A DNA stretch of 64,000 nt from Caldithrix abyssi DSM 13497 (lineage in GTDB: Bacteria; Calditrichota; Calditrichia; Calditrichales; Calditrichaceae): contig NZ_CP018099.1 of NCBI RefSeq assembly GCF_001886815.1, positions 4,462,501-4,526,500 of the forward strand, given 5' to 3'. The notes under the pieces are model-generated. The model saw nothing but the letters and a program-made list of their open reading frames with translations. It did not search any database and was not told the origin of the DNA. A program made the translations under genes and the position numbers. Below, piece by piece: positions 1 to 64,000 of this stretch. The first letter of the stretch is position 1. Each line of letters starts with the position of its first letter.

Positions 1-755
1 TAACCGGAAATTAAAACCTGCAGCTTTTTTAAAACCTCCTCCAGAGCGGCCTGCCGCAAATCTGGCGGCAGGTTGTTTTCTTTTAAATGTTTTTCGATAG
101 CCAATACACGATAGTAGTCCATACCCCAATATTTTCTGGACAATTGATCTTCGTGTCCGCCATACTTTACGATGCCCGGCCTGGAATCGAGCCCAATCGG
201 GAACAGGCGCGCCACACGCAACCACAAATCGTAATCTTCGCAAACAGGAAAATTCTCGTCAAACAAACCGACCTTTTTAAAAACGGATTGATGAATGACC
301 ACCGCCGACGGTGAAACAATGCACAGCGGAAGGGACTGCCTGAAGATCCAACCACCGTATTTTTGATGCTTCTTTTTGGGATTCACCCGCTTGCCATGCC
401 GAATCCAGATTTCCTGTGATTGAAAAATCAAATATTGGGGATGGCTCTCATGGAATTCGCGGGCCATGGCCAGCTTTTCAGGCAGCCACTCATCATCGCT
501 ATCCAGCAGGGCAATCCACTCTCCCCGGGCCAGCCGAATACCGGTGTTGCGCGCAGCCGATACCCCTTTGTGCGGCTGATTAACGACGGTGATCCGCGTG
601 CCAAACTTCTCCAGAATGCGGGGCGTTTCATCGGTTGAGCCATCGTTAATCACCAGAATTTCATGGGCGGCTTCCGTTTGCGCCAGCACCGATTCGATGG
701 CGCGCTTCACCATTTGTGGTCGGTTGTAAACCGGAATGATTACGGATATTTTCAT
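1..755 (-). CDS. Glycosyltransferase family 2 (partial, runs off the window)
   Basis: Starts at the ATG at 755 and stays open to base 1, so the C-terminus lies outside the window. About 251 residues are visible. The N-terminus reads MKISVIIPVYNRPQMVKRAI, the classic GT-A opening. It is followed by a VINDGSTDET block near residue 40, HKGVSAARNTGIRLARGEW near residue 70, and LLDSDDEW near residue 87. The last supplies the nucleotide-sugar/metal DxD motif. It probably transfers a sugar from an NDP-sugar to a surface polysaccharide or protein in the cytoplasm; donor and acceptor cannot be told. The start codon overlaps the stop of the upstream nucleosidase gene by 4 bp (ATGA), so the two are probably co-translated. 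Confidence 0.9.
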   Translation of the reverse strand, partial: MKISVIIPVYNRPQMVKRAIESVLAQTEAAHEILVINDGSTDETPRILEKFGTRITVVNQPHKGVSAARNTGIRLARGEWIALLDSDDEWLPEKLAMAREFHESHPQYLIFQSQEIWIRHGKRVNPKKKHQKYGGWIFRQSLPLCIVSPSAVVIHQSVFKKVGLFDENFPVCEDYDLWLRVARLFPIGLDSRPGIVKYGGHEDQLSRKYWGMDYYRVLAIEKHLKENNLPPDLRQAALEEVLKKLQVLISG

Positions 756-1351
756 TTTTCAATTTGTAAAATGGATTTTAGTGTTTCGAATAAAATTAGA
801 CTCACGCTTTTAAAATTCTTTTTAAACTGCATATTGGCCGCGCTATCGGCCAGGTCGCTTACGCCTTTAAGCGCAAAGCACTCGATGTGCCGCTCATGGC
901 AAAGCGCTGCCAGGTAAAAACTTTCCATATCCACCAGGTCGGTTTTAAACTGTTCCCGAAATTTGTTTTTTTCTCCACCGTCGGTCAGGGCTTTGGCAAC
1001 CGTTAACAAACTGGCCCGCGCAAGGCGCCCAAAAGTCTCCGGTACGGGGAGCGCCAGTGTTTGTGAACTGCCGGCATGAATAATTTTTTCAATCGCAAAA
1101 ACCTGGCCAATGCTGACTTGCGCATTTAGTGCGCCGGCAAAGCCCATCAATACAACCTGCGACGGCCGATACCGTTCAAGATACGCTTTAAAAGATTGAA
1201 CGGCGCGCTGTTCCCCGACTCCCACACGCAAAAGATCAAAATGCCTGTAGCGCCGCAGCGATCCTGCCCCGCAGGGCAAGGCTTCAACCCGCGGCATGGC
1301 ATGGATGATCGGTTCTGTTTCTGCGCGTAACGCGCTGACAATGGTTAACAT
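752..1351 (-). CDS. Nucleoside phosphorylase / MTA-SAH nucleosidase family protein
   Basis: 199 residues, shorter than the usual 230 of MtnN. GFAGAL at residues 70-75, VDMES at 140-144 and SDLAD at 165-169 match the PNP/UDP phosphorylase superfamily. The VDMES block binds the ribose and SDLAD carries the catalytic Asp. The likely reaction is cleavage of the N-glycosidic bond of a purine nucleoside such as methylthioadenosine, S-adenosylhomocysteine or futalosine. The exact substrate cannot be read from the sequence. It overlaps the downstream glycosyltransferase by 4 bp. No clear ribosome binding site precedes the ATG. Confidence 0.8.
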   Translation of the reverse strand: MLTIVSALRAETEPIIHAMPRVEALPCGAGSLRRYRHFDLLRVGVGEQRAVQSFKAYLERYRPSQVVLMGFAGALNAQVSIGQVFAIEKIIHAGSSQTLALPVPETFGRLARASLLTVAKALTDGGEKNKFREQFKTDLVDMESFYLAALCHERHIECFALKGVSDLADSAANMQFKKNFKSVSLILFETLKSILQIEK

Positions 1352-1433
1352 GTAAAGAAATTAGGCTGGCTAAAGGTGGAATGCAATAGAAGAACAAAAA
1401 AGTGAGTAAATCTTTATTTAAATATATGGGGTC

Positions 1434-1464
1434 AAAAGATTTCTCTCTTCGTTCGAAATGACAA
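1434..1464. repeat. Fragment of the fold-back intergenic repeat
   Basis: The stretch AAAAGATTTCTC...TCGAAATGACA matches one arm of the fold-back repeat seen complete at 54911-55052. It lies between the nucleosidase gene and the small membrane protein gene. Confidence 0.5.
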
Positions 1465-1503
1465 ATCACGCTTTAATGACAAATTAACCTTTTTAGAGAG
1501 AAT

Positions 1504-1665
1504 TCATTGATAAAACATCTGTAAAATTCCCTGTAAAATGGGGCGGCCTTTCCTGGCCACTATTTCCTTCATCTGCTTTAAAATATCTCTGGCCACATCA
1601 TACGCCATGTAAACAAAAGGAATGGCCATCAGCACAAAAATCAGGGTCGAAAAGAATGTTTTCAT
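1504..1665 (-). CDS. Small single-pass membrane protein, 53 aa
   Basis: The frame is open to 1725, but the ATG at 1665 is preceded by GGAGGATCGTG, a strong ribosome binding site. The upstream extension also runs into a dispersed repeat, so 1665 is preferred. The protein starts MKTFFSTLIFVLMAIPFVYM, one hydrophobic helix, followed by a charged tail (DVARDILKQMKEIVARKG). No family is recognised and no function is proposed. It is isolated from its neighbours. Confidence 0.55.
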   Translation of the reverse strand: MKTFFSTLIFVLMAIPFVYMAYDVARDILKQMKEIVARKGRPILQGILQMFYQ

Positions 1666-1693
1666 CACGATCCTCCATATATTTTTAAATGCA

Positions 1694-1790
1694 AGACTTC
1701 TGCAAAACGAAAATTTTTGCGTCATTTCGAAAATCCCGTCATGCTAATTCGGGATTCGAAATGGCATGTATGTGTATTTTGCAAAACTCT
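1694..1790. repeat. Fold-back intergenic repeat (degenerate copy)
   Basis: Outer arms AGACTTCTGCAAAA and TTTTGCAAAACTCT are inverted. Inside them, GTCATTTCGAAAATCCCG faces CGGGATTCGAAATGGC. In reverse orientation the right half matches the better copy at 54911-55052 (AGAGTTCTGCAAAATGCACA...). The pattern is that of a small non-coding, MITE-like element. Confidence 0.6.
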
Positions 1791-1840
1791 GTTTAAGTGA
1801 CATGTACGCAACCAATTCCCCTAAAGTTGCATTTAAAATT

Positions 1841-2220
1841 CCAAGGCAACAAAGCCTCACCCAAAACCAACCGCAACGCGCGCAAAGTAATTTTTTCGCT
1901 GTTTACGCCAATCATCGCAGAAAAATGATTAAACAAATTATTTTGAGAGAAAAGTTAAGCAAATCGGCACTAATTACGCCAGAGGCTGTCCCAAAAGCGA
2001 TATTAAATGAATGTTTATAAAAAAATAGGAAAAAGTTTACAATAGCCCTCACTCCCCGCCCCCCCTTCTTCCAGAATAATAGTCTGGGAGAGATGAACGC
2101 TGAACGTGGACAGTTGCCATTCAACCATTCAACTAATCAACTAATCAACCATTTCTGCGGCACAAAAATTTTCGAATCCCGCCCGTGATGACCGAATCTT
2201 TCAAGGGAAGTATCCTAATC
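1841..2220 (+). repeat. Composite intergenic repeat, copy A
   Basis: This fills most of the 1726-2404 gap, where no gene is visible. Blocks shared in order with copies at 19505-19883 and (inverted) 29950-30310 are: CCAAGGCA..., GCGCAAAGTAATTTT, AATCGCAGAAAAA-GATTAAACAAA, AAGCAAATCGGC, GGCTGTCCCAAAAG, a CCCTCACCCC hairpin arm, ATTCAACCATTCAACTAAT, and CCGAATCTTTCAAGGGAAG. The GGCTGTCCCAAAAG block resembles an insertion-sequence terminus. Confidence 0.7.
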
Positions 2221-2404
2221 TGGCATAAATTTTATCTTTTCTGCGGACGTCCTGCATGAGTTAACGGTCAATACACAAATTTCAATTACAGAAAATGTTC
2301 ATTTTTGCCGATACTTTTTTTTGAAAAATAAAAACAGATTGCTAACTTATTAGCTCATCAAAAATAAATATCATTAACGCTTTAACGTATGGAGTAACAG
2401 GTAA

Positions 2405-4564
2405 ATGAAACGGCGCTTTATTCTACTTTTTCTGCTTTTAACGGTATTCAATTCGTGGGCTCTGGCGCAGGGAGGTCGTTCTTTGCCGGACGTTTTACAG
2501 GCTGTTAAAGTAAACAAGCCGCCAAAAGTCGATGGGATTTTAAACGAACCCTGCTGGCAAAAGGCGCCTAAAATTTCCAACTTTACGCAAAGGGAGCTAA
2601 ACGAAGGACAACCGGCTACAGAAAAAACGGAAGTGGCTGTAGTTTATACGGCCGAGGCGCTTTACATCGGCGTTTGGTGCTACGATAGCGAGCCACAAAA
2701 GATTATTGCCAAAGAGATGAAACGCGATTTTTTCTCACGCAGCGAAGACAGTTTTGAAATTGTGCTGGACACCTATCACGATCGGCGCAACGGCTATCTT
2801 TTTGTAATCAACCCCAATGGGGCCCGACGCGATGTTTTGATTGGCGACGAAGGTAAACAAATAAATTTGAGCTGGAACGGTGTGTGGGATGTGGCTACCA
2901 AAATAACCGAAGAAGGCTGGTTTGCAGAAATTGAAATCCCTTTTTCCACTTTAAATTTTCCGGATAAAGATGAACAGATCTGGGGCATCAATTTTGAGCG
3001 CAATATTCGCCGCAAAAACGAGCAGGTACTCTGGCAGGCCTGGTCTCGCGATTACGACATCGAAATGCTCTCGCTGGCCGGTAAGCTGGTCGGGCTGCGC
3101 GGGATCACCAATCGGACGCCCTGGGAATTCAAACCATACGCCACTCTGGGGCTGCAGAATGAAAGGGACACAGGTTTTGACAACATCGCCAAGTTTGGCG
3201 GAGATGTTAATTACCGAATCACATCCAATTTAAAATTAAACATAACGGTTCATACCGATTTTGCCCAGGTGGAAGCCGACCGGGCGCGCATCAATTTAAC
3301 GCGCTTTTCGTTGTACTACCCGGAAAAGCGGCAGTTTTTTCTGGAAGGCAAGTCGGTTTTTGATTTTCGCGTAGATCGTCTGGCGCAGGTCTTTTACAGC
3401 CGGCGCATTGGCCTGCATGAGGGAGAAGAAATACCCATCATCGGCGGTTTACGATTGCTGGGTAAAGAAGGCGGCACCAGCATCGGCGCTTTATCCATCC
3501 AGACGGCTAAAAAAGGCGATCAGCCATCAACCAATTATTCGGTACTGCGCATTAAGCAGGATATTCTGTGGCAATCTTATGTGGGAATAATCGGAACGGC
3601 CAGGAATGCCAGAGATACGTCCAATTATGTTGGCGGCGTGGATTTTGGCTACGCAACGTCCAGCTTTTTGGGCGACAAAAATTTACAGTTTGGCGCTGCG
3701 CTGGCCGGCTCGCGCACCGATGGCGAAAAAATGGAAGATAATCTGGGCTACAAAGTCTATTTTAGCCTGCCTAACGATTTTATTGAATACGACCTGGCCT
3801 ATCGCGTGGTTGAAAAAAATTTCAATCCGGAGGTCGGTTTTTTACGTCGCAGCAACTATCGCCATTTGTACACGGAGTTGCAGATAAATCCCCGCCCATC
3901 TTTTTTGCCCTGGGTGCGCAAGCTGGAATTTAAACCGCTGGATGTGGATTACTACTGGAATAACGACACGGGCGCCCTGGAGTCCTTCGAAGCGGAATGG
4001 CGTCCGCTGGGAATTGGGCCAAAGAGCGGCGACTGGTTTGAATACAACATTCAAAGAATCTTCGATCGGCCAACCGTCGCCTTTGAACTGCATGACGGGG
4101 TGATTATTGAACCGGGCAATTACTGGAATACGCGCCATGAAATAAAGTTTTTTAGTTTCGGGGGACGTCGTCTGTTTGTTGGCAACTCAACCAGCTGGGG
4201 AGGATATTACAACGGAAAACGCACCTCCAGTTTTTTTATGACGCGCCTCAACATCAATCGCCATCTTAATTTAACTGCCGATTACGCCTTCAATTATCTT
4301 CGTTTTGAAGAAGCCGATTTTACAACCCATGAAGTGGGCGGCCGCGTGGAATATGCTTTTAATCCAAAATTGATTACTTCACTTTACGGACAATGGAACA
4401 ACGATGATCAGGAAATTCTATTGAATTTTCGCTTAAGCTGGATTCCAGTCATCGGAAGCGATTTTTATTTTGTAATCAATCAGGTCTGGGATACGTCGGA
4501 TTCCCGCGTGAAGCTACAGGATATTGCCATTCTCTCTAAAATTGTCTGGCGATTTGTCCGTTAA
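2405..4564 (+). CDS. Outer-membrane beta-barrel protein with CBM9-like domain and DUF5916
   Basis: 719 residues. A signal peptide (MKRRFILLFLLLTVFNSWALA) is followed by a family-9 carbohydrate-binding-like domain at about residues 35-215 (PPKVDGILNEPCWQKAP, typical opening). From about residue 230 to the end is a DUF5916 region made of alternating aromatic/polar strands, ending in WRFVR as an outer-membrane barrel would. Members are common in Bacteroidota and related phyla and their substrate is unknown; surface sugar binding is plausible. GGAGTAACAGGTAA precedes the ATG. The stop overlaps the convergent alarmone synthetase gene by 4 bp. Confidence 0.85.
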   Translation: MKRRFILLFLLLTVFNSWALAQGGRSLPDVLQAVKVNKPPKVDGILNEPCWQKAPKISNFTQRELNEGQPATEKTEVAVVYTAEALYIGVWCYDSEPQKIIAKEMKRDFFSRSEDSFEIVLDTYHDRRNGYLFVINPNGARRDVLIGDEGKQINLSWNGVWDVATKITEEGWFAEIEIPFSTLNFPDKDEQIWGINFERNIRRKNEQVLWQAWSRDYDIEMLSLAGKLVGLRGITNRTPWEFKPYATLGLQNERDTGFDNIAKFGGDVNYRITSNLKLNITVHTDFAQVEADRARINLTRFSLYYPEKRQFFLEGKSVFDFRVDRLAQVFYSRRIGLHEGEEIPIIGGLRLLGKEGGTSIGALSIQTAKKGDQPSTNYSVLRIKQDILWQSYVGIIGTARNARDTSNYVGGVDFGYATSSFLGDKNLQFGAALAGSRTDGEKMEDNLGYKVYFSLPNDFIEYDLAYRVVEKNFNPEVGFLRRSNYRHLYTELQINPRPSFLPWVRKLEFKPLDVDYYWNNDTGALESFEAEWRPLGIGPKSGDWFEYNIQRIFDRPTVAFELHDGVIIEPGNYWNTRHEIKFFSFGGRRLFVGNSTSWGGYYNGKRTSSFFMTRLNINRHLNLTADYAFNYLRFEEADFTTHEVGGRVEYAFNPKLITSLYGQWNNDDQEILLNFRLSWIPVIGSDFYFVINQVWDTSDSRVKLQDIAILSKIVWRFVR

Positions 4565-5793
4565 AAGCTCATTTTAGAAACGATTAAATTTTTTAACGAT
4601 TGCGCCGGACTGTAATCGGGCTTCAGGTTCAGGGCCTTGTTGCAATCGGCCAGGGCTTTTGGGAAATCTTGCAAATCGAAATAGGTGAGGGCGCGCATGT
4701 GGTAGCCCTCGTGCTGGTAGGCGTCAATTTCCAGTGAATGACCGAAATCTTTTAAGGCAAGATCGTATTTCTTTAACATTCGGTAAGCCAATCCACGATT
4801 ATTCAACGCTCTCAGATTCTGGGAATCGAATTTGTAAGCCTGGGTAAAATCTTTAATGGCTTTTTCGTATTCGCCCAGAACAAAATAAGCCATGCCCCGA
4901 TGGTTGTAAACAATGGAACGGATGGCCGGTTTGAGCTTTTGCCTTAGCAGTTGCGAGTAAATTTGGATGGCCTTGGGAAACTGTTGTTTACTGTGAGCCT
5001 CCAGCGCCTCAAACAATTGCTTTTCAACGCTCGATTTAGAAATAATGGCCGCCGGCAGATCGATTTCTTCAAAGGCGCTGTGACCGTTCCCGGGAATAAC
5101 CGAACCGTTTGGCAGCAGAATCTTTTGCGTCATGGTGTAGTCGCACTTTTCGCGCAGGGTTTTAATGGCCTTCTGGTAATCGCGAATTTCCTGAAAAATA
5201 ATGTCGCTTAATGTCAACGTGGCGTTTAATGATGCCAGTTTTCGTTTGATCGGCTCGTTTAACATGGTAAAGTTGGCCTTATAAATCAACTCGTGCTCCA
5301 CTTCGGCCCAGGCATCCTGCAAAATGGTTCGCAGCTGCAGTTCACAGGTGCGGCCGCTGTACGGAATAAAGCCATTAAACTGATCTTCCGGCAGTTCAAT
5401 GGTCAAATGGATGGATTCGTAGCTGAATTCATTAATCGGTTTTCCCGCGCTTTTGTGTTCAATTTCAATGACCTTAAAATGACTGCGGATGATGGATTCA
5501 ACATATTCAATATCTTCCAGAAAAGGGCAAATAATCCGCATGCCAATTAAGTCGTTAATGATGATGGGATTAACCTCCTTTTGACGATAGCGAATCAGTT
5601 TCTGGAAGTAGCTGTCAAACGATTTTAAGCGATATTTGATGTTAAAGTTGATGTCGGTTTTAATTAACAGTTTGCGCACCTGACGGTACAGACGATTTAA
5701 ATTGTTTTCGTAATCGTGGCGGTAGCGTTCATAAAGGATTAAGAGCCGCTGGCGTTCGGAGACGGAAGGTTTTAATTGAATGCCGCTTTCCAT
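4561..5793 (-). CDS. RelA/SpoT-type alarmone synthetase with C-terminal TPR repeats
   Basis: 410 residues. The synthetase domain covers about residues 20-210: RLKSFDSYFQK (55-65), NDLIGMRI (80-87, metal site), SYESIHL (124-130) and ELQLRTILQDAWAEVEHELIYK spread over 151-172. There is no HD hydrolase domain, so it should make, not degrade, (p)ppGpp. Residues about 265-405 are TPR repeats (GMAYFVLGEYEKAIKDF; GLAYRMLKKYDLALKDF; ALTYFDLQDFPKALADC), probably a protein-binding or regulatory module. AAAGGAGCC precedes the ATG. The residues are typical of the family; activity is inferred. Confidence 0.85.
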   Translation of the reverse strand: MESGIQLKPSVSERQRLLILYERYRHDYENNLNRLYRQVRKLLIKTDINFNIKYRLKSFDSYFQKLIRYRQKEVNPIIINDLIGMRIICPFLEDIEYVESIIRSHFKVIEIEHKSAGKPINEFSYESIHLTIELPEDQFNGFIPYSGRTCELQLRTILQDAWAEVEHELIYKANFTMLNEPIKRKLASLNATLTLSDIIFQEIRDYQKAIKTLREKCDYTMTQKILLPNGSVIPGNGHSAFEEIDLPAAIISKSSVEKQLFEALEAHSKQQFPKAIQIYSQLLRQKLKPAIRSIVYNHRGMAYFVLGEYEKAIKDFTQAYKFDSQNLRALNNRGLAYRMLKKYDLALKDFGHSLEIDAYQHEGYHMRALTYFDLQDFPKALADCNKALNLKPDYSPAQSLKNLIVSKMSF

Positions 5794-6051
5794 TTTTTGA
5801 GGCTCCTTTAATTTTATACTAAACCGGGTAACGGTTAATTTAATATGAAATCAAATTAACCACAATGTTTTGACCGTGCGAACAATTTTTACGATATTTT
5901 CAAATTGATTCGCTTGTTTTTACGCCAAAGGCCCTCTTTAGTTCGTAATGGTTTTCCCATGCAATTGCTTTGCCCAATATTGCCCGTTTTCTCTTGAAAG
6001 CAATCGCTAAAATGTTTAATCTTGCGCAGGACATTAAAATGATTGAAGACA

Positions 6052-6906
6052 ATGAACGTAAAAATCTGGTTGATTCTGTTTTTTTGCCTGACAGGAGTTC
6101 GCGCTCAAAAAAACAGCTTTTTAATTGTTGAAAAGCCGGAGTCTTTAAAGTTGCTAAATGTTTACCGGCAGGAGATGGATGAATCGGAAAAAAGACAATT
6201 GGGAAGATTTGTTCCCATGCGCCTGGGTCAGGTTACAACATTTGCGGACGGGGTAACTCAGGCTTATCGCGTAAACATTTTGAACCGCCTTTTGTATTTG
6301 TTGATCGATTCCGAAGGGCAACCCGTTAATCTGGCAAACGCCGGTTTTTCACGATGGGAGTATGGGGTACGTGTTTTACAGGACACGGTAGAAATTCAGC
6401 CCGGTTATGATTTACAGCTTTTGAATCCTAAAACCCACAAACCCATGGCCAGCCTGCAAGCCGGACAGCTGCTGGTTAGAATATTCAGCAAGCGCAATGT
6501 GTATTACGTGGCTTTGCTTTCCGATCCCCCGCGTTACGGGCAGCTAAAACGGCCGCCTGCAGGAGCATGGAAAAAGATTCGACCGGAAGTGGTGCAAAAA
6601 AACAGGACGTTTAGTAAAATGCTGCAGGAGGTGCGCTTTGTCATGCAGGCCAAAAATGAAGTGTACAAAAAGTTGTATCTCTTTTTCCGGCCGGAAAAGT
6701 CAAGCGAAATTTTACCGCAATGGAAAGTAACTGCAGAAGGCGAAGTGATCAAACTAACGTTCAACCGTCCGGAGCTTCTTGAAAAGTGGCCAAAAAGCGC
6801 GCATCTTTTGTTTCGTGAAATAAAAGCCATGGCCGAACGAAACGGTTTTAAAGTACAAAAGAAAAACGCCTTTAACTGGCACATTGGCAAATGGAGTCAA
6901 CCGTGA
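6052..6906 (+). CDS. Exported protein of unknown function, upstream of an ABC transporter
   Basis: The ATG at 6052 is chosen because MNVKIWLILFFCLTGVRAQ is then a compact signal peptide. A TTG three codons earlier (6043) is the alternative. The mature protein of about 265 residues is rich in Lys/Arg and aromatic residues and is not recognised. It overlaps the following permease gene by 16 bp, so it belongs to the same operon. By position it could be an accessory or periplasmic partner of the transporter. It does not look like a classical extracytoplasmic solute-binding protein of about 500 residues. Confidence 0.7.
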   Translation: MNVKIWLILFFCLTGVRAQKNSFLIVEKPESLKLLNVYRQEMDESEKRQLGRFVPMRLGQVTTFADGVTQAYRVNILNRLLYLLIDSEGQPVNLANAGFSRWEYGVRVLQDTVEIQPGYDLQLLNPKTHKPMASLQAGQLLVRIFSKRNVYYVALLSDPPRYGQLKRPPAGAWKKIRPEVVQKNRTFSKMLQEVRFVMQAKNEVYKKLYLFFRPEKSSEILPQWKVTAEGEVIKLTFNRPELLEKWPKSAHLLFREIKAMAERNGFKVQKKNAFNWHIGKWSQP

Positions 6907-8006
6907 AAAAAATACTACTGCCCCATTTGCTAAGCGCCCTGTTTGTTAGCGTTTTGCTTCTGACGCTGGCGTTTATTTTAAGGCCCGTGGCGCCTTTCTC
7001 CCGGCCCGTTTCTGACGAGCTGAAGGCCTTGCAACAATTAAACCTGAATCCTCAGGATGCTTTTCAATATCAACTGTATCACGAAATGGCGCGCACCCTG
7101 ACCGGTCCGGACTCTGTTCGTTACTTCGAACTATGGCGGCAACTTGTTTCAGAGGCTGGGTCTGAGCGCCTGCTGGAACAAAAGCAATATCAGCAACGGC
7201 TGGCTTACCGCAAATCTTTTGGCAGCCTGTTGGGGATGTATGTAAAGTTTGTTTTTGTTTTCCTGATTGTCATGGCAGCAACCTATTACGGCGTTCAAAC
7301 CCTGGGCCTGTATTTTTTTGTGCGGCGTCAACAAATGCGTCCGCCCGATTTTTACCGCCTGTTCTTTTTGCTGCGCCAGGGGTTGATCCGATCGGACGGC
7401 AAACTCCTTACTGACGCTCTTAGAGTACTGATTCGGATTGGCGCCAGGGCCATGTTTTTTTTACTCTTTTTTGCGCCGGCTTACGTGGTGGCCTACTCCC
7501 TTAAATCAGATTTTACTTCGCAATCGATTTTATTTTTAATCGTACTGGGCGTTTTGACCAACGGCCTGCTGATTACCTATGCCACCAAGTTTTACCATTT
7601 TTTATTGAACGAAAGCCAGAAAGGTTACGTACGTACGGCCATCGTTAAAAATTTGAGCAATGATTACCAGTTTAAAGGAAAAAACGGCATTGCGCCGCAT
7701 CAAATCTTTGCTTTAAAAAAACAATTTAAAGGCCATGTGCTGCAACACATATACATGAACAGCGCTTTTCAATATGTGGCCACCTTTAAAGAGCAGGCGG
7801 CTTTTGTGATTAGCAGTCTGGTGATCATCGAAATGGCTTTAAATATTCACGGCCACCTGAGTTATGAGTTGCTACAACAACTGCTTTACCGCAATTTTGA
7901 TCAGGCTCTGTACATGGTGCTCGGACTCTATCTGCTGGTCAAAGCGACGGAGATATTTACGGATTTTCTGGTTTTTAAAAAACGGCAGAGGTTTGAAAAG
8001 GGATGA
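6891..8006 (+). CDS. ABC transporter permease (peptide/nickel-like), first subunit
   Basis: 371 residues. There is one N-terminal membrane segment (about residues 8-30), then a roughly 80-residue extracytoplasmic loop, and further membrane segments at about 113-140, 190-215, 225-245, 300-320 and 345-365. The C-terminal pattern FVISSLVIIEMALNIHGHL resembles the end of DppB/OppB permeases, where an ET...GLG motif sits. The family match is weak over the rest. It overlaps both neighbours (upstream by 16 bp, downstream by 4 bp) and so is part of a four-gene operon. Confidence 0.65.
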   Translation: MESTVKKILLPHLLSALFVSVLLLTLAFILRPVAPFSRPVSDELKALQQLNLNPQDAFQYQLYHEMARTLTGPDSVRYFELWRQLVSEAGSERLLEQKQYQQRLAYRKSFGSLLGMYVKFVFVFLIVMAATYYGVQTLGLYFFVRRQQMRPPDFYRLFFLLRQGLIRSDGKLLTDALRVLIRIGARAMFFLLFFAPAYVVAYSLKSDFTSQSILFLIVLGVLTNGLLITYATKFYHFLLNESQKGYVRTAIVKNLSNDYQFKGKNGIAPHQIFALKKQFKGHVLQHIYMNSAFQYVATFKEQAAFVISSLVIIEMALNIHGHLSYELLQQLLYRNFDQALYMVLGLYLLVKATEIFTDFLVFKKRQRFEKG

Positions 8007-8941
8007 ATTCTATTTTAAAGATCATAAAATCGGGATTAGATTTAATTCGCCGCGCTTTCATTGGGTTGCTGCGCCTGATGGAGCGCATTACTTTGCGGGC
8101 ACACACACGTCAGGCTGAAAGCTGGCTCGTCTTCTGGCTGGCTGGTCTTTCGTTTTTGTGGCTGTGGGATTTTTTCTTTTTGAACCAGCCCGCTTTTCAG
8201 GCTCTGAACCAGGCCTTTGTACACACCGTTTTTGTGGCCTTTGCGGTGGTGGTTTTTGCCTTTTTTCAGGCCTGGGGCTGGCTGATGATTGTTCACTTTT
8301 TAGAAGAAAACGAACACAAGCGCGTGTTAGCCGCCGTGCATTTCCTGTTAAATGTGGTTCGTTCCGTTCCGCAAATTGTGGGCATTCTGTTTGGCTACAT
8401 TGTTTTAACCCTGTGGGTGGCAAAAGGCGCCCTGAGCCATGACGTTGAAATTCTGCTTTTAATGGCTTTGTTTATTAGTATTTTTGTTTTTCTGGAAGTG
8501 CTTGACCTGTTACGCGAGCGGATCAAATATTTTCAAAAACTGGATTTTTACAATGCCATGCGTGTTTGCGGCGTTTCCAGCTGGCGCATCATCAATTACG
8601 ATATCATTTACAAAAACAGTCTTGCTCATCTGATGAACAAGGCCATTGGGGTGTTTGCCGCCGCCATTTTTTTACAATGCAGCGTGGATTTTATTATTTC
8701 CGTTGGCCTTTCCACGCAGGTCAATGCGCTTAACTTCCCGGTTACGCTGGGAAGTTTGCTGGCTACGATCGACAGTAAACAGGATATTCTGGCCATTAGC
8801 TACACTCTCACCCATCCCGGCTATTTACCCAATTTGTTTTTTAGACACTTACTGGGAATCAGTGTGGCGTTTATGATTATTTTTTCTTTGCTTAGTTTGT
8901 TTAAAATCACCAACGCGCTGGCAGAACGGTTGGAAGGATGA
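8003..8941 (+). CDS. ABC transporter permease (DppC-like), second subunit
   Basis: 312 residues. A cytoplasmic N-terminus precedes membrane segments at about residues 45-65, 72-100, 115-145 and 150-170. The sequence DFYNAMRVCGVSSWRIINYDI (about 188-208) is the EAA-type loop that contacts the ATPase. RSVPQIVGILFGY is typical of binding-protein-dependent permeases. It starts inside the stop of the upstream permease and overlaps the downstream ATPase by 4 bp. It should form the pore with the first permease; the substrate is unknown. Confidence 0.75.
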   Translation: MNSILKIIKSGLDLIRRAFIGLLRLMERITLRAHTRQAESWLVFWLAGLSFLWLWDFFFLNQPAFQALNQAFVHTVFVAFAVVVFAFFQAWGWLMIVHFLEENEHKRVLAAVHFLLNVVRSVPQIVGILFGYIVLTLWVAKGALSHDVEILLLMALFISIFVFLEVLDLLRERIKYFQKLDFYNAMRVCGVSSWRIINYDIIYKNSLAHLMNKAIGVFAAAIFLQCSVDFIISVGLSTQVNALNFPVTLGSLLATIDSKQDILAISYTLTHPGYLPNLFFRHLLGISVAFMIIFSLLSLFKITNALAERLEG

Positions 8942-10434
8942 ATTTACGCTACAAAATAGAGATCGCGACATTCAGACATCCGCTGGTAAAAGTGGAAGAT
9001 TTTACCATTGAGTCTGGTAAGATTACCTTTTTGTTCGGCGAATCGGGCATTGGTAAAACGTTATTGGCCCAGACGATTTTTGGGCTGGTCAGTCCCCGCA
9101 ACCTGCGCATCATAATCAATGGCCAGACTTATTTTCAATATCTGCAGTCGCAAAGATTAAAAATTTTACAACAAAACGGTTTTTACGTTTTTCAGGAACC
9201 TTCCACGCATTTAAATCCATTGATGACCCTGGAGGAGCAATTGAACGAAGGCAGCCTGGCCACCAGTGAGGACGATCGCGACATTCTGGAAAGTTTATGG
9301 GCCGCGCCGTTTGAAACGCACATCCGCCCTCTGTTGCGCATTTACCCAAAGCCTTTTAGGCCCAGCGGGGGCGAAAAACAACGTTTATTGTTAGCCATGG
9401 CGCTCAAAAAGATGGATGCGCTCCCAAAAGAAGCTGAGGGGCTGTTCATTCTGGACGAACCCACCGGCAGTCTGGACAATTATTTCCGAAATCTTTTTTT
9501 AAAAGAATTGTTTAAACGGTTTCGGGAAAAGCGGCCAGCCATTTTATTTATCACCCATGATTACTCCATCATTAGCGAAATCGAAAAAAGTCATGGCGAT
9601 TTAAAATCCTTTATCAATTTGCATGAATTGCGTCGTATTAATGACCATCAGGTGAAGGCCTTCCCTTTTAAATCTGTCGATTACCTGAGCTGGCTAAAAC
9701 GTCAGAAGCCATTTGAATCTGGCAGCAAGAAAAAGCGGCAGGTGGTGCTGCGCATAAAAGGCGGATTTTCCGTATTTGGGAAAACGTTTGTGTTTTATAA
9801 AGCCGGCGGGCGACGGAGCGTAAATCTCCTTGTTGAGCGGGAACACATTACCTATTTAAAGGCGCCCAGCGGACTTGGCAAAACCACCCTGGCCAAAATC
9901 ATTTCCGGATTGCAAAAGGCCGAAAAGATAACCTTTGAACTGGCGGGCATCTCTTTTGATCAGGAAACAGCGCCGAATGTATGGCGGCAAAAGGTGTGGG
10001 GAAAAAAATTGAGTATGGTCTTTCAGCACGCCGATGAAGCGCTTAATTTAAATGCTACCGTGCGCCAGATTTTTAAAGGTCTGCCGCTTGCAGCAGAATT
10101 TACAGAAGAGCATTTAATGACGGTTTTAGAAGAAATTTTTGATCAGAGCTTAACGGAAAGCTTTTTGAATAAAAAGGTGGCTTTTTTAAGCGGGGGACAA
10201 AAACAGCGTTTGAATTTGCTACGCGCCCTGTTGCTCCACCCGGACCTGATTATTCTGGACGAGCCCTTGAATGGCCTCGATTTTATGAGCATTCAGCGCG
10301 TTTTGAAGCTGATTGCGGGCAAAATGGTCTCCGGGAGCGGAATTTTGTTGATTTCGCACAATGAAGAGATTTTCGACAAAATCATTCCTGATGAATACAT
10401 CTATTATTTGAAAACAGCAAACAATCAGGCATGA
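8938..10434 (+). CDS. ABC transporter ATPase with two fused nucleotide-binding domains
   Basis: 498 residues with two ATPase halves. Half 1 has Walker A GESGIGKT (34-41), signature SGGEKQR (about 142) and Walker B FILDEPTGSLD (about 168). Half 2 has Walker A APSGLGKT (about 309-316), signature LSGGQKQR (about 416) and Walker B IILDEPLNGLD (about 435). Both have the residues needed for ATP hydrolysis. The tandem resembles fused DppD-DppF/YejF proteins but is compact. It is the last gene of the operon, and no binding-protein gene follows it. Confidence 0.85.
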   Translation: MNLRYKIEIATFRHPLVKVEDFTIESGKITFLFGESGIGKTLLAQTIFGLVSPRNLRIIINGQTYFQYLQSQRLKILQQNGFYVFQEPSTHLNPLMTLEEQLNEGSLATSEDDRDILESLWAAPFETHIRPLLRIYPKPFRPSGGEKQRLLLAMALKKMDALPKEAEGLFILDEPTGSLDNYFRNLFLKELFKRFREKRPAILFITHDYSIISEIEKSHGDLKSFINLHELRRINDHQVKAFPFKSVDYLSWLKRQKPFESGSKKKRQVVLRIKGGFSVFGKTFVFYKAGGRRSVNLLVEREHITYLKAPSGLGKTTLAKIISGLQKAEKITFELAGISFDQETAPNVWRQKVWGKKLSMVFQHADEALNLNATVRQIFKGLPLAAEFTEEHLMTVLEEIFDQSLTESFLNKKVAFLSGGQKQRLNLLRALLLHPDLIILDEPLNGLDFMSIQRVLKLIAGKMVSGSGILLISHNEEIFDKIIPDEYIYYLKTANNQA

Positions 10435-10476
10435 AAGATTTTGATTTTTGCCCCGGTGAAGTGAAGAAATAATTAA

Positions 10477-10499
10477 GGAAACCGTTGAAACGGTTTTCC
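10477..10499 (+). terminator. Hairpin after the ABC operon
   Basis: GGAAACCGTT-GAA-ACGGTTTTCC forms a stem of about 10 bp some 45 bp after the ATPase stop. There is no T-run after it, so intrinsic termination is uncertain. Confidence 0.35.
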
Positions 10500-10643
10500 C
10501 AGAAATCCTGCCAAACGATCAAGAGGGTGTCTCAAAAGCGACATCTAATGTATAATTATACAAAGATAGCCCATCTTGAACACTAAAACGGTTTAAGTTA
10601 TTTAAAAACAACATGTCGTTCTTTTTTATTACCACTACAATAT

Positions 10644-12062
10644 TTAAATTCTTATCTTTTTCATACCTAATGGCTTGGGCTTGATCTTAAATGCCTGCGC
10701 CATTAAATAATGGATCGCCTCCGGTTCGGTCGTATCTCTTATAACTAATAAATCTCCTTTCTGCGTTTTCATCTCCACGCTTACTCGCTGCTGTACGGAA
10801 AGTAATTCACGAATGGTTGTCCAGCGATGATAAACGCCTGCATCATGTAATTGTTTTTGAAGACTTATCAATACATGAAAGGCTAAAATCGAAATGAAAA
10901 TATGCCCTTCAATGCGTTTATCCTTCTGGTGAAAATTAGGCCTTAAGCCTAATTCACTCTTCAACGAGCGAAATCCATCCTCCACATCCGTTAAACTGAT
11001 GTAGAGCTGCCAAATCTCACGATCCGTTAAATCCAGACGACTCGTCCGTAAATAATACGTGCCGGAAAATCGATCATCCATCTTTTGCTCATCTTTTATC
11101 TTCCAGCTGATCTCTGTCACGATACCATTGTGATGCTCAACCGTAATATCATAAAAATAGGCCACCTTTGCATGACGTTCCTTTATGCGGCCAATGCGTT
11201 CTAAAACCTTGGGATATTTCTTCGTGCCTCGTTTCTTGTGCAAACTCTCCGCCGCATATTTCAACTCCGCCTCAAAGCGCTGCTGATGAAATTGTCGAAT
11301 GGCTTCCTCTTTCTTTTGCCTTGAGGCGCTGCGACAGTATAAATAAAGCTCTTTATCCTTACGGTAAAGATAGGCTTCCACTTTATGGCGTTGATCGTGA
11401 TTAATCTCTTTAAAAGCATTTTCTTCGATCTCGATTTCCGGTTTACTGCGTGAGACAACCAGATAGTCGTGTCCACGCTTTGTGATCAGTTGCAAGTTCT
11501 CTTCTGTGGCAATCCCGGCATCTAAAATAATCAATTTCCTGACTTTGCCGCCTATCGTATCCAGAATTTTAGACAAAGTCTCTGGTTCGGAAACATTGCC
11601 AGAGAAAAGACGACTCTCCTTGGGGAATCCATCCTCATCCAATACCAGGCCTAAAGTAACCAGGGGCATATCGTGACGCTTATCTTTACTACGTCCGCGA
11701 GCCTTGAGTTCACTGGTACGGCTACTCTCAAAATACGTATTGGTTAAATCGTACAGGATGATCTTTTCCTGCAAGGAAAATAACAGACGCTCTTGCTCTA
11801 CTAAACCATTCTCGATTTTGTCCTTATGTTCTAATAATTGATCCGTAATTCGATAAAGTTTATTGTGAGAAAGTCTTGAAAGGTCTAACTCTAAAAGCTC
11901 ATCGATGGCGCTTTGCTTTTTGACCCAGCGTAAGGTCGCCCATTCGCTTGAGGGGTGCACCAGGCGCCCAACGATCAACAGTTCGGCCAGTTTAATATCC
12001 TTCTCCTTAAAGCCCAGCTTTTTTAAAAGTTCATTGAACTTAAGCTTTCTTAACATCATCAA
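10644..12062 (-). CDS. Transposase, second frame (catalytic part) of a frameshifted IS1634/IS4-like gene
   Basis: 472 residues from a TTG, but the frame is open further upstream, without any start codon, to the slippery site at 12146-12152. Reading through gives a smooth protein (TGSVKFRDARSIGGEYISL then MMLRKLKFNELLKK). Features of DDE transposases of the IS1634/IS4 group are ILYDLTNTYFE (first Asp), LIILDAGIATEENL (second Asp) and TDVEDGFRSLKSELGLRP, with Y-REK-like spacing around the Glu. With the first frame, a -1 shift gives one product of about 600 residues, a normal length for this family. Alternatively the gene is inactivated by a frameshift. Confidence 0.85.
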   Translation of the reverse strand: MMMLRKLKFNELLKKLGFKEKDIKLAELLIVGRLVHPSSEWATLRWVKKQSAIDELLELDLSRLSHNKLYRITDQLLEHKDKIENGLVEQERLLFSLQEKIILYDLTNTYFESSRTSELKARGRSKDKRHDMPLVTLGLVLDEDGFPKESRLFSGNVSEPETLSKILDTIGGKVRKLIILDAGIATEENLQLITKRGHDYLVVSRSKPEIEIEENAFKEINHDQRHKVEAYLYRKDKELYLYCRSASRQKKEEAIRQFHQQRFEAELKYAAESLHKKRGTKKYPKVLERIGRIKERHAKVAYFYDITVEHHNGIVTEISWKIKDEQKMDDRFSGTYYLRTSRLDLTDREIWQLYISLTDVEDGFRSLKSELGLRPNFHQKDKRIEGHIFISILAFHVLISLQKQLHDAGVYHRWTTIRELLSVQQRVSVEMKTQKGDLLVIRDTTEPEAIHYLMAQAFKIKPKPLGMKKIRI

Positions 12063-12079
12063 ACTGATGTATTCGCCTC

Positions 12080-12445
12080 CTATACTGCGAGCATCTCTGA
12101 ATTTGACAGAGCCCGTAAAAATGGTCTCGGTTTCCTGTGGGCTTTCTTTTTTTCTACCTTTTCTTGTTTTAGTTTGTTTTGAATTAAAAGCGAGGCATAG
12201 CGCTGGGCTAATTGTTCAATTTGCTCATCCACTTCGATCAGTGAAGTTTGTCCGCTTATGATCTCTTCGATGCGATTGGCAAGTGTTTTCCATTGGTCTT
12301 TAGGAATGGTAAGCTTGCCCAGGTTGAGCAATTTTCTTTGTCTTGGGCCTTTTTCAGTACGATAGGATTCGACCAATTGATGGTAAACGAAGGTTTTATC
12401 GTACCCTTTATTCTTTTTTGTGACTTCTTTAATAAACATGTTCAA
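12080..12445 (-). CDS. Transposase, first frame (N-terminal part)
   Basis: 121 residues ending at a TAG. MFIKEVTKKNKGYDKTFVYHQLVESYR followed by KLLNLGKLTIPKDQW is the usual N-terminus of IS1634-type transposases. The last 21 residues after the A_AAA_AAG site (AHRKPRPFLRALSNSEMLAV) look unlike the family, whereas the -1 frame from the same point continues it. The true start may be the second Met. This gene and the next frame should be regarded as one gene. Confidence 0.8.
   Translation of the reverse strand: MNMFIKEVTKKNKGYDKTFVYHQLVESYRTEKGPRQRKLLNLGKLTIPKDQWKTLANRIEEIISGQTSLIEVDEQIEQLAQRYASLLIQNKLKQEKVEKKKAHRKPRPFLRALSNSEMLAV
12146..12152 (-). promoter_or_regulatory. Candidate programmed -1 ribosomal frameshift site A_AAA_AAG
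   Basis: On the minus strand the first frame reads GAA-AAA-AAG, giving the heptamer A_AAA_AAG in the correct phase. The second transposase frame is exactly the -1 frame. A small CTCTG/CAGAG stem with a 7-nt loop lies about 35 nt downstream and could stimulate slipping. Confidence 0.6.
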
Positions 12446-12612
12446 ATATAATCATATCAGTCAATTAAGTCAAGGGGGAAACCAATATAGTATGGGGCAC
12501 TACAACGACATCTCGAAAACTCGATCCAAAAAAACCAATAACTTACAAAAACCGAAGGTGGAAATTTGGTGATTTGGGCTTAAATTTTGTTCAAGATGGG
12601 ATAGGTAAAAGC

Positions 12613-12687
12613 TTACAGTAGCCCTCACCCCCTTTCCCCCTCTCCCGATTTTCGGGAGAGGGGGAAAGGGGGTGAGGGCTATTGTAA
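12613..12687. repeat. 36-bp-stem hairpin near the right IS end
   Basis: Bases 12613-12648 pair with 12652-12687 around a TTT loop, with one G-T mismatch. The core is AGCCCTCACCCCCTTTCCCC facing its complement. Shorter relatives of this hairpin occur in the composite repeats at 1841, 19505, 29950 and 50692. Confidence 0.85.
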
Positions 12688-12740
12688 ACTTTTCCATATT
12701 ATTTTATAAATATACGCTTGATGTCGCTTTTGAGACACCC

Positions 12741-12930
12741 CCGTAAATAGCACCGATTTGCTTAGTTTTCGGCTTACATATTGAGATACAGTTCTATTTT
12801 TTTTTCGATCCTTGCGTCCCCTTTTCAGTTGACGCTGGACAGAAGGGTTGCGTGAAAAAAATCTTTGTGCTCTTTGTGGCTTCTTTGCGTTCTTGGTGGT
12901 TCGTTTTTGGTTGCGGCTTGGCTGCCTTGG
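12741..12930 (-). repeat. Composite intergenic repeat fragment next to the IS
   Basis: CCGTAAATAGCACCGATTTGCTTAG (12741 on) and GGTTGCGGCTTGGCTGCCTTGG (near 12910) match blocks of the composite repeat in reverse orientation. The middle is diverged. No gene is visible from 12741 to 13122. Confidence 0.5.
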
Positions 12931-13122
12931 AGGGTAAATGGTTGTAGTTGAGTTTTTATTTTAAAACACTTTTGTCTTTTCCTGTCATTCCCGGCTTTGG
13001 GGGAAAAGCGCTGCGGAAGCCTCCAGGTCGCCTTTTAACAACGAGCCACTTTCGCGGCGCATCAAAAATTTGCCGAAAGTATTGCAGGCATTTTTGCAAA
13101 CGGATCTGTTATCTACGCTATT

Positions 13123-13353
13123 TTAATTCATCCTCTCAGCCAGAAGACGAATAATTTCATCCGGCTCCGGGAAACGCATGGTTTTGGTTTTGGAAAAGAT
13201 CTCTTCTCCGTCTAAAAATATTTCGAATCTTCCGCCGCTGCTTTTTTGCAGTTCGGTTTTTAGATTCAAATGATTCTCTATTCTTTCGGCCAAACTGGCC
13301 GCCCGATCGTAATAGTTTCAGACAACACAGTATTCGATAATAACTTTTTTCAT
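13123..13353 (-). CDS. SelW-like (Rdx family) selenoprotein with in-frame UGA (CxxU)
   Basis: 76 residues if TGA at 13318-13320 is read as selenocysteine (residue 12). The N-terminus is MKKVIIEYCVVUNYYDRAAS, the CxxU redox motif of the SelT/SelW/SelH family. The C-terminal part GGRFEIFLDGEEIFSKTKTM and RFPEPDEII is diagnostic of Rdx proteins. A hairpin CGGCC-AGTTT-GGCCG starts 16 nt after the UGA, where bacterial SECIS elements lie. The ribosome binding site TAAGGAG overlaps the aroC stop, 9 bp upstream, so it is the last gene of the idh-nrnA-aroC operon. Role: probably a small thioredoxin-fold redox protein in the cytoplasm. Ordinary gene finders would miss it. Confidence 0.93.
13287..13301 (-). 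promoter_or_regulatory. Candidate bacterial SECIS hairpin of the SelW-like gene
   Basis: CGGCC-AGTTT-GGCCG, a perfect 5-bp GC stem, begins 16 nt 3' of the UGA on the coding strand. The apical loop contains GU, as required for SelB binding in known bacterial SECIS elements. Confidence 0.7.
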
Positions 13354-13362
13354 GCTGGCTCC

Positions 13363-14526
13363 TTAAAGTTTAATTCGCTCTTTGTAACGATTAAAAGCGC
13401 TTTCCATATCGGTAATGGTATCGTTTCCGAATTTTTCGCAAAAGGCGTCGGCCAGAACCTGGGCCACTGCGGCTTCGGCCACCACAGCGCAGGCTGGCAC
13501 GGCCGTCACGTCGCTCCGTTCCTTGTGCGCCAGAAAATTTTCTTTTGTTCTCAGATCAACCGAATGCAGGGGTTTCATTAAAGTGGGAATGGGCTTCATA
13601 AAAATCTGGATCACAATATCCTCCCCGTTGCTCATGCCCCCTTCAATACCGCCGGCGTTATTGCGGTTGCGATACAATTTTGATCCATCGTAAAACATCT
13701 CATCATGGAATTGCGAACCGGGCAGTTGCGCGCCTTTAAATCCCAGGCCAATTTCAACGCCCTTTACGGCCTGAATAGACATCAGGGCGGCGGCCAGTTG
13801 CCCGTCTAATTTGCGATCCCAGTGTACGTGGCTGCCCAGCCCCGGCGGCACCTTTTTGGCAATAATTTGAATAACGCCTCCGGCCGTATCGCCTTCCTTT
13901 TTAGCGCGGCGAATAAAGGCCATCATTTCCTGTGAAGCCTGCGGATCAAGGCATCTGACCGGAGATTCATCGGCTTTTAGAAGGGCGTCTTCCCTGAGCG
14001 CCATTTCCTGAACCACATCCATATTGGCCTTTACAGGGCCAATTTGAAGCACATGCGAAATAATCTGAATTTCAAAATGGTAAAGCAGTTCTTTGCAAAA
14101 AGCGCCAACAGCCACGCGCATGGCCGTTTCGCGCGCGCTGGAACGCTCCAGCACATTGCGCATATCGTCAAAATCATATTTGAGGGCGCCGGGCAGATCG
14201 GCATGTCCCGGACGCGGTCGGGTGATAACGCGCTCTTCTTTGCCCTCTCCTTGAGACATGATTTCCGTCCAGTTGGCCCAATCTTTATTGCGCAAAATAA
14301 AGCTGATGGGGCTGCCCAGGGTTTTGTTAAAGCGGATTCCGGAAAGGACTTCAACCTGGTCTCTTTCCATTTTCATGCGTCCGCCGCGACCGTAGCCCTG
14401 TTGCCTGCGGTACAGCTCATGATTAACTCTTTTCAGATCAACGGGTAAGTTTGCCGGCAGTCCTTCAATAATTCCGACCAGGCCCGGTCCATGAGATTCG
14501 CCGGCAGTTAAAAAACGTATTTTCAT
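13363..14526 (-). CDS. aroC: Chorismate synthase
   Basis: 387 residues, normal length. It makes chorismate from 5-enolpyruvylshikimate-3-phosphate using reduced FMN, the last step of the shikimate pathway. Signature blocks are FLTAGESHGPGLVGIIEGLP (residues 5-24), GYGRGGRMKMERDQVEVLSG (44-63), RPRPGHADLPGALKYDFDDM, ERSSARETAMRVAVGAF and NAGGIEGGMSNGEDI. It follows the DHH phosphoesterase gene by 2 bp and precedes the selenoprotein gene, in one operon. Confidence 0.97.
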   Translation of the reverse strand: MKIRFLTAGESHGPGLVGIIEGLPANLPVDLKRVNHELYRRQQGYGRGGRMKMERDQVEVLSGIRFNKTLGSPISFILRNKDWANWTEIMSQGEGKEERVITRPRPGHADLPGALKYDFDDMRNVLERSSARETAMRVAVGAFCKELLYHFEIQIISHVLQIGPVKANMDVVQEMALREDALLKADESPVRCLDPQASQEMMAFIRRAKKEGDTAGGVIQIIAKKVPPGLGSHVHWDRKLDGQLAAALMSIQAVKGVEIGLGFKGAQLPGSQFHDEMFYDGSKLYRNRNNAGGIEGGMSNGEDIVIQIFMKPIPTLMKPLHSVDLRTKENFLAHKERSDVTAVPACAVVAEAAVAQVLADAFCEKFGNDTITDMESAFNRYKERIKL

Positions 14527-14528
14527 CT

Positions 14529-15539
14529 TTATTCCTCAGGGCTTAAAACCTGATCTTGTTTTATTTGTTCCAGGGTCATTTGCACAACCTCCCTCAGCGG
14601 CAGGCTGGAAGAAAAGCCGGCCGCATGGAAATGGCCGCCCCCGCCAAATCGCCGGGCAAGTTGCCCCACATCAAAGCCGTTTTTGGAGCGTAACCCGACC
14701 ATTACCTCGCCATTCTTCTTTTCGACGAACATGGCAAATATTTGCGCCGCGGCATCACGGCGAATAATATCGATCAGGCCGTTCAACTCTTCAATATTTA
14801 CATTAAACTTTTGCAGCGTCTCTCTGGACACCACCGCCCAGTCGATTACGCCCTCCGATTGCAAGCCGGCAAGCACATGCCCCCAGAAACGGAGTTGATT
14901 TTTATTGCTGTATTCGTAAACCTGACGGTAAACCCAGGCCGGATCAATATTTTTCCTGGCCAGTTGCGCCGCAATTTCCAGGGTTTTACCGCTGGTGCCT
15001 TCAAATCTGAACCCGCCGGAATCGCTCAAAATGCCCGTGTACAATGCCAGCGCCATGTCGTCCGTGATCTCAATTCCCTGCGTCTTAAAAAAATCGTAAA
15101 CGATCTCACAGGTGGCGATGCGCTGCACATCAATGATTTTTAAATCCATTTGTTCGCACATATCCGGATGATGGTCGATGCAAACCTTTTTAGCCTTGCT
15201 GGCCATCACCGGAGCGTACCATTCATCCATCCGTTCCAGCGCGCTAATATCAACAATTAAAATGACATCGGCGCGTTCAATGATTTTTTTCAATCGGCTT
15301 TTAGAATGCCTGTTAATAGCCTGGCGTGTTTTTAAAAAATCGTACCTGGCCGGTAACGATCCCGGGATAATGGCTTCTACCTTTTTGCCCAGACTTTTTA
15401 AATAGTGGTAAAAAGCCATCACCGCGCCCAGGGCATCGCCGTCGGTATAAATATGGCTGATGACCACAAAATGATTATGGTCGTCAATCATTTTTTTCAA
15501 TATCTGAAAAGCATTGTTTTGCTTTCCCATTAAAACCAT
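14529..15539 (-). CDS. DHH/DHHA1 phosphoesterase, NrnA-like (nanoRNase / pAp phosphatase)
   Basis: 336 residues. DHH domain: VISHIYTDGDALGAVMAF (metal site, about residues 25-43), VDIS (about 95) and CIDHHPDM (about 120-127). DHHA1 domain at the C-terminus: VGLRSKNGFDVGQLARRFGG and GGHFHAAGF. NrnA enzymes degrade short oligoribonucleotides and dephosphorylate 3'-phosphoadenosine 5'-phosphate. ATG 15539 and ATG 15530 (three codons on) are both possible starts. It lies between isocitrate dehydrogenase and aroC, with short gaps. Confidence 0.88.
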   Translation of the reverse strand: MVLMGKQNNAFQILKKMIDDHNHFVVISHIYTDGDALGAVMAFYHYLKSLGKKVEAIIPGSLPARYDFLKTRQAINRHSKSRLKKIIERADVILIVDISALERMDEWYAPVMASKAKKVCIDHHPDMCEQMDLKIIDVQRIATCEIVYDFFKTQGIEITDDMALALYTGILSDSGGFRFEGTSGKTLEIAAQLARKNIDPAWVYRQVYEYSNKNQLRFWGHVLAGLQSEGVIDWAVVSRETLQKFNVNIEELNGLIDIIRRDAAAQIFAMFVEKKNGEVMVGLRSKNGFDVGQLARRFGGGGHFHAAGFSSSLPLREVVQMTLEQIKQDQVLSPEE

Positions 15540-15555
15540 ATCCTCTTAATTTCCC

Positions 15556-16581
15556 TTAACGCAACATTTTGATTTTTTCAATCAGGCCGTCGACCAGTTC
15601 ATCGGTGGTGGCGCGCCCGCCAAGGTCCGGCGTTAAATGCTTACGTTCGGCTAAAAACAGAACCAGCGCCGCCTGTATTCGGTCTGCGGCTTTCCCTTCG
15701 CCGATGTGGCGCAGCATCATATTGGCCGAAAGGATGGTGGCAATGGGGTTGGCCACGCCCTTTCCGGCGATGTCCGGCGCGCTGCCGTGAACCGATTCAA
15801 AAATGGCCACTTCATCGCCAATATTGGCGCCGGGCACAACGCCAAGCCCTCCAACCAGCCCCGCCGCCAAATCCGAAATAATATCGCCATACAGGTTGCC
15901 CAGCACAACCACATCAAACTGATCCGGGCGCATGACCATTTGCATGGCGCAATTGTCAACGATGATCTCCTTGTAGGCTATTTCCGGATACTCCTTTGCC
16001 ACCTTACGCACACAGTCTAAAAACAGGCCGTCGCTCTTCTTCATGATATTGGCCTTATGCACCGCATGAACCATTTTCCGTTTGTTTTGCCTTGCCCATT
16101 CAAAAGCGGCCCGCGCAATGCGCGTCGAGGCCTTTTCGGTAATAATCTTTAAACTTTGCGTAACGCCTGGCGCAATTTCATACTCCAGACCAGCGTAAAG
16201 ATCTTCCGTATTTTCCCGAAAGATAACCAGATCAATGGGTTTATGCTGAAAGGTAATGCCTAAAGCCGAACGCACCGGCCGGATATTGGCGTACAGGTCC
16301 AGGGTTTTGCGTAATTGTACATTAACCGATTTAAAACCTTCGCCTATGGGCGTGGTTAACGGACCTTTTAAAGCCACTTTATTTTTCCTGATGGATTCGA
16401 TGGTTTCATCCGGCAAGGTCGTTCCGTGTTTGTTGATTGCGCCAGCTCCGGCGTCAACCATTTCCCAGTCTATTACCACGCCGGCAGCGGCCAGAACTTT
16501 TCGGGCTGCCGATGTCACCTCCGGCCCTATGCCGTCGCCGGGGATTAATGTGATCTGATATACTTTTTCTTTTTGAGCCAT
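15556..16581 (-). CDS. NAD-type isocitrate dehydrogenase (isocitrate/isopropylmalate dehydrogenase family)
   Basis: 341 residues. ITLIPGDGIGPEV (10-22), SVNVQLRKTLDLYANIRPVR (the substrate-binding Arg cluster), IFRENTEDLYAGLE, HKANIMKKSDGLF and GNLYGDIISDLAAGLVGGLG are typical of short, NAD-dependent isocitrate dehydrogenases. The Ser/Asn pattern before LRKTLDLYANIRP argues against isopropylmalate dehydrogenase (LeuB). It converts isocitrate to 2-oxoglutarate and CO2 in the TCA cycle. It is the first gene of the operon ending in the SelW-like selenoprotein. Confidence 0.9.
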   Translation of the reverse strand: MAQKEKVYQITLIPGDGIGPEVTSAARKVLAAAGVVIDWEMVDAGAGAINKHGTTLPDETIESIRKNKVALKGPLTTPIGEGFKSVNVQLRKTLDLYANIRPVRSALGITFQHKPIDLVIFRENTEDLYAGLEYEIAPGVTQSLKIITEKASTRIARAAFEWARQNKRKMVHAVHKANIMKKSDGLFLDCVRKVAKEYPEIAYKEIIVDNCAMQMVMRPDQFDVVVLGNLYGDIISDLAAGLVGGLGVVPGANIGDEVAIFESVHGSAPDIAGKGVANPIATILSANMMLRHIGEGKAADRIQAALVLFLAERKHLTPDLGGRATTDELVDGLIEKIKMLR

Positions 16582-16986
16582 TACTCATTTCCCAATCTTG
16601 TTTTAATTGATTTTATTAGAGTTGTTTTGTTTTTTTATAGTTTATAAATGTATTTAAAACCGTTCAATTCTCCAAATTATTTTCAACGGTCGTTGATAAA
16701 AATTTTGCCATTTATTTTACGTTTTGCCCTGTAATAGCTTTTTTCAACGACCTCTTCCAAATAAAAAGAATAAACTCTTTTAGTAATCGGTTTATTTCGC
16801 ACGGCGTTAATTTTTAAAAAAGCAAATAAATGCTTATTCTTCCAAATATCGCGCCTTAATTTGCAGCGCCCATTCAACTGCCAGAGGTTGTTTATTCTTG
16901 CTTGCGTAAAACTAAAATTAGACACTGGCGGCAAAAATATTTATATTTGTTCCTGTTTATAAATATACAATTATGGAACAACTGTG
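16582..16986. other. Intergenic region without a convincing gene
   Basis: An AT-rich, divergent region between the isocitrate dehydrogenase operon and metF, so it should hold both promoters. TATATTTG near 16942-16952 resembles the -7 element of Bacteroidota promoters. No riboswitch could be recognised. An 83-codon minus-strand frame here starts with TTG, has no ribosome binding site and is not believed. Confidence 0.4.
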
Positions 16987-17940
16987 ATGAAAGTCATTGA
17001 ACATTTAGCCAGAGCAAAAGAAACGTTGCTCAGCTTTGAGATCATTCCTCCCAAGCGGGGCGGAGATATACACAGCCTATTGAGAGTGGTGGACGACATC
17101 TCTAAATATAATCCTCCTTTTATTGACATTACCAGTCATGCCGCAGAAGTAAAATACGAAGAAACGCCGCAAGGCATTAAACGTAAGGTCAAGCGCAAGC
17201 GTCCGGGCACCCTTGGCATTTGCGCGCTGATCCAGAATAAGTACAATATCGACGCCGTGCCTCATGTGTTGTGCAATGGTTTTACGCGAGAAGAAACGGA
17301 AGACTTTTTAATCGATCTGCAATATCTGGAAATTGAAAATGTTTTAGCCTTACGCGGAGAAGAGAACAGCTACCAAAAGCCGCTGGTTAATGGCCGAAGC
17401 GCTAACCGTTACGCGGTTGATCTGGTTGCGCAGATCAACAACATGAACAAAGGCATTTATCTGGAAGAGGAACTGATCGACGCCAGACCGTCCAATTTTT
17501 GCATTGGAGTGGCCGCCTATCCGGAAAAGCATGTTTCCGCTCCCAATCTTGAGTTTGACATCAAACAATTAAAAAAGAAGATTGAAGCCGGGGCAGAATA
17601 TGTGGTTACGCAAATGTTTTACGACAATCGATATTATTTCGATTTTCTGGACAAATGTCGAGCAGCGGGGATTGATGTTCCCATCATACCCGGTCTAAAA
17701 ATTTTGACGGCAAAAAGTCAACTGACGAGCATTCCGGCCAATTTTCACATCACTCTGCCTTCTGAACTGACCGATCCGGTGTTAGAAGCCGAATCGGATG
17801 AAGACGTTCTGGAAATAGGGGTGGACTGGGCTTACAAACAGGTCAGCGAGTTAATCGAAAAAAAGGCGCCGGCTATCCATTTTTACATCATGCAAAATTC
17901 GAAACCGATTCGCATGTTGATGAAAAAACTGGGGTTTTAA
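16987..17940 (+). CDS. metF: Methylenetetrahydrofolate reductase
   Basis: 317 residues from the ATG at 16987; a GTG immediately before it is the alternative. LLSFEIIPPKRGGDI at the N-terminus is the MetF opening with the catalytic Glu. DITSHAAEVKYEE, HVLCNGFTREETEDFLIDL, NVLALRGEE (the LALRGD-like FAD motif), IGVAAYPEKH, YVVTQMFYDNRYYFDF and VPIIPGLKIL follow in the family order. It reduces 5,10-methylene-THF to 5-methyl-THF for methionine synthesis. It is followed by the acyltransferase gene on the same strand. Confidence 0.95.
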   Translation: MKVIEHLARAKETLLSFEIIPPKRGGDIHSLLRVVDDISKYNPPFIDITSHAAEVKYEETPQGIKRKVKRKRPGTLGICALIQNKYNIDAVPHVLCNGFTREETEDFLIDLQYLEIENVLALRGEENSYQKPLVNGRSANRYAVDLVAQINNMNKGIYLEEELIDARPSNFCIGVAAYPEKHVSAPNLEFDIKQLKKKIEAGAEYVVTQMFYDNRYYFDFLDKCRAAGIDVPIIPGLKILTAKSQLTSIPANFHITLPSELTDPVLEAESDEDVLEIGVDWAYKQVSELIEKKAPAIHFYIMQNSKPIRMLMKKLGF

Positions 17941-17986
17941 TCCAGATTTTGTAAATCGCCAGATTTAAACAGAAGAAAAAAGACTC

Positions 17987-18595
17987 ATGATTAAAGAAAA
18001 TCGGCCTTCGTTTCTGTTCAAAATAGCCCGGATTTTTAGCAAAGTGATATTAAAAATAACGGGCTGGAAAACTGTCGGGAAAGTGCCGGAAGAAAAAAAA
18101 TATGTTCTGGTGGGATACCCGCACACTTCTAATTGGGATACGCTCATCGGGCTGATGATCTATGCCTCCATGGGCGTGCGGCTGAACTGGCTGGCCAAAC
18201 AATCGTTATTTAAATGGCCGCTGGGGTGGATTTTGAAATTGACGGGGGCCATTCCCGTTAACCGCCAGCAATCCCAGAATTTTATTCAATACAGTAAAGA
18301 TTTGTTCGACAGATACGAGCGCCTGGTGCTAACCCTTTCTCCGGAAGGTACGCGTAAAAAGACCGAATACTGGCGAACGGGATTTTATTACATGGCGCTG
18401 AATGCCGGAGTTCCCATCGCCCTCGGAATTTTAGATTATTCAAAAAAGATTGGAGGCTTCGGGCCGCTGATCTGGCCCTCGGGCGACATTGAAAAAGACA
18501 TCGCTAAAATCCGCGAATTTTACAAAGATTTTAAAGGGAAATATCCTGAAAAGATGGGTGAAATTCGCATTAACCCTGAAAAAATAAAAAAATAG
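17987..18595 (+). CDS. 1-acyl-glycerol-3-phosphate acyltransferase family protein (PlsC-like)
   Basis: 202 residues. HTSNWD at residues 46-51 is the HX4D catalytic motif, GAIPVNR is motif II and LSPEGTRKK is motif III. It probably transfers an acyl chain to a lysophospholipid at the inner membrane, although the HTSNWD variant is often found in less characterised homologues. The hydrophobic N-terminus may anchor it. The ZIP transporter gene follows by 7 bp. Confidence 0.85.
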   Translation: MIKENRPSFLFKIARIFSKVILKITGWKTVGKVPEEKKYVLVGYPHTSNWDTLIGLMIYASMGVRLNWLAKQSLFKWPLGWILKLTGAIPVNRQQSQNFIQYSKDLFDRYERLVLTLSPEGTRKKTEYWRTGFYYMALNAGVPIALGILDYSKKIGGFGPLIWPSGDIEKDIAKIREFYKDFKGKYPEKMGEIRINPEKIKK

Positions 18596-18602
18596 ACAGG
18601 CC

Positions 18603-19334
18603 ATGAATTCACATCAACTTTTTGAATTAACCGCTTATTCCTTCAGTATTGTGGTTACCGCGTGGATTGGCGGCATTATTCCGCTTTTCTACAAAAAAAA
18701 TCATCGTGTTTTGCACTGGTTTATCAGCCTGGGCGCCGGCGTTTTGCTGGGCGCGGCCTTTTTACACATGATCCCCGAAGCCTCGGAAATGATCGGCAAA
18801 AACGTGGGGATTTACGTGCTGGGCGGCTTTTTGATGCTATTTGTTCTGGAAAAATTCATTATGACCCATCCCTGCCCCTCGGAACATTGTGAATTTCATC
18901 GAGTCGGCCTTTCGGCCTTTCTGGGGCTCTCGCTGCACAGCCTGGTAACCGGCATTGCGCTGGGCACGGGCGTTATGGTGCCTAAACTGGGACTGGTTGT
19001 CTTTTTAGCAATTATTCTCCATAAATTGCCCGCATCTCTGTCTTTAACCAGTTTATTTATTAAGGAAAATTACTCTACTAAAAAATTGTTCGTCTATTTG
19101 ACGGCGTTTTCTTTAATGGTGCCGCTTGGCGCTCTTATTACCTACCTCTTTCTCCAGCAGACTTCAGTCAAAACCATTGGCGCATTAACCGCTTTTTCGG
19201 CCGGCACCTTTTTACATGTGGCTGCCGACGACCTTTTACCGGAGGTTCATCAACATTCACATGACAAATACTCTCGCCTGTTTGTTTTTGGGATCGGCAT
19301 ACTGACCACCTGGCTGGTAACGCTATTGGAATAA
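18603..19334 (+). CDS. ZIP family metal transporter
   Basis: 243 residues with about seven to eight membrane segments. The metal-binding helix motifs are SLHSLVTGIALGTG (about 116-129, in place of HNxxDG) and ILHKLPASLSL (about 139-149, in place of HExPHE), with HVAADDLLPEVHQHSH near the end. ZIP proteins bring divalent metals such as zinc or iron into the cytoplasm. The specificity is unknown. The gene lies 7 bp after the acyltransferase gene. Confidence 0.88.
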   Translation: MNSHQLFELTAYSFSIVVTAWIGGIIPLFYKKNHRVLHWFISLGAGVLLGAAFLHMIPEASEMIGKNVGIYVLGGFLMLFVLEKFIMTHPCPSEHCEFHRVGLSAFLGLSLHSLVTGIALGTGVMVPKLGLVVFLAIILHKLPASLSLTSLFIKENYSTKKLFVYLTAFSLMVPLGALITYLFLQQTSVKTIGALTAFSAGTFLHVAADDLLPEVHQHSHDKYSRLFVFGIGILTTWLVTLLE

Positions 19335-19358
19335 TGGAACCGCCTTCTAAAAAACCTT

Positions 19359-19379
19359 GCGCCCTTTTTGATGGGGCGC
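19359..19379 (+). terminator. Hairpin after the ZIP gene
   Basis: GCGCCC facing GGGCGC around a 9-nt loop, 25 bp after the stop. There is no T-run, so it is a weak terminator candidate. Confidence 0.3.
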
Positions 19380-19504
19380 TAAGAAAAAATAAAAAGAATT
19401 TAGGGCGTGAAAAACTCATAATTTGCCGAAGCAAATGACGTGAATCCCCCTCGCCCACTCCCCACAAAACTCGCCCTATTTAAGAGATTACTCATTCCGT
19501 TTTC

Positions 19505-19883
19505 TAAGGCAGCAACGTGCGCAAAGTAATTTTCTTGTAGATTACGCTAAAAATCGCAGAAAAAGATTAAACAAACTATTCTGAGACTAAAGCTAAAGCT
19601 AAGCAAATCGGCGCTATTTACGCCCGGGGCTGTCCCAAAAGTCAAAGAAAATGTATTTTTATAAAGTTTTTCTTTCCCTCACCCCCTTTCCAAAAAAAAG
19701 AATCTGGGGGGAGTAGGAAGAACTGTTCGTTGGAAATTTTCCTCCAATGATGTTCAATATTTGCGCATTTATAAATTTCTATTCAACCATTCAACTAATT
19801 AACTATTCAACCAATACAGCAGCACAAAAATTTTCAAATCCCGCCAGGGCGGACCGAATCTTTCAAGGGAAGTATCCTAAAAT
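19505..19883 (+). repeat. Composite intergenic repeat, copy B
   Basis: It carries all blocks of copy A in the same order and orientation: GCGCAAAGTAATTTTC, GAGACTAAAGC, AAGCAAATCGGCGC, GGGGCTGTCCCAAAAG, CCCTCACCCCCTTTCC, ATTCAACCATTCAACTAAT and CCGAATCTTTCAAGGGAAG. It fills the non-coding gap 19335-19996. Confidence 0.75.
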
Positions 19884-19996
19884 CCGCTGCGCTGAGGTAA
19901 ATGCGCCTTCTGGCTTGTTGATCGGTCGGGAGAGACAGGGATTTTAGCCCTTCCCGGGCAAACTTCATGGCAACGCTGTGAATGCGTCCCCTTTTA

Positions 19997-20575
19997 TTAC
20001 ATTTCTAATTTGATTTCGCTGCAGATCACAAAATTGTTCAAATCGCTCCGTTTGATTTTCATGTATGTGTCAATCACCCCTTCAAAATCCCCTTCAATTT
20101 CACCTTTGGCTCTAAAAATGTATTCGTGCAGCGGGGCGTAACTTTCAAAACCTTTTGCATCCTTCTCAATAATTTCCGAGGGTGTGTAATTCTTTAGCGA
20201 AACGCCTTCCGGCAGATGTTCAACGATTTGTTTAAAGCTGCTTCCCATATCTTTTTCGAAAATTTCAGCGGCAAACGAAAAAGCAGCGCCTTTAATTGGT
20301 TTGATCGATTTAATAACGTAACCTGTTTTTTTGGTGTAAAGATCGACCACCTGTTTAAAAGGTTCGATCAGTTCGTCTTCCAGACAAAGGTGTACGTAAT
20401 TTTCCAGTTCAAAGAGTTCTTTAACAAATTCTTTCAACGTCTCTCGTCGAATGTTTTCTTTTCGATGGAAAAAATATTTTCCTTTCGGCTTTTTACAGGC
20501 CAAAAAACCCAATAAAAATCCTTTTACCATCATAAAAGGGCCTTCAATAACAATTTCTGAAAACTTTCTTCCCAT
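19997..20575 (-). CDS. Hypothetical protein, 192 aa
   Basis: The ATG at 20575 is chosen because GGAGGAATGT precedes it; the frame is open four codons further. The N-terminus is MGRKFSEIVIEGPFMMVKGF, with no signal peptide. The rest is a soluble alpha/beta protein rich in Glu and Lys. No family is recognised with certainty. It is a single gene between a repeat and the divergent DUF1573 gene. Confidence 0.65.
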   Translation of the reverse strand: MGRKFSEIVIEGPFMMVKGFLLGFLACKKPKGKYFFHRKENIRRETLKEFVKELFELENYVHLCLEDELIEPFKQVVDLYTKKTGYVIKSIKPIKGAAFSFAAEIFEKDMGSSFKQIVEHLPEGVSLKNYTPSEIIEKDAKGFESYAPLHEYIFRAKGEIEGDFEGVIDTYMKIKRSDLNNFVICSEIKLEM

Positions 20576-20746
20576 ACATTCCTCCATCGTTGCTAATTTT
20601 CATTAATAAATTAAAAAGGTTTCTCTAAAAAACAAATACTATTTCATGATAATCGTAAAGATTTTACATTTGTTTAAAAAATATCTTGATCTTTCTGCTT
20701 ATTCTTTTAAATTGAAACCAGGAAAATTAAAAGAAGGGGCTGAAAG

Positions 20747-21160
20747 ATGAGGCCATATAACACATTTCTCTTCATTTTATTGATTTTGGGCGTCGTTCAG
20801 ATCAGTAATTTAAACGCTCAGGACAGCACAAAGGTCAGCGGGCCTGTTATTACAGCTTCGGAAAAGGTGTTTGATTTTGGTCAGGTGCCGGAAAATGCCG
20901 TGGTCTCTCATGTTTTTGTGCTGAAAAATCAGGGCAGCGATAGCTTAAGAATTCAACGTATTAAAAGCGGCTGAGGCTGCACAGCAGCGCTTCTGAGTTC
21001 AGAAGTCATTGCCCCGGGAGACAGCGTGCAGCTTAAGGCTTCTTTTAACACGCACAACCGTTCAGGCACGTTCCAGAAGAACATTCGCGTTTATTCCAAT
21101 GCCGTTAATCAGCGCGTATTAACCTTAACCATAAAAGGCGAAATTATTCGAGAAGATTGA
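20747..21160 (+). CDS. DUF1573 family exported selenoprotein with in-frame UGA (UGC motif)
   Basis: 137 residues if TGA at 20972-20974 is selenocysteine (residue 76). Conventional calling stops there at 75 residues, but the frame continues with no stop to 21160. Residues 1-24 (MRPYNTFLFILLILGVVQIS...) are a signal peptide. FDFGQVPENAVVSHVFVLKNQG is the DUF1573 strand pattern. IKSGUGCTAALLSSEVIAPGDS aligns with the family motif SCGCTAA, so U replaces the first Cys. YSNAVNQRVLTLTIKGEI closes the domain. A hairpin CTTCTG-AGTT-CAGAAG begins 16 nt after the UGA. Exported MsrB follows, which suggests a redox role in the envelope. A nonsense mutation is the alternative. Confidence 0.9.
20990..21005 (+). 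promoter_or_regulatory. Candidate bacterial SECIS hairpin of the DUF1573 gene
   Basis: CTTCTG-AGTT-CAGAAG, a perfect 6-bp stem with GU in the loop, starts 16 nt after the UGA. Spacing and loop are nearly the same as in the SelW-like gene of this window. Confidence 0.7.
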
Positions 21161-21274
21161 ACTTTTGCCTTTTTTATCAGAAAATAAAATTATTGGCCAG
21201 TGGTAGGCTTTAATTTTGAACGAACGGGACTATTTTTACGCCGCTTTGCGTTCCAAAAGGAAAACGGAGTAATC

Positions 21275-21781
21275 ATGTTGCGAATTATTTTAAGTTTACT
21301 GTTCATCACAGTCATTTACGGACAAAATCAGGAAAGCAAGGCAATGCGTTCAAAGGACGACTCTTCAAAAACCAGCGGCCACAAAGTGTTTAAAACGGAC
21401 GCCGACTGGCAATCGTGTTTGACGCCCGAGCAATTTTATGTTACCAGAAAAAAGGGGACGGAACGCCCTTTTAGCGGCAAATATTACGACTACTGGGAAG
21501 AAGGCACGTACCTGTGCGTGGCCTGCGGCGCAGAGCTCTTTTCTTCAAGCACCAAATACCATTCCGGAAGCGGCTGGCCCAGCTTCTGGGATGTGGCCAG
21601 CGAAGAAAATGTGATCCTTGAAAAAGATACCAGCCTGGGAATGGTGCGCACGGAAATACTTTGTGCTTCCTGCGGTGCACATCTGGGGCACGTTTTTGAT
21701 GACGGACCGCCGCCCACCGGGCTGCGCTATTGCATCAATTCTGCCGCCTTGAAGTTTGTGCCTAAAAATTTAAAAAAATAA
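21275..21781 (+). CDS. msrB: Exported peptide-methionine (R)-S-oxide reductase
   Basis: 168 residues from the ATG at 21275, preceded by ACGGAGTAATC. An upstream start at 21200 would lengthen it but spoil the signal peptide ([19 protein letters not shown]). The two CxxC zinc pairs are at about residues 81-84 (CVACG) and 129-132 (CASCG). The catalytic Cys is in RYCINSAAL near residue 152, with GSGWPSFW and [10 protein letters not shown] also present. It reduces Met-R-sulfoxide in exported proteins. Unlike some MsrBs it uses Cys, not Sec. It lies 114 bp after the DUF1573 selenoprotein gene. Confidence 0.93.
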
Positions 21782-22094
21782 AAAGACGGATTGAACTGTA
21801 AAATGTAATGCGCCTTCGCAATTTCCCCTATATGCTTTAACAATCGAATCCCTGCTTTAATTGCCACTGCGCCCCCGGGATTTTCTTGAATATTCCCTTC
21901 AAAAGCGTAACGCGTTAACGGGCATTTTTTTGTTACGGTTTGAGGAGGTAATGGTTGACTGGAGCCGGCGAAGTTTTTGTGTAATTTTGGGTTTAATATA
22001 TCAAAGATTTCCTTAAAATATTTACCGATTCATTTGCTTGAAATAACAAAAAAAATTAATATCGTTTTGTCATTTGATTCTAAGGAGAGTAACT
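21782..22094. other. Intergenic region without a convincing gene
   Basis: An AT-rich 313-bp gap holding the promoter region of the M1 peptidase gene. A 21-codon frame at 21951 follows GAGGAGGT with only 1-2 bp spacing and is probably not translated. No hairpin or repeat is seen. Confidence 0.4.
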
Positions 22095-23990
22095 GTGAAA
22101 AGGATGTTTGCTTTTTTATTGGTGGCTTTTACGCTCAATGGTATCCAGGCAACGGCCAGCGATTCTTTATACATTCCGATCAACTTACAACAAGCCTACG
22201 AAAAAGGCACGCGCGCTTACGACGGCAGCCCCGGCCCGGCATACTGGCAAAATCATGCTGACTATGTCATTCAGGTTAAATTTGAACCTGAAAGGAGAAT
22301 GATTTTCGGCCGCCAAAAAATAATCTATTACAACGAGAGTCCAGACTCGCTCGATCGGCTGGTGATTCGTTTGTACCAGGATCTATTCAAAAAGGGCAAT
22401 CCCCGAGATTGGGGTGTAAACCCGGGCGATTTACATGAAGGCGTTAAAATCGATTCGTTAAAACTCAACGATCGGCCGTTGGACCTGACTGGCAACCCTT
22501 TTATTCGACGCTACGGCACTAATATGATCATCAGGCTGCAAAACAAAATAGCGCCCGAAAGCACGGTTAAGCTGGAAATAGAATGGCAACTGCAAATCAG
22601 CCGCCATTCCAATATTCGAATGGGCGCGTATGATTCCACCTCCTTTCATGTGGCTTACTGGTACCCCCAAATAGCTGTTTACGACGATTTATCGGGATGG
22701 GACACGTTCAATTACACGGGGCTACAGGAATTCTACAACGATTTTAATAACTACGATGTGCGCATTTCCGTACCACAAAATTTTGTTGTCTGGGCAACCG
22801 GGCGGCTGCAAAACGTGGAAGAGGTTTTGCAAGAAAAATATCAAAAACGATACCAGAAGGCTCTGGAAAGCGACGATGTAATTCATGTGATCACGGAAGA
22901 AGACCTGGAAAAAGGAAAAATCACGGCAGACAAAGAATGGAATACCTTTCACTATGTGGCGCGCAATGTGCCTGATTTTGCCTTTTCCACCAGCGACCAC
23001 TATTTGTGGGATTTAACCAGCGTGCAGGTTGCGCCCGATCGGGAGCGCGTACTGGTAGGCGCGGCCTATAAAGCCGAATCGTCCGATTTTTATAAGGTAG
23101 CTGAATTGTCCAGAAAATCGATCCTCTTTTTTTCGAATGAAATGCCCGCCGTGGCGTTTCCCTATCCTTCCTTAACGGTTTTTAACGGACGGGGAGGCAT
23201 GGAATTCCCTATGATGGTTAACGACGGCTCGGTTGCAAACTGGCAAGGAACGGTACACCTTACCAGCCATGAAATCGCCCATACCTATTTTCCGTTTATG
23301 ATGGGTACCAACGAACGCAAATATGCCTGGATGGACGAAGGCTGGGCCGTGATGCTGCCCTTTGATTTTCAAGCGCGCGAAGCGCCGGGATATGATCCGA
23401 TAGAGAAAGCCATCAAGCGTTATTTGAGCATGGCGGGAACGGAATTTGACATACCAATGATTGTGCCATCCGTTGTGTATGGTGGAGACGCGCGCAACGC
23501 CTACCGCAACGCTTCCTACAATCGTTCTGGCGTTGCCTATTATTTGCTGGAACGGCATCTGGGCCGGGAAACATTCCTGAAAGCCATGCATGCCTACATG
23601 ACGCGCTGGCAGAGTAAACATCCCATGCCGTTTGATTTCTTTTTTACTTTTAACCATGCTACTGGCGAGGATTTAAATTGGTTTTTTAAACCATGGTTCT
23701 TCGAATTTGGATATCCCGACCTGGCCATTGAAAAAGTTGCGGAAGACCAACAAACATTAACGGTGAAAGTCATTAAAAAAGGCAACCTGCCACTTCCCAT
23801 TAAACTGACGGTGGTCTTTCAGGATAGTAGTCAGACAATGATTGAAAAAGCAATGGACATCTGGCGCAGCGGCAAGAATGAAACAGTTATTAAAATTTCA
23901 AAGGAAAAGCCGATTATTGAAATTCAACTGGGCGACAAACATATTCCCGATTTATTTGACGACAACAACTGGATACGCATGAAAGAGTAA
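22095..23990 (+). CDS. M1 family zinc metallopeptidase, exported
   Basis: 631 residues from GTG at 22095, preceded by AAGGAGAG; the frame is open seven codons further but without a ribosome binding site. A signal peptide (residues 1-22) leads into an aminopeptidase-N-like beta domain (IQVKFEPERRMIFGRQKIIYYNES). The catalytic part has GGMEFP near 367-372, the zinc motif HEIAH near 392-396 and the third ligand in WMDEGW near 415. It probably hydrolyses N-terminal residues of peptides in the periplasm or at the cell surface. Confidence 0.9.
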   Translation: MKRMFAFLLVAFTLNGIQATASDSLYIPINLQQAYEKGTRAYDGSPGPAYWQNHADYVIQVKFEPERRMIFGRQKIIYYNESPDSLDRLVIRLYQDLFKKGNPRDWGVNPGDLHEGVKIDSLKLNDRPLDLTGNPFIRRYGTNMIIRLQNKIAPESTVKLEIEWQLQISRHSNIRMGAYDSTSFHVAYWYPQIAVYDDLSGWDTFNYTGLQEFYNDFNNYDVRISVPQNFVVWATGRLQNVEEVLQEKYQKRYQKALESDDVIHVITEEDLEKGKITADKEWNTFHYVARNVPDFAFSTSDHYLWDLTSVQVAPDRERVLVGAAYKAESSDFYKVAELSRKSILFFSNEMPAVAFPYPSLTVFNGRGGMEFPMMVNDGSVANWQGTVHLTSHEIAHTYFPFMMGTNERKYAWMDEGWAVMLPFDFQAREAPGYDPIEKAIKRYLSMAGTEFDIPMIVPSVVYGGDARNAYRNASYNRSGVAYYLLERHLGRETFLKAMHAYMTRWQSKHPMPFDFFFTFNHATGEDLNWFFKPWFFEFGYPDLAIEKVAEDQQTLTVKVIKKGNLPLPIKLTVVFQDSSQTMIEKAMDIWRSGKNETVIKISKEKPIIEIQLGDKHIPDLFDDNNWIRMKE

Positions 23991-24032
23991 TTTTTGTTCT
24001 GTATCCTGAATTCCGTAAATTTCGACATGTAG

Positions 24033-24046
24033 GCGAAATATTTCGC
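24033..24046. promoter_or_regulatory. Perfect 14-bp palindrome upstream of ferritin
   Basis: GCGAAATATTTCGC lies 100 bp before the ferritin start and 43 bp after the peptidase stop. It could be an operator for an iron-responsive or other regulator. No known consensus is matched with confidence. Confidence 0.35.
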
Positions 24047-24145
24047 AGAATGAGTTTGTTGCTCTAAACAAGGTAAACGTTTTTGATCCATGAACAAAAA
24101 TTAAAATTAAATATCAAGATTTAAAACCATCAAAGGAGGTAACAC

Positions 24146-24664
24146 ATGTTAAGTAAAAAATTAGAGGCCGCTTTAAACGACCAGATCACCAAAGAATTCT
24201 TTTCGGAATACTTGTATCTATCCATGGCGTCTTACTGCGATTCCATTGACCTGGGCGGTTTTGCCAACTGGTTTATCAGTCAGGCCGAAGAAGAGCACCA
24301 GCACGCCATGAAGTTGTTTAAATATGTGCAGGATCGCGAAGGCCGCGTGGCGCTCGGCGCTATGGAAAAACCGCAACATGAATTTAAAGATGTGATGCAC
24401 CTGTTTGAACAGGTTCTGGAACACGAACAATTCATTACGCAAAGTATCAATAAAATTTATGAGTTAGCCGTAAACGAAAAGGACTACCCCACGCAGGTAG
24501 AATTAGAATGGTTCATTAAAGAACAGGTGGAAGAAGAAAAACAGGTTTCGGACATCATTAAACAGTTAAAATGGATAAAAGACAATCCCACCATGCTTTA
24601 TATGCTGGATCAACAATTGGGTCAGCGAGTGCCGACCAGTCTGCCGGCAGAAGAACAAAAATAA
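24146..24664 (+). CDS. ftnA: Non-heme ferritin
   Basis: 172 residues. The ferroxidase residues fall at the same numbers as in E. coli FtnA: Glu17, Glu50, His53, Glu94 and Gln127, with Glu130 for the third iron site. It forms a 24-subunit cytoplasmic cage that oxidises and stores iron. AAAGGAGGTAACAC gives a strong ribosome binding site. It is a single gene with a palindrome upstream and a clear terminator downstream. Confidence 0.95.
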   Translation: MLSKKLEAALNDQITKEFFSEYLYLSMASYCDSIDLGGFANWFISQAEEEHQHAMKLFKYVQDREGRVALGAMEKPQHEFKDVMHLFEQVLEHEQFITQSINKIYELAVNEKDYPTQVELEWFIKEQVEEEKQVSDIIKQLKWIKDNPTMLYMLDQQLGQRVPTSLPAEEQK

Positions 24665-24698
24665 CCCGGATTTTATACCCTGACGGCTTTAAAAAATA

Positions 24699-24728
24699 AA
24701 AGATTCCCCCTTAAAAGGGGGAATCTTT
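24699..24728. terminator. Bidirectional intrinsic terminator between ferritin and hflC
   Basis: AAAGATTCCCCC facing GGGGGAATCTTT with a short TTAAAA loop and flanking A and T tracts. It is positioned to end both convergent units. Confidence 0.85.
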
Positions 24729-24784
24729 GTTTATTCTACTCTTCTGAATTTTAAATCTTTAATTAAGAAATGCTAAACAGCCTA

Positions 24785-25735
24785 TCACTGAATCTTTTGC
24801 AGTAATTTATAGAAATCATTGTCTGTTGTTAAGATAAGCCAATCTTTTTCGCCAAAGGTCGAACGATAGGTTTCCAGCGTTTTCAAGAAGCGGTAGAATT
24901 CACGGCTTTCCGCATTGCGATCGTAAGCCCTGGCATAGATAGCCGTGGCCTGAGCGTCGGCCTTACCGCGGATTTCCTGAGCGGTACGATAGGCTTCGGA
25001 CTGGATTCTCTTTAATTCACGCTCTTTTTGACCAAGGATTTGAGAAGCCATTCCCTGTCCTTCGGAGCGATATTTTTCTGCGATTCTTTTACGTTCGGTG
25101 ATCATTCGTTCGTAAATTTTACGCTGTACTTCTTCCACATAATTAATGCGTTTAAAGCGAATATCCAGCAGTTCTACGCCCAGTTCTTTAGTTCTTTCCT
25201 GTGCGGCCAGTAAAATTTCGCGCGTAATTTTTGCGCGTCCGTACTTGATGCTGGGGAAGACGTCTTCCAGGGCTTCTTCGGCCAGGGCTGTATCGGCAAT
25301 AACCATCGGTTTGCGATTGGAACTGCGCACCAGCTCAACCAGATCGTGTTTGGCAACCGCATTACGCGTCTCGCCGTCTAAGATGTCATCCAGACGGGCC
25401 TGAGCGCCGCGTTCGTCGCGTACACGCTGAAAGAACAACAGTGGATCTGAAATTTTCCAGCGAGCGTAAGTATCCACCCAGATAAAGCGTTTATCTTTGG
25501 TGGGCACCTGATTGGCATCGCCATCCCACTCTAAAAAGCGTTTTTCAAAAAAGGTGGCATCTTCGATCAGAGGAACTTTAAAATGGATACCTGGCGTTGT
25601 AATGGGCTCGCCAACCGGCTTCCCGAAACGCGTAATAATGACCTGTTCGGTTTCATTAACGATAAAGGCGGCTGAAAAGAGAACGATTAAGGCTGCCACG
25701 ATTATGCCGCCCAAAATAAGATAACGTTTATTCAT
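24785..25735 (-). CDS. hflC: HflC, SPFH/prohibitin-domain membrane protease regulator
   Basis: 316 residues. One N-terminal membrane anchor (ILGGIIVAALIVLFSAAFIV) is followed by an SPFH domain (NETEQVIITRFGKPVGEPI, typical HflC) and a long charged helix (about 200-270, IAEKYRSEGQG with REL/QAIR-like repeats). With HflK it forms a large periplasmic assembly around FtsH that controls membrane protein turnover. The start lies inside the last codons of hflK (8-bp overlap), with AAAGGAGGAC as ribosome binding site. Confidence 0.95.
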   Translation of the reverse strand: MNKRYLILGGIIVAALIVLFSAAFIVNETEQVIITRFGKPVGEPITTPGIHFKVPLIEDATFFEKRFLEWDGDANQVPTKDKRFIWVDTYARWKISDPLLFFQRVRDERGAQARLDDILDGETRNAVAKHDLVELVRSSNRKPMVIADTALAEEALEDVFPSIKYGRAKITREILLAAQERTKELGVELLDIRFKRINYVEEVQRKIYERMITERKRIAEKYRSEGQGMASQILGQKERELKRIQSEAYRTAQEIRGKADAQATAIYARAYDRNAESREFYRFLKTLETYRSTFGEKDWLILTTDNDFYKLLQKIQ

Positions 25736-26720
25736 TTTTTAGTCCTCCTTTAACGTCCAATTGAAAAAGCGGCAAAATGCCTGTGGCTTCTTTATCGGTT
25801 ATCAGTTTGCGTCCAACCTTGGAAAGGATTTCACTCATCGTTTCCAGATAGAGACGTTGTCTGGTTACTTCTTTAGCTTTACGATATTCGTTGTACAACT
25901 GATTGAAGCGCGCCGCATCGCCCTGCGCTTCGTTCACGCGTTCCAGAGCGTAACCATGCGCCTCTTCAATGATTCTCAACGCCTCGCCGCGGGCTTTGGG
26001 AATGACCTTGTTGTATTCTGAACGAGCTTGATTAATTAGTTTTTCTTTTTCCTGCAGCGCTTCGTTAACCTCGTTGAAAGACGGTTTTACTTCATCAGGC
26101 GGATTCACGTCCTGCAAAACGATTTGATCCACTTTAATGCCCGTGTAGTATTGCGAAGCGAGCTCCTGCACCATTCGTTCGGCCGTGGTCGCAATTTCCT
26201 GACGCCCCACGGTCAATATTTCCGTTACGGTGCGATCGCCGATAATTTCGCGCATCACGGCTTCATTGATATCGCGAAAGGTTGTTTCCGCATTGCGCAC
26301 TTTAAACAGATACAGATAGGGATCGGCAATCCGGTATTGGACAATCCATTCCACTTCGGCGGCATTTAAATCGCCGGTGAGCATTAATGATTCTTCCTGA
26401 AAGCGTCTGCTTGAATACTCGCTTCTAACGCCGGCGCGCAAAGTACGGAACCCAAACTCTTGCTTTAACTGACGCTGAACGGGCACTTTGTAAACCGTTT
26501 CGATGCCGAACGGCAGCTTAAAGTTTAAGCCCGGATCAACGGTTCGTACGTATTTGCCAAAACGCACCACCACGCCCACTTCTTCTGCTCCAATGGTAAA
26601 CCAACTGGAAAAGAAAAGGACAATGAACAGGATTCCAAGCACCAGCCATTTGATGATTTTTGGCGAGAACTGGGGTACCTTGAAATCCTCAAGGTTAAAA
26701 TTTCCTGTATTGGCACTCAT
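25728..26720 (-). CDS. hflK: HflK, SPFH/prohibitin-domain membrane protease regulator
   Basis: 330 residues. One membrane helix (about 24-43, IKWLVLGILFIVLFFSSWF) precedes the SPFH domain (GAEEVGVVVRFGKYVRTVDPGL). The coiled region contains VNEALQEKEKLINQARSEYN and IPKARGEA, the HflK signature. AAGGAGGTACATTT precedes the ATG. It lacks the long Gly-rich N-terminus of the E. coli protein. It is the partner of HflC, encoded directly after it. Confidence 0.95.
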   Translation of the reverse strand: MSANTGNFNLEDFKVPQFSPKIIKWLVLGILFIVLFFSSWFTIGAEEVGVVVRFGKYVRTVDPGLNFKLPFGIETVYKVPVQRQLKQEFGFRTLRAGVRSEYSSRRFQEESLMLTGDLNAAEVEWIVQYRIADPYLYLFKVRNAETTFRDINEAVMREIIGDRTVTEILTVGRQEIATTAERMVQELASQYYTGIKVDQIVLQDVNPPDEVKPSFNEVNEALQEKEKLINQARSEYNKVIPKARGEALRIIEEAHGYALERVNEAQGDAARFNQLYNEYRKAKEVTRQRLYLETMSEILSKVGRKLITDKEATGILPLFQLDVKGGLKNE

Positions 26721-26855
26721 AAATGTACCTCCTTTTTAGTTTACTTTGTTTTTATAGTTACAGGGTATACAAACTAACCAATTTTTAATTCAATTCCTAT
26801 TTTATTGATTTAAAGACCGGGAGAAATTGAAAGAGTCCGATTGGCTAAAAGAATT

Positions 26856-27518
26856 TTACAACCACACCTGCCAGCGTTTTCGGGGTTCAAAGAACTTTAT
26901 TAACGTAAAGCCGGCGGCAAAACCTCCTATGTGCGCAAACCAGGCGACACCGCCCTGCAAACCGGGAATTAATGAGAGCCAACCGTTAAACAATTGAAAG
27001 ATAAACCAGAGGGAGAGTACAAAAACCGCAGGAACGTGAATAATATCGATGAAGAAGAAGATGAAAATCAGTATGGAAATGCGATTGCGTGGGAATTTTA
27101 AAAGATAGGCGCCCAGAACGCCAGAGATCGCACCGCTGGCTCCAACCATGGGAATGGTAGAGTTTGGCGCAAGAAAGGTTTGAAGCAAGGCCGCAGCTAC
27201 GCCGACCGTCAGATAAAACAATAAATAACGACCGTGTCCCAGTGTATATTCAATATTGTCGCCAAAGATGTAAAGATAGAGCATATTCCCGAACAGATGA
27301 CCCAGACCGCCGTGCATAAACATGGAAGTAAAAATGGTAAACGTGGCAAACGGCTGGTAGTCCAGAGAAAAGAATTTGGCCGGCACCAATCCATAGGTGT
27401 AAATAAAACTTTGTGTATGTTGCTGCCAGAAAAAATAGACCAGAATATTTAATGTAATTAACGCGTAATTAACGTAAGGTCGATATCCGCGTGGGCTTTC
27501 GTCCGCGATGGGAATCAT
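26856..27518 (-). CDS. Rhomboid family intramembrane serine protease
   Basis: 220 residues with six or more membrane helices. The catalytic Ser is in GASGAISG (Ser128) and the catalytic His in WFAHIGGFAAG (His196). HGGLGHLFGNMLYLYIFGDNIE (69-90) is the conserved loop with the oxyanion residues. It cleaves membrane proteins within the bilayer. It starts 3 bp after the stop of the M23 peptidase gene, with AAAGGAAATTAAGC as ribosome binding site, so the two are co-transcribed. Confidence 0.92.
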   Translation of the reverse strand: MIPIADESPRGYRPYVNYALITLNILVYFFWQQHTQSFIYTYGLVPAKFFSLDYQPFATFTIFTSMFMHGGLGHLFGNMLYLYIFGDNIEYTLGHGRYLLFYLTVGVAAALLQTFLAPNSTIPMVGASGAISGVLGAYLLKFPRNRISILIFIFFFIDIIHVPAVFVLSLWFIFQLFNGWLSLIPGLQGGVAWFAHIGGFAAGFTLIKFFEPRKRWQVWL

Positions 27519-27520
27519 GC

Positions 27521-29737
27521 TTAATTTCCTTTAATAAAAAAAACCAATGATTGTTTGCTCACGTTGCCTGCCCTATCCTGGACTTCCACAAGCAAACGAT
27601 GCTGGCCGGCTTTAAGCTTCCAGTGGGGTGTGGCAAGTACAAGCTTCCGTTCCGGGTCCCATTCCGGAATCATCCATTGATCATCAATAAAAATACGAAA
27701 GTTGAGATCAGAATCAAGTCCTGAGAGCGAATCAAATGCCGAAATTTTGACAAATTTTAGCGCCTTCAGCCGGGCATTGGGAGCGGGAAAAAGTATTTCA
27801 ACAGCGGGCGGAACGGTGTCGGCCGCGGCCACGATGGAGCCCAATCCTTTGCTGCGCATGACGATCGTTTGCCTGGCTGCGCCGCTTTGCCCACCGACAT
27901 AGCGCAGACCCTTTTCCGATACAAAACGATAAAGGCCCAGCGTTCTGGTCGGCAAAGGGGTGGAATCTGTTTTGACTACAATACGAACGCCCTTGCGAAA
28001 AGGCTGCGGATACCAGGAAAAATTGTACTCCGCACTGAGAATGGGCAGCGAATCCTTTAAAGTTAAAACAGAATCGTTTTTTCGGGCCGAAAATAGCAGG
28101 GTGTCGTAAACGGTCTGACCGGTGGTTTCAATTTGCAAAGAGTCGTTAAACAAGGCAATATGCTGGCTTTTTTCCGGAAACAGCACGGCAAAGTGAATGG
28201 TAGTGTCCAGCACGGTTTTCTGGAATTTTGCCACGCGCAGCTGCAGGGTTTGTTTGTCGCCCTCTCCGGGCGGGATGACCAGCTCCAGAAATCGGTCGTT
28301 TAAATTGGAAACCGGATGAATCACCACGCCGTTCAAACGCGTTTCAATGTCCAGTAAACTGGCATTTTGCGGCGGCGATAACTGCGCCACCCAGTATTTG
28401 CCGTAATTGATGAGTTTAAAAGCAATGGTGTCCGCGCTGTGCGCAAAATCGTTGAGCAGCGCAAAACGGCGGCCGTCGCTGGCAACGCCGACGATCTTTA
28501 TTTTTTTTGTTTGCACGGGATTTAGCGGCGCCTTGATTAAAATTTGCTGATTGTGCGGCCGGAATTCCTGCTGAACAATTTCGTAATACCGTACTTTTTG
28601 CCAGGCTCCGCCGGCGCCGGGATGCAGTAAATCCAGCGTGCGCAAATTACGGGGCAGCAAGGCTTTGACAAATAGCTGATCTTTTAAACGGCGCGCGTAA
28701 AGGATTTGCGGCGGCGGATTGAATGCCGGCAAAATGCGCCCCTTAACCACGCTTTGATTGTCCCAGAAATCTTTAATAATAATTTTAAAGTTTACTGGCT
28801 GTTTTTTTACGTAAATCACGCCCCCATCTGGCGCGGTGCGATAAAAATCAAGCTGGTTGTACGGTTCTTTAAATAACTTTAAAAAGCGTTTGTTTTGCAG
28901 CGCTTTTAAAGGATAGTAGATTCCGATATTGATTTGCGAGGTTTTGCTAAAATCAAGCGTATCGTATTTCGCCTCAAAAATCAGGCTGTCGTTAATGTAC
29001 AATTGCTCGCGGTAAAAGCCGTATTTGTTGTAAACGTCGTTGGCCCGATCGTACCCGCGGATGGCCAGACCGATTTTGCCCCGCGCGTACACGGTTTCGT
29101 TCAAAACGTAGATTCCATTCTCTTTTTTTAGCGGAATACTTTTGGGCAACACCGAACCATTGACGACGCTGTTTTTATTTAACGGAATGATGAGCAATTC
29201 CTGCAAGCGAGGCGCGATTTGATCTTTAACCCGCTCTCTGTAAAAATGCAGGGGATTCAGCGCCCGATGCTGCGCATCGCGTATTTCGAAATGTAAATGG
29301 GGAACGCCCGTTCCCGTTTGCCCGGTGTAAGCAATAATCTCTCCTTTTTTTACGGGCCAGCGCTTTGGACGCCAGTCAATGGTGTACCTTCGATTTTTAA
29401 GCTGAATCTGGCGCACCTTTTCTTCCAGTTTACGATTGAAGCGTTGCAGGTGAGCGTAAACGGCAAATCGACCGTCTTTTAGTTTTAAATAGATCACCTT
29501 ACCGTAGCCATGGGGCGAAACTCGAATGCGGTAAACCGTGCCGTCTTCGACGGCGTAAACCGCGTAGCCTTCCTGATTCCAGGTTTTGATGTCAATGGCC
29601 GAGTGGTAATGGCCGGGACGGTACTCACAGAAACTGGAGGTGAGATAGTCGCTGGCTGAGGTGGGCCATAAATAATTTTGCGCCTTTGCGCCGTGCCAGA
29701 TTAGAAGGACAAGCAGTATTTTGCCAAAGTTTTTCAT
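27521..29737 (-). CDS. M23 family (LytM-type) metallopeptidase with C-terminal beta domains, exported
   Basis: 738 residues. A signal peptide (MKNFGKILLVLLIWHGAKAQ) is followed by the peptidase domain at about 35-165: GHYHSAIDI (His45, Asp49), YAVEDGTVYRI, and GTGVPHLHFEIRD (His147, His149). All four zinc-site residues are present, so it is likely an active peptidoglycan or protein endopeptidase. The remaining 570 residues are beta-rich; the last 90 (VEILFPAPNARLKALKFVKI and KAGQHRLLVEVQDRAGN) resemble Ig-like folds. Co-transcribed with the rhomboid gene. Confidence 0.9.
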   Translation of the reverse strand: MKNFGKILLVLLIWHGAKAQNYLWPTSASDYLTSSFCEYRPGHYHSAIDIKTWNQEGYAVYAVEDGTVYRIRVSPHGYGKVIYLKLKDGRFAVYAHLQRFNRKLEEKVRQIQLKNRRYTIDWRPKRWPVKKGEIIAYTGQTGTGVPHLHFEIRDAQHRALNPLHFYRERVKDQIAPRLQELLIIPLNKNSVVNGSVLPKSIPLKKENGIYVLNETVYARGKIGLAIRGYDRANDVYNKYGFYREQLYINDSLIFEAKYDTLDFSKTSQINIGIYYPLKALQNKRFLKLFKEPYNQLDFYRTAPDGGVIYVKKQPVNFKIIIKDFWDNQSVVKGRILPAFNPPPQILYARRLKDQLFVKALLPRNLRTLDLLHPGAGGAWQKVRYYEIVQQEFRPHNQQILIKAPLNPVQTKKIKIVGVASDGRRFALLNDFAHSADTIAFKLINYGKYWVAQLSPPQNASLLDIETRLNGVVIHPVSNLNDRFLELVIPPGEGDKQTLQLRVAKFQKTVLDTTIHFAVLFPEKSQHIALFNDSLQIETTGQTVYDTLLFSARKNDSVLTLKDSLPILSAEYNFSWYPQPFRKGVRIVVKTDSTPLPTRTLGLYRFVSEKGLRYVGGQSGAARQTIVMRSKGLGSIVAAADTVPPAVEILFPAPNARLKALKFVKISAFDSLSGLDSDLNFRIFIDDQWMIPEWDPERKLVLATPHWKLKAGQHRLLVEVQDRAGNVSKQSLVFFIKGN

Positions 29738-29949
29738 TCATCTTTCCCGCTAAGCTTTTCCTCAATTGTTGAATTGGTATTATTACAAGTTATGGGTGAA
29801 AAATTCAAATAAATTTGCGCGCTTTTCCAAAAAAACTTTTTAGTTAACCCCAAAACACCCAAAAGAAGAAGCTATGACGCTAAAAAGGTATTGTGCGCAA
29901 ATTTTAGCGCTGCCAATATCGTTCAATGGTTGAATAGGTGATTGGACGC

Positions 29950-30310
29950 CGACCTGGCGGGATTTGAAAATTTTTGTGCTGCTGTATTGGTTGAATAGTT
30001 AATTAGTTGAATGGTTGAATAGAAATTTATAAATGCGCAAATATTGAACATCATTGGAGAAAAATTTCCAACGAACAGTTCTTCCTACTCCCCCAGATTC
30101 TTTTTTTGGGAAAGGGGGTGAGGGAAAGAAAAACTTTATAAAAATACATTGTCTTTGACTTTTGGGACAGCCCCGTAAATAGCGCCGATTTGCTTATTTT
30201 TAGTCTCAGAATAATTTTTTTAATCATTTTCTGCGATTATTTGCGTAATCTGCGAGAAAATTACTTTGCGCACGTTGTGGTTGATTTTGGTTGCGGCTTC
30301 GCTGCCTTGG
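29950..30310 (-). repeat. Composite intergenic repeat, copy C (inverted)
   Basis: In reverse it carries the blocks of copies A and B: TTTTCAAATCCCGCC, ATTCAACCATTCAACTAAT, the CCCTCACCCCCTTTCCC arm, GGGGCTGTCCCAAAAG, AAGCAAATCGGCGC, GAGACTAAAAA, GCGCAAAGTAATTTTC and the GCAGCGAAGCCGCAACC end. Identity to copy B is high over most of its length. It occupies the non-coding gap 29738-30559. Confidence 0.75.
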
Positions 30311-30377
30311 GTGAAAGGTTTTTCGCTTACGGCCGGGCTGCCTTAGTGGATAATTGTCTTCGATTGGGAGGAGAGAA

Positions 30378-30441
30378 GGAGCGCTCTGTCAGAGCGCTCC
30401 GATCTGCGGTGGAAAGCTGGCCCGGGGCAGCGCCCCGGGCC
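30378..30441. repeat. Pair of perfect GC-rich hairpins with triloops
   Basis: GGAGCGCTCT-GTC-AGAGCGCTCC at 30378-30400 and GGCCCGGGGC-AGC-GCCCCGGGCC at 30419-30441. Each has a 10-bp perfect stem. The region is much richer in GC than its surroundings and has no gene. Confidence 0.75.
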
Positions 30442-30550
30442 TCCATTGTAACGCCCATTGGCCCACTTAACCGCAAGAGCGGACCCCGCCTCGCGTGCAA
30501 GACAGCCAATCCGTTTAATAATGCCGACCGGCAGCCGCCAAATACAGCGC

Positions 30551-30574
30551 AAACGCGGCTTATTTGCCGCGTTT
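30551..30574 (-). terminator. Hairpin containing the lpdA stop codon
   Basis: AAACGCGGC and GCCGCGTTT pair around a 6-nt loop that holds the stop codon of lpdA. There is no T-run, so it may end transcription only weakly or protect the mRNA end. Confidence 0.4.
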
Positions 30575-31987
30575 CGGACGGTAAATATGCGTACTGGTAC
30601 CAAAGATCATTTCTGCCGTTTCCATTAGCGTTTCCGAAAGCGTGGGATGCGGATGGATGGTCATCTTTAAATCCGTGGCATTAGCCGCCATTTCAATGGC
30701 CAGCACGCCTTCGGAAATCAGCTCGCCCGCGCCCGGTCCGGCAATGCCCACGCCCAAAATACGTTTGCTTTCTGCATCCACAATCAGCTTGGTCAAGCCG
30801 TCGGTGCGATCCATGGTAATGGCCCGCCCGGAAGCGGCCCACGGAAAGCGCGCCACTTCCACCTTGCGTCCCTGTTTTTTGGCTTCCGTCTCGGTCAAAC
30901 CAGCCCAGGCAATTTCCGGATCGGTAAACACCACAGCCGGGATGGCCGCCGGCTCAAAGGCCGCCTTCTGGCCATGAATGGCTTCCACGGCCACAAAGCC
31001 TTCGTGCGAGGCCTTATGCGCCAGCATGGGTTCGCCGGCCACGTCTCCTATAGCGTAAATATTCGGTTCGTGCGTGCGACGCTGTTCATCCACCATGATG
31101 AAGCCCCGCTCATCGGTTTTAATGCGCGTGTTTTGCAGACCGATGCCGTCCGAGTTGGGCGTACGACCGATGGAAATCAACACGCGATCAAAGGTCTGTT
31201 CTTCTTGAGCGACGTTTTCGCCTTCAAAGCGAACGCGTACGCCGTTTTTTAAGGCCTTCATCTCTGCCACACGCGTGTTAAGCATGATAGAGGCAAATTT
31301 CTTTTCGATGCTTTTGTACAGTACGTTGCTTAAATCTTTATCGGCGCCGGGCAAAATGTTAGGCAGCATCTCCACCACATGCACCTTACTGCCCAGGGCG
31401 GCGTAAACCGTACCCAGCTCCAGTCCAATGTAGCCCGCGCCGATGACCAGCAAGTTTTCTGGCACTTCTTCAAGGTTCAGCGCCCGGGTTGAATTCATCA
31501 CACGCGGGCTATCGAGGGAAAGCGCCTGGATTTTTGCCGGACGCGAGCCCGTGGACAGGATGGCGTAATTGAATTGCAATTGGCTTTTTTGACCGTCAAC
31601 GCCGATGATCTTTAAGGTATTGGCGTCCAAAAAGCTGGCCGTTCCACGTATGTGTTTGATTTTTCGCTGTTTGACCAGCATGCCCAGTCCGCCCGTTAAG
31701 CGCTGCACCACGCTCTCTTTCCAGCTGCGCAGTTGATCCAGATCGATCTGTGGTTTTTGAAAATGAATGCCCCAGCGCGCGGCTTCCTGGCTTTCGTTCA
31801 ATAATTTGGCCACGTGTAATAGAGCCTTGGATGGAATGCATCCCCGGTACAAACAAACGCCGCCCGGATTAACTTCGGGATCGATGATGGTTACGTCCAT
31901 ACCCAGATCAGCGGCCAGAAAGGCGGCCGCGTATCCACCGGGCCCGGCTCCGATAACGGCTAAATGAGTTTTTAATGTTTCAGACAT
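30560..31987 (-). CDS. lpdA: Dihydrolipoamide dehydrogenase (E3)
   Basis: 475 residues. FAD motif VIGAGPGGYAAAFLAADLG (9-27); redox disulfide GGVCLYRGCIPSKAL (CX5C, in place of the common CX4C spacing CLNVGC); NAD motif VIGAGYIGLELGTVYAALG; C-terminal HPHPTLSETL with the active-site His-Glu pair. It reoxidises dihydrolipoamide of the pyruvate dehydrogenase complex, reducing NAD. Last gene of the aceE-aceF-lpdA operon, 22 bp after aceF. Confidence 0.95.
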   Translation of the reverse strand: MSETLKTHLAVIGAGPGGYAAAFLAADLGMDVTIIDPEVNPGGVCLYRGCIPSKALLHVAKLLNESQEAARWGIHFQKPQIDLDQLRSWKESVVQRLTGGLGMLVKQRKIKHIRGTASFLDANTLKIIGVDGQKSQLQFNYAILSTGSRPAKIQALSLDSPRVMNSTRALNLEEVPENLLVIGAGYIGLELGTVYAALGSKVHVVEMLPNILPGADKDLSNVLYKSIEKKFASIMLNTRVAEMKALKNGVRVRFEGENVAQEEQTFDRVLISIGRTPNSDGIGLQNTRIKTDERGFIMVDEQRRTHEPNIYAIGDVAGEPMLAHKASHEGFVAVEAIHGQKAAFEPAAIPAVVFTDPEIAWAGLTETEAKKQGRKVEVARFPWAASGRAITMDRTDGLTKLIVDAESKRILGVGIAGPGAGELISEGVLAIEMAANATDLKMTIHPHPTLSETLMETAEMIFGTSTHIYRPKRGK

Positions 31988-32009
31988 TTTTTCTCCAATT
32001 TTAGCGAGT

Positions 32010-33338
32010 TTACAGTGTTAATAAGAAAGGTTGCTCGAGCGCCTCGCAGATCCAGCGCAAAAAGCGCGCGGCGTCGGCCCCGTCGATCAACCGGTGATCG
32101 TAAGAAAGCGACAGAGGTAGCATCAGGCGCGGGACAAATTGCCCGTCTTTATAAACCGGTTGAATTTCCGAGCGCGAAACGCCCAAAATGGCCACCTCTG
32201 GCGCGTTTACCACTGGCGTAAAGCCGGTTCCGCCAATACCGCCCAGGTTGGAGATGGAAAAGTTGCCGCCCTGCATTTCGTCCGGCGTCAATTTGCGTTC
32301 TCGCGCTTTTTGAGAAATTTTGGCCAATTCCACCGCAAGCTCGGTAATACTTTTGGCCTCCACATTCTTCACCACGGGCACCAGCAATCCACGATCGGTG
32401 TCCACTGCCACGCCGATGTTAATGTATTTCTTAAAGATGATTTCATTTTTTGCCAGATCAATACTGGCGTTGAATTGCGGAAATTTTTTCAAAGCCAGCG
32501 CCACCACCTTCAGTAGAATGGCTGTTACAGTCAATTTACCGCCCGCCTGTTGCACCTGCTCGGAATACTTCTTCCTCAACGCCTCCAGATCGGTGATGTC
32601 GGCTTTGTCAAATTGCGTTACGTGCGGGATGGTGCTCCAGGCGTAGCTCAAGTGCCGCGCCGTGATTTCGCGCACTCTGTTCATGGGCTGGCGTTCGATC
32701 TCGCCCCATTTTTCGAAATCGGGCAGAGGTTCGGCCTGCACGCCGGTTGCCGCGCCGGCTTGCAGGGCGCGCTGTTTGTTCAGCATTTTAGAGTAGGCTT
32801 TAACGTCTTCGATGGAAATCCGTCCGCCAGGGCCTGTGCCGGGCACCTGGTTGATGTCGATGCCGATCTCGCGCGCAAATCTTCTGACCGAAGGCGCGGC
32901 CGGCGCCAGTTCGCCTGTTTTTCGTTCCACTTGCGGGGCGGCAGGAACATCCTCTTCAATGACCGGCGCGGGCTGCGCTGCGATAGGAGCTTCATCCGCG
33001 GCAGCGGGCATTTCAACGGAATCAGGAGCCACGCTGGTTTCAGGTGATTCTTTTTCTGTGGTCTCATCGGCTTTTTGCGCAGTCGGCTGCCCTTCATCCG
33101 ACTCTTCCTCGAAAATGAACATCGGCTCGCCGATCTTTACGTCCTGCCCCTCTTTAATCAGCACTTTTTTAACCGTGCCATTGACGGGCGAGGGCACCTC
33201 TATCACCGCTTTGTCCGTTTCCAGCTCGGCCAGGGGCTGATCGGCCGTAACGGAATCGCCTTCTTTTATCAGAACGGCGGCCACCCGCCCGGAAACGATG
33301 TTTTCGCCTAATTCGGGTAATTTAAATTCTATTGCCAT
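32010..33338 (-). CDS. aceF: Dihydrolipoamide acetyltransferase (E2 of pyruvate dehydrogenase)
   Basis: 442 residues. A single lipoyl domain at 1-77 has the lipoylated Lys in ETDKAVIEVP. An Ala/Pro/Glu linker follows. The E3-binding domain lies at about 145-180 (APSVRRFAREIGIDINQVPGTGPGGRI). The catalytic core covers about 220-442, ending with YDHRLIDGADAARFLRWI, which includes the active-site DHR..DG. It transfers acetyl groups to CoA. It lies between aceE and lpdA. Confidence 0.95.
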   Translation of the reverse strand: MAIEFKLPELGENIVSGRVAAVLIKEGDSVTADQPLAELETDKAVIEVPSPVNGTVKKVLIKEGQDVKIGEPMFIFEEESDEGQPTAQKADETTEKESPETSVAPDSVEMPAAADEAPIAAQPAPVIEEDVPAAPQVERKTGELAPAAPSVRRFAREIGIDINQVPGTGPGGRISIEDVKAYSKMLNKQRALQAGAATGVQAEPLPDFEKWGEIERQPMNRVREITARHLSYAWSTIPHVTQFDKADITDLEALRKKYSEQVQQAGGKLTVTAILLKVVALALKKFPQFNASIDLAKNEIIFKKYINIGVAVDTDRGLLVPVVKNVEAKSITELAVELAKISQKARERKLTPDEMQGGNFSISNLGGIGGTGFTPVVNAPEVAILGVSRSEIQPVYKDGQFVPRLMLPLSLSYDHRLIDGADAARFLRWICEALEQPFLLTL

Positions 33339-33375
33339 TTTTTAATTCCTCACTGTCGTTTGTCTGGTCAAACCG

Positions 33376-36048
33376 TTAACTGATCATGGGATTGGGTTTG
33401 TCCACATCCAGATCCATTTCTTTAATTGCCTTTTTCAGAACATCCATTTTGAGCTGTCCTTCTTTCCACAACATGTACAGAGTGGCGTAGGTGATGTAAC
33501 GGTAATCCACTTCAAAAAAGTCGCGTAAATGCCGTCTTCCGTCGCTGCGGCCAAAACCGTCGGTGCCCAGCGAGAACAACGGACCCGGCAGCCAGCGGGC
33601 GATCGACTCCGGCAGGGCTTTCACATAATCAGAAGCGGCCACAAACACGCCCTTGCTGTTTTTTAAGATTTTGCTTACGTAAGGTTCTTGCAAATTATCG
33701 GGATGAAACATATTGTGGCGTTCGGCCATCAAAGCGTCGCGATGCAATTCTTTGTAACTGGTAACGCTCCACACATCGGCAGCCACGCCGTATTTTTCGG
33801 CCAGGATATCCTGCGCTTTAAGCACCTGATTCAAAATGGAGCCGCTGCCCAGCAATTGCGCATGGAGTTTCGCGTTTTTCAGATTGGAAGATTTAAATAG
33901 GTACATGCCGCGAATGATGCCTTCTTTGATATTTTTCCGTTTAGGCATGGGCGGTTGAGGGTAATTTTCGTTCATTACGGTTACATAATAAAAGATTTTT
34001 TCCTGTTTTTCGTACATGCGCTCCAGACCATCTTCGATAATAACCGCTAACTCGTAGGCAAATGCCGGGTCGTAGGCCTTTAAATTGGGCACCGGATAAG
34101 CCAGCAGATGACTGTTTCCATCCTGATGCTGAAGGCCTTCGCCAGCCAGGGTGGTGCGACCCGCCGTACCGCCGATTAAAAAGCCGCGCGTTTGCATATC
34201 TGCGCCGGCCCACACCAGGTCGCCCACGCGCTGCAAACCAAACATGGAGTAGAAAATAAAGAAGGGGATGGTATTAATGCCATGATTGGCGTAAGCCGTT
34301 CCAGCGGCGATAAAAGAAGAGGTGGAGCCGGATTCGGTGATGCCTTCTTCAAAAATTTGACCGTCTTTGGCCTCTTTGTAGTACAGCAGGCTTTCGCTGT
34401 CCACCGGCTGATACAATTGACCGACATGGGAATAAATCCCCACCTGCCTGAAAAGCGCTTCCATTCCAAATGTGCGCGCTTCGTCGGGGACAATGGGCAC
34501 AATCAATTTGCCGATTTTTTGATCGCGCAGCAATTTAGAGAGAATGCGCACAAAGACCATGGTGGTCGAAACTTCACGCTCTTTTGTGCCTTCGTAAAAC
34601 TCGGAAAAGAGATCGTCCTTTGGCGTTACCAGTACGGCGCTGGTTGTGCGTCTGGTGGGAATAAATCCGCCCAGCGCCTGCCGCCGTTCCATCAAATAAC
34701 GCATTTCGCTGCTATCTGGAGAGGGTTTGTAAAAAGGAAGCTCGTCGATTTGTTCGTCGCTAATGGGAATGCCAAAGCGCGAGCGGAATTGACGTAATTC
34801 TTCTTCGTTTAATTTTTTCTGCTGATGGGTAATATTTTTACCTTCGCCGGCCTCGCCCATGCCGTAACCTTTTACGGTACGTGCCAGGATTACGGTGGGC
34901 GCGCCCTTATGGTTGACCGCCGCGTGATAAGCCGCGTACACCTTTTCCGGATCGTGTCCGCCCAGGCGTAATTTAGCCAGTTGTTCATCGGACAGATGTT
35001 CTACCAGTTTTAAAAGCTGCGGGTATTTACCCCAGAAGTGTTTGCGCAAATAGGCGCCGCCGCGCACCACGTAATTCTGGTACTCGCCGTCAACCACTTC
35101 GCCCATTCGTTTTACCAGCAGCCCGTCTTTATCTTTGGCTAACAGGGCGTCCCAGTCGCTGCCCCAGATGATCTTAATGACGTTCCAGCCTGCGCCGCGA
35201 AATACGGTTTCCAGTTCTTGAATGATTTTTCCGTTTCCGCGCACGGGGCCGTCTAACCGTTGAAGATTGCAATTGATAACAAAGATCAGGTTGTCCAGTT
35301 TTTCTCTGGCCGCCAGTGAGATGGCGCCGAGAGCTTCCGGTTCGTCGGTTTCGCCGTCGCCCAAAAACGCCCACACCTTTTCGCCGCCCGGTTTTTTCAG
35401 GCCGCGGTCTTCCAGATAGCGATTAAAGCGGGCCTGATAAATGGCCATCAGTGGGCCAAGCCCCATGGAAACCGTGGCAAATTGCCAGAAATCAGGTTTT
35501 AACCATGGATGGGGATAGGAGGGCAGCCCTTTGGCCGTTTTGTGGTACTCATGGCGAAAATTTTTCAATTCTTCAATGGAAATCCGTCCTTCTAAAAAGG
35601 CGCGCGCGTAAATGCCCGGCGAGGCATGTCCTTGAAAATAGACAAAGTCGCCGCTAAAATCCTGGCCCGGCGCGCGGAAGAAATGGTTAAAGCCCACTTC
35701 GTAAAGCGTGGCAGCCGAAGCGTAAGTGGAGATGTGTCCGCCAATGCCGTTTTCGATTCGATTGGCTCTAACCACCATAGCCATGGCGTTCCAGCGGATG
35801 ATGCTTTTGATCCGTCGTTCAATTTCGCGGCTACCGGGATAGGGCGGCTGCTCTTCTACAGGGATGGTGTTAATATACGGCGTATTGGCCGTAAAAGGCA
35901 TTTTTATGCCGGAAGCGTAAATCTGCTGTTGCAACTCGCTCATTAACTTTTTAACGCGCTCCGGGCCGCCGCGCTCGATCACATATTGGAGAGATTCCCG
36001 CCACTCCTGTAATTCTAAATCTTCTTCTTTTAAATTTTTCTGACTCAT
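33376..36048 (-). CDS. aceE: Pyruvate dehydrogenase E1 component, homodimeric type
   Basis: 890 residues, close to the 887 of E. coli AceE. Blocks include [44 protein letters not shown], the thiamine diphosphate motif [12 protein letters not shown], the [10 protein letters not shown] region, MKDEAR-like [18 protein letters not shown], and [19 protein letters not shown]. It decarboxylates pyruvate and acetylates the lipoyl group of AceF. First gene of the operon; 38 bp separate it from aceF. Confidence 0.96.
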
Positions 36049-36274
36049 TGTATTTCCTTTTATTGTTAATTTACCGTTGTCAATTGAAACATAATTAACG
36101 CATTTTTTTTAAAAATATTTCCGGTTTTTTTCAAGTATGTATCGGTTCTCAAGTCGGCAATCGAATCGGCGCTGTTCAAGGGAAATTACACGCTACGCTT
36201 AAATATAATCAAATTCGGAGTGAAAACAAAGAAGGTGCTTTGCCAGGCAAATTAAAACGCCCCGCCGACCCGTC

Positions 36275-36495
36275 ATTCCCGCGAACGCGGGAATCCTCTC
36301 CATGCTTCGCTCCAACCGTCATTCCCACACAAGCAGGAATCCCTTCCGTGCCTGTTTCAACCCCACTCCGGATCGCTCCAAACGTCATTCCCGCGCAAGC
36401 GGGAATCCCCTCCATGCTTCGCTCCAACCGTCATTCCCACACAAGCAGGAATCCCCCCCATCTTTGTTCCAAACCTACTCTTGTTCGATTAAAAT
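36275..36495. repeat. Decayed leader-distal CRISPR repeats mixed with ATTCCC-N8-GGGAAT palindromes
   Basis: Two 30-nt degenerate CRISPR repeats are at 36354-36383 (23/30 identities) and 36466-36495 (24/30). Less clear remnants end at 36315 and 36428 (TTCGCTCCAAC). Palindromes ATTCCC-N8-(G/A)GGAAT lie at 36275, 36321, 36387 and 36433, spaced 46, 66 and 46 bp. The last degenerate repeat is 66 bp before the first intact one, the normal period of the array. Confidence 0.75.
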
Positions 36496-36531
36496 CGTAA
36501 TTCGTAATTCTTAATTCGTAATTGAGTTAAA

Positions 36532-38479
36532 GTTTCAATCCCACTCTGATTCGATTAAAACCAACGTCGATAAACTGATTGAAGAAAGTAATAAGGCGTT
36601 TCAATCCCACTCTGATTCGATTAAAACTAAGCCAGATACCGGTGTACAGCCGAAGCTCAACGGGTTTCAATCCCACTCTGATTCGATTAAAACATGATAC
36701 ACAGGCTATACAAAAAGCTATTAATTATGGTTTCAATCCCACTCTGATTCGATTAAAACTCTGGTTAAACCGGTTAGCGATGCAATAAAGTTTTCACCGT
36801 TTCAATCCCACTCTGATTCGATTAAAACATTCCGATTCCTGACAGCTCCGCGGCCTATCTAAGAGTGTTTCAATCCCACTCTGATTCGATTAAAACTAAG
36901 AGGCAGGAAAAAAACAGTCAGATTGCATCCGTTTCAATCCCACTCTGATTCGATTAAAACGTTTTTTATTAAAACTAAAATAGGAGGGCAATAGCCGGTT
37001 TCAATCCCACTCTGATTCGATTAAAACTCGAGGTTAAATTTGTTTTCTTGCTTTAAAACTTGTTTCAATCCCACTCTGATTCGATTAAAACTCTATGGCC
37101 AAACGTATTTCGATAAGAATATATTGTTTCAATCCCACTCTGATTCGATTAAAACCTTTTCCCTTTATGTTTAGTTATGCTTATTTGCGCGTTTCAATCC
37201 CACTCTGATTCGATTAAAACTTTGGTGAAACCACTTCGTATACGGTTACACTGGGGTTTCAATCCCACTCTGATTCGATTAAAACTTGTTGAAATAGTGG
37301 AGCGGCCGGGCTATCATATCCTGTTTCAATCCCACTCTGATTCGATTAAAACCTTGTCATACAAAAATACATGAGCAAGAAAAAATGTTTCAATCCCACT
37401 CTGATTCGATTAAAACAAATTGCCCGGCTCTTAAATCTGTAAGCTTTTTCCTGTTTCAATCCCACTCTGATTCGATTAAAACAAAGTCTCTGCCGGATTC
37501 TTTCAAGTCCTATGAGCAAGTTTCAATCCCACTCTGATTCGATTAAAACTCAACCAAAAAAAAGGAGAAAAAAATGGAACACATGTTTCAATCCCACTCT
37601 GATTCGATTAAAACGTTTTTCCAGGTGATACAGTCTTGTGGTGTAAACAGTAGTTTCAATCCCACTCTGATTCGATTAAAACACAAGCACAACCTATTTT
37701 TAAAGTCGCTGTAACTCCTTTGTTTCAATCCCACTCTGATTCGATTAAAACGGTGTTTCCAGATCAGTCATCTACAAAGCCCTCAAGGCGTTTCAATCCC
37801 ACTCTGATTCGATTAAAACATAATCTTACATTGCACAGATTCAACCTGGGGTAACCTGTTTCAATCCCACTCTGATTCGATTAAAACTCTGTGAACGGTC
37901 TTCCTTAAGCGCTTCGATCTGGTTTCAATCCCACTCTGATTCGATTAAAACAGCACAAACCGCCAATAAAATCAAAGCCTTTATTGCCGTTTCAATCCCA
38001 CTCTGATTCGATTAAAACTCAAGCGTTATAAAGAACATCCGCAAGATTTATCTGTTTCAATCCCACTCTGATTCGATTAAAACAACTCATGAACAAAGAC
38101 AACGTAAAGTGTACAACTTCGTTTCAATCCCACTCTGATTCGATTAAAACATAATAGCTGGCACTTTGGAATTATTGTTATTGATGTTTCAATCCCACTC
38201 TGATTCGATTAAAACCTATATTGCGCAAACGTTATTTGAACAAGAACGTTTTGTTTCAATCCCACTCTGATTCGATTAAAACGGCTTAATAAAAGATGCA
38301 ACTCGCAGATTGTCCGGGGTTTCAATCCCACTCTGATTCGATTAAAACAGGCTAGTGTTTACGTGGCTACGCAACCGGACGCGGTTTCAATCCCACTCTG
38401 ATTCGATTAAAACAAAACTATCTGAAGAAAATGATGGATTTGAATTAAAGTTTCAATCCCACTCTGATTCGATTAAAAC
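36532..38479 (-). CRISPR. CRISPR array, 30 identical 30-bp repeats, 29 spacers
   Basis: On the plus strand each repeat starts GTTTCAATCCCACTC and ends TTCGATTAAAAC. All 30 copies are identical. Spacers are 34-39 nt and all differ. Read on the minus strand the repeat ends ATTGAAAC, the usual 8-nt 5' handle of type I-B crRNA, so the array is probably transcribed on the minus strand like the cas genes. That puts the leader at the cas2 side and the old spacers at the left, where the repeats decay. Confidence 0.98.
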
Positions 38480-38602
38480 CCGTTGTTCAGGCTCAAAAAA
38501 AATACCATTTTTCAATGGCTTATGCAAATCCTTTTCCGCATATTTTTAATAGATGCCGCGTCGATCTCTAATTGTACGTTTTCCCCTGAGGTTCGACGAC
38601 TC
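38480..38602 (-). promoter_or_regulatory. Probable CRISPR leader
   Basis: A 123-bp non-coding stretch between the cas2 stop and the youngest repeat, with A/T runs (AAAAAAAAT, CATTTTTCAATGG, CATATTTTTAATAG). Its position upstream of the array on the inferred transcribed strand fits a leader with promoter and integration signals. Confidence 0.6.
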
Positions 38603-38866
38603 TTAAAGCATGGTGTCCAGCGGATTCTTTTCCAGACCGATTATTTCTTTTTCTAACCACTTAATATCTCTGCTTTTAAATACAATAATGCTGTCGTTAT
38701 CCATATCCATCAAACGCTTCGCTTTCTTCAATAGCTCTTTTAATTTTACCGACGTAATCTCGCCTTCAAATACCGAATTCTGAATCCAATTCAAATATTG
38801 ACGACATAATTTGAGCATTTTGCCCACGCGTTTTTCGCCAACATCGTAAACCAAAATCACATACAC
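38603..38866 (-). CDS. cas2: CRISPR-associated endonuclease Cas2
   Basis: 87 residues from a GTG at 38866, preceded by GGAGGAGGG at 9 bp. An ATG nine codons earlier (38893, overlapping cas1) is possible but adds a Gly-rich stretch absent from the family. YVILVYDVGEKRVGKMLKL is the Cas2 ferredoxin-fold opening with the catalytic Asp, followed by WIQNSVFEGEIT and DSIIVFKSR. With Cas1 it forms the spacer-integration complex. Confidence 0.93.
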   Translation of the reverse strand: MYVILVYDVGEKRVGKMLKLCRQYLNWIQNSVFEGEITSVKLKELLKKAKRLMDMDNDSIIVFKSRDIKWLEKEIIGLEKNPLDTML

Positions 38867-38886
38867 GGCTCCATTCCCTCCTCCTT

Positions 38887-39891
38887 TTACCACCAGATTT
38901 TAAACGGTTTATAAGGCTGTTCGCCTAAAATATCTTTAATCAATTTGTAGCACTCCAGCTTAATTAAATGACCGTAACTGACTTTCTTTTTTAAAACGCG
39001 GTGATGAATGGTTTCCCCTAAACGTTGTTCATAGGCCTGAATAAAGCTTTTTTTACCGCTGTCCTTTAGTAAACAACGGTTTAGTTGACGGTCGAAATCT
39101 TTTTCTTTGATCATCTGTTTATTAATGAGCTTGAAAATAACGCGGTCCACCAGAATGGGCTTGAAAATTTCGGCTAAATCTAATGCTAAGGAATAACGGC
39201 GATAACCCGGCTCATGTAAAAAACTTATGGTGGGATTCAACTGCGTATGATGAATGGCGCGCAGACAGCCGCTGTAACACATCATGTTGCCAAATGAAAT
39301 CAGGGCGTTGATTTCGTCCTGTGGAGGACGTTTAGTGCGCCCGGGCATGGAAAAGTCCTTTAAAATAGCGTCAAAAGCCTGGTAGTAAACCTGGCGGATG
39401 TTGCCCTCAACGCCCATCAGCGCCGAAACGTCCTGCGCCCCGGAAATTTGACTGCGCAAAGATTGAATGGTGTCGATTTCTGCGCTTAAATCTTTTTGGC
39501 GGCTCTGGTAATACTGTAAATTTTTAAGCATGTTAAAACTGGCGCCTTCGATAAAAGCCTGAGCCAGCCCCAGACGGCGGGACTTCCGTAAATAGGCTCT
39601 GGTTTGAGCAATTTGTACCTTGCCGGCCAGCAGGTAATCTCTGGGCATAAAACTGCCGGTGTAATTTTCGTAATAATCGAAAAAATGTACGGCAATTTGT
39701 TTTTTACCTAAAAAGTTGTACAGCGCGCTGTTGGCATCCAGCGAACCGAATACGTACAAATCGGACACGCCTTCTACCGGCAAAAAACGCGGTTTTTGTT
39801 CTTGCCCTTCTTCATCTACCGGCACAAATTTTAAGGTGTTGTCCTTACGGCTCAAACGTCCGGGATTGAATAGATAATAATTTTTTTTCAT
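38887..39891 (-). CDS. cas1: CRISPR-associated endonuclease Cas1 (type I-B)
   Basis: 334 residues. N-terminal beta domain (YLFNPGRLSRKDNTLKFVP, a type I-B opening) and an alpha-helical nuclease domain. The metal residues appear as Glu in MGVEGNIRQVYYQAF, His in FLHEPGYRRYSLALDL and Asp in LALDLAEIFKP. It joins new spacers at the leader end of the array. It sits between cas4 and cas2. Confidence 0.95.
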   Translation of the reverse strand: MKKNYYLFNPGRLSRKDNTLKFVPVDEEGQEQKPRFLPVEGVSDLYVFGSLDANSALYNFLGKKQIAVHFFDYYENYTGSFMPRDYLLAGKVQIAQTRAYLRKSRRLGLAQAFIEGASFNMLKNLQYYQSRQKDLSAEIDTIQSLRSQISGAQDVSALMGVEGNIRQVYYQAFDAILKDFSMPGRTKRPPQDEINALISFGNMMCYSGCLRAIHHTQLNPTISFLHEPGYRRYSLALDLAEIFKPILVDRVIFKLINKQMIKEKDFDRQLNRCLLKDSGKKSFIQAYEQRLGETIHHRVLKKKVSYGHLIKLECYKLIKDILGEQPYKPFKIWW

Positions 39892-39933
39892 AATGGATGC
39901 TTCTTTAGAATTTAATTCAACTTACCGAATTAA

Positions 39934-40443
39934 TCACGGTTCTTCGCCGCTCCAGCAAAAATCGTAATAGGAGCAGGCGCGGCAAATTTTTTTGCCGATG
40001 CGCGGCGGCATGGCCTCCTGTCGGCAGATGGTTTCTATCTCTTGCATGATCTTTTGTAAATAAAGGCGATCGTCTTCTTGTAACTCGATCTCCTCGCGCA
40101 AGCGCAGAGTCGGATATTCCAGAATGCCTTTCACTCCGGTAATGCCTTTCTTTTCCAGCACAAAAAGATAGTATTTCACCTGCCATGAATGGGCCTTTTC
40201 GACTTTGTCCGATTTTTTAATCTCGTGCACGATTTTGTTTTTGGCATCGTAGTAATCGATTTTGATGCCGTCCAGCTCGATTTCCGAATATTTTTCCGAC
40301 CGCTGTGGATAGGCGTATTCATGGATTAGCTTGCCTTCGCCTACCAGTTCGGAGGTGTGTTCCATCTGGATGCCGTTGGCAAAAAGCCAGAGCTCCCGTT
40401 TACAAACATGATAGTAATTAATATGCGTACCAGTAATAATCAT
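39934..40443 (-). CDS. cas4: CRISPR-associated exonuclease Cas4
   Basis: 169 residues. RecB-like nuclease core with KIDYYDAKNKIVHEIKKSDKVEKAH (Asp, Glu, Lys catalytic set near 70-85). The iron-sulfur cluster is held by one N-terminal Cys (HVCKRELW, Cys14) and a C-terminal group CRACSYYDFC. It trims pre-spacers and selects PAM orientation. Located between cas3 and cas1. Confidence 0.95.
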   Translation of the reverse strand: MIITGTHINYYHVCKRELWLFANGIQMEHTSELVGEGKLIHEYAYPQRSEKYSEIELDGIKIDYYDAKNKIVHEIKKSDKVEKAHSWQVKYYLFVLEKKGITGVKGILEYPTLRLREEIELQEDDRLYLQKIMQEIETICRQEAMPPRIGKKICRACSYYDFCWSGEEP

Positions 40444-40458
40444 ATTGCATTCTTCTAG

Positions 40459-43176
40459 TTAAATAAACATGGCTTCTTTAAAATTTTCGTCTTTAATCCC
40501 ATCTGTGTAGCTGTAGACCTGTTCCCAGCGAGACAGATAAAGAATTTGATAGCTATTAAAAATTTCAAGATCAGCAAAATTTTTCAATTCGGTTAATAAA
40601 CCGGAGTTAACATATATAGAAAACATGAATTGAGACATAATGCCGTAAATCTTTTTTATATCGACGCGTTTTTCAACAAAACCCATATCTTTGTTTTTAA
40701 TAATATTTATGTATGTTTTCCACACCAATTCTCCCTCAAGAGAGTCATTGATTGTTACCCCTGACAAAGTGGAAATAAATTCAAGATCATTATTAGAAAA
40801 ATAACAAGTGGAAATTTTTAAAGGTACAAAAACAGTAACATTCTGTTCCGAAATTAATTGTAATTCCCGGTCTATTTTTGAAAAACGGAGCTTTTTAAAA
40901 TGTTCAAGATAGCTTTTTAACCCTCTTATAAATTCATTTTTATTTTCACGGTTAATATAGTCGCACACTTGTTGATATAAAATCTCAAAACGTTTCTCCT
41001 GTAAAATTTTTTGATATTGTTCCTGCGAGATATGATCCCGCGTTAAAGCATAACGTAAATCTTTGCCGTAAATGGCATAAGCTCGGTCTAATTTAAATAA
41101 AAAAACTTTGGCCGGAATAGTGCGCGCATTACGATTCACACGACCGGCTAATTGTTCATCGCTATCGATTAATGAACGATCTTTAAATCCAATGTCCATG
41201 TCAATATCAACACCTGCTTCAACAACCTGGGTGGTTATTAAAAGAATTTTTGCGGAAGATTTCTTTTCTATTGACTTTTTAATATGTGCAATAATTTCTT
41301 TACGTCTGGGTTCCAGAATAGTACCCGAAAGCAAATATATTTGGTAATTTGCACTATTAAAGCGTTCCTTAATTAACTTATAAAACTCGCCTGCGCGTTT
41401 TTTGAAAATGAATTCGATGATGCCTTTAACAACTCCGTTATTTTGGAAGGAATATTTTTCGCATTCATCAAAAACAAAATCCGCTAACTCTTCAATTGAG
41501 GTTATCTTATCGATTAGTGAAAAATCGAATTGAACACGTCCTTTAAAATTTGGATTTTGAAAATATTGTTTGGGATTTTTTAACAAAGATATAAAATTAT
41601 GTGGCAAGGGCACTTGATTACTTTCGGGCAAAAATAAGGCATCCAGTTTGGGCAAGGTGGCTGACATGAGAATGAAACGAATGTTAAAAAAATAAGCGAA
41701 ATTAGAAATAAAAAAACGGATCTTGTCCCATTCGGCTGGCGAATAGGATTGCAATTCGTCAATTATGACTATGGAATTGGCAAGCCTGTGTAATAAATAA
41801 ATATTTTCTTTTTGTGTACTTTTTAAAATATCAAAAAATTTAATGTGTGTCATTAATATAATAGGATAATTTACGAAAAGGTTGTCAATATAATTCTGAT
41901 ATTGTTGCCCATACTGTCCGTCCTTTACTTCTTCTCGTTTAGAATGAAAACCGCTTCTTGAATGTAATTGCACCATTTGCGCATTAGTTACCTGTAGTGT
42001 TTCTTTTATGCTCTGAGCGGTTTGCGTGATCAATGTAGTAAACGGGAAAACATACAGGATTTTATTAACGTATTGATGCGCTTGTAATAATTCCATAGCA
42101 ATGGCCAGCGATAGATTGGTTTTGCCGGATCCTGTAGGAGCCTCCAGATAAAATACATATTCGTTCTTATTTTGCTTTACAGCATTCAATGTTTCCGCCA
42201 TAAGCTTTTGCCGCAAAGTGTTTAAATTTTCAGGATTTCTTTTTTGTAATTTATCGAGAGGTAAGGAAAGATAATATTCCTGACGCTTATAAAAGTCTTT
42301 ATTGTAAGACTTACTGGTTTTAAAAGTATTTTGCAACTTTTCTTTTTCTCCAACTAAAAACACACCGAAATCTTTAACAGCTAAATCTATAGTGTATTCG
42401 GTAGTGGCATAATAGTCAGCGGCCGTTAATAGTGAGTAACAAAGTCGAATGAGCCCAAATAAAGAAAAAGCCGAAATATCTTTAAAAAGGAAATCTACAA
42501 TTGGCAGAAAACGTTGTTCGTCCTGAAAGCTTTGCATTAAATTCTTGACCAGCTTAAAATCGGTGCGAATATGAAGCAAAGATAAGTAAGATTTCATTGC
42601 TTCAATCCAGTCAGGCGGAATGTCTAAATCATGATCATAATACGATGCATGGTGTTTTAAAATAACTCCGGCGAAAGGTACAATTAGCAAGGTTATAAAA
42701 TCTTTTTCATTCTGAGATAATATTGAATTTTCTCTTAATTCCTGAATTTTTACAGAAATCAGGATAAAGGCGCTAAGTGCTGAATGACGTGATCCAATCT
42801 TGTTTTTACATTTTTTAGAAAAATGCGGATTTTGCATCCGTTCTCTTTGAAAGTTCTCGTTAATTTTTCCATAATCGTGAAACAGAATGGTCTGCCAGAA
42901 AAGGGATTTAATAAAGCTACCAACGGCTTTTTTTTCTAAAACAAATTCTTTTTGAATTAGCGCCTGAATAAGTCGTTCAATCACAATTTCCAGATGGTGC
43001 GATTGAATAAGTTTAAAAGCGTAATCTCCCACCAATCGAGTATGATCGACTAACTTTTCAGGCGCTTTATGCGAGTGTAAATGTGCCCAATATTTTTCGC
43101 ACTCGGTTAATCGTTCCAATAAGCAAGAAAAATCTGCTTTTATTGATTCAAGGGTTTTAAAATAATTGGATGACAA
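40459..43176 (-). CDS. cas3: CRISPR-associated helicase-nuclease Cas3
   Basis: 905 residues. The HD nuclease domain is at the N-terminus: DHTRLVGDYA (His45) and ILFHDYGKIN (His100, Asp101). The superfamily 2 helicase has EAPTGSGKTNLSLAIA near 345-355, IIDELQSY near 473, LMSATLP, and motif VI QLAGRVNRNAR. It unwinds and degrades target DNA after Cascade binding. It overlaps the end of cas5 by 20 bp. Both nuclease and helicase motifs are intact. Confidence 0.96.
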   Translation of the reverse strand: MSSNYFKTLESIKADFSCLLERLTECEKYWAHLHSHKAPEKLVDHTRLVGDYAFKLIQSHHLEIVIERLIQALIQKEFVLEKKAVGSFIKSLFWQTILFHDYGKINENFQRERMQNPHFSKKCKNKIGSRHSALSAFILISVKIQELRENSILSQNEKDFITLLIVPFAGVILKHHASYYDHDLDIPPDWIEAMKSYLSLLHIRTDFKLVKNLMQSFQDEQRFLPIVDFLFKDISAFSLFGLIRLCYSLLTAADYYATTEYTIDLAVKDFGVFLVGEKEKLQNTFKTSKSYNKDFYKRQEYYLSLPLDKLQKRNPENLNTLRQKLMAETLNAVKQNKNEYVFYLEAPTGSGKTNLSLAIAMELLQAHQYVNKILYVFPFTTLITQTAQSIKETLQVTNAQMVQLHSRSGFHSKREEVKDGQYGQQYQNYIDNLFVNYPIILMTHIKFFDILKSTQKENIYLLHRLANSIVIIDELQSYSPAEWDKIRFFISNFAYFFNIRFILMSATLPKLDALFLPESNQVPLPHNFISLLKNPKQYFQNPNFKGRVQFDFSLIDKITSIEELADFVFDECEKYSFQNNGVVKGIIEFIFKKRAGEFYKLIKERFNSANYQIYLLSGTILEPRRKEIIAHIKKSIEKKSSAKILLITTQVVEAGVDIDMDIGFKDRSLIDSDEQLAGRVNRNARTIPAKVFLFKLDRAYAIYGKDLRYALTRDHISQEQYQKILQEKRFEILYQQVCDYINRENKNEFIRGLKSYLEHFKKLRFSKIDRELQLISEQNVTVFVPLKISTCYFSNNDLEFISTLSGVTINDSLEGELVWKTYINIIKNKDMGFVEKRVDIKKIYGIMSQFMFSIYVNSGLLTELKNFADLEIFNSYQILYLSRWEQVYSYTDGIKDENFKEAMFI

Positions 43177-43948
43177 TATTTTCTTCCTTTACTAAAAATA
43201 AACCATCCAGTCGAAATTCTTTTTTAAAAGTATAATTGGTATAGGCAAACATTTCTCGCTGATACTGCTTTAAATCTTTATCAAAACCAACGGGCAATTC
43301 TTCAAAGCTAATAAATTCAGGTTCATTTTGACTTTGTCCGAGCAGGAACGGCAATCCCAAACCTCCTTCTTTTTTCATTTCTTTAAAAAGCTGATTTCCT
43401 TTACGAATAATTGTTTGAATCCTATAATCCCGATCATAGGTGTAAGGCTTAAAGGAATACTCGCGATAATTTTCCCACCATAAATGAAATTCGTTCTTAC
43501 CTAAATAGGGAATATATTCAGCCTGTGATTGTCGTAGTTGTGCATCAAGTTGCGATAATAATTGGTTATCTGTGTTTAACAAAAGATAACAACGAAAGGC
43601 AGGATTCAGAAGAATTTGCTCAGCAACAACCAGATTACCGCCTTGTTCATGGCTGGCAAAACCTGTAGTGTTGTTATATTGAAGGATTGTTTTTGTAAAG
43701 TTACCTTTGACCGCATTCAGGGGTTCAATCCCAATAAGTAACCTTTCTAACTTAGAAAGATACTCTGGAAAAACTCCTGGATTGCCATACCCTTCTAGAC
43801 CAAGTACAGCACCTAAAATACCCAATAAAGCCGGCTTGTGCAACATATTGAAAGTAAGATAAAGCTGTTTACCGCCCCCTTCATTTATATCGGGTTTTTT
43901 TAAAAAGCCCATGGGCGCTTTAAATTCTATGGAAATAAGCTTTTCCAT
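43157..43948 (-). CDS. cas5: Type I-B Cascade subunit Cas5
   Basis: 263 residues. ISIEFKAPMGFLKKPDINEGGGKQLYLTFNMLHKPALLGILGAVLGLEGY contains the Cas5 RAMP opening and the Gly-rich region of the I-B (Hmari/Tneap-like) group. It caps the 5' handle of crRNA in Cascade. It overlaps cas3 by 20 bp and follows cas7 by 2 bp. Confidence 0.9.
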   Translation of the reverse strand: MEKLISIEFKAPMGFLKKPDINEGGGKQLYLTFNMLHKPALLGILGAVLGLEGYGNPGVFPEYLSKLERLLIGIEPLNAVKGNFTKTILQYNNTTGFASHEQGGNLVVAEQILLNPAFRCYLLLNTDNQLLSQLDAQLRQSQAEYIPYLGKNEFHLWWENYREYSFKPYTYDRDYRIQTIIRKGNQLFKEMKKEGGLGLPFLLGQSQNEPEFISFEELPVGFDKDLKQYQREMFAYTNYTFKKEFRLDGLFLVKEENIVIQLF

Positions 43949-43950
43949 GG

Positions 43951-44898
43951 TCAGTTAACCTCTTTGCCTGTTAACAGGTTGTAACGATGAACATTATCCG
44001 GTAAATTTTTGATAATGGTATTTTCTGGCAAATAATAAACTTCCATTTTTTCAATTTCATCATTAATTTTTGATAGCACGTTTTTCAATGCACCGAAGTC
44101 GATCATTACCTTACCATTTTCCCGATTTACAGAGATAAATTCCGTAAAAACAGGCAGCACCTTTTTTGATTCTGGTTTAAGTTGAACCCAAAAAAGCAAC
44201 TCGTTATCAGCACCTGCTTTGGCAGCAGAATCGTAATATGTTACGCCAAGCCTCATGGCCTCTTTGAGTTTACCAATATCTTCAACCGTGAGACCGCCTG
44301 CTTTTTCAGCAAATTTTAACATCGCATCTAAATTTTTAGGATTAACAGAAAAATGATGCACGTAATGACCTTCTTTTAGTTTGGATTGTTGTCCCAAAGT
44401 AGATGCCTCTCGCTCATCCTGACCTTCGGATTCAGGATTACGAAATGGTGACATAATTTGTTCTGAATAAATTTCATTTTCAGGATATCGGTTTACCCCA
44501 TGATTAATTTGCACAGGGCCGTGAATAGATAAATTAATAGTGCGTTTTTTTGATTTCGCCGCAAATGTAGCGCCAAAGAAACGAATATCAATGCAACGTA
44601 ATAGATTATTTAATACTTCAGCTTTTTCAACGGACTCGAAGTTCTCAAATAAATTATCATATACTTCAGCCTGGGTTAATGGATTCATATCTTGATTTAA
44701 TCTTTTAAAAAAGAAAACTGTTTCTTCTGGATAGTGCTGATTAATATAATTCCGTACACTATATTTAAATGCTTTATCCGTGGCGTAAACAGTACCATCA
44801 GGCAGGGTACGCGGCTGATGCGTAAAATCCGCATTGTAGTTTGCATTGATGGCTTTAACAATAGCGCATCCAAATACACGATTTTTAAATTCGTTCAT
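43951..44898 (-). CDS. cas7: Type I-B Cascade backbone subunit Cas7 (Csh2-like)
   Basis: 315 residues. KNRVFGCAIVKAINANYNADF and RTLPDGTVYATDKAFKYSVRNYI replace the Csh2 opening with its NGDP-type loop. ISIHGPVQINHGVNRYPENEIY and the VHHFSVNPKNL region are typical of the family. It polymerises along the crRNA spacer. TTAAGGAGAAACATC gives a strong ribosome binding site, in keeping with high expression of the backbone subunit. Confidence 0.9.
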   Translation of the reverse strand: MNEFKNRVFGCAIVKAINANYNADFTHQPRTLPDGTVYATDKAFKYSVRNYINQHYPEETVFFFKRLNQDMNPLTQAEVYDNLFENFESVEKAEVLNNLLRCIDIRFFGATFAAKSKKRTINLSIHGPVQINHGVNRYPENEIYSEQIMSPFRNPESEGQDEREASTLGQQSKLKEGHYVHHFSVNPKNLDAMLKFAEKAGGLTVEDIGKLKEAMRLGVTYYDSAAKAGADNELLFWVQLKPESKKVLPVFTEFISVNRENGKVMIDFGALKNVLSKINDEIEKMEVYYLPENTIIKNLPDNVHRYNLLTGKEVN

Positions 44899-44932
44899 GA
44901 TGTTTCTCCTTAAATTATTATTGAATCTTTTT

Positions 44933-46756
44933 TTAAGATTTAATTTCTTCAGTCATTTTCTTCATTTCCTTTTTGCCATACAAAACATTGTCAGAAAAAT
45001 ATCCGGCAAGGATGATTGGCATGAGATTTTTGATATTTTGATCAGTATAATAACCAAGAATCTCCGATATTATTTTATTAAATTTTAGATGGTTAAAATG
45101 AATTTTATGTTTGTATCGGTCAAGCGTACGAGAGATTGCCATTTTGAATTGTTCGCAATCGGTTTTTTGTAAAAAAGGTTCCAATAAGGCGTGTGTTTTG
45201 TTAGCCGTTTCACTTTGGCTAAACAGGTAATAAATAATTTGTCCGGCGGCAAAGGCGAATTCATTGTCGTTTTCAATATGGCTATTTTCGTCTTCAGCAA
45301 TTGCTTTTACACGCTCCTGTAAATGAACGGTTAAATTTGCCATAGCTACAATTTCTCCTCTATTTGGTTGATCAAAAAATTCATATAAACTAAACCAGAT
45401 ATTCAACTTTTCTTTTATTGCAAAATCTTTGGTATGTCGATTGTCTTTAAATTCATCCTGTTTTAAATCATTAAGGATCATTGATTGCATTATTTCATAA
45501 AAAATTCGTGAATTTATTGCTTCGCGTTTGCTTTTGTAAATGTAATCATAAAATGCTTTGCGATATTTTAAAACCAATTGATATTCTATCGTACTGATAT
45601 ATTTCGGATTGTAATCGATATCCTCAAAATAACGATAGCGAATACCATTTTTTGTATGCTGAATTAGCTTATTGTTAAAAATGCATGGTACAATTTCTTT
45701 TTCAAAATCAAAAACATTTTCAATTGTTCTATTTATCAATTTACTACTGTATGAAAAAATAGGTAATATTCGTACTTTAGGCTCAATGTACATTTTAAAA
45801 GAAGAAACAAAATCAAAATCTTTAATATTTTTTCCCTGAATATTTAATAAATAATAATTACCAAGGTCTTTGTATTTTTCGTGTACACTTCGAATTATGT
45901 CAGAATATGATATGTTTCCCTCTTGATCTAAAAATATTGTAACAATTTCTTGATTAAGTTCTTGTTTATCAATAAAAATTGGTAAAGGATTGGGAAGTTG
46001 TTTATTGTCTTTTAATTGCTTAAAGCGGTATAACCATAAGGCGTCATCTTCATTAACGCGATTATTTACTTCAAATGTTGCAGTTAAATGTTGAAGAAAG
46101 GGTTTCTTCTGGTTGTATCCAGTTAGATAATCACTAACGCCGTAAATTTTATTATTTCTTTTAATGTTAAATTCATCTTTATTGAATACTTTTAGTCTAA
46201 GGTAATTCATATGAACATTTTTAAATTCTTCTAAAGATACATTACCCAGATAAATGCGTAGATAATGAGCTTCTGTTATTTTGTATTTTTTATCCTCTTC
46301 ACTTTTTTTTGCAATATCAGCCAATATATTTTGAAGCAATTCAGGAAGATTTTTTGTGCAAAAATTAATAAAATTTTCAACAATAAAGTTTTGCTCATCT
46401 GTAATGCAATATCCTTTTGCTATTCTTAAATAATCTTTAAACCGTTTTTCAGCATCTCCAGATGTGAATGTTTTTAATTTAAAAGCTAAGCTAAATGGAG
46501 AGCAAGAATGAATTTTCTTTTTTGAATCTAAAGCTTTATTCATTGATACACATTTACTATTTATTTCTCTTCTAAGACAGGTTTTTAAAAATGTGGTAAT
46601 TTCCTGCTTTTTTTTAAAAACTTCATATTCGCATTTTTCTAAATCCCCATTGTCCGAAAGCCAAACTACTAAATGTAGCCCTTCTGATGGTTTTAAATTT
46701 CGAAAAAAAATTTCAGGGCTGAGACTTTTGGTAAAATTTACTATTTCTCGTAACAT
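44933..46756 (-). CDS. cas8b: Type I-B Cascade large subunit Cas8b (Csh1-like)
   Basis: 607 residues from ATG 46756, preceded by AGGAG at 8 bp; a TTG two codons upstream is the alternative. It is recognised by position between cas6 and cas7 and by length. The sequence shows CRREINSK and a CSPFSLAFK block in the N-terminal third, and an alpha-helical C-terminal domain with conserved EDENSHIENDNEFAFAAGQIIYYL. It should recognise the PAM and recruit Cas3. The family is very divergent, so the assignment rests partly on context. Confidence 0.85.
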   Translation of the reverse strand: MLREIVNFTKSLSPEIFFRNLKPSEGLHLVVWLSDNGDLEKCEYEVFKKKQEITTFLKTCLRREINSKCVSMNKALDSKKKIHSCSPFSLAFKLKTFTSGDAEKRFKDYLRIAKGYCITDEQNFIVENFINFCTKNLPELLQNILADIAKKSEEDKKYKITEAHYLRIYLGNVSLEEFKNVHMNYLRLKVFNKDEFNIKRNNKIYGVSDYLTGYNQKKPFLQHLTATFEVNNRVNEDDALWLYRFKQLKDNKQLPNPLPIFIDKQELNQEIVTIFLDQEGNISYSDIIRSVHEKYKDLGNYYLLNIQGKNIKDFDFVSSFKMYIEPKVRILPIFSYSSKLINRTIENVFDFEKEIVPCIFNNKLIQHTKNGIRYRYFEDIDYNPKYISTIEYQLVLKYRKAFYDYIYKSKREAINSRIFYEIMQSMILNDLKQDEFKDNRHTKDFAIKEKLNIWFSLYEFFDQPNRGEIVAMANLTVHLQERVKAIAEDENSHIENDNEFAFAAGQIIYYLFSQSETANKTHALLEPFLQKTDCEQFKMAISRTLDRYKHKIHFNHLKFNKIISEILGYYTDQNIKNLMPIILAGYFSDNVLYGKKEMKKMTEEIKS

Positions 46757-46779
46757 TAGCAATGCTCCTATGTCATTTT

Positions 46780-47577
46780 TTATTTATCGTTCATTACTTC
46801 CACATACCCAAACCCCAGGCTGTTTTTTTCGCCAAAGCCGGAGTAATAGCCAATGCGCAGCAGTTCCGGCGGGGCGGTCAGGTCAAAGCTGTACAAATAG
46901 CCGCGAATGCGCGTTTCTTCTTTACTGCCAGATTTGATGGTTGCCAGACGCGATTTACACGGCTCGTACCATTTAAATTCAAAATTCTTCATCAAGCTGT
47001 CTTCCATGGCCGCGTCTTTTTCCAGTTCCTTGAAAGACAAATATTTAAAAAACAGATTCTGCACCAAACGCTGCCCGTATTCCGGATGCGATGGATGTAA
47101 AAACTCTTTGCCCGACTTGCCGTTTATTTCTACCGGCTTGCTTAAACAAATGGGCGATTTGCTCCTAAAATGCATGCGCGCCTTAAATTCCGGGGCCGAT
47201 AAACTCTCTACCTGAGTTATGAAAAAACGGCATTGATGCCTGGCATCCACAATATCCATTTGTTGATGTAAAAATAAACCGCTCAAAAAACTTTCGAAGC
47301 TCTTTTGCGTCAAAAACGAAATGTGTAAATCAACCTGGCGGTCTAAAATCAACAACCCGCCATTCAATCTGCGAAAACGACGCAAACCGATTTTGCTAAA
47401 AGTAAAATGTTTAAAATGTTTGCCTTTTACCATGTAGCCCTTTTGGTGCAGCCAGTGTGCAAAATCGCTGTCGCCGCGATTGATTTGTTTGTACAGCCAG
47501 GCCGAAACCGGATAAAAGTAGTTAAAGGGCAATATGTTGAATTGCGAATCAACCTGTAACTTAAGCTTTAAACGCAT
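46780..47577 (-). CDS. cas6: CRISPR repeat endoribonuclease Cas6
   Basis: 265 residues. Tandem RAMP ferredoxin folds; the Gly-rich loop GYYSGFGEKNSLGFGYVEV is near the C-terminus (about 243-261). FNYFYPVSAWLYKQI at the N-terminus is typical. It cuts the repeat transcript to leave the ATTGAAAC-type handle. It is the first gene of the cas operon, with GAGGTCACA before the ATG. Confidence 0.93.
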   Translation of the reverse strand: MRLKLKLQVDSQFNILPFNYFYPVSAWLYKQINRGDSDFAHWLHQKGYMVKGKHFKHFTFSKIGLRRFRRLNGGLLILDRQVDLHISFLTQKSFESFLSGLFLHQQMDIVDARHQCRFFITQVESLSAPEFKARMHFRSKSPICLSKPVEINGKSGKEFLHPSHPEYGQRLVQNLFFKYLSFKELEKDAAMEDSLMKNFEFKWYEPCKSRLATIKSGSKEETRIRGYLYSFDLTAPPELLRIGYYSGFGEKNSLGFGYVEVMNDK

Positions 47578-47815
47578 TGTGACCTCTATTTTAAATTAAT
47601 ATCTTTTATCTGACAAGGAAGGATTAAACATTTCAGTAGCAATATAGTAAATATTTAACTTAAGAAAAAATATTTTAACATTTTTTTAAACCGCCTTTCT
47701 CCAAACATTTTCGCGTACTTAAATTATCTATGAGTTAAGAGCATATTATTTTTAATTATTGGGGGCTCCTAACTAATGTCTAAATTAAACTTGCTTTTAA
47801 TCTGCCCATTATTAA

Positions 47816-47835
47816 ATTTAACCAACTGGTTAAAT
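47816..47835. promoter_or_regulatory. Candidate TetR operator, 20-bp palindrome
   Basis: ATTTAACCAACTGGTTAAAT has two 9-bp perfect arms separated by 2 bp. It ends 16 bp before the ATG of the TetR gene, a usual place for autorepression. A further half-site-like GGTTTAAT follows at 47841. Confidence 0.55.
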
Positions 47836-47851
47836 AAAATGGTTTAATGCA

Positions 47852-48490
47852 ATGGTTGAAACAATCAGTCAAAAAGAAGAACAAATCCTGCAAATCGCCA
47901 TGCAGGTCTTTGTGGAAAAGGGCTGGCACGGCGCACGTATGCAGGAAATCGCCGATCGCGCCGGAGTCAACAAGGCCATGCTGCACTATTATTTTCGCAG
48001 CAAAGACCGTCTATATGCCGCCGTTCTGGAAAAATTATTTCTCAAATTCATCAACTCCATTGGCGATTCTTTTATCCCCGGACAGACCTTTGCCGAGACC
48101 TTACGCATCTTTCTTGACCGCTTTCACGATCATCTTTTAAACAATGCTCATTTACCGCTTTTCATCGCCCGCGAACTCAGCGAAGGCGGAAGCAGGGCGC
48201 GACAGGTTATGGAAAAAATCATTGCCGAAAACCGGATGCACACGCCCTACGCCATCATTAACGAGCTGAAACTTGCCGGGGAACGTGGAGAGATCATGCA
48301 CATCGAACAACCTGTTCAATTTCTACTCACTTTAATTGGCTCCTGCGTCTATTTTTTCCTGGCTAAACCGATTATTGAACCCATGTTTCCTGAAATCGAC
48401 TTCAATTCTTCGGAATTCATTGAACAGCGGAAACAGATGATCTTTGAACAGCTTTATTACGGCATTAAAAAGCGGGAGACGCCTTCATGA
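47852..48490 (+). CDS. TetR/AcrR family transcriptional regulator
   Basis: 212 residues. The HTH is at about 10-55: EEQILQIAMQVFVEKGWHGARMQEIADRAGVNKAMLHYYFRSKDRL, a textbook TetR N-terminus written here in parts (ARMQEIADRAGVNKAMLHYY is the recognition region). The C-terminal half should bind the inducer. It is the first gene of the efflux operon and overlaps tolC by 4 bp. It most likely represses this operon through the palindrome just upstream. Confidence 0.92.
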   Translation: MVETISQKEEQILQIAMQVFVEKGWHGARMQEIADRAGVNKAMLHYYFRSKDRLYAAVLEKLFLKFINSIGDSFIPGQTFAETLRIFLDRFHDHLLNNAHLPLFIARELSEGGSRARQVMEKIIAENRMHTPYAIINELKLAGERGEIMHIEQPVQFLLTLIGSCVYFFLAKPIIEPMFPEIDFNSSEFIEQRKQMIFEQLYYGIKKRETPS

Positions 48491-49797
48491 ATCCTTTAAA
48501 ATATCTTTTGATGCTCAGCCTGATTCTTGCCGCCTTTTGTCCTGCATCTCTACAGGCTCAGAGCCTTGAACAGGCGATTAAGATCGCCCTGGACCAGAAC
48601 AAAGAACTAAAGGCGCAGAAACAGGCGTTAAGAAAAAGGCAATTAGAGGCCCGGGCGGCCTTCCGGCAAACCCTGCCATCGCTCGATTTTGGCGCTTGGT
48701 ATCGGCATGTAACGCATGTGGCGCAAATCGATTTCCCCGCCCTGCCAACGCTGCCCGCCCTGCCTTCCGCCGTGCGGCTGGGGCGTTACGATACGTACGA
48801 AACATCGCTAACGATTAAACATGTGCTATTCAGCGGTTTTGCGCAAAAGAATCGTGTGCGCCTGATGTCTCAGATGTCGGAGCTGGAACACATTAATCTG
48901 GAAGAAAAAGAAAAAGAGATCGCTTTTCGCGTGATTGCCGCCTACCGGAACGCTCAGGAAAAACAACTGGAAATCGAAGTAATCAAAGCTTCCATGGAAC
49001 GCGTTGCCTGGCAGATGAAACGCATTAAATCGCTGATTAAACAGGGCATGGCGCTGGGGCTGGATTCGCTCTCTTTAAAGCTGGCGCGTTTAAATTACCA
49101 CAAGCAACTGATTGCCGCGCAGGGAGCGTTAGCCATTGCCGAAAAACAATTAAAAGAATTAACCGGTCAAAAGATAACCATTCAGTCTTTTAACGAACCG
49201 CCGGAAGTCGGTTTAAACGTAATGCCCGTTGTTCAATTAACAGGGCCCTATCGCCTGTTAGATCAACAGCAACAGATGCAATCCACGGCGGTTAAAATCA
49301 GCCGTGCGCGTTACTTTCCCGCCCTGGCCGCCTTTGCCAGCTACAACTACGGCCGCCCCGGCCTGGATATGATTAAAGGCGAATGGATGGATTACGGCAT
49401 CTGGGGCGTTAGCCTCAGCTGGAATCTGTTTAGCTGGAATGCCGATCGTTTGAACGAACAGGCGGCTCGCGCTCGCTTTAAACAGCTCGACTGGCAGAAA
49501 CAGGCGGTAAAAGATCAGTTGCAAACACGTTTTGACAGGGCGCTGCGCGAATGGCAAACGCTTAAAGAACAGCAAGACGTGGTACAAGCCGCCCTAAAAG
49601 TGGCTCGACAAAAGATGAAAGTCGTTGCCGCCCGCTATGCTCAGGGCATGGCTTCGGTTACGGACTTTAACGAGGCAAACCTACAGTTAACCGAAGCCCA
49701 GTTGAACGTAAAACGACACGCGTTGTTAATGACGCTCAAACGTAGCGAAATCGATTATTTAAGCGGAAAACCATTAACGCAATGGAGCATCCCATGA
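48487..49797 (+). CDS. TolC-like outer-membrane efflux protein
   Basis: 436 residues. A signal peptide (MNPLKYLLMLSLILAAFCPASLQAQ) is followed by SLEQAIKIALDQNKELKAQK, the usual start of outer-membrane efflux repeats. Two long coiled-coil pairs follow (about 120-200 and 330-430). It should form the trimeric exit channel for the ABC pump encoded downstream. Overlaps TetR and the membrane-fusion gene by 4 bp each. Confidence 0.9.
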   Translation: MNPLKYLLMLSLILAAFCPASLQAQSLEQAIKIALDQNKELKAQKQALRKRQLEARAAFRQTLPSLDFGAWYRHVTHVAQIDFPALPTLPALPSAVRLGRYDTYETSLTIKHVLFSGFAQKNRVRLMSQMSELEHINLEEKEKEIAFRVIAAYRNAQEKQLEIEVIKASMERVAWQMKRIKSLIKQGMALGLDSLSLKLARLNYHKQLIAAQGALAIAEKQLKELTGQKITIQSFNEPPEVGLNVMPVVQLTGPYRLLDQQQQMQSTAVKISRARYFPALAAFASYNYGRPGLDMIKGEWMDYGIWGVSLSWNLFSWNADRLNEQAARARFKQLDWQKQAVKDQLQTRFDRALREWQTLKEQQDVVQAALKVARQKMKVVAARYAQGMASVTDFNEANLQLTEAQLNVKRHALLMTLKRSEIDYLSGKPLTQWSIP

Positions 49798-50678
49798 AAA
49801 CGTCAATGACATGCCTGCTTCTTCTGGCTTCTCTTTTTATTGCCTGTTCCCGGAATGAAAAACCTTTTGCTTACAATGGCAGAATGGATACCGACGTTAT
49901 TCGTCTGGTAGCTAAAACAGCCGGCACAATCGACACGTTAAGCTTTAAAGAGGGCGATCTTGTTAAAAAGGGGCAGTTGCTCGTCAAAGTAAACGACCGA
50001 CGTTTGCGGCTGCAGCTTAAACAGCAACAGGCGCAACTGGACGAGCTGAACGCCAATTTACAGGCAATCGAAAGCAAACAACGCCAGTTGCAAAGCCAGC
50101 TCAATTTTAATCGGCAAACGCTTGCTAAAACCAGGGCCATGTTAAAGCAAGGCGCCGCCACGCAGCAACAGGTTGATCAGTTGCAAACCGAGGTTGACAT
50201 TCTGGGCGCACGATTAGAAGAAATTATGACCAATAAAGAGCTAATTGCCAGCAAGCGCAGGCAGTTGCAGGCGGCCATTGACATCACGCGCCTGAATATT
50301 AAGGATTCGCGCATCACCGCGCCCATCCAGGGGCTGGTGATTAATCGTTTTGTAAATCTTTACGAAAGCGTGGCGCCGGGCAGCCCGTTGCTGGAGCTGG
50401 CCGACTTGAGCGTGTTAAAAGCCACCATTTACGTCCCATTGACCAAATTAAACCGTTTAAAATTGGGACAGAAGGCAACGGTTAAAATAGATGGAACCGA
50501 CGAAACCTTTGAGGGCAAAATCACCTGGATCGCCAGCGAAGCCGAATTTACGCCCAAAACCATTTTAACGGAAGAGACGCGCACCTCGTTGGTTTACGCG
50601 GTTCAGATCGAGGTGCCCAATCCCGGGCAAAAACTAAAGATTGGCATGCCGGTGGAAGTTTATATTGAAAAAGAATAG
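49794..50678 (+). CDS. HlyD/YbhG-like membrane fusion lipoprotein
   Basis: 294 residues from the ATG at 49794, which overlaps the tolC stop (ATGA); a frame four codons longer exists. The signal peptide ends in a lipobox-like LFIACS. The biotinyl-lipoyl-like half (GTIDTLSFKEGDLVKKGQLLVKV), a Gln-rich hairpin coiled coil (about 75-165), the second half (DSRITAPIQGLVINRFVNLYE) and a beta-barrel domain follow. It links the ABC pump to TolC across the periplasm. Confidence 0.9.
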   Translation: MKTSMTCLLLLASLFIACSRNEKPFAYNGRMDTDVIRLVAKTAGTIDTLSFKEGDLVKKGQLLVKVNDRRLRLQLKQQQAQLDELNANLQAIESKQRQLQSQLNFNRQTLAKTRAMLKQGAATQQQVDQLQTEVDILGARLEEIMTNKELIASKRRQLQAAIDITRLNIKDSRITAPIQGLVINRFVNLYESVAPGSPLLELADLSVLKATIYVPLTKLNRLKLGQKATVKIDGTDETFEGKITWIASEAEFTPKTILTEETRTSLVYAVQIEVPNPGQKLKIGMPVEVYIEKE

Positions 50679-50691
50679 AAACGTGGGGTGG

Positions 50692-50846
50692 TAAGTTGGT
50701 TGAATGGTTGAATAGTTTAATGGTTGAATAAAAATTGGCAAATAAGCAAATATTGAACATCATTGGGAAAAAATTTCCAACGGATGGATCGTCCCCTCTC
50801 CCAGACTTCTATTCTGGGAGAGGGGGATCGAGGGGGTGAGGGCTAC
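50692..50846 (-). repeat. Composite intergenic repeat, partial copy
   Basis: GGTTGAATGGTTGAATAG, AAATATTGAACATCATTGG, TTTCCAAC and CCCCTCTCCCAGA...TCTGGGAGAGGGG with AGGGGGTGAGGGCT match the middle of copies A-C. It interrupts the efflux operon between the fusion protein and the first ATPase. GGTTGAATGGTTGAATAAAAATTGG is repeated again near 50870-50895. Confidence 0.7.
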
Positions 50847-50901
50847 TACGGAGAATTCATGCCACCGTTGGTTGAATGGTTGAATAAAAATTGGCAAGTG
50901 C

Positions 50902-51834
50902 ATGAACGACAAACCGTTGATCGTAGAAAACATCGAAAAATCTTTTGGCGGCGTGCGCGCCCTGCGCGGGGTCAGCCTGCAACTGGAACCCGGCCAAATT
51001 TACGGATTAATCGGGCCGGACGGCGCAGGCAAAACCACCTTAATGCGCATCATTGTTACCCTGCTAAAGGCTGACGCAGGATCGGTCTGGTTCTTGGGTA
51101 GAAACGCGGCCAGAGACATTACCTTTGTAAGACGAAACATCGGCTACATGCCGCAGCGTTTTAGCCTGTATCCGGATTTAACCGTAGAAGAAAACCTGCG
51201 TTTTTTTGGGGATTTGTTTGGCGTCCAACCCCAGGTTCAGGCCGAACGCCTGCAAAAACTTTACCGCTTTTCCCGCCTTGGCCCTTTTAAAAAACGAATG
51301 GCCGATGCGCTTTCCGGCGGCATGAAGCAAAAGCTGGCCCTTTCTTGCATGTTAATCCACGAACCTGCTGTCATGATCATGGATGAACCAACGTACGGGG
51401 TGGATCCTGTATCGCGCGCCGAGCTGTGGGATATTTTAAAAGAACTGGCGGCCGATGGCAAAACGATTCTGGTCAGCACCGCTTACATGGATGAAGCCCT
51501 GCTATGCGACCATGTGGCATTGATTTTTAAGGGAAAGGTTTTAGCCAGCGGCCGGCCGCAAGCCCTGATCCGGAGCATGAAACAGCCTTTGTACCTGATT
51601 AAAACCCAGAATGCGCACGGTTTGTACCATGCACTGCAAAAGCTGTTTGCAAAAAATGACTTCAACCTGTTTGGCGAGGGCGTCCATTTGTTCGACCGGC
51701 AAAATCTGGGCATGGACCACATTCGTCGCAAGTTAAAAGAAAACCATTTTCCGTTTGACTTAATAAAACCCATTGAACCCAATATTGAAGATATATTTTT
51801 GAATTTAATCCATCAACATGGGGACGGCGAATAA
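50902..51834 (+). CDS. ABC-2 exporter ATPase, first (YbhF N-half-like)
   Basis: 310 residues. Walker A GPDGAGKT near 36-43, Q-loop MPQRFSLY, signature LSGGMKQKLALSC near 136 and Walker B VMIMDEPTYGVDP near 156-168, with H-loop replaced by STAYMDEA. It energises the two permeases together with the next ATPase. In E. coli YbhF the two ATPase domains are fused; here they are separate genes 2 bp apart. Confidence 0.9.
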   Translation: MNDKPLIVENIEKSFGGVRALRGVSLQLEPGQIYGLIGPDGAGKTTLMRIIVTLLKADAGSVWFLGRNAARDITFVRRNIGYMPQRFSLYPDLTVEENLRFFGDLFGVQPQVQAERLQKLYRFSRLGPFKKRMADALSGGMKQKLALSCMLIHEPAVMIMDEPTYGVDPVSRAELWDILKELAADGKTILVSTAYMDEALLCDHVALIFKGKVLASGRPQALIRSMKQPLYLIKTQNAHGLYHALQKLFAKNDFNLFGEGVHLFDRQNLGMDHIRRKLKENHFPFDLIKPIEPNIEDIFLNLIHQHGDGE

Positions 51835-51836
51835 AC

Positions 51837-52568
51837 ATGGAATGGGCGGTTGAAGTTGATAACCTGACGCGTAAATTTGGCGATTTTACGGCTGTGGATC
51901 ATGTTTCGTTTCGCGTCAAAAAGGGAGAGATTTTTGGCTTTTTAGGCGCCAACGGAGCCGGTAAAACAACCACCATTCGCATGCTTTGCGGTTTGCTAAC
52001 TCCCACCTCCGGTCAGGCCAGGGTGGCCGGCTTTGATGTGTTTACTCAACCGGAGCGCATTAAACAGAACATCGGTTACATGAGTCAACGCTTTAGCCTG
52101 TACGAAGATTTAACCGTGCGCGAGAACATTCAGTTTTACGGCGGAATTTACGGCCTGAGCCGCAAAAAGATCAAACAAAAAAGCGAAGAGCTGCTGCGCT
52201 ATTTACGATTGACCGAGCGGGCAGATACTTTGACAGCCGAACTGCCGCCAGGCATCAAACAACGCATGGCCCTCAGTACGGCTTTGCTGCACGAACCGCA
52301 GATCGTCTTTTTAGACGAGCCCACCAGCGGCGTGGACCCGGAATCGCGCCGGCAGTTCTGGCTGCTGATCTACGAGCTGGCGGCACAGGGGAAGACTATT
52401 TTTGTCACCACGCATTTTATGGACGAGGCCGAATATTGCCAGCGCATCTCCATCATGCAAGAAGGCAAAATCATTGAACTGGACGCGCCGCAAAGCCTCA
52501 AGAAAAAATATCGCGCGGCAACCATGCAAGAAGTCTTCATGAAATCGATCGGAGAGCAAAGCCCATGA
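51837..52568 (+). CDS. ABC-2 exporter ATPase, second (YbhF C-half-like)
   Basis: 243 residues. Walker A GANGAGKTT near 39-47, Q-loop MSQRFSLY, a signature region in which LSGG is replaced by LPPGIKQRMALS, Walker B IVFLDEPTSGVDP, and the H-loop His in VTTHFMDEA. The changed signature LPPGIKQR is seen in YbhF-type C-terminal domains. It overlaps the first permease by 4 bp. Confidence 0.9.
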   Translation: MEWAVEVDNLTRKFGDFTAVDHVSFRVKKGEIFGFLGANGAGKTTTIRMLCGLLTPTSGQARVAGFDVFTQPERIKQNIGYMSQRFSLYEDLTVRENIQFYGGIYGLSRKKIKQKSEELLRYLRLTERADTLTAELPPGIKQRMALSTALLHEPQIVFLDEPTSGVDPESRRQFWLLIYELAAQGKTIFVTTHFMDEAEYCQRISIMQEGKIIELDAPQSLKKKYRAATMQEVFMKSIGEQSP

Positions 52569-53668
52569 GCCGAACCTTTCGCAGTATTGTAAAAAAAGAG
52601 TTTTTACACATCGTGCGCGATTATCAAACGTTGATCATTATTTTCATCATGCCGGTGCTGATGCTCCTCCTGTTTGGTTACGCCATCACCCTAGAAATGC
52701 GTCAAATCGAAATTGCTGTGGTCGATCATGCGCGAACGCCGCAAAGCAGGTTGTTAATTAACCATTTACAAAGCAGCGACTTTTTCAACATCCGGGCTTA
52801 TAATGTTCCGGAAGGGGCCTTTGAATCCCTGTTGCAAAAACGAAAAGTCCGTTGCATTCTGGTTATTCCGGCCGACTTTAGCCAGTCGCTGAATCAGGAA
52901 GTATTTACGCCGGTTCAACTTTTAATCGACGCCAGCGATCCCAATGCGGCCAACTTTATTCAGAACTACCTGTTAAAAATCACGGGCCTTTTCAACGCCG
53001 AAAATAATCCGGATTTTAAACTTCCTTTTGAAATTATTCCGCGCTTCATGTTCAATCCCGATTTAAAGTCGGAGTACTTTTTTGTTCCCGGTCTGATTGC
53101 CGTCATTATTTTGCTGATCAGCGCCCTGCTGACCAGCATCGCCATTGTGCGCGAAAAAGAACGCGGCACGTTCGAACAAATTCTGGTCAGTCCGGTACAT
53201 GCCACGCAGATCATTTTAGGAAAGGTCATCCCTTACATTGCGCTGGGTTTTATCGACAGCCTGATAATTCTGTTTATCGGTCACGTCTGGTTTCAGGTGC
53301 CGATTCACGGCTCGCTGTTACTCTTGTTTGCAACGCTCATCGTCTATCTACTAACCGGTCTTAGCTTTGGCCTGTTTGTCTCCACCGTTACGGATTCGCA
53401 GCGTACGGCCATGTTGATCGCCCTGTTAATGACCATTTTGCCGACTATTTTACTCAGCGGATTTATCTTCCCCATTTCCAGCATGCCGCTCATCTTTCAA
53501 TATGTCAGTCAGATCATTCCGGCGACTCATTTTCTGAAGATCATTCGCGGAATCCTGCTAAAAGGCAACGGCCTGATGGAAATCAAAATGGAAATCGTTT
53601 ACCTGATGGGACTGTCCGCTTTTATGATGGCCCTGAGCATTAAAAAATTCAAGACAGGTCTGGAGTAA
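52565..53668 (+). CDS. ABC-2 type permease (YbhS-like)
   Basis: 367 residues. One N-terminal helix (about 20-42) follows RSIVKKEFLHIVRDYQTL. A roughly 130-residue periplasmic loop comes next, and five helices at the C-terminus. IVREKERGTFEQILVSP near 194-210 is the coupling motif of ABC-2 exporters. It probably pairs with the next gene's product as a heterodimer. Drugs, solvents or lipids are possible substrates. Confidence 0.9.
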   Translation: MSRTFRSIVKKEFLHIVRDYQTLIIIFIMPVLMLLLFGYAITLEMRQIEIAVVDHARTPQSRLLINHLQSSDFFNIRAYNVPEGAFESLLQKRKVRCILVIPADFSQSLNQEVFTPVQLLIDASDPNAANFIQNYLLKITGLFNAENNPDFKLPFEIIPRFMFNPDLKSEYFFVPGLIAVIILLISALLTSIAIVREKERGTFEQILVSPVHATQIILGKVIPYIALGFIDSLIILFIGHVWFQVPIHGSLLLLFATLIVYLLTGLSFGLFVSTVTDSQRTAMLIALLMTILPTILLSGFIFPISSMPLIFQYVSQIIPATHFLKIIRGILLKGNGLMEIKMEIVYLMGLSAFMMALSIKKFKTGLE

Positions 53669-53670
53669 CC

Positions 53671-54795
53671 ATGCAACGCTTGCTGTATTTAATACAAAAG
53701 GAATTTCGCCAGATCGTACGTGAAAAAATCTTTATCGGTATTATTTTTGTGGTGCCCGTGTTGCAGCTGGTCGTCATCGGCTTTGCCGTAACAACGGATG
53801 TAAAGAATGTTTCCACCGTACTGGTGGACGAAGACAACGCTTCATTCAGCCGACGCATCGAAGATGTTTTGCAAACCTCCGACGTTTTTCACTATCTGGG
53901 CCGCCTGCCGAATATGGCCGCGGCGCGCGTCTGGATTACCGAAGGCAAGGCGCAACTGGCCGTTGTCATTCCGCCAGGCTTTGAGCGAAAGGTAAAGAGC
54001 GGACGATTCCCGAAAATAATGACCCTGATCGACGGGGTTGACGGCAATTCGGCGGGCGTTATTGCAGCCTATGTTAACCTTTTAGCGCAGCGCCTGCAAA
54101 GAGAGTGGCTTCCGCAGAGCAACGCTTTTGCCAGACAGCTGCAGAACATTCATTTGCTAAGGCTCGAAACGCGCATGCTTTACAATCCCGATCTTAAAAG
54201 CGTTAACAACATCGTACCGGGCATTTTAGCCATGCTGATCATGATCATAACTTCTTATTTGACCGGTATGTCCATAGTGCGCGAAAAAGAGATTGGCACT
54301 CTGGAACAGCTCATGGTTACCCCAATCCGCAACTGGGAACTGCTGGCAGGCAAAATTATCCCCCTGGCTTTGATTGTTATGGCGCTTTTTAATGTGGGAA
54401 TGTTTGCCGCTCGCTTAATTTTCGGTCTGTGGATGAAGGGCGGCATTCTGGGGCTTGAACTGATGGCCGCTCTGTTTGCCCTTAGCGGCCTGTCTCTGGG
54501 CATTCTAATTTCGACCGTGGCCCGCACCCAACAACAGGCCATGTTTTTAGCCTGGTTTTTTATGGTTTTTTCATTATTGCTTTCCGGATTTTTCATTCCC
54601 ATCGAAAACATGCCGCCGGCCATTCAGGCCATCACCTATCTGAATCCCGCGCGGTATTTTATGGTCATTGTCAGGGAGATTTATCTAAAAGGGACGCCGC
54701 TTAAATACCTGTGGGGTCAGGCGGCGGCCATGACGGTTTTTGGCGTATTGATGTTTATCCTGGCCAGCCTGCGCTTTCAAAAGCGGATTGCCTGA
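53671..54795 (+). CDS. ABC-2 type permease (YbhR-like)
   Basis: 374 residues with the same architecture as the preceding permease: LYLIQKEFRQIVREKIFIGI before the first helix, a large external loop, then IVREKEIGTLEQLMVTP near 203-219 and five C-terminal helices. The gene starts 2 bp after its partner and ends the efflux operon. Confidence 0.9.
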   Translation: MQRLLYLIQKEFRQIVREKIFIGIIFVVPVLQLVVIGFAVTTDVKNVSTVLVDEDNASFSRRIEDVLQTSDVFHYLGRLPNMAAARVWITEGKAQLAVVIPPGFERKVKSGRFPKIMTLIDGVDGNSAGVIAAYVNLLAQRLQREWLPQSNAFARQLQNIHLLRLETRMLYNPDLKSVNNIVPGILAMLIMIITSYLTGMSIVREKEIGTLEQLMVTPIRNWELLAGKIIPLALIVMALFNVGMFAARLIFGLWMKGGILGLELMAALFALSGLSLGILISTVARTQQQAMFLAWFFMVFSLLLSGFFIPIENMPPAIQAITYLNPARYFMVIVREIYLKGTPLKYLWGQAAAMTVFGVLMFILASLRFQKRIA

Positions 54796-54910
54796 GTGCG
54801 GTGTCTAATTTCATTCCACAGCCTCTTAAACTCTTACACTTTTTCTTCACACCGACGTTGGCAGGACTCCGCCGTAGCCCCCCTCGATCCTCCCTTCCCA
54901 GAATTAAAGT

Positions 54911-55052
54911 AGAGTTCTGCAAAATGCACATACATGTCATTTCGAATCCCGATTTATCGGGATGAGAAATCTTCTAACTTCAACAAAAACAAAAGATTTC
55001 TCGTCGCTCCGCTCCTCGAAATGACACTAAAATTTACATTTTGCAGAACTCT
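54911..55052. repeat. Fold-back (MITE-like) intergenic repeat, best copy
   Basis: AGAGTTCTGCAAAATG at the left and CATTTTGCAGAACTCT at the right are perfect inverted arms of 16 bp. Inside, GTCATTTCGA faces TCGAAATGAC and GAGAAATCTT faces AAGATTTCTC. Relatives are at 1694-1790 and 1434-1464. There is no gene in the 54796-55217 gap. Confidence 0.8.
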
Positions 55053-55061
55053 AAGAATTAA

Positions 55062-55215
55062 AGTCCGGGAGAGGGGCCGACCCGCTTGTTGGAAATTTTT
55101 CTCCGATGATGATCAATATTCCAGCACTTGCCAATTTCTATTCAACCATTTTGGCGGCACAAACATATCGCATACCACCAGGGAGGGAGTGGATCTTTCA
55201 AGGGATGTATTCTGA
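55062..55215 (+). repeat. Composite intergenic repeat, partial copy
   Basis: CCGGGAGAGGGG, TTGGAAATTTTTCTCC, ATGATCAATATTCC, AATTTCTATTCAACCATT, GGCGGCACAAA and GGATCTTTCAAGGGATGTAT follow the order of the right half of copies A and B. Confidence 0.6.
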
Positions 55216-55217
55216 TC

Positions 55218-56183
55218 TCATAGGCTCTTATACGCTTTTCCCTGCCAGGTGTCGCGTCTATTCATCTCTGATTCCAGCAGACGCGTAAGCTGTGTGTTGC
55301 GCACGCCCCAGTGAGGAGCTACCAGGGTGCGCGGCGGCGCCTCGCCGAACAAACGCTGGATAACAATGCGCGGATTCAGTCGTTCCAGAAAACGGATGAT
55401 CAAATCGATGTAGGCTTCCGGGCCCATTAAAGGGAAAGGCTCTTTTTTGTACATCCTTTCCAAAGCCGTATTGGTTACCACGTGTAATTGGTGAATCTTT
55501 AAAAAGTCAAACGGTTTTTCCGAAAGCCACTGCGCGGTTTCCAGCCACAGGGTCTCGTCTTCCCAGGGAAAGCCGAAAATCATGTGCGTGCAAATTTTAA
55601 TGCCCCGATTTTGGGTCATTTCCAGGGCATCTAAATACGACTGTACATCGTGACCGCGGTTAATTTTTTTCAAAGTTTCATCGGAGATCGATTCCAGGCC
55701 ATATTCAATGGTTATATCGTACTCTCCAGCCAGATTTTCCAGATAGGCAATTTTGGCTTCGTCCACGCAATCCGGCCGCGTGCCAATGGTCAGGCCGATG
55801 ACCTCCGGATGGCTTAGGGCCTGTTCGTAGTAGCGTTTTAAGGTTTCAAGAGGGGCGTAGGTATTGCTGTAGGGCTGAAAATAAACGATAAATTTGTTTA
55901 CGTTTTTGTAACGGCGTTTTAAAAACTCGATTCCTTCGTCGATTTGCTGGCGAATGGTTTTAGATGCGCTGTTGTAGCCGGGATTAAAACTTTCGTTATT
56001 GCAGTAGATGCAACCGCCGCGCGCCACCGTACCGTCGCGGTTGGGGCAGGTAAATCCGGCGTCCACCGTAACCTTTTGTACGCGTTCGCCGTATATCTTC
56101 CGCTGAAAATCCACAAAACGGTTGTAACGATGAGACGTACCCCAGGCAAAAAGCCTTTTTGTTGCGGTTTCGCTTTTCTTCAT
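55218..56183 (-). CDS. Radical SAM protein, YhcC (TIGR01212) family
   Basis: 321 residues. The cluster Cys residues are Cys46, Cys58 and Cys61 in CPNRDGTVARGGCIYCNN, the CX11CX2C spacing special to this family. FDEG-like region IDEGIEFLKRRY, IGTRPDCV, EYGLESISDETL and HMIFGFPWEDE are typical radical SAM strands. The function of the family is not settled; a tRNA or other modification role has been proposed for relatives. Ends next to a repeat. Confidence 0.9.
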   Translation of the reverse strand: MKKSETATKRLFAWGTSHRYNRFVDFQRKIYGERVQKVTVDAGFTCPNRDGTVARGGCIYCNNESFNPGYNSASKTIRQQIDEGIEFLKRRYKNVNKFIVYFQPYSNTYAPLETLKRYYEQALSHPEVIGLTIGTRPDCVDEAKIAYLENLAGEYDITIEYGLESISDETLKKINRGHDVQSYLDALEMTQNRGIKICTHMIFGFPWEDETLWLETAQWLSEKPFDFLKIHQLHVVTNTALERMYKKEPFPLMGPEAYIDLIIRFLERLNPRIVIQRLFGEAPPRTLVAPHWGVRNTQLTRLLESEMNRRDTWQGKAYKSL

Positions 56184-56233
56184 TTATTTTTAACTCGTTT
56201 TACTTAACAATTTAATTTTAAAACCGCAGTAAA

Positions 56234-56422
56234 TTAATAATCGGCCGCCTCTTTTGCATACTTTTTAAAAAGATCAATAAACACAATATTACTTCTGCAA
56301 AAATCACACTCATAATGTTTACTGTTAGGCAGATAGCGCATCCACTGAAGCCGTTTAATCCTGGTTAAAGAGTTACGTTTACATTTAGGACACTGTCTTT
56401 TTAAAGTAAAATAGTAACGCAT
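56234..56422 (-). CDS. Small zinc-ribbon protein, 62 aa
   Basis: Two Cys pairs, QCPKCKRN and YECDFCRSN, 27 residues apart, should bind one zinc. The rest is very basic. AAAGGGTGCTTTA precedes the ATG. The function is unknown; a nucleic acid-binding or assembly role would be a guess. It lies between the YhcC-like gene and the DMT transporter on the same strand. Confidence 0.65.
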   Translation of the reverse strand: MRYYFTLKRQCPKCKRNSLTRIKRLQWMRYLPNSKHYECDFCRSNIVFIDLFKKYAKEAADY

Positions 56423-56446
56423 TAAAGCACCCTTTTGATTAAACCG

Positions 56447-57301
56447 TTAAGATTTTAGTTTATAAGAAAATTTTTCGTTGATCCACAACGCCATGCCGAC
56501 CAGCGTACCGCCGGCAAGCAGGCGAACGATATTGGTTTTTTCTCCAAAGATCAACAGCGAAACGCCTATAGCCAGCGGAATTTTTAAATTATTGAAAACG
56601 GCCAGCGTTCCGGCATTCACTTTTAGCGCCCCGTAGTTCCATAAGAAAAACCCAAATCCGGAGGCCAATATTCCCAGATAGATTAACGTCCAGATTTGAT
56701 TTTTCGTTAGAACAATTGTCTGCCAGGGAACGCTGCATAAAGCGGCAAGACCCGTAATCAGGGCCGCGCCCAGGTAAAGGGCGGCAAAAATTTGCGCTTC
56801 TTCTTTAATGCCGTTAGACTTTAGGCGTTTTTTGCGATACAAAATTTGCCCGAGGGCAAAACAGAGGTTCGAGGCCTGAACGAATAAAAATCCCACAACA
56901 ATTTGGCGGCTGTCGATTTCCGTCCACAATATGATGCCCGTCCCTAAAATAGAAAGCAGAGCCGCCCCCAGATGCAAAGCATGGAATTTCTTCCGCAAAA
57001 GGTCTTCAAGCAGGGTAACATAAAGCGGCGTAAAAATGGTGAACAGGGCCACCTGAAAGGACTTTAGCCACTGATAGGAATAAATGTAAAAAATGTACAT
57101 CAGGCCAAATTGAACGGCGCCAATCAGCAGCAATGGCCACTGCGCTTTAAACTTTTTCCAGCGGAAAAAAGGCATAAAAACCAGCAGGGCGATTACCAGG
57201 CGCGCAAAGGCCACGAAAATCGGATCAAGATTCGTCAGCTGGCCTTTGATTAAACCAAACGAGAAGGCCCAGAGCAATGAAACAATCAATAAATATATCA
57301 T
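56447..57301 (-). CDS. DMT superfamily (EamA) transporter
   Basis: 284 residues with ten predicted membrane helices in two EamA repeats of five (about 1-135 and 145-275). LLWAFSFGLIKGQL at the N-terminus and FFLWNYGALKVNAGTLAVFNNLKIPLAIGVSLLIFGE near the C-terminus are characteristic. It is an inner-membrane exporter of a metabolite that cannot be named. Divergent from the TonB receptor gene. Confidence 0.88.
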   Translation of the reverse strand: MIYLLIVSLLWAFSFGLIKGQLTNLDPIFVAFARLVIALLVFMPFFRWKKFKAQWPLLLIGAVQFGLMYIFYIYSYQWLKSFQVALFTIFTPLYVTLLEDLLRKKFHALHLGAALLSILGTGIILWTEIDSRQIVVGFLFVQASNLCFALGQILYRKKRLKSNGIKEEAQIFAALYLGAALITGLAALCSVPWQTIVLTKNQIWTLIYLGILASGFGFFLWNYGALKVNAGTLAVFNNLKIPLAIGVSLLIFGEKTNIVRLLAGGTLVGMALWINEKFSYKLKS

Positions 57302-57332
57302 CTTTCACCCTGCGATTAAAGGAGGCAAATTT

Positions 57333-59237
57333 ATGATTTTTAAAAACACAATCAAAAAAAAATTGAATCAACGATCGCTTTTCTTTACTTTTGCAGCTTT
57401 TAATCAAGCAAAGGAACAAAAGCACATGAAGCGATGCATTTTGCTACTTTTAATTTTCCTGATGGCGCTTTATGGTCAGCAAAGCGCTTCAATCACCTTT
57501 GAATTGAAGGAACCGATTATTATTACGGCATCGCGCGCGCCCTCCAGCTTAATGAGCGCGGCGCGAACGGTTTCCGTGCTGGATTCGGGCGCCATCTCTC
57601 GTCTGCCGGTCCATTCCGTTCAGGATGCGCTGGGTTACATCGCCGGCATAGATTTGCAACAGCGCGGCAGTCAGGGCGTGCAGGCCGATGTCAGTTTACG
57701 CGGCGCCGGTTACGAACAGACTCTGATTTTAATCGACGGCATTAAGGTAAACGATCCGCAAAGCGGCCATCACAATTTAAACCTTGCTTTTTCCTTGCAG
57801 GATATTGAACGAATCGAGGTTTTAAAAGGAAGCGGCTCCCGCCTTTATGGGCCTAACGCCATGGGCGGCGTCATCAATATTATTACTAAAAAACCGCTGA
57901 CCCAAAAACTCGATTTTTCAATAATTGGCGGCGATTTTCGCTACAATGAATTCAATCTCAATTACGATTTTCAGGCGCTAAAGGCCAATCACAGGTTGAG
58001 CCTGAATCGCTCCAATAGTTCGGGATATCGCCCCAATACGGATTTTACCATCCAGACGGCGACTTACAAAAACAGCTTTGCAATTAAGCATAATCCGTTT
58101 CATTTTACAGCCGCCTACAACGCCAAAGATTTTGGAGCCAGTCGTTTTTACCATCCGGCCTTCCCCTATCAAAAGGAAAAAACCGAAACCTTTTTCTTAA
58201 ATATGGCGGGACAAATTTTCTCTGACGCAACCATGCCGACCTTTTCGCCAAAGATTTACTGGCGGCGGCACCATGATGATTTCTTGTTGGATTACACGCG
58301 CCCTGAATGGTATCACAACAAGCACCAAACGGATGTGCTGGGCGCCGAATTATTAACCGCTTTTTCCTCTCGCCTGGGACGCACGTCCATCCTGGGAGAA
58401 TGGCAGCACAGTAAAATCGTGAGTAGCAATCTGGGAGATCATCAACGAAATATGGCCGGTTTTTCAGCCGAGCAGCAGTTTACTGTTCGCCGCTGGCAGA
58501 TTGTTCTGGGCAGTTCGTTTTACTATTACAACCGTTGGGGATGGCAGATCAGCCCCGGGGTTGACGTCAGTCTTCAGCTCACGCCCCATTTTACGCTTTA
58601 CGCCTCGGGCGGCACTGGCTTTCGACCGCCCACCTTCACCGAACTGTACTACCACAGCCCGGCCAATCGGGGCAATCCACAGCTAAAGCCGGAACGCAGC
58701 GTCGACATCGAAACGGGAGCCCGTTTTAGAACAAAGCGAACGCTTACGTCTTTTGCCCTGTTCCGCCGTTACGGTTCCAACCTGATCGACTGGATTTTTG
58801 AAAGCGAAGGACAGTACTGGCAGGCGGAAAATGTTTTGCAGCTCACCACCAGCGGACTGGAAGTTTCATCGCAATGGACGACCCAACGCCATTTGCTTAA
58901 AAACATCCATTTCAATTACACCTATTTAACCTCCGACAAAGCGGGTCGCCAGATCATATCGAAGTATGTGTTTAATTATTTACGCCACCAGTTTATCCTT
59001 GGCATCGATCAACAATTTGTAAATCGCCGCCTTGCATTATCGTGGAAACTGCGCTATGAAGATCGGATTAACAGCCAGGCTTATTTTTTAACCGACGTGC
59101 ATGTTAGCTGGCAAATAAAAAGGTGGCGTATTTTTAGCCACATTTCAAACTTGTTCGATCAAAAATATCAGGATTTTGCATCCATCCCCCAGCCGGGAAG
59201 GTGGTTCAAGATGGGCGTGCGCTTCAGCGTTTTTTAG
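57333..59237 (+). CDS. TonB-dependent outer-membrane receptor (BtuB-like)
   Basis: 634 residues from ATG 57333, preceded by AAAGGAGGCAAATTT, the best ribosome binding site. ATG 57426 (603 residues) gives a standard signal peptide, MKRCILLLLIFLMALYGQQ, and may be the real start. The TonB box region EPIIITASRAP is followed by a plug (PVHSVQDALGYIAGIDLQQR, GSGSRLYGPNAMGGVINIITKKP) and a 22-strand-type barrel ending in FSVF. BtuB and other vitamin or siderophore receptors look like this. No cobalamin riboswitch is visible upstream. Confidence 0.88.
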   Translation: MIFKNTIKKKLNQRSLFFTFAAFNQAKEQKHMKRCILLLLIFLMALYGQQSASITFELKEPIIITASRAPSSLMSAARTVSVLDSGAISRLPVHSVQDALGYIAGIDLQQRGSQGVQADVSLRGAGYEQTLILIDGIKVNDPQSGHHNLNLAFSLQDIERIEVLKGSGSRLYGPNAMGGVINIITKKPLTQKLDFSIIGGDFRYNEFNLNYDFQALKANHRLSLNRSNSSGYRPNTDFTIQTATYKNSFAIKHNPFHFTAAYNAKDFGASRFYHPAFPYQKEKTETFFLNMAGQIFSDATMPTFSPKIYWRRHHDDFLLDYTRPEWYHNKHQTDVLGAELLTAFSSRLGRTSILGEWQHSKIVSSNLGDHQRNMAGFSAEQQFTVRRWQIVLGSSFYYYNRWGWQISPGVDVSLQLTPHFTLYASGGTGFRPPTFTELYYHSPANRGNPQLKPERSVDIETGARFRTKRTLTSFALFRRYGSNLIDWIFESEGQYWQAENVLQLTTSGLEVSSQWTTQRHLLKNIHFNYTYLTSDKAGRQIISKYVFNYLRHQFILGIDQQFVNRRLALSWKLRYEDRINSQAYFLTDVHVSWQIKRWRIFSHISNLFDQKYQDFASIPQPGRWFKMGVRFSVF

Positions 59238-59380
59238 AAGATTCGCGTGTCATTGCCACGAACAGCCCATTTACAAGCATCGGGCCGTGAACAAGGGATG
59301 TAAGGGATACCGCCTCCGGGAAAAAACAAATTCAGCATAATGCCGGCGCTGTTGCCTGTAACGCTTCAACGCTCATATTA

Positions 59381-59761
59381 TCAGACTGGCGAATTGTTGG
59401 GCTTATGATTGCTCAATTCTTTAATAGCTTTAGAAAGCTCAACCAATTTAATCGGTTTTCTTAAAATATTTTTAATGCCAATCTTTGAGATGTATTCCAT
59501 GGAATACTTTTCCACATAAGCGCTAATAATGACGATGGGAAAGTCTGGATTCTGGTTCAATACTTTTTTTGCAAATTCCAGACCGTTCATCCGGGGCATT
59601 TCTATATCTACAACCGCAACCTGAGGGTTTTCTTTTTCCATTACTTCCAGAGCTTCCAGACCGTTAGAGGCAGTTACCACATTGTAGCCTTCCATTTGCA
59701 GAAAATCTGAGATCATCTCACGGACATCGGGCGCATCGTCCACCACCAGAACTTTAACCAT
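59381..59761 (-). CDS. Single-domain response regulator (CheY-like)
   Basis: 126 residues, receiver domain only. Acidic pocket Asp8-Asp9, phosphorylation site Asp52 in VVDIEMPRMNG, switch Ser in IVIISAY and the conserved Lys in LRKPIK. No output domain, so it must act through protein contacts. GAAGGGTAA precedes the ATG. It stands alone; the kinase-like genes at 62-64 kb are the closest possible partners. Confidence 0.92.
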   Translation of the reverse strand: MVKVLVVDDAPDVREMISDFLQMEGYNVVTASNGLEALEVMEKENPQVAVVDIEMPRMNGLEFAKKVLNQNPDFPIVIISAYVEKYSMEYISKIGIKNILRKPIKLVELSKAIKELSNHKPNNSPV

Positions 59762-59935
59762 TTACCCTTCCTTCATACTTTACATGTTTGATCGTTCCTG
59801 TTCATCAATTTAAGCTCTTTATAATTATCGTCTCGATTTAAAAAAATTTAACTAAATATGTGTTTTCACATATTTATTTGCAAAAAACTTAATCAATGTC
59901 TTACATTCAGAAAAAAATGAGAGAAACTCGACAAA

Positions 59936-60877
59936 ATGCTTGATCGTCTGAAAATAGGACATTATACAGACACAGAACGCGGTACGGGCTGCACAGTAGT
60001 GCTCCCTCCATCTGGCAATGTTTGCTCGGCCTGCGCTTTTGGCGCTGCGCCGGGCACGCGGGAGTTGGCCCTTTTATCCCCGGATAAAAAGATTCAGGAA
60101 ATCCATGCGCTGGTGCTAACCGGGGGAAGCGCCTTTGGCTTAAACGCCGCGCATGGAGTGATGGAAGAACTGGCTAAAGATGGGATCGGTTTTAAAACGC
60201 ATTACGGCCTTGTTCCCATTGTTCCGGCGGCGGTAATCTTTGATAAGAACATTGGTAGCGCGCAAGCCTATCCCGCGGTAGAAGATGCCAGAAAGGCTTA
60301 TCGACAGGCTCAATTTAACAATAAGGAGATGGGAAACGTCGGCGCCGGCACAGGCGCTACGGTGGGAAAATGGGCCGGGATGGAGTATGCCATGAAGGCT
60401 GGGCTGGGCCTGGCCGAAATCGCTTTTGAGGGAATACGCGTTCTGGCGCTGACGGTGGTTAACGCCGTGGGAGACGTGCTGGATGAGCAGGGGAATATTC
60501 TGGCCGGAGCCGTGGATCATTCCGGCGCCTTTCTGGCCGCCACTGGCAAAGAGAGACGCTGGGGGGCGCCTAAGATTGGCATGGGCGCAAACACTGTTTT
60601 AACCGCCGTGTTTACCAATTTTAACTGTTCCAAAACAGAGGCCCATTTTCTGGCCAAACGCGCCCACCTGGCCATTGCCCGCAAAATTGAGCCGCCGCAC
60701 ACCTCATTTGACGGGGATGTGAGTTTTGTCTGTTGCCTCCCGGAAAAAGATGTGACGATCGACCTTGCGGCTTCGCTGGTCATGAACGCCGTTGAGCAAT
60801 CCATTGAAAACGGCGTTATGGCGGCTGAGCGTTTACTCGGTTTTCGAAGTATCCATGAAATAAGGGGACGGAAATGA
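59936..60877 (+). CDS. P1/S58 family peptidase (DmpA-like, self-processing)
   Basis: 313 residues. IGHYTDTERGTGCTVVL, CSACAFGAAPGTRELALL, LVLTGGSAFGLNAAHGVMEEL, GNVGAGTGATVGKW and the DVSFVCCLPEK region follow the family order. DmpA-type enzymes are made as one chain that cuts itself before a Ser/Thr nucleophile. Here the candidate lies in the GNVGAGTGATVG region or further on and is not certain. It should be an aminopeptidase. It overlaps the next gene by 4 bp. Confidence 0.88.
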   Translation: MLDRLKIGHYTDTERGTGCTVVLPPSGNVCSACAFGAAPGTRELALLSPDKKIQEIHALVLTGGSAFGLNAAHGVMEELAKDGIGFKTHYGLVPIVPAAVIFDKNIGSAQAYPAVEDARKAYRQAQFNNKEMGNVGAGTGATVGKWAGMEYAMKAGLGLAEIAFEGIRVLALTVVNAVGDVLDEQGNILAGAVDHSGAFLAATGKERRWGAPKIGMGANTVLTAVFTNFNCSKTEAHFLAKRAHLAIARKIEPPHTSFDGDVSFVCCLPEKDVTIDLAASLVMNAVEQSIENGVMAAERLLGFRSIHEIRGRK

Positions 60878-61488
60878 TTGCAGAAATCAAACAGAGCTTA
60901 TCTCTTATTAATTTCCAGCTGTTCCTGTTTAGCATGGTGCTCTTTTTTGCCGGATATACTCTTGCGCCCTGGGCTTATTATAAAGACATAAAGTTTCTGC
61001 TGGCCTACCCTAAATGGCTCGCTAAAAAATTGGACAAATTAGCTTCCAGGCACTGGCATTTTGCCACTCTGTTTATGTTCATTTTAGGCGTCAATACCTT
61101 TTCTTTATTTATTGATTTACTTTCCGGCCTGGCGCCTCTTTTGCCTGTGGTGTTTGCCGTGTGGACCGGTTTTAATGTGGGCGTTATTACCTATCACACC
61201 CTGGTCGGTAAATTCTATTTTGCTTCGCTTTTGAATCCCGTGGCCTTATTCGAATTACCCGCGGCGTTTATTGCCTTTACGCTTGCTTTACAATACAATT
61301 GTGTGCTTATTGGCTGTCGCTGGCTGGGCGATATTCCCCAGAACTTTTCTGCTTATCTTAAAGCCTTCTTCTGGATTGTTATGCCGTTATTAATAATCGC
61401 AGGCCTTATCGAAACATTTGCCATTAAGTTTGCTCAGCGCATTGAAGAAGCCGAAGAGGAAAAAGACAAAACAAAAGACGATTTGTAA
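60874..61488 (+). CDS. SpoIIM-like (DUF95) integral membrane protein
   Basis: 204 residues with about five membrane helices. LPVVFAVWTGFNVGVITYHTLVG followed by NPVALFELPAAFIAFTLAL is the conserved pattern of the SpoIIM family (loop HxxFE-LPA). The C-terminus is very acidic (EEAEEEKDKTKDD). There is no evidence for sporulation here; the family is widespread in non-sporulating bacteria. Overlaps the S58 peptidase gene by 4 bp. Confidence 0.6.
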   Translation: MIAEIKQSLSLINFQLFLFSMVLFFAGYTLAPWAYYKDIKFLLAYPKWLAKKLDKLASRHWHFATLFMFILGVNTFSLFIDLLSGLAPLLPVVFAVWTGFNVGVITYHTLVGKFYFASLLNPVALFELPAAFIAFTLALQYNCVLIGCRWLGDIPQNFSAYLKAFFWIVMPLLIIAGLIETFAIKFAQRIEEAEEEKDKTKDDL

Positions 61489-61493
61489 AGAGA

Positions 61494-62111
61494 TCAGACT
61501 TCGATTCCTAATTTTTTAAAGTCGCCTTTTAATTTTTCAACGCCTTCAAATAACACAGCCTGCATGCCGGCCTTTTTTGCGCCCTGCACGTTAACCTCTC
61601 TGTCGTCGATGAAAAGACATACCTCCGGCGCAAAACCGACATTTTCGGCGGCTTTTAAATAGCACTTTTTATCTGGCTTTAAGGCGCCTATTTCAAAAGA
61701 CAGGGTCGGCTTTTCTACGGATTTGATGAAAGGGAATTTTTCCCTGCAGTAATTCCAGTGCAGTTCATCCGTATCAGACAGCAAGCCCACCGGATAGCGC
61801 TTTTTTACCTGCCAGAACAAATCTTCCATGCCCGGAATCGGCGCAAAAACATCCACCCAGTAATCCACAAAACGCTGATAACTCAAATTCAAATTAAAAT
61901 CTCTGCTGAACGCTTCGTAAAAATCGTAAGAACTTATTTCGCCACGGTTTAATTTTCTAAACAATTCGTTATTAAAGGCCGCATCCAGTATTTTAGCCGC
62001 ATCCTCCGGATGGTCGGTATCTACGCCAAAAAACTTTGCCGTCTGCTGATTGAACTTAACGTCCACCAATACGCGCCCCAGATCAAAAATAATAGCTTTT
62101 ATCTCTGCCAT
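61494..62111 (-). CDS. HAD-IA family hydrolase
   Basis: 205 residues from ATG 62111, preceded by GGAAGGGAAGAA; the frame is open 19 codons further. Motif I IIFDLGRVLVD (Asp10), helical cap at about 15-85, motif II LLSDTDELH, motif III Lys in GALKPDKKCY, motif IV LFIDDREVNV. It resembles YihX/epoxide-hydrolase-type HADs that dephosphorylate sugar phosphates. The DLGRV in place of DLGGV is a minor change. Confidence 0.9.
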   Translation of the reverse strand: MAEIKAIIFDLGRVLVDVKFNQQTAKFFGVDTDHPEDAAKILDAAFNNELFRKLNRGEISSYDFYEAFSRDFNLNLSYQRFVDYWVDVFAPIPGMEDLFWQVKKRYPVGLLSDTDELHWNYCREKFPFIKSVEKPTLSFEIGALKPDKKCYLKAAENVGFAPEVCLFIDDREVNVQGAKKAGMQAVLFEGVEKLKGDFKKLGIEV

Positions 62112-62317
62112 TTCTTCCCTTCCTTTTAGTAAAAGTCGTAATCTATAAAGATTAGAAATTTGTTTCAATTAAAACAGAAAAATTTAAACGTGGTGCTGAA
62201 AATAATCTGGCTTTTTCAGGGGCAACCTATTATTTAAAAGGTGTTTTTAATGCAAAAAAAAAGCAGCCGCTTATTAGTGTAAAAAAGTCTCTATCCTTTC
62301 CCCAAAAGGCGAACGTT

Positions 62318-62683
62318 TTATCTTTTAATATGAATTTTGACCTGAACGTATTTACCTTTCTCATGGATAAAATCTAATTTAGCCGAATAGGTATCGAGAA
62401 CGGCTTGTAAGTTGGCGCTAAACGGTGGAGGCTCCGAAATTGTTGTGTAAACAAGGAAAGAATACAAATATTTATCATGCATTAGATCCAGGCTGATTTC
62501 AATCGGATGATCGGATAATTGTTTTAAGTAGTTCAGAACGTAATTAATGACTTTGATTAACGGCCTGATATCCGCTGTTTCTAAAAAGCAACCTTCATCA
62601 AGGATTAAATTGGCCTGAATCTTTTTTTCATCAACAATAAAGCGAATCAGTTGTTTAAGATCCACTGGATTTTGAAAGTGCAT
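62318..62683 (-). CDS. Hypothetical protein, possible degenerate histidine-kinase ATPase-like domain
   Basis: 121 residues from ATG 62683, preceded by GGGGGGAAAG; nine more codons are open upstream. The segment ADIRPLIKVINYVLNYLKQLSDHPIEISLDL resembles the N-box helix and first strand of GHKL ATPases, but no Gly-rich ATP lid is seen. The resemblance is weak. It follows the sensor gene on the same strand, about 80 bp away. Confidence 0.5.
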   Translation of the reverse strand: MHFQNPVDLKQLIRFIVDEKKIQANLILDEGCFLETADIRPLIKVINYVLNYLKQLSDHPIEISLDLMHDKYLYSFLVYTTISEPPPFSANLQAVLDTYSAKLDFIHEKGKYVQVKIHIKR

Positions 62684-62762
62684 CTTTCCCCCCGGGATTA
62701 AATGGCACATTTCTAAAATATTGAAAAAACCGGTAAGATAAAAATCTTTTTTAAAAAATTAT

Positions 62763-64000
62763 TCATTTAATGATGATTGAAAATTGACATCCCTCCTCAG
62801 GTATGGATTCAATCGATATTTCAGCGTCCATCATTTTTGCCAGTTTTTTCAGAATTAAAACATCAAGATAGCTTGTATTTTCCAGATTGGCGGGGAAACT
62901 CACGTCCTTTCGTATCAGATTCATTTCTCTTTCCGAAAAACCCTGGCTGTTATCCTTAAAGATAATTATGCTTCGATTGTTATCCGCAACGGAGGTAATT
63001 CTGATGAGATGGTTGCGGTCTTGATGTTTATGAATAATGCTTAGCTTAAACAAAATTTCCAGCGTCTTCAGCAGCAGATTCTCATCGGTATGAATGACGT
63101 TGTTCTCGATGTGCGTTAATACCTGCACTTTATTTTCGCTGATGACTGATTGAAGCTGTTGCGTAATCTTGCGAATCAAATCATCTACTTGCACCTCCTG
63201 GCGGGCGATTCTTTCCACCTCAGTAGCAAAATATTCGTTAAAAAAGTAGAGTGAATTCAATAAGTTTTTATGAATTTGGGAAAAGTAGGAAAAGAAGGTG
63301 TCGTTTTCGATCAATTCTTTTTTCTCCCACAACGAACGGCAATAGCCATTTATTATGGGGAGCAAATGGTCCCGAAGAATTGAAATTTCTTCTTTGTACA
63401 GTTCAATGGTTTTTAGCTGTTCTCTGATGACTTCAGCGGAGCGTTTTAACCGAAGCTCAATATCTTTTTGTTCGGTAATGTCCTCGATGTGCATAATAAT
63501 TGAATCAGGCGCAACATAGGCTAATTTAATGGACAAATAGCCGGTTTGATTTCCAGAAATGTTAATTTCCAGTTGCGTTTCCAGAGATATCTCATTCGAA
63601 TAGCATTCTTCCAGCAGTTCCGTTAATTGAGGGATAAAGTGATAAATGGCGCTACTGCTTTTGCCCAGGAACTCATTGATACGCCCAAAAGAAGAAGCCA
63701 GTGCCATGTCATTATAATCAACCAGAACAAATTCATTACCCTGTTTTTGCCAGATCAGAGTTGGCAGGGGCAAACTTTCGAATTGAGCCCTTAAACGCGC
63801 TTCGTTTTTTTTGAGCTCGCTCATCTGGTACAGACGATCGTTTCCCAGGCTAATGATCTTTTCCTGCAGTTCCTGAACTATTCTCTTTTGTTTCAGGGTA
63901 AAAGCCAATTTTTTGCCAATGATTTTTAATAACTTTTCCCTATTCTCCTCCAGAACCACGGGCTCTTCGAAAAGGAAGCTCATCGAACCGACCACTCTGT
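62763..64000 (-). CDS. Sensor protein with GAF-like, PAS and degenerate histidine-kinase domains (partial, N-terminus outside)
   Basis: About 412 residues are visible and the frame is open at the window edge. The first residues (VGSMSFLFEEPVVLEENREKLLKI...) look like the end of a GAF domain, so the true start lies beyond 64000. A PAS domain follows at about 70-180 (FESLPLPTLIWQKQGNEFVLVDYNDMA, IEDITEQKDIE). A helical region has LRDHLLPIINGY in place of the usual HELRTPL. The ATPase part has no clear N-box Asn and a reduced G-box (IIIFKDNSQGFSE). Catalytic activity is therefore doubtful. Confidence 0.75.
   Translation of the reverse strand, partial: RVVGSMSFLFEEPVVLEENREKLLKIIGKKLAFTLKQKRIVQELQEKIISLGNDRLYQMSELKKNEARLRAQFESLPLPTLIWQKQGNEFVLVDYNDMALASSFGRINEFLGKSSSAIYHFIPQLTELLEECYSNEISLETQLEINISGNQTGYLSIKLAYVAPDSIIMHIEDITEQKDIELRLKRSAEVIREQLKTIELYKEEISILRDHLLPIINGYCRSLWEKKELIENDTFFSYFSQIHKNLLNSLYFFNEYFATEVERIARQEVQVDDLIRKITQQLQSVISENKVQVLTHIENNVIHTDENLLLKTLEILFKLSIIHKHQDRNHLIRITSVADNNRSIIIFKDNSQGFSEREMNLIRKDVSFPANLENTSYLDVLILKKLAKMMDAEISIESIPEEGCQFSIIIK

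Follow-up and report, generated by a model that had tools for sequence, protein, structure and literature searches.

Selenoproteins with a DUF1573 domain, named OS_HP2 and carrying a UGC motif, have been in the literature since 2007–2008. The entry "DUF1573 domain-containing protein, pfam07610, UGC" is listed as a selenoprotein (PMC9312934, PMC13188914), OS_HP2 is given as pfam07610 with a UxC motif (PMC2398784), and the DUF1573 UGC selenoprotein is credited to Zhang and Gladyshev 2007 by a paper that cites them (PMC13188914). NCBIfam also holds a family of this kind, NF041425 (OS_HP2_seleno). The original prediction for the 64,000-nucleotide stretch of DNA analyzed here (the window) had stated that its author knew of no described DUF1573 selenoprotein family; these sources describe one. 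Because the family has already been described, we present the gene at 20747–21160 (+) as a new, well-supported branch and not as a new kind of selenoprotein: What is new is the Calditrichota-type Sec clade together with a SECIS of its own and, in 4 of 14 neighborhoods, an adjacent exported methionine sulfoxide reductase B (MsrB).

The gene shares with OS_HP2 the DUF1573 domain and Sec in place of the leading Cys of CGC (giving UGC), and its Sec codon lies at the same position as in the Desulfobacterota members that we read. It differs in having one domain and 137 aa, whereas Desulfobacterota OS_HP2 frames mostly span 230–430 aa, and in a SECIS of another register and sequence than the Desulfobacterota hairpin. 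The read-through product scores 81.3 bits against NF041425 (5e-23), under the curated cut-off of 100 bits, and all 12 relatives match this model at E ≤ 0.001 (best 2.1e-23); thus, the protein is related to the curated subfamily but falls outside it. Cys-type DUF1573 proteins (PF07610), for example in Ignavibacteria, Desulfuromonadales, and Aminicenantes, carry CGCTAALLS at the same place with about 30–46% identity, and they have Cys in place of Sec and lack the SECIS hairpin. Across 395 genomes from the phylum of one Desulfuromonadales homologue, 147 had a match at 1e-15, and most over-cut-off matches among the matches listed carry one TGA, at the same codon where read. DUF1573 selenoproteins are very common in that sample, sometimes with several copies per genome, and many of its TGA-bearing matches score below the NF041425 cut-off.

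The in-frame TGA and the read-through product

The frame opens with ATG at 20747 and runs through 75 codons, a TGA at 20972–20974 (+), and 61 sense codons to a stop TGA at 21158–21160. Mechanical ORF calling ends the gene at the first of these TGA codons, as had been predicted, after 75 residues; the predicted continuation of the frame also stands, although its quoted length of 62 codons had included the stop. The internal TGA (residue 76) falls where the CGCT motif begins, at a position that is Cys in the aligned Cys homologues. An in-frame UGA aligned with a Cys that is conserved in homologues is one of the patterns by which bacterial selenoproteins are recognized, and it agrees with the proposed replacement of Cys by Sec in the CGC motif. 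In a Pfam search, the read-through protein matched PF07610 (DUF1573) over the full profile (1–98 of 98) at 1.7e-28, with 99 bits against a gathering cut-off of 26.1. When each half was searched, the part before the TGA corresponded to profile positions 1–40 and the part after it to positions 43–98. These stretches of the profile are neighbors, so the domain is completed across the TGA, as originally claimed. Truncation at 20972–20974 would lose more than half of the domain.

Sec-type orthologues, which form a branch scoring under the curated NCBIfam cut-off, number 15 in 40 genomes of the phylum (the window's included) and come from at least 12 genera. All 15 carry TGA at the identical codon, in one alignment column. 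Sequence identity in the half of the gene that follows the TGA equals or exceeds that in the preceding half, with pN below pS. We weighed these data against a pseudogene or sequencing error, in which the TGA would truncate a decaying gene. The sole point for such a reading is that a standard gene caller stops at the TGA, while the recurrence of this TGA across 15 genomes, together with purifying selection at least as strong on the downstream half, led us to reject it as having a negligible chance of being correct. The original prediction had itself named a TGA unique to this gene, followed by a decaying downstream part, as grounds for abandoning it; neither was found. The selenoprotein reading restores the full length of a gene that would be halved by automatic annotation.

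Viral contigs gave neither relatives nor the combination of TGA and hairpin, and a first scan of a species-genome collection with the single protein gave no match. The pattern used in a second scan of that collection demanded Cys, so only Cys homologues could be returned. As a check on this bias, searches that read through stops were run, and they found no TGA among the Bacteroidota matches listed (178 genomes with a match) and none in seven genomes of the phylum of L043, a Cys homologue discussed below.

The SECIS hairpin and the selenocysteine machinery

Selenocysteine insertion in bacteria is directed by a hairpin (bSECIS) whose model specifies a stem of 4–16 bp, a loop of 3–9 nt with G in the first two loop positions, and a distance of 16–37 nt from the UGA to the loop (PMC13188914). 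The hairpin CTTCTG-AGTT-CAGAAG at 20990–21005 (+), which begins 16 nt 3' of the TGA exactly where it had been predicted, falls within these bounds, with 6 bp, the loop AGUU (G at position 2), and 21 nt from UGA to loop. Its consensus, CTYCTG-AGTT-CAGRAG, lies in one register at the same distance from the TGA in 15 of 15 Sec genes. The hairpin is complete (6/6 pairs) in 14 of them, has 5/6 pairs in the remaining one, and is complete in none of 132 Cys homologues (for 14/15 versus 0/132, Fisher p 1.1e-18, which is indicative at most because the rows are related). This is a clean contrast between Sec and Cys homologues, with the SECIS hairpin present only where Sec is.

Codon usage follows the hairpin as well. 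The codons inside it are CTT/CTC, CTG, AGT, TCA, and GAA/GGA, with CTG, AGT, and TCA each used in all 15 Sec genes, and its two serines are drawn without exception from different codon boxes (AGT and TCA). Invariant residues just outside the hairpin, by comparison, use several codons, and of the 22 Cys homologues that encode LLSS, none does so with the hairpin codons of the Sec genes. The covariation that the original prediction had proposed to look for was found at one stem pair, where three genomes carry C-G in place of U-A, both partners having changed; the other five of the six pairs are invariant or nearly so. There, CTC stands in place of CTT and GGA in place of the paired GAA, which replaces Glu with Gly. 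Since the 3' change alters the protein, the RNA pairing has been kept despite a protein change. Folding energy was dropped as evidence, since it does not set the local hairpin apart (z –1.7 for 45 nt, within a range of only –1.1 to –3.8). It is the conservation of the hairpin, not its folding energy, that exceeds chance.

Three Cys homologues from the phylum of L043, namely L043 itself (4959–5321), L256, and L258, have GAGTTC where the hairpin would be (CTTTTGAGTTCGACAG, CTTTTGAGTTCAATGG), with incomplete pairing; one tree makes them the sister group of the Sec clade. The retained GAGTTC may be a relic of a SECIS after a change from Sec to Cys, a precursor of one, or chance.

The genome, a single contig of 4,978,541 bases, holds selA (491 bits), selB (367 bits), selD, and tRNA-Sec (73.6 bits, anticodon TCA). 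Absence of selB or tRNA-Sec, which had been named in advance as evidence against Sec, is thus not what we observed. One selD has its own in-frame TGA in SCSG-U-ASK, followed by its own hairpin. There are two selD genes (G000:C1:612354–613277 and G000:C1:3157233–3158168); one lies in a TGA-free frame of 738 aa, longer than SelD alone, and the other is an ordinary selD with the in-frame TGA.

A first search of relatives recovered an orthologue with an internal TGA in 12 of 20 genomes, and all 12 had selB or tRNA-Sec over the cut-off. In six genomes of one family of the same order, neither component passed the cut-off and the orthologue was absent. The gene is thus found in 12 of 14 genomes with Sec machinery and 0 of 6 without (91/125970, ~7e-4 by simple counting, the genomes being related). 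In four draft genomes that have the Sec gene (G006, G003, G005, and G019), one of the two, either selB or tRNA-Sec, fails to reach the cut-off, and assembly gaps are the probable cause.

These observations bear on the possibility that the UGA is read as another residue through near-cognate suppression, or that the short product is real and the hairpin regulatory. A hairpin just 3' of the UGA could in principle aid ordinary read-through. Such readings nevertheless leave aside that homologues have Cys at the exact position (a classic Sec/Cys pair), that the gene is missing from relatives without Sec machinery, that the hairpin fits the bSECIS model, and that a short product would forfeit most of the domain; we consider them very improbable. 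We conclude from the conserved TGA, the conserved SECIS, the Sec machinery, and the whole domain, all of them sequence evidence, that 20747–21160 almost certainly functions as a DUF1573/OS_HP2-type selenoprotein gene. In the mechanism that we propose, SelB on the bSECIS hairpin would bring Sec-tRNA(UCA) to the UGA at 20972, and translation would yield an exported protein of 137 aa with one Ig/PapD-like domain.

Origin of the Sec form

In a maximum-likelihood tree, the Calditrichota-type Sec clade sits among Cys homologues, apart from Desulfobacterota OS_HP2, with support of 98/86 for the Sec clade and 99/85 for the node that joins it to Cys rows; a second tree gave weaker values (88/85 and 90/65). 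An AU test of a single Sec group gave p 0.021 with Sec rows only and p 0.33 when the two nested Desulfobacterota Cys rows were added, so an independent gain of Sec is favored by the tree at most. A shared origin with the Desulfobacterota OS_HP2 selenoproteins, or transfer from them, is compatible with the latter test and with the frequency of Sec in the family in the Desulfobacterota sample. Against this stand the placement of the clade in both trees and the differing register and sequence of the hairpin in the two Sec groups, and we judge a shared or transferred origin a serious possibility, somewhat short of an even one. In the tree, two Cys rows (L204 and L206) are nested among the Desulfobacterota Sec proteins and look like reversions from Sec to Cys.

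Modeled fold, probable export, and neighborhood

Read by eye, the first ~25 residues (20747–20821, +) form a signal peptide, MRPYNTFLFILLILGVVQISNLNA-Q, with cleavage near LNA|Q. Q25 is invariant in 12 of 12 aligned rows, following a hydrophobic stretch, and the region is a low-confidence helix in the structure model. These features agree with the predicted export of the selenoprotein, and we infer that the 137-aa protein is exported. The protein is modeled (pLDDT 88) as an Ig-like sandwich, with U76-G77-C78 placed between strands 67–74 and 79–83. Neither the model nor the fold comparison showed a thioredoxin fold or similarity; the nearest folds were HYDIN PapD-like 2e6j and P. gingivalis 2qsv, and the protein resembles the HYDIN/CFA65/VesB-like Ig domain (PF22544) in fold and, weakly, in sequence. 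Such domains are best known as structural (PapD-like/ASH) domains, and to our knowledge a Sec motif is no feature of them. What stands out here is a probably exported selenoprotein that is built on an Ig-like and not a thioredoxin fold.

Sec76-Gly77-Cys78 would sit in a turn between two β strands, where Sec76 and Cys78 could form a reversible selenenylsulfide, making this a redox protein outside the cytoplasm without the thioredoxin fold. From the UGC motif alone, we put an extracytoplasmic redox role at about an even chance. Alternatively, the UGC could bind a metal or metalloid rather than cycle a selenenylsulfide, as an Ig-like fold without thioredoxin similarity and a closely spaced selenol and thiol might suggest. 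The 12-row alignment holds no other conserved residues that are likely ligands (His, Cys), and the neighborhoods no conserved metal-resistance genes. We consider metal binding less likely than not, though a real possibility.

Downstream of the selenoprotein gene lies an exported MsrB (SelR) of the Cys type (21275–21781, +; PF01641, 7.5e-52), and three relatives have the same arrangement. A functional link between the two is possible but weakly supported. The fuller picture, in which Sec was gained independently and the redox function is that of a one-domain, exported, Ig-fold selenol partner, possibly for the neighboring MsrB, is one we hold to be improbable as a whole. Only MsrB, a MATE-like transporter (four neighborhoods, named by eye), and a few other genes recur, and we therefore rejected a conserved, fixed operon. 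The divergent neighbor at 19997–20587 (–) encodes 196 aa, matches no Pfam family, and is kept upstream of the Sec gene in two relatives (G002 and G003).
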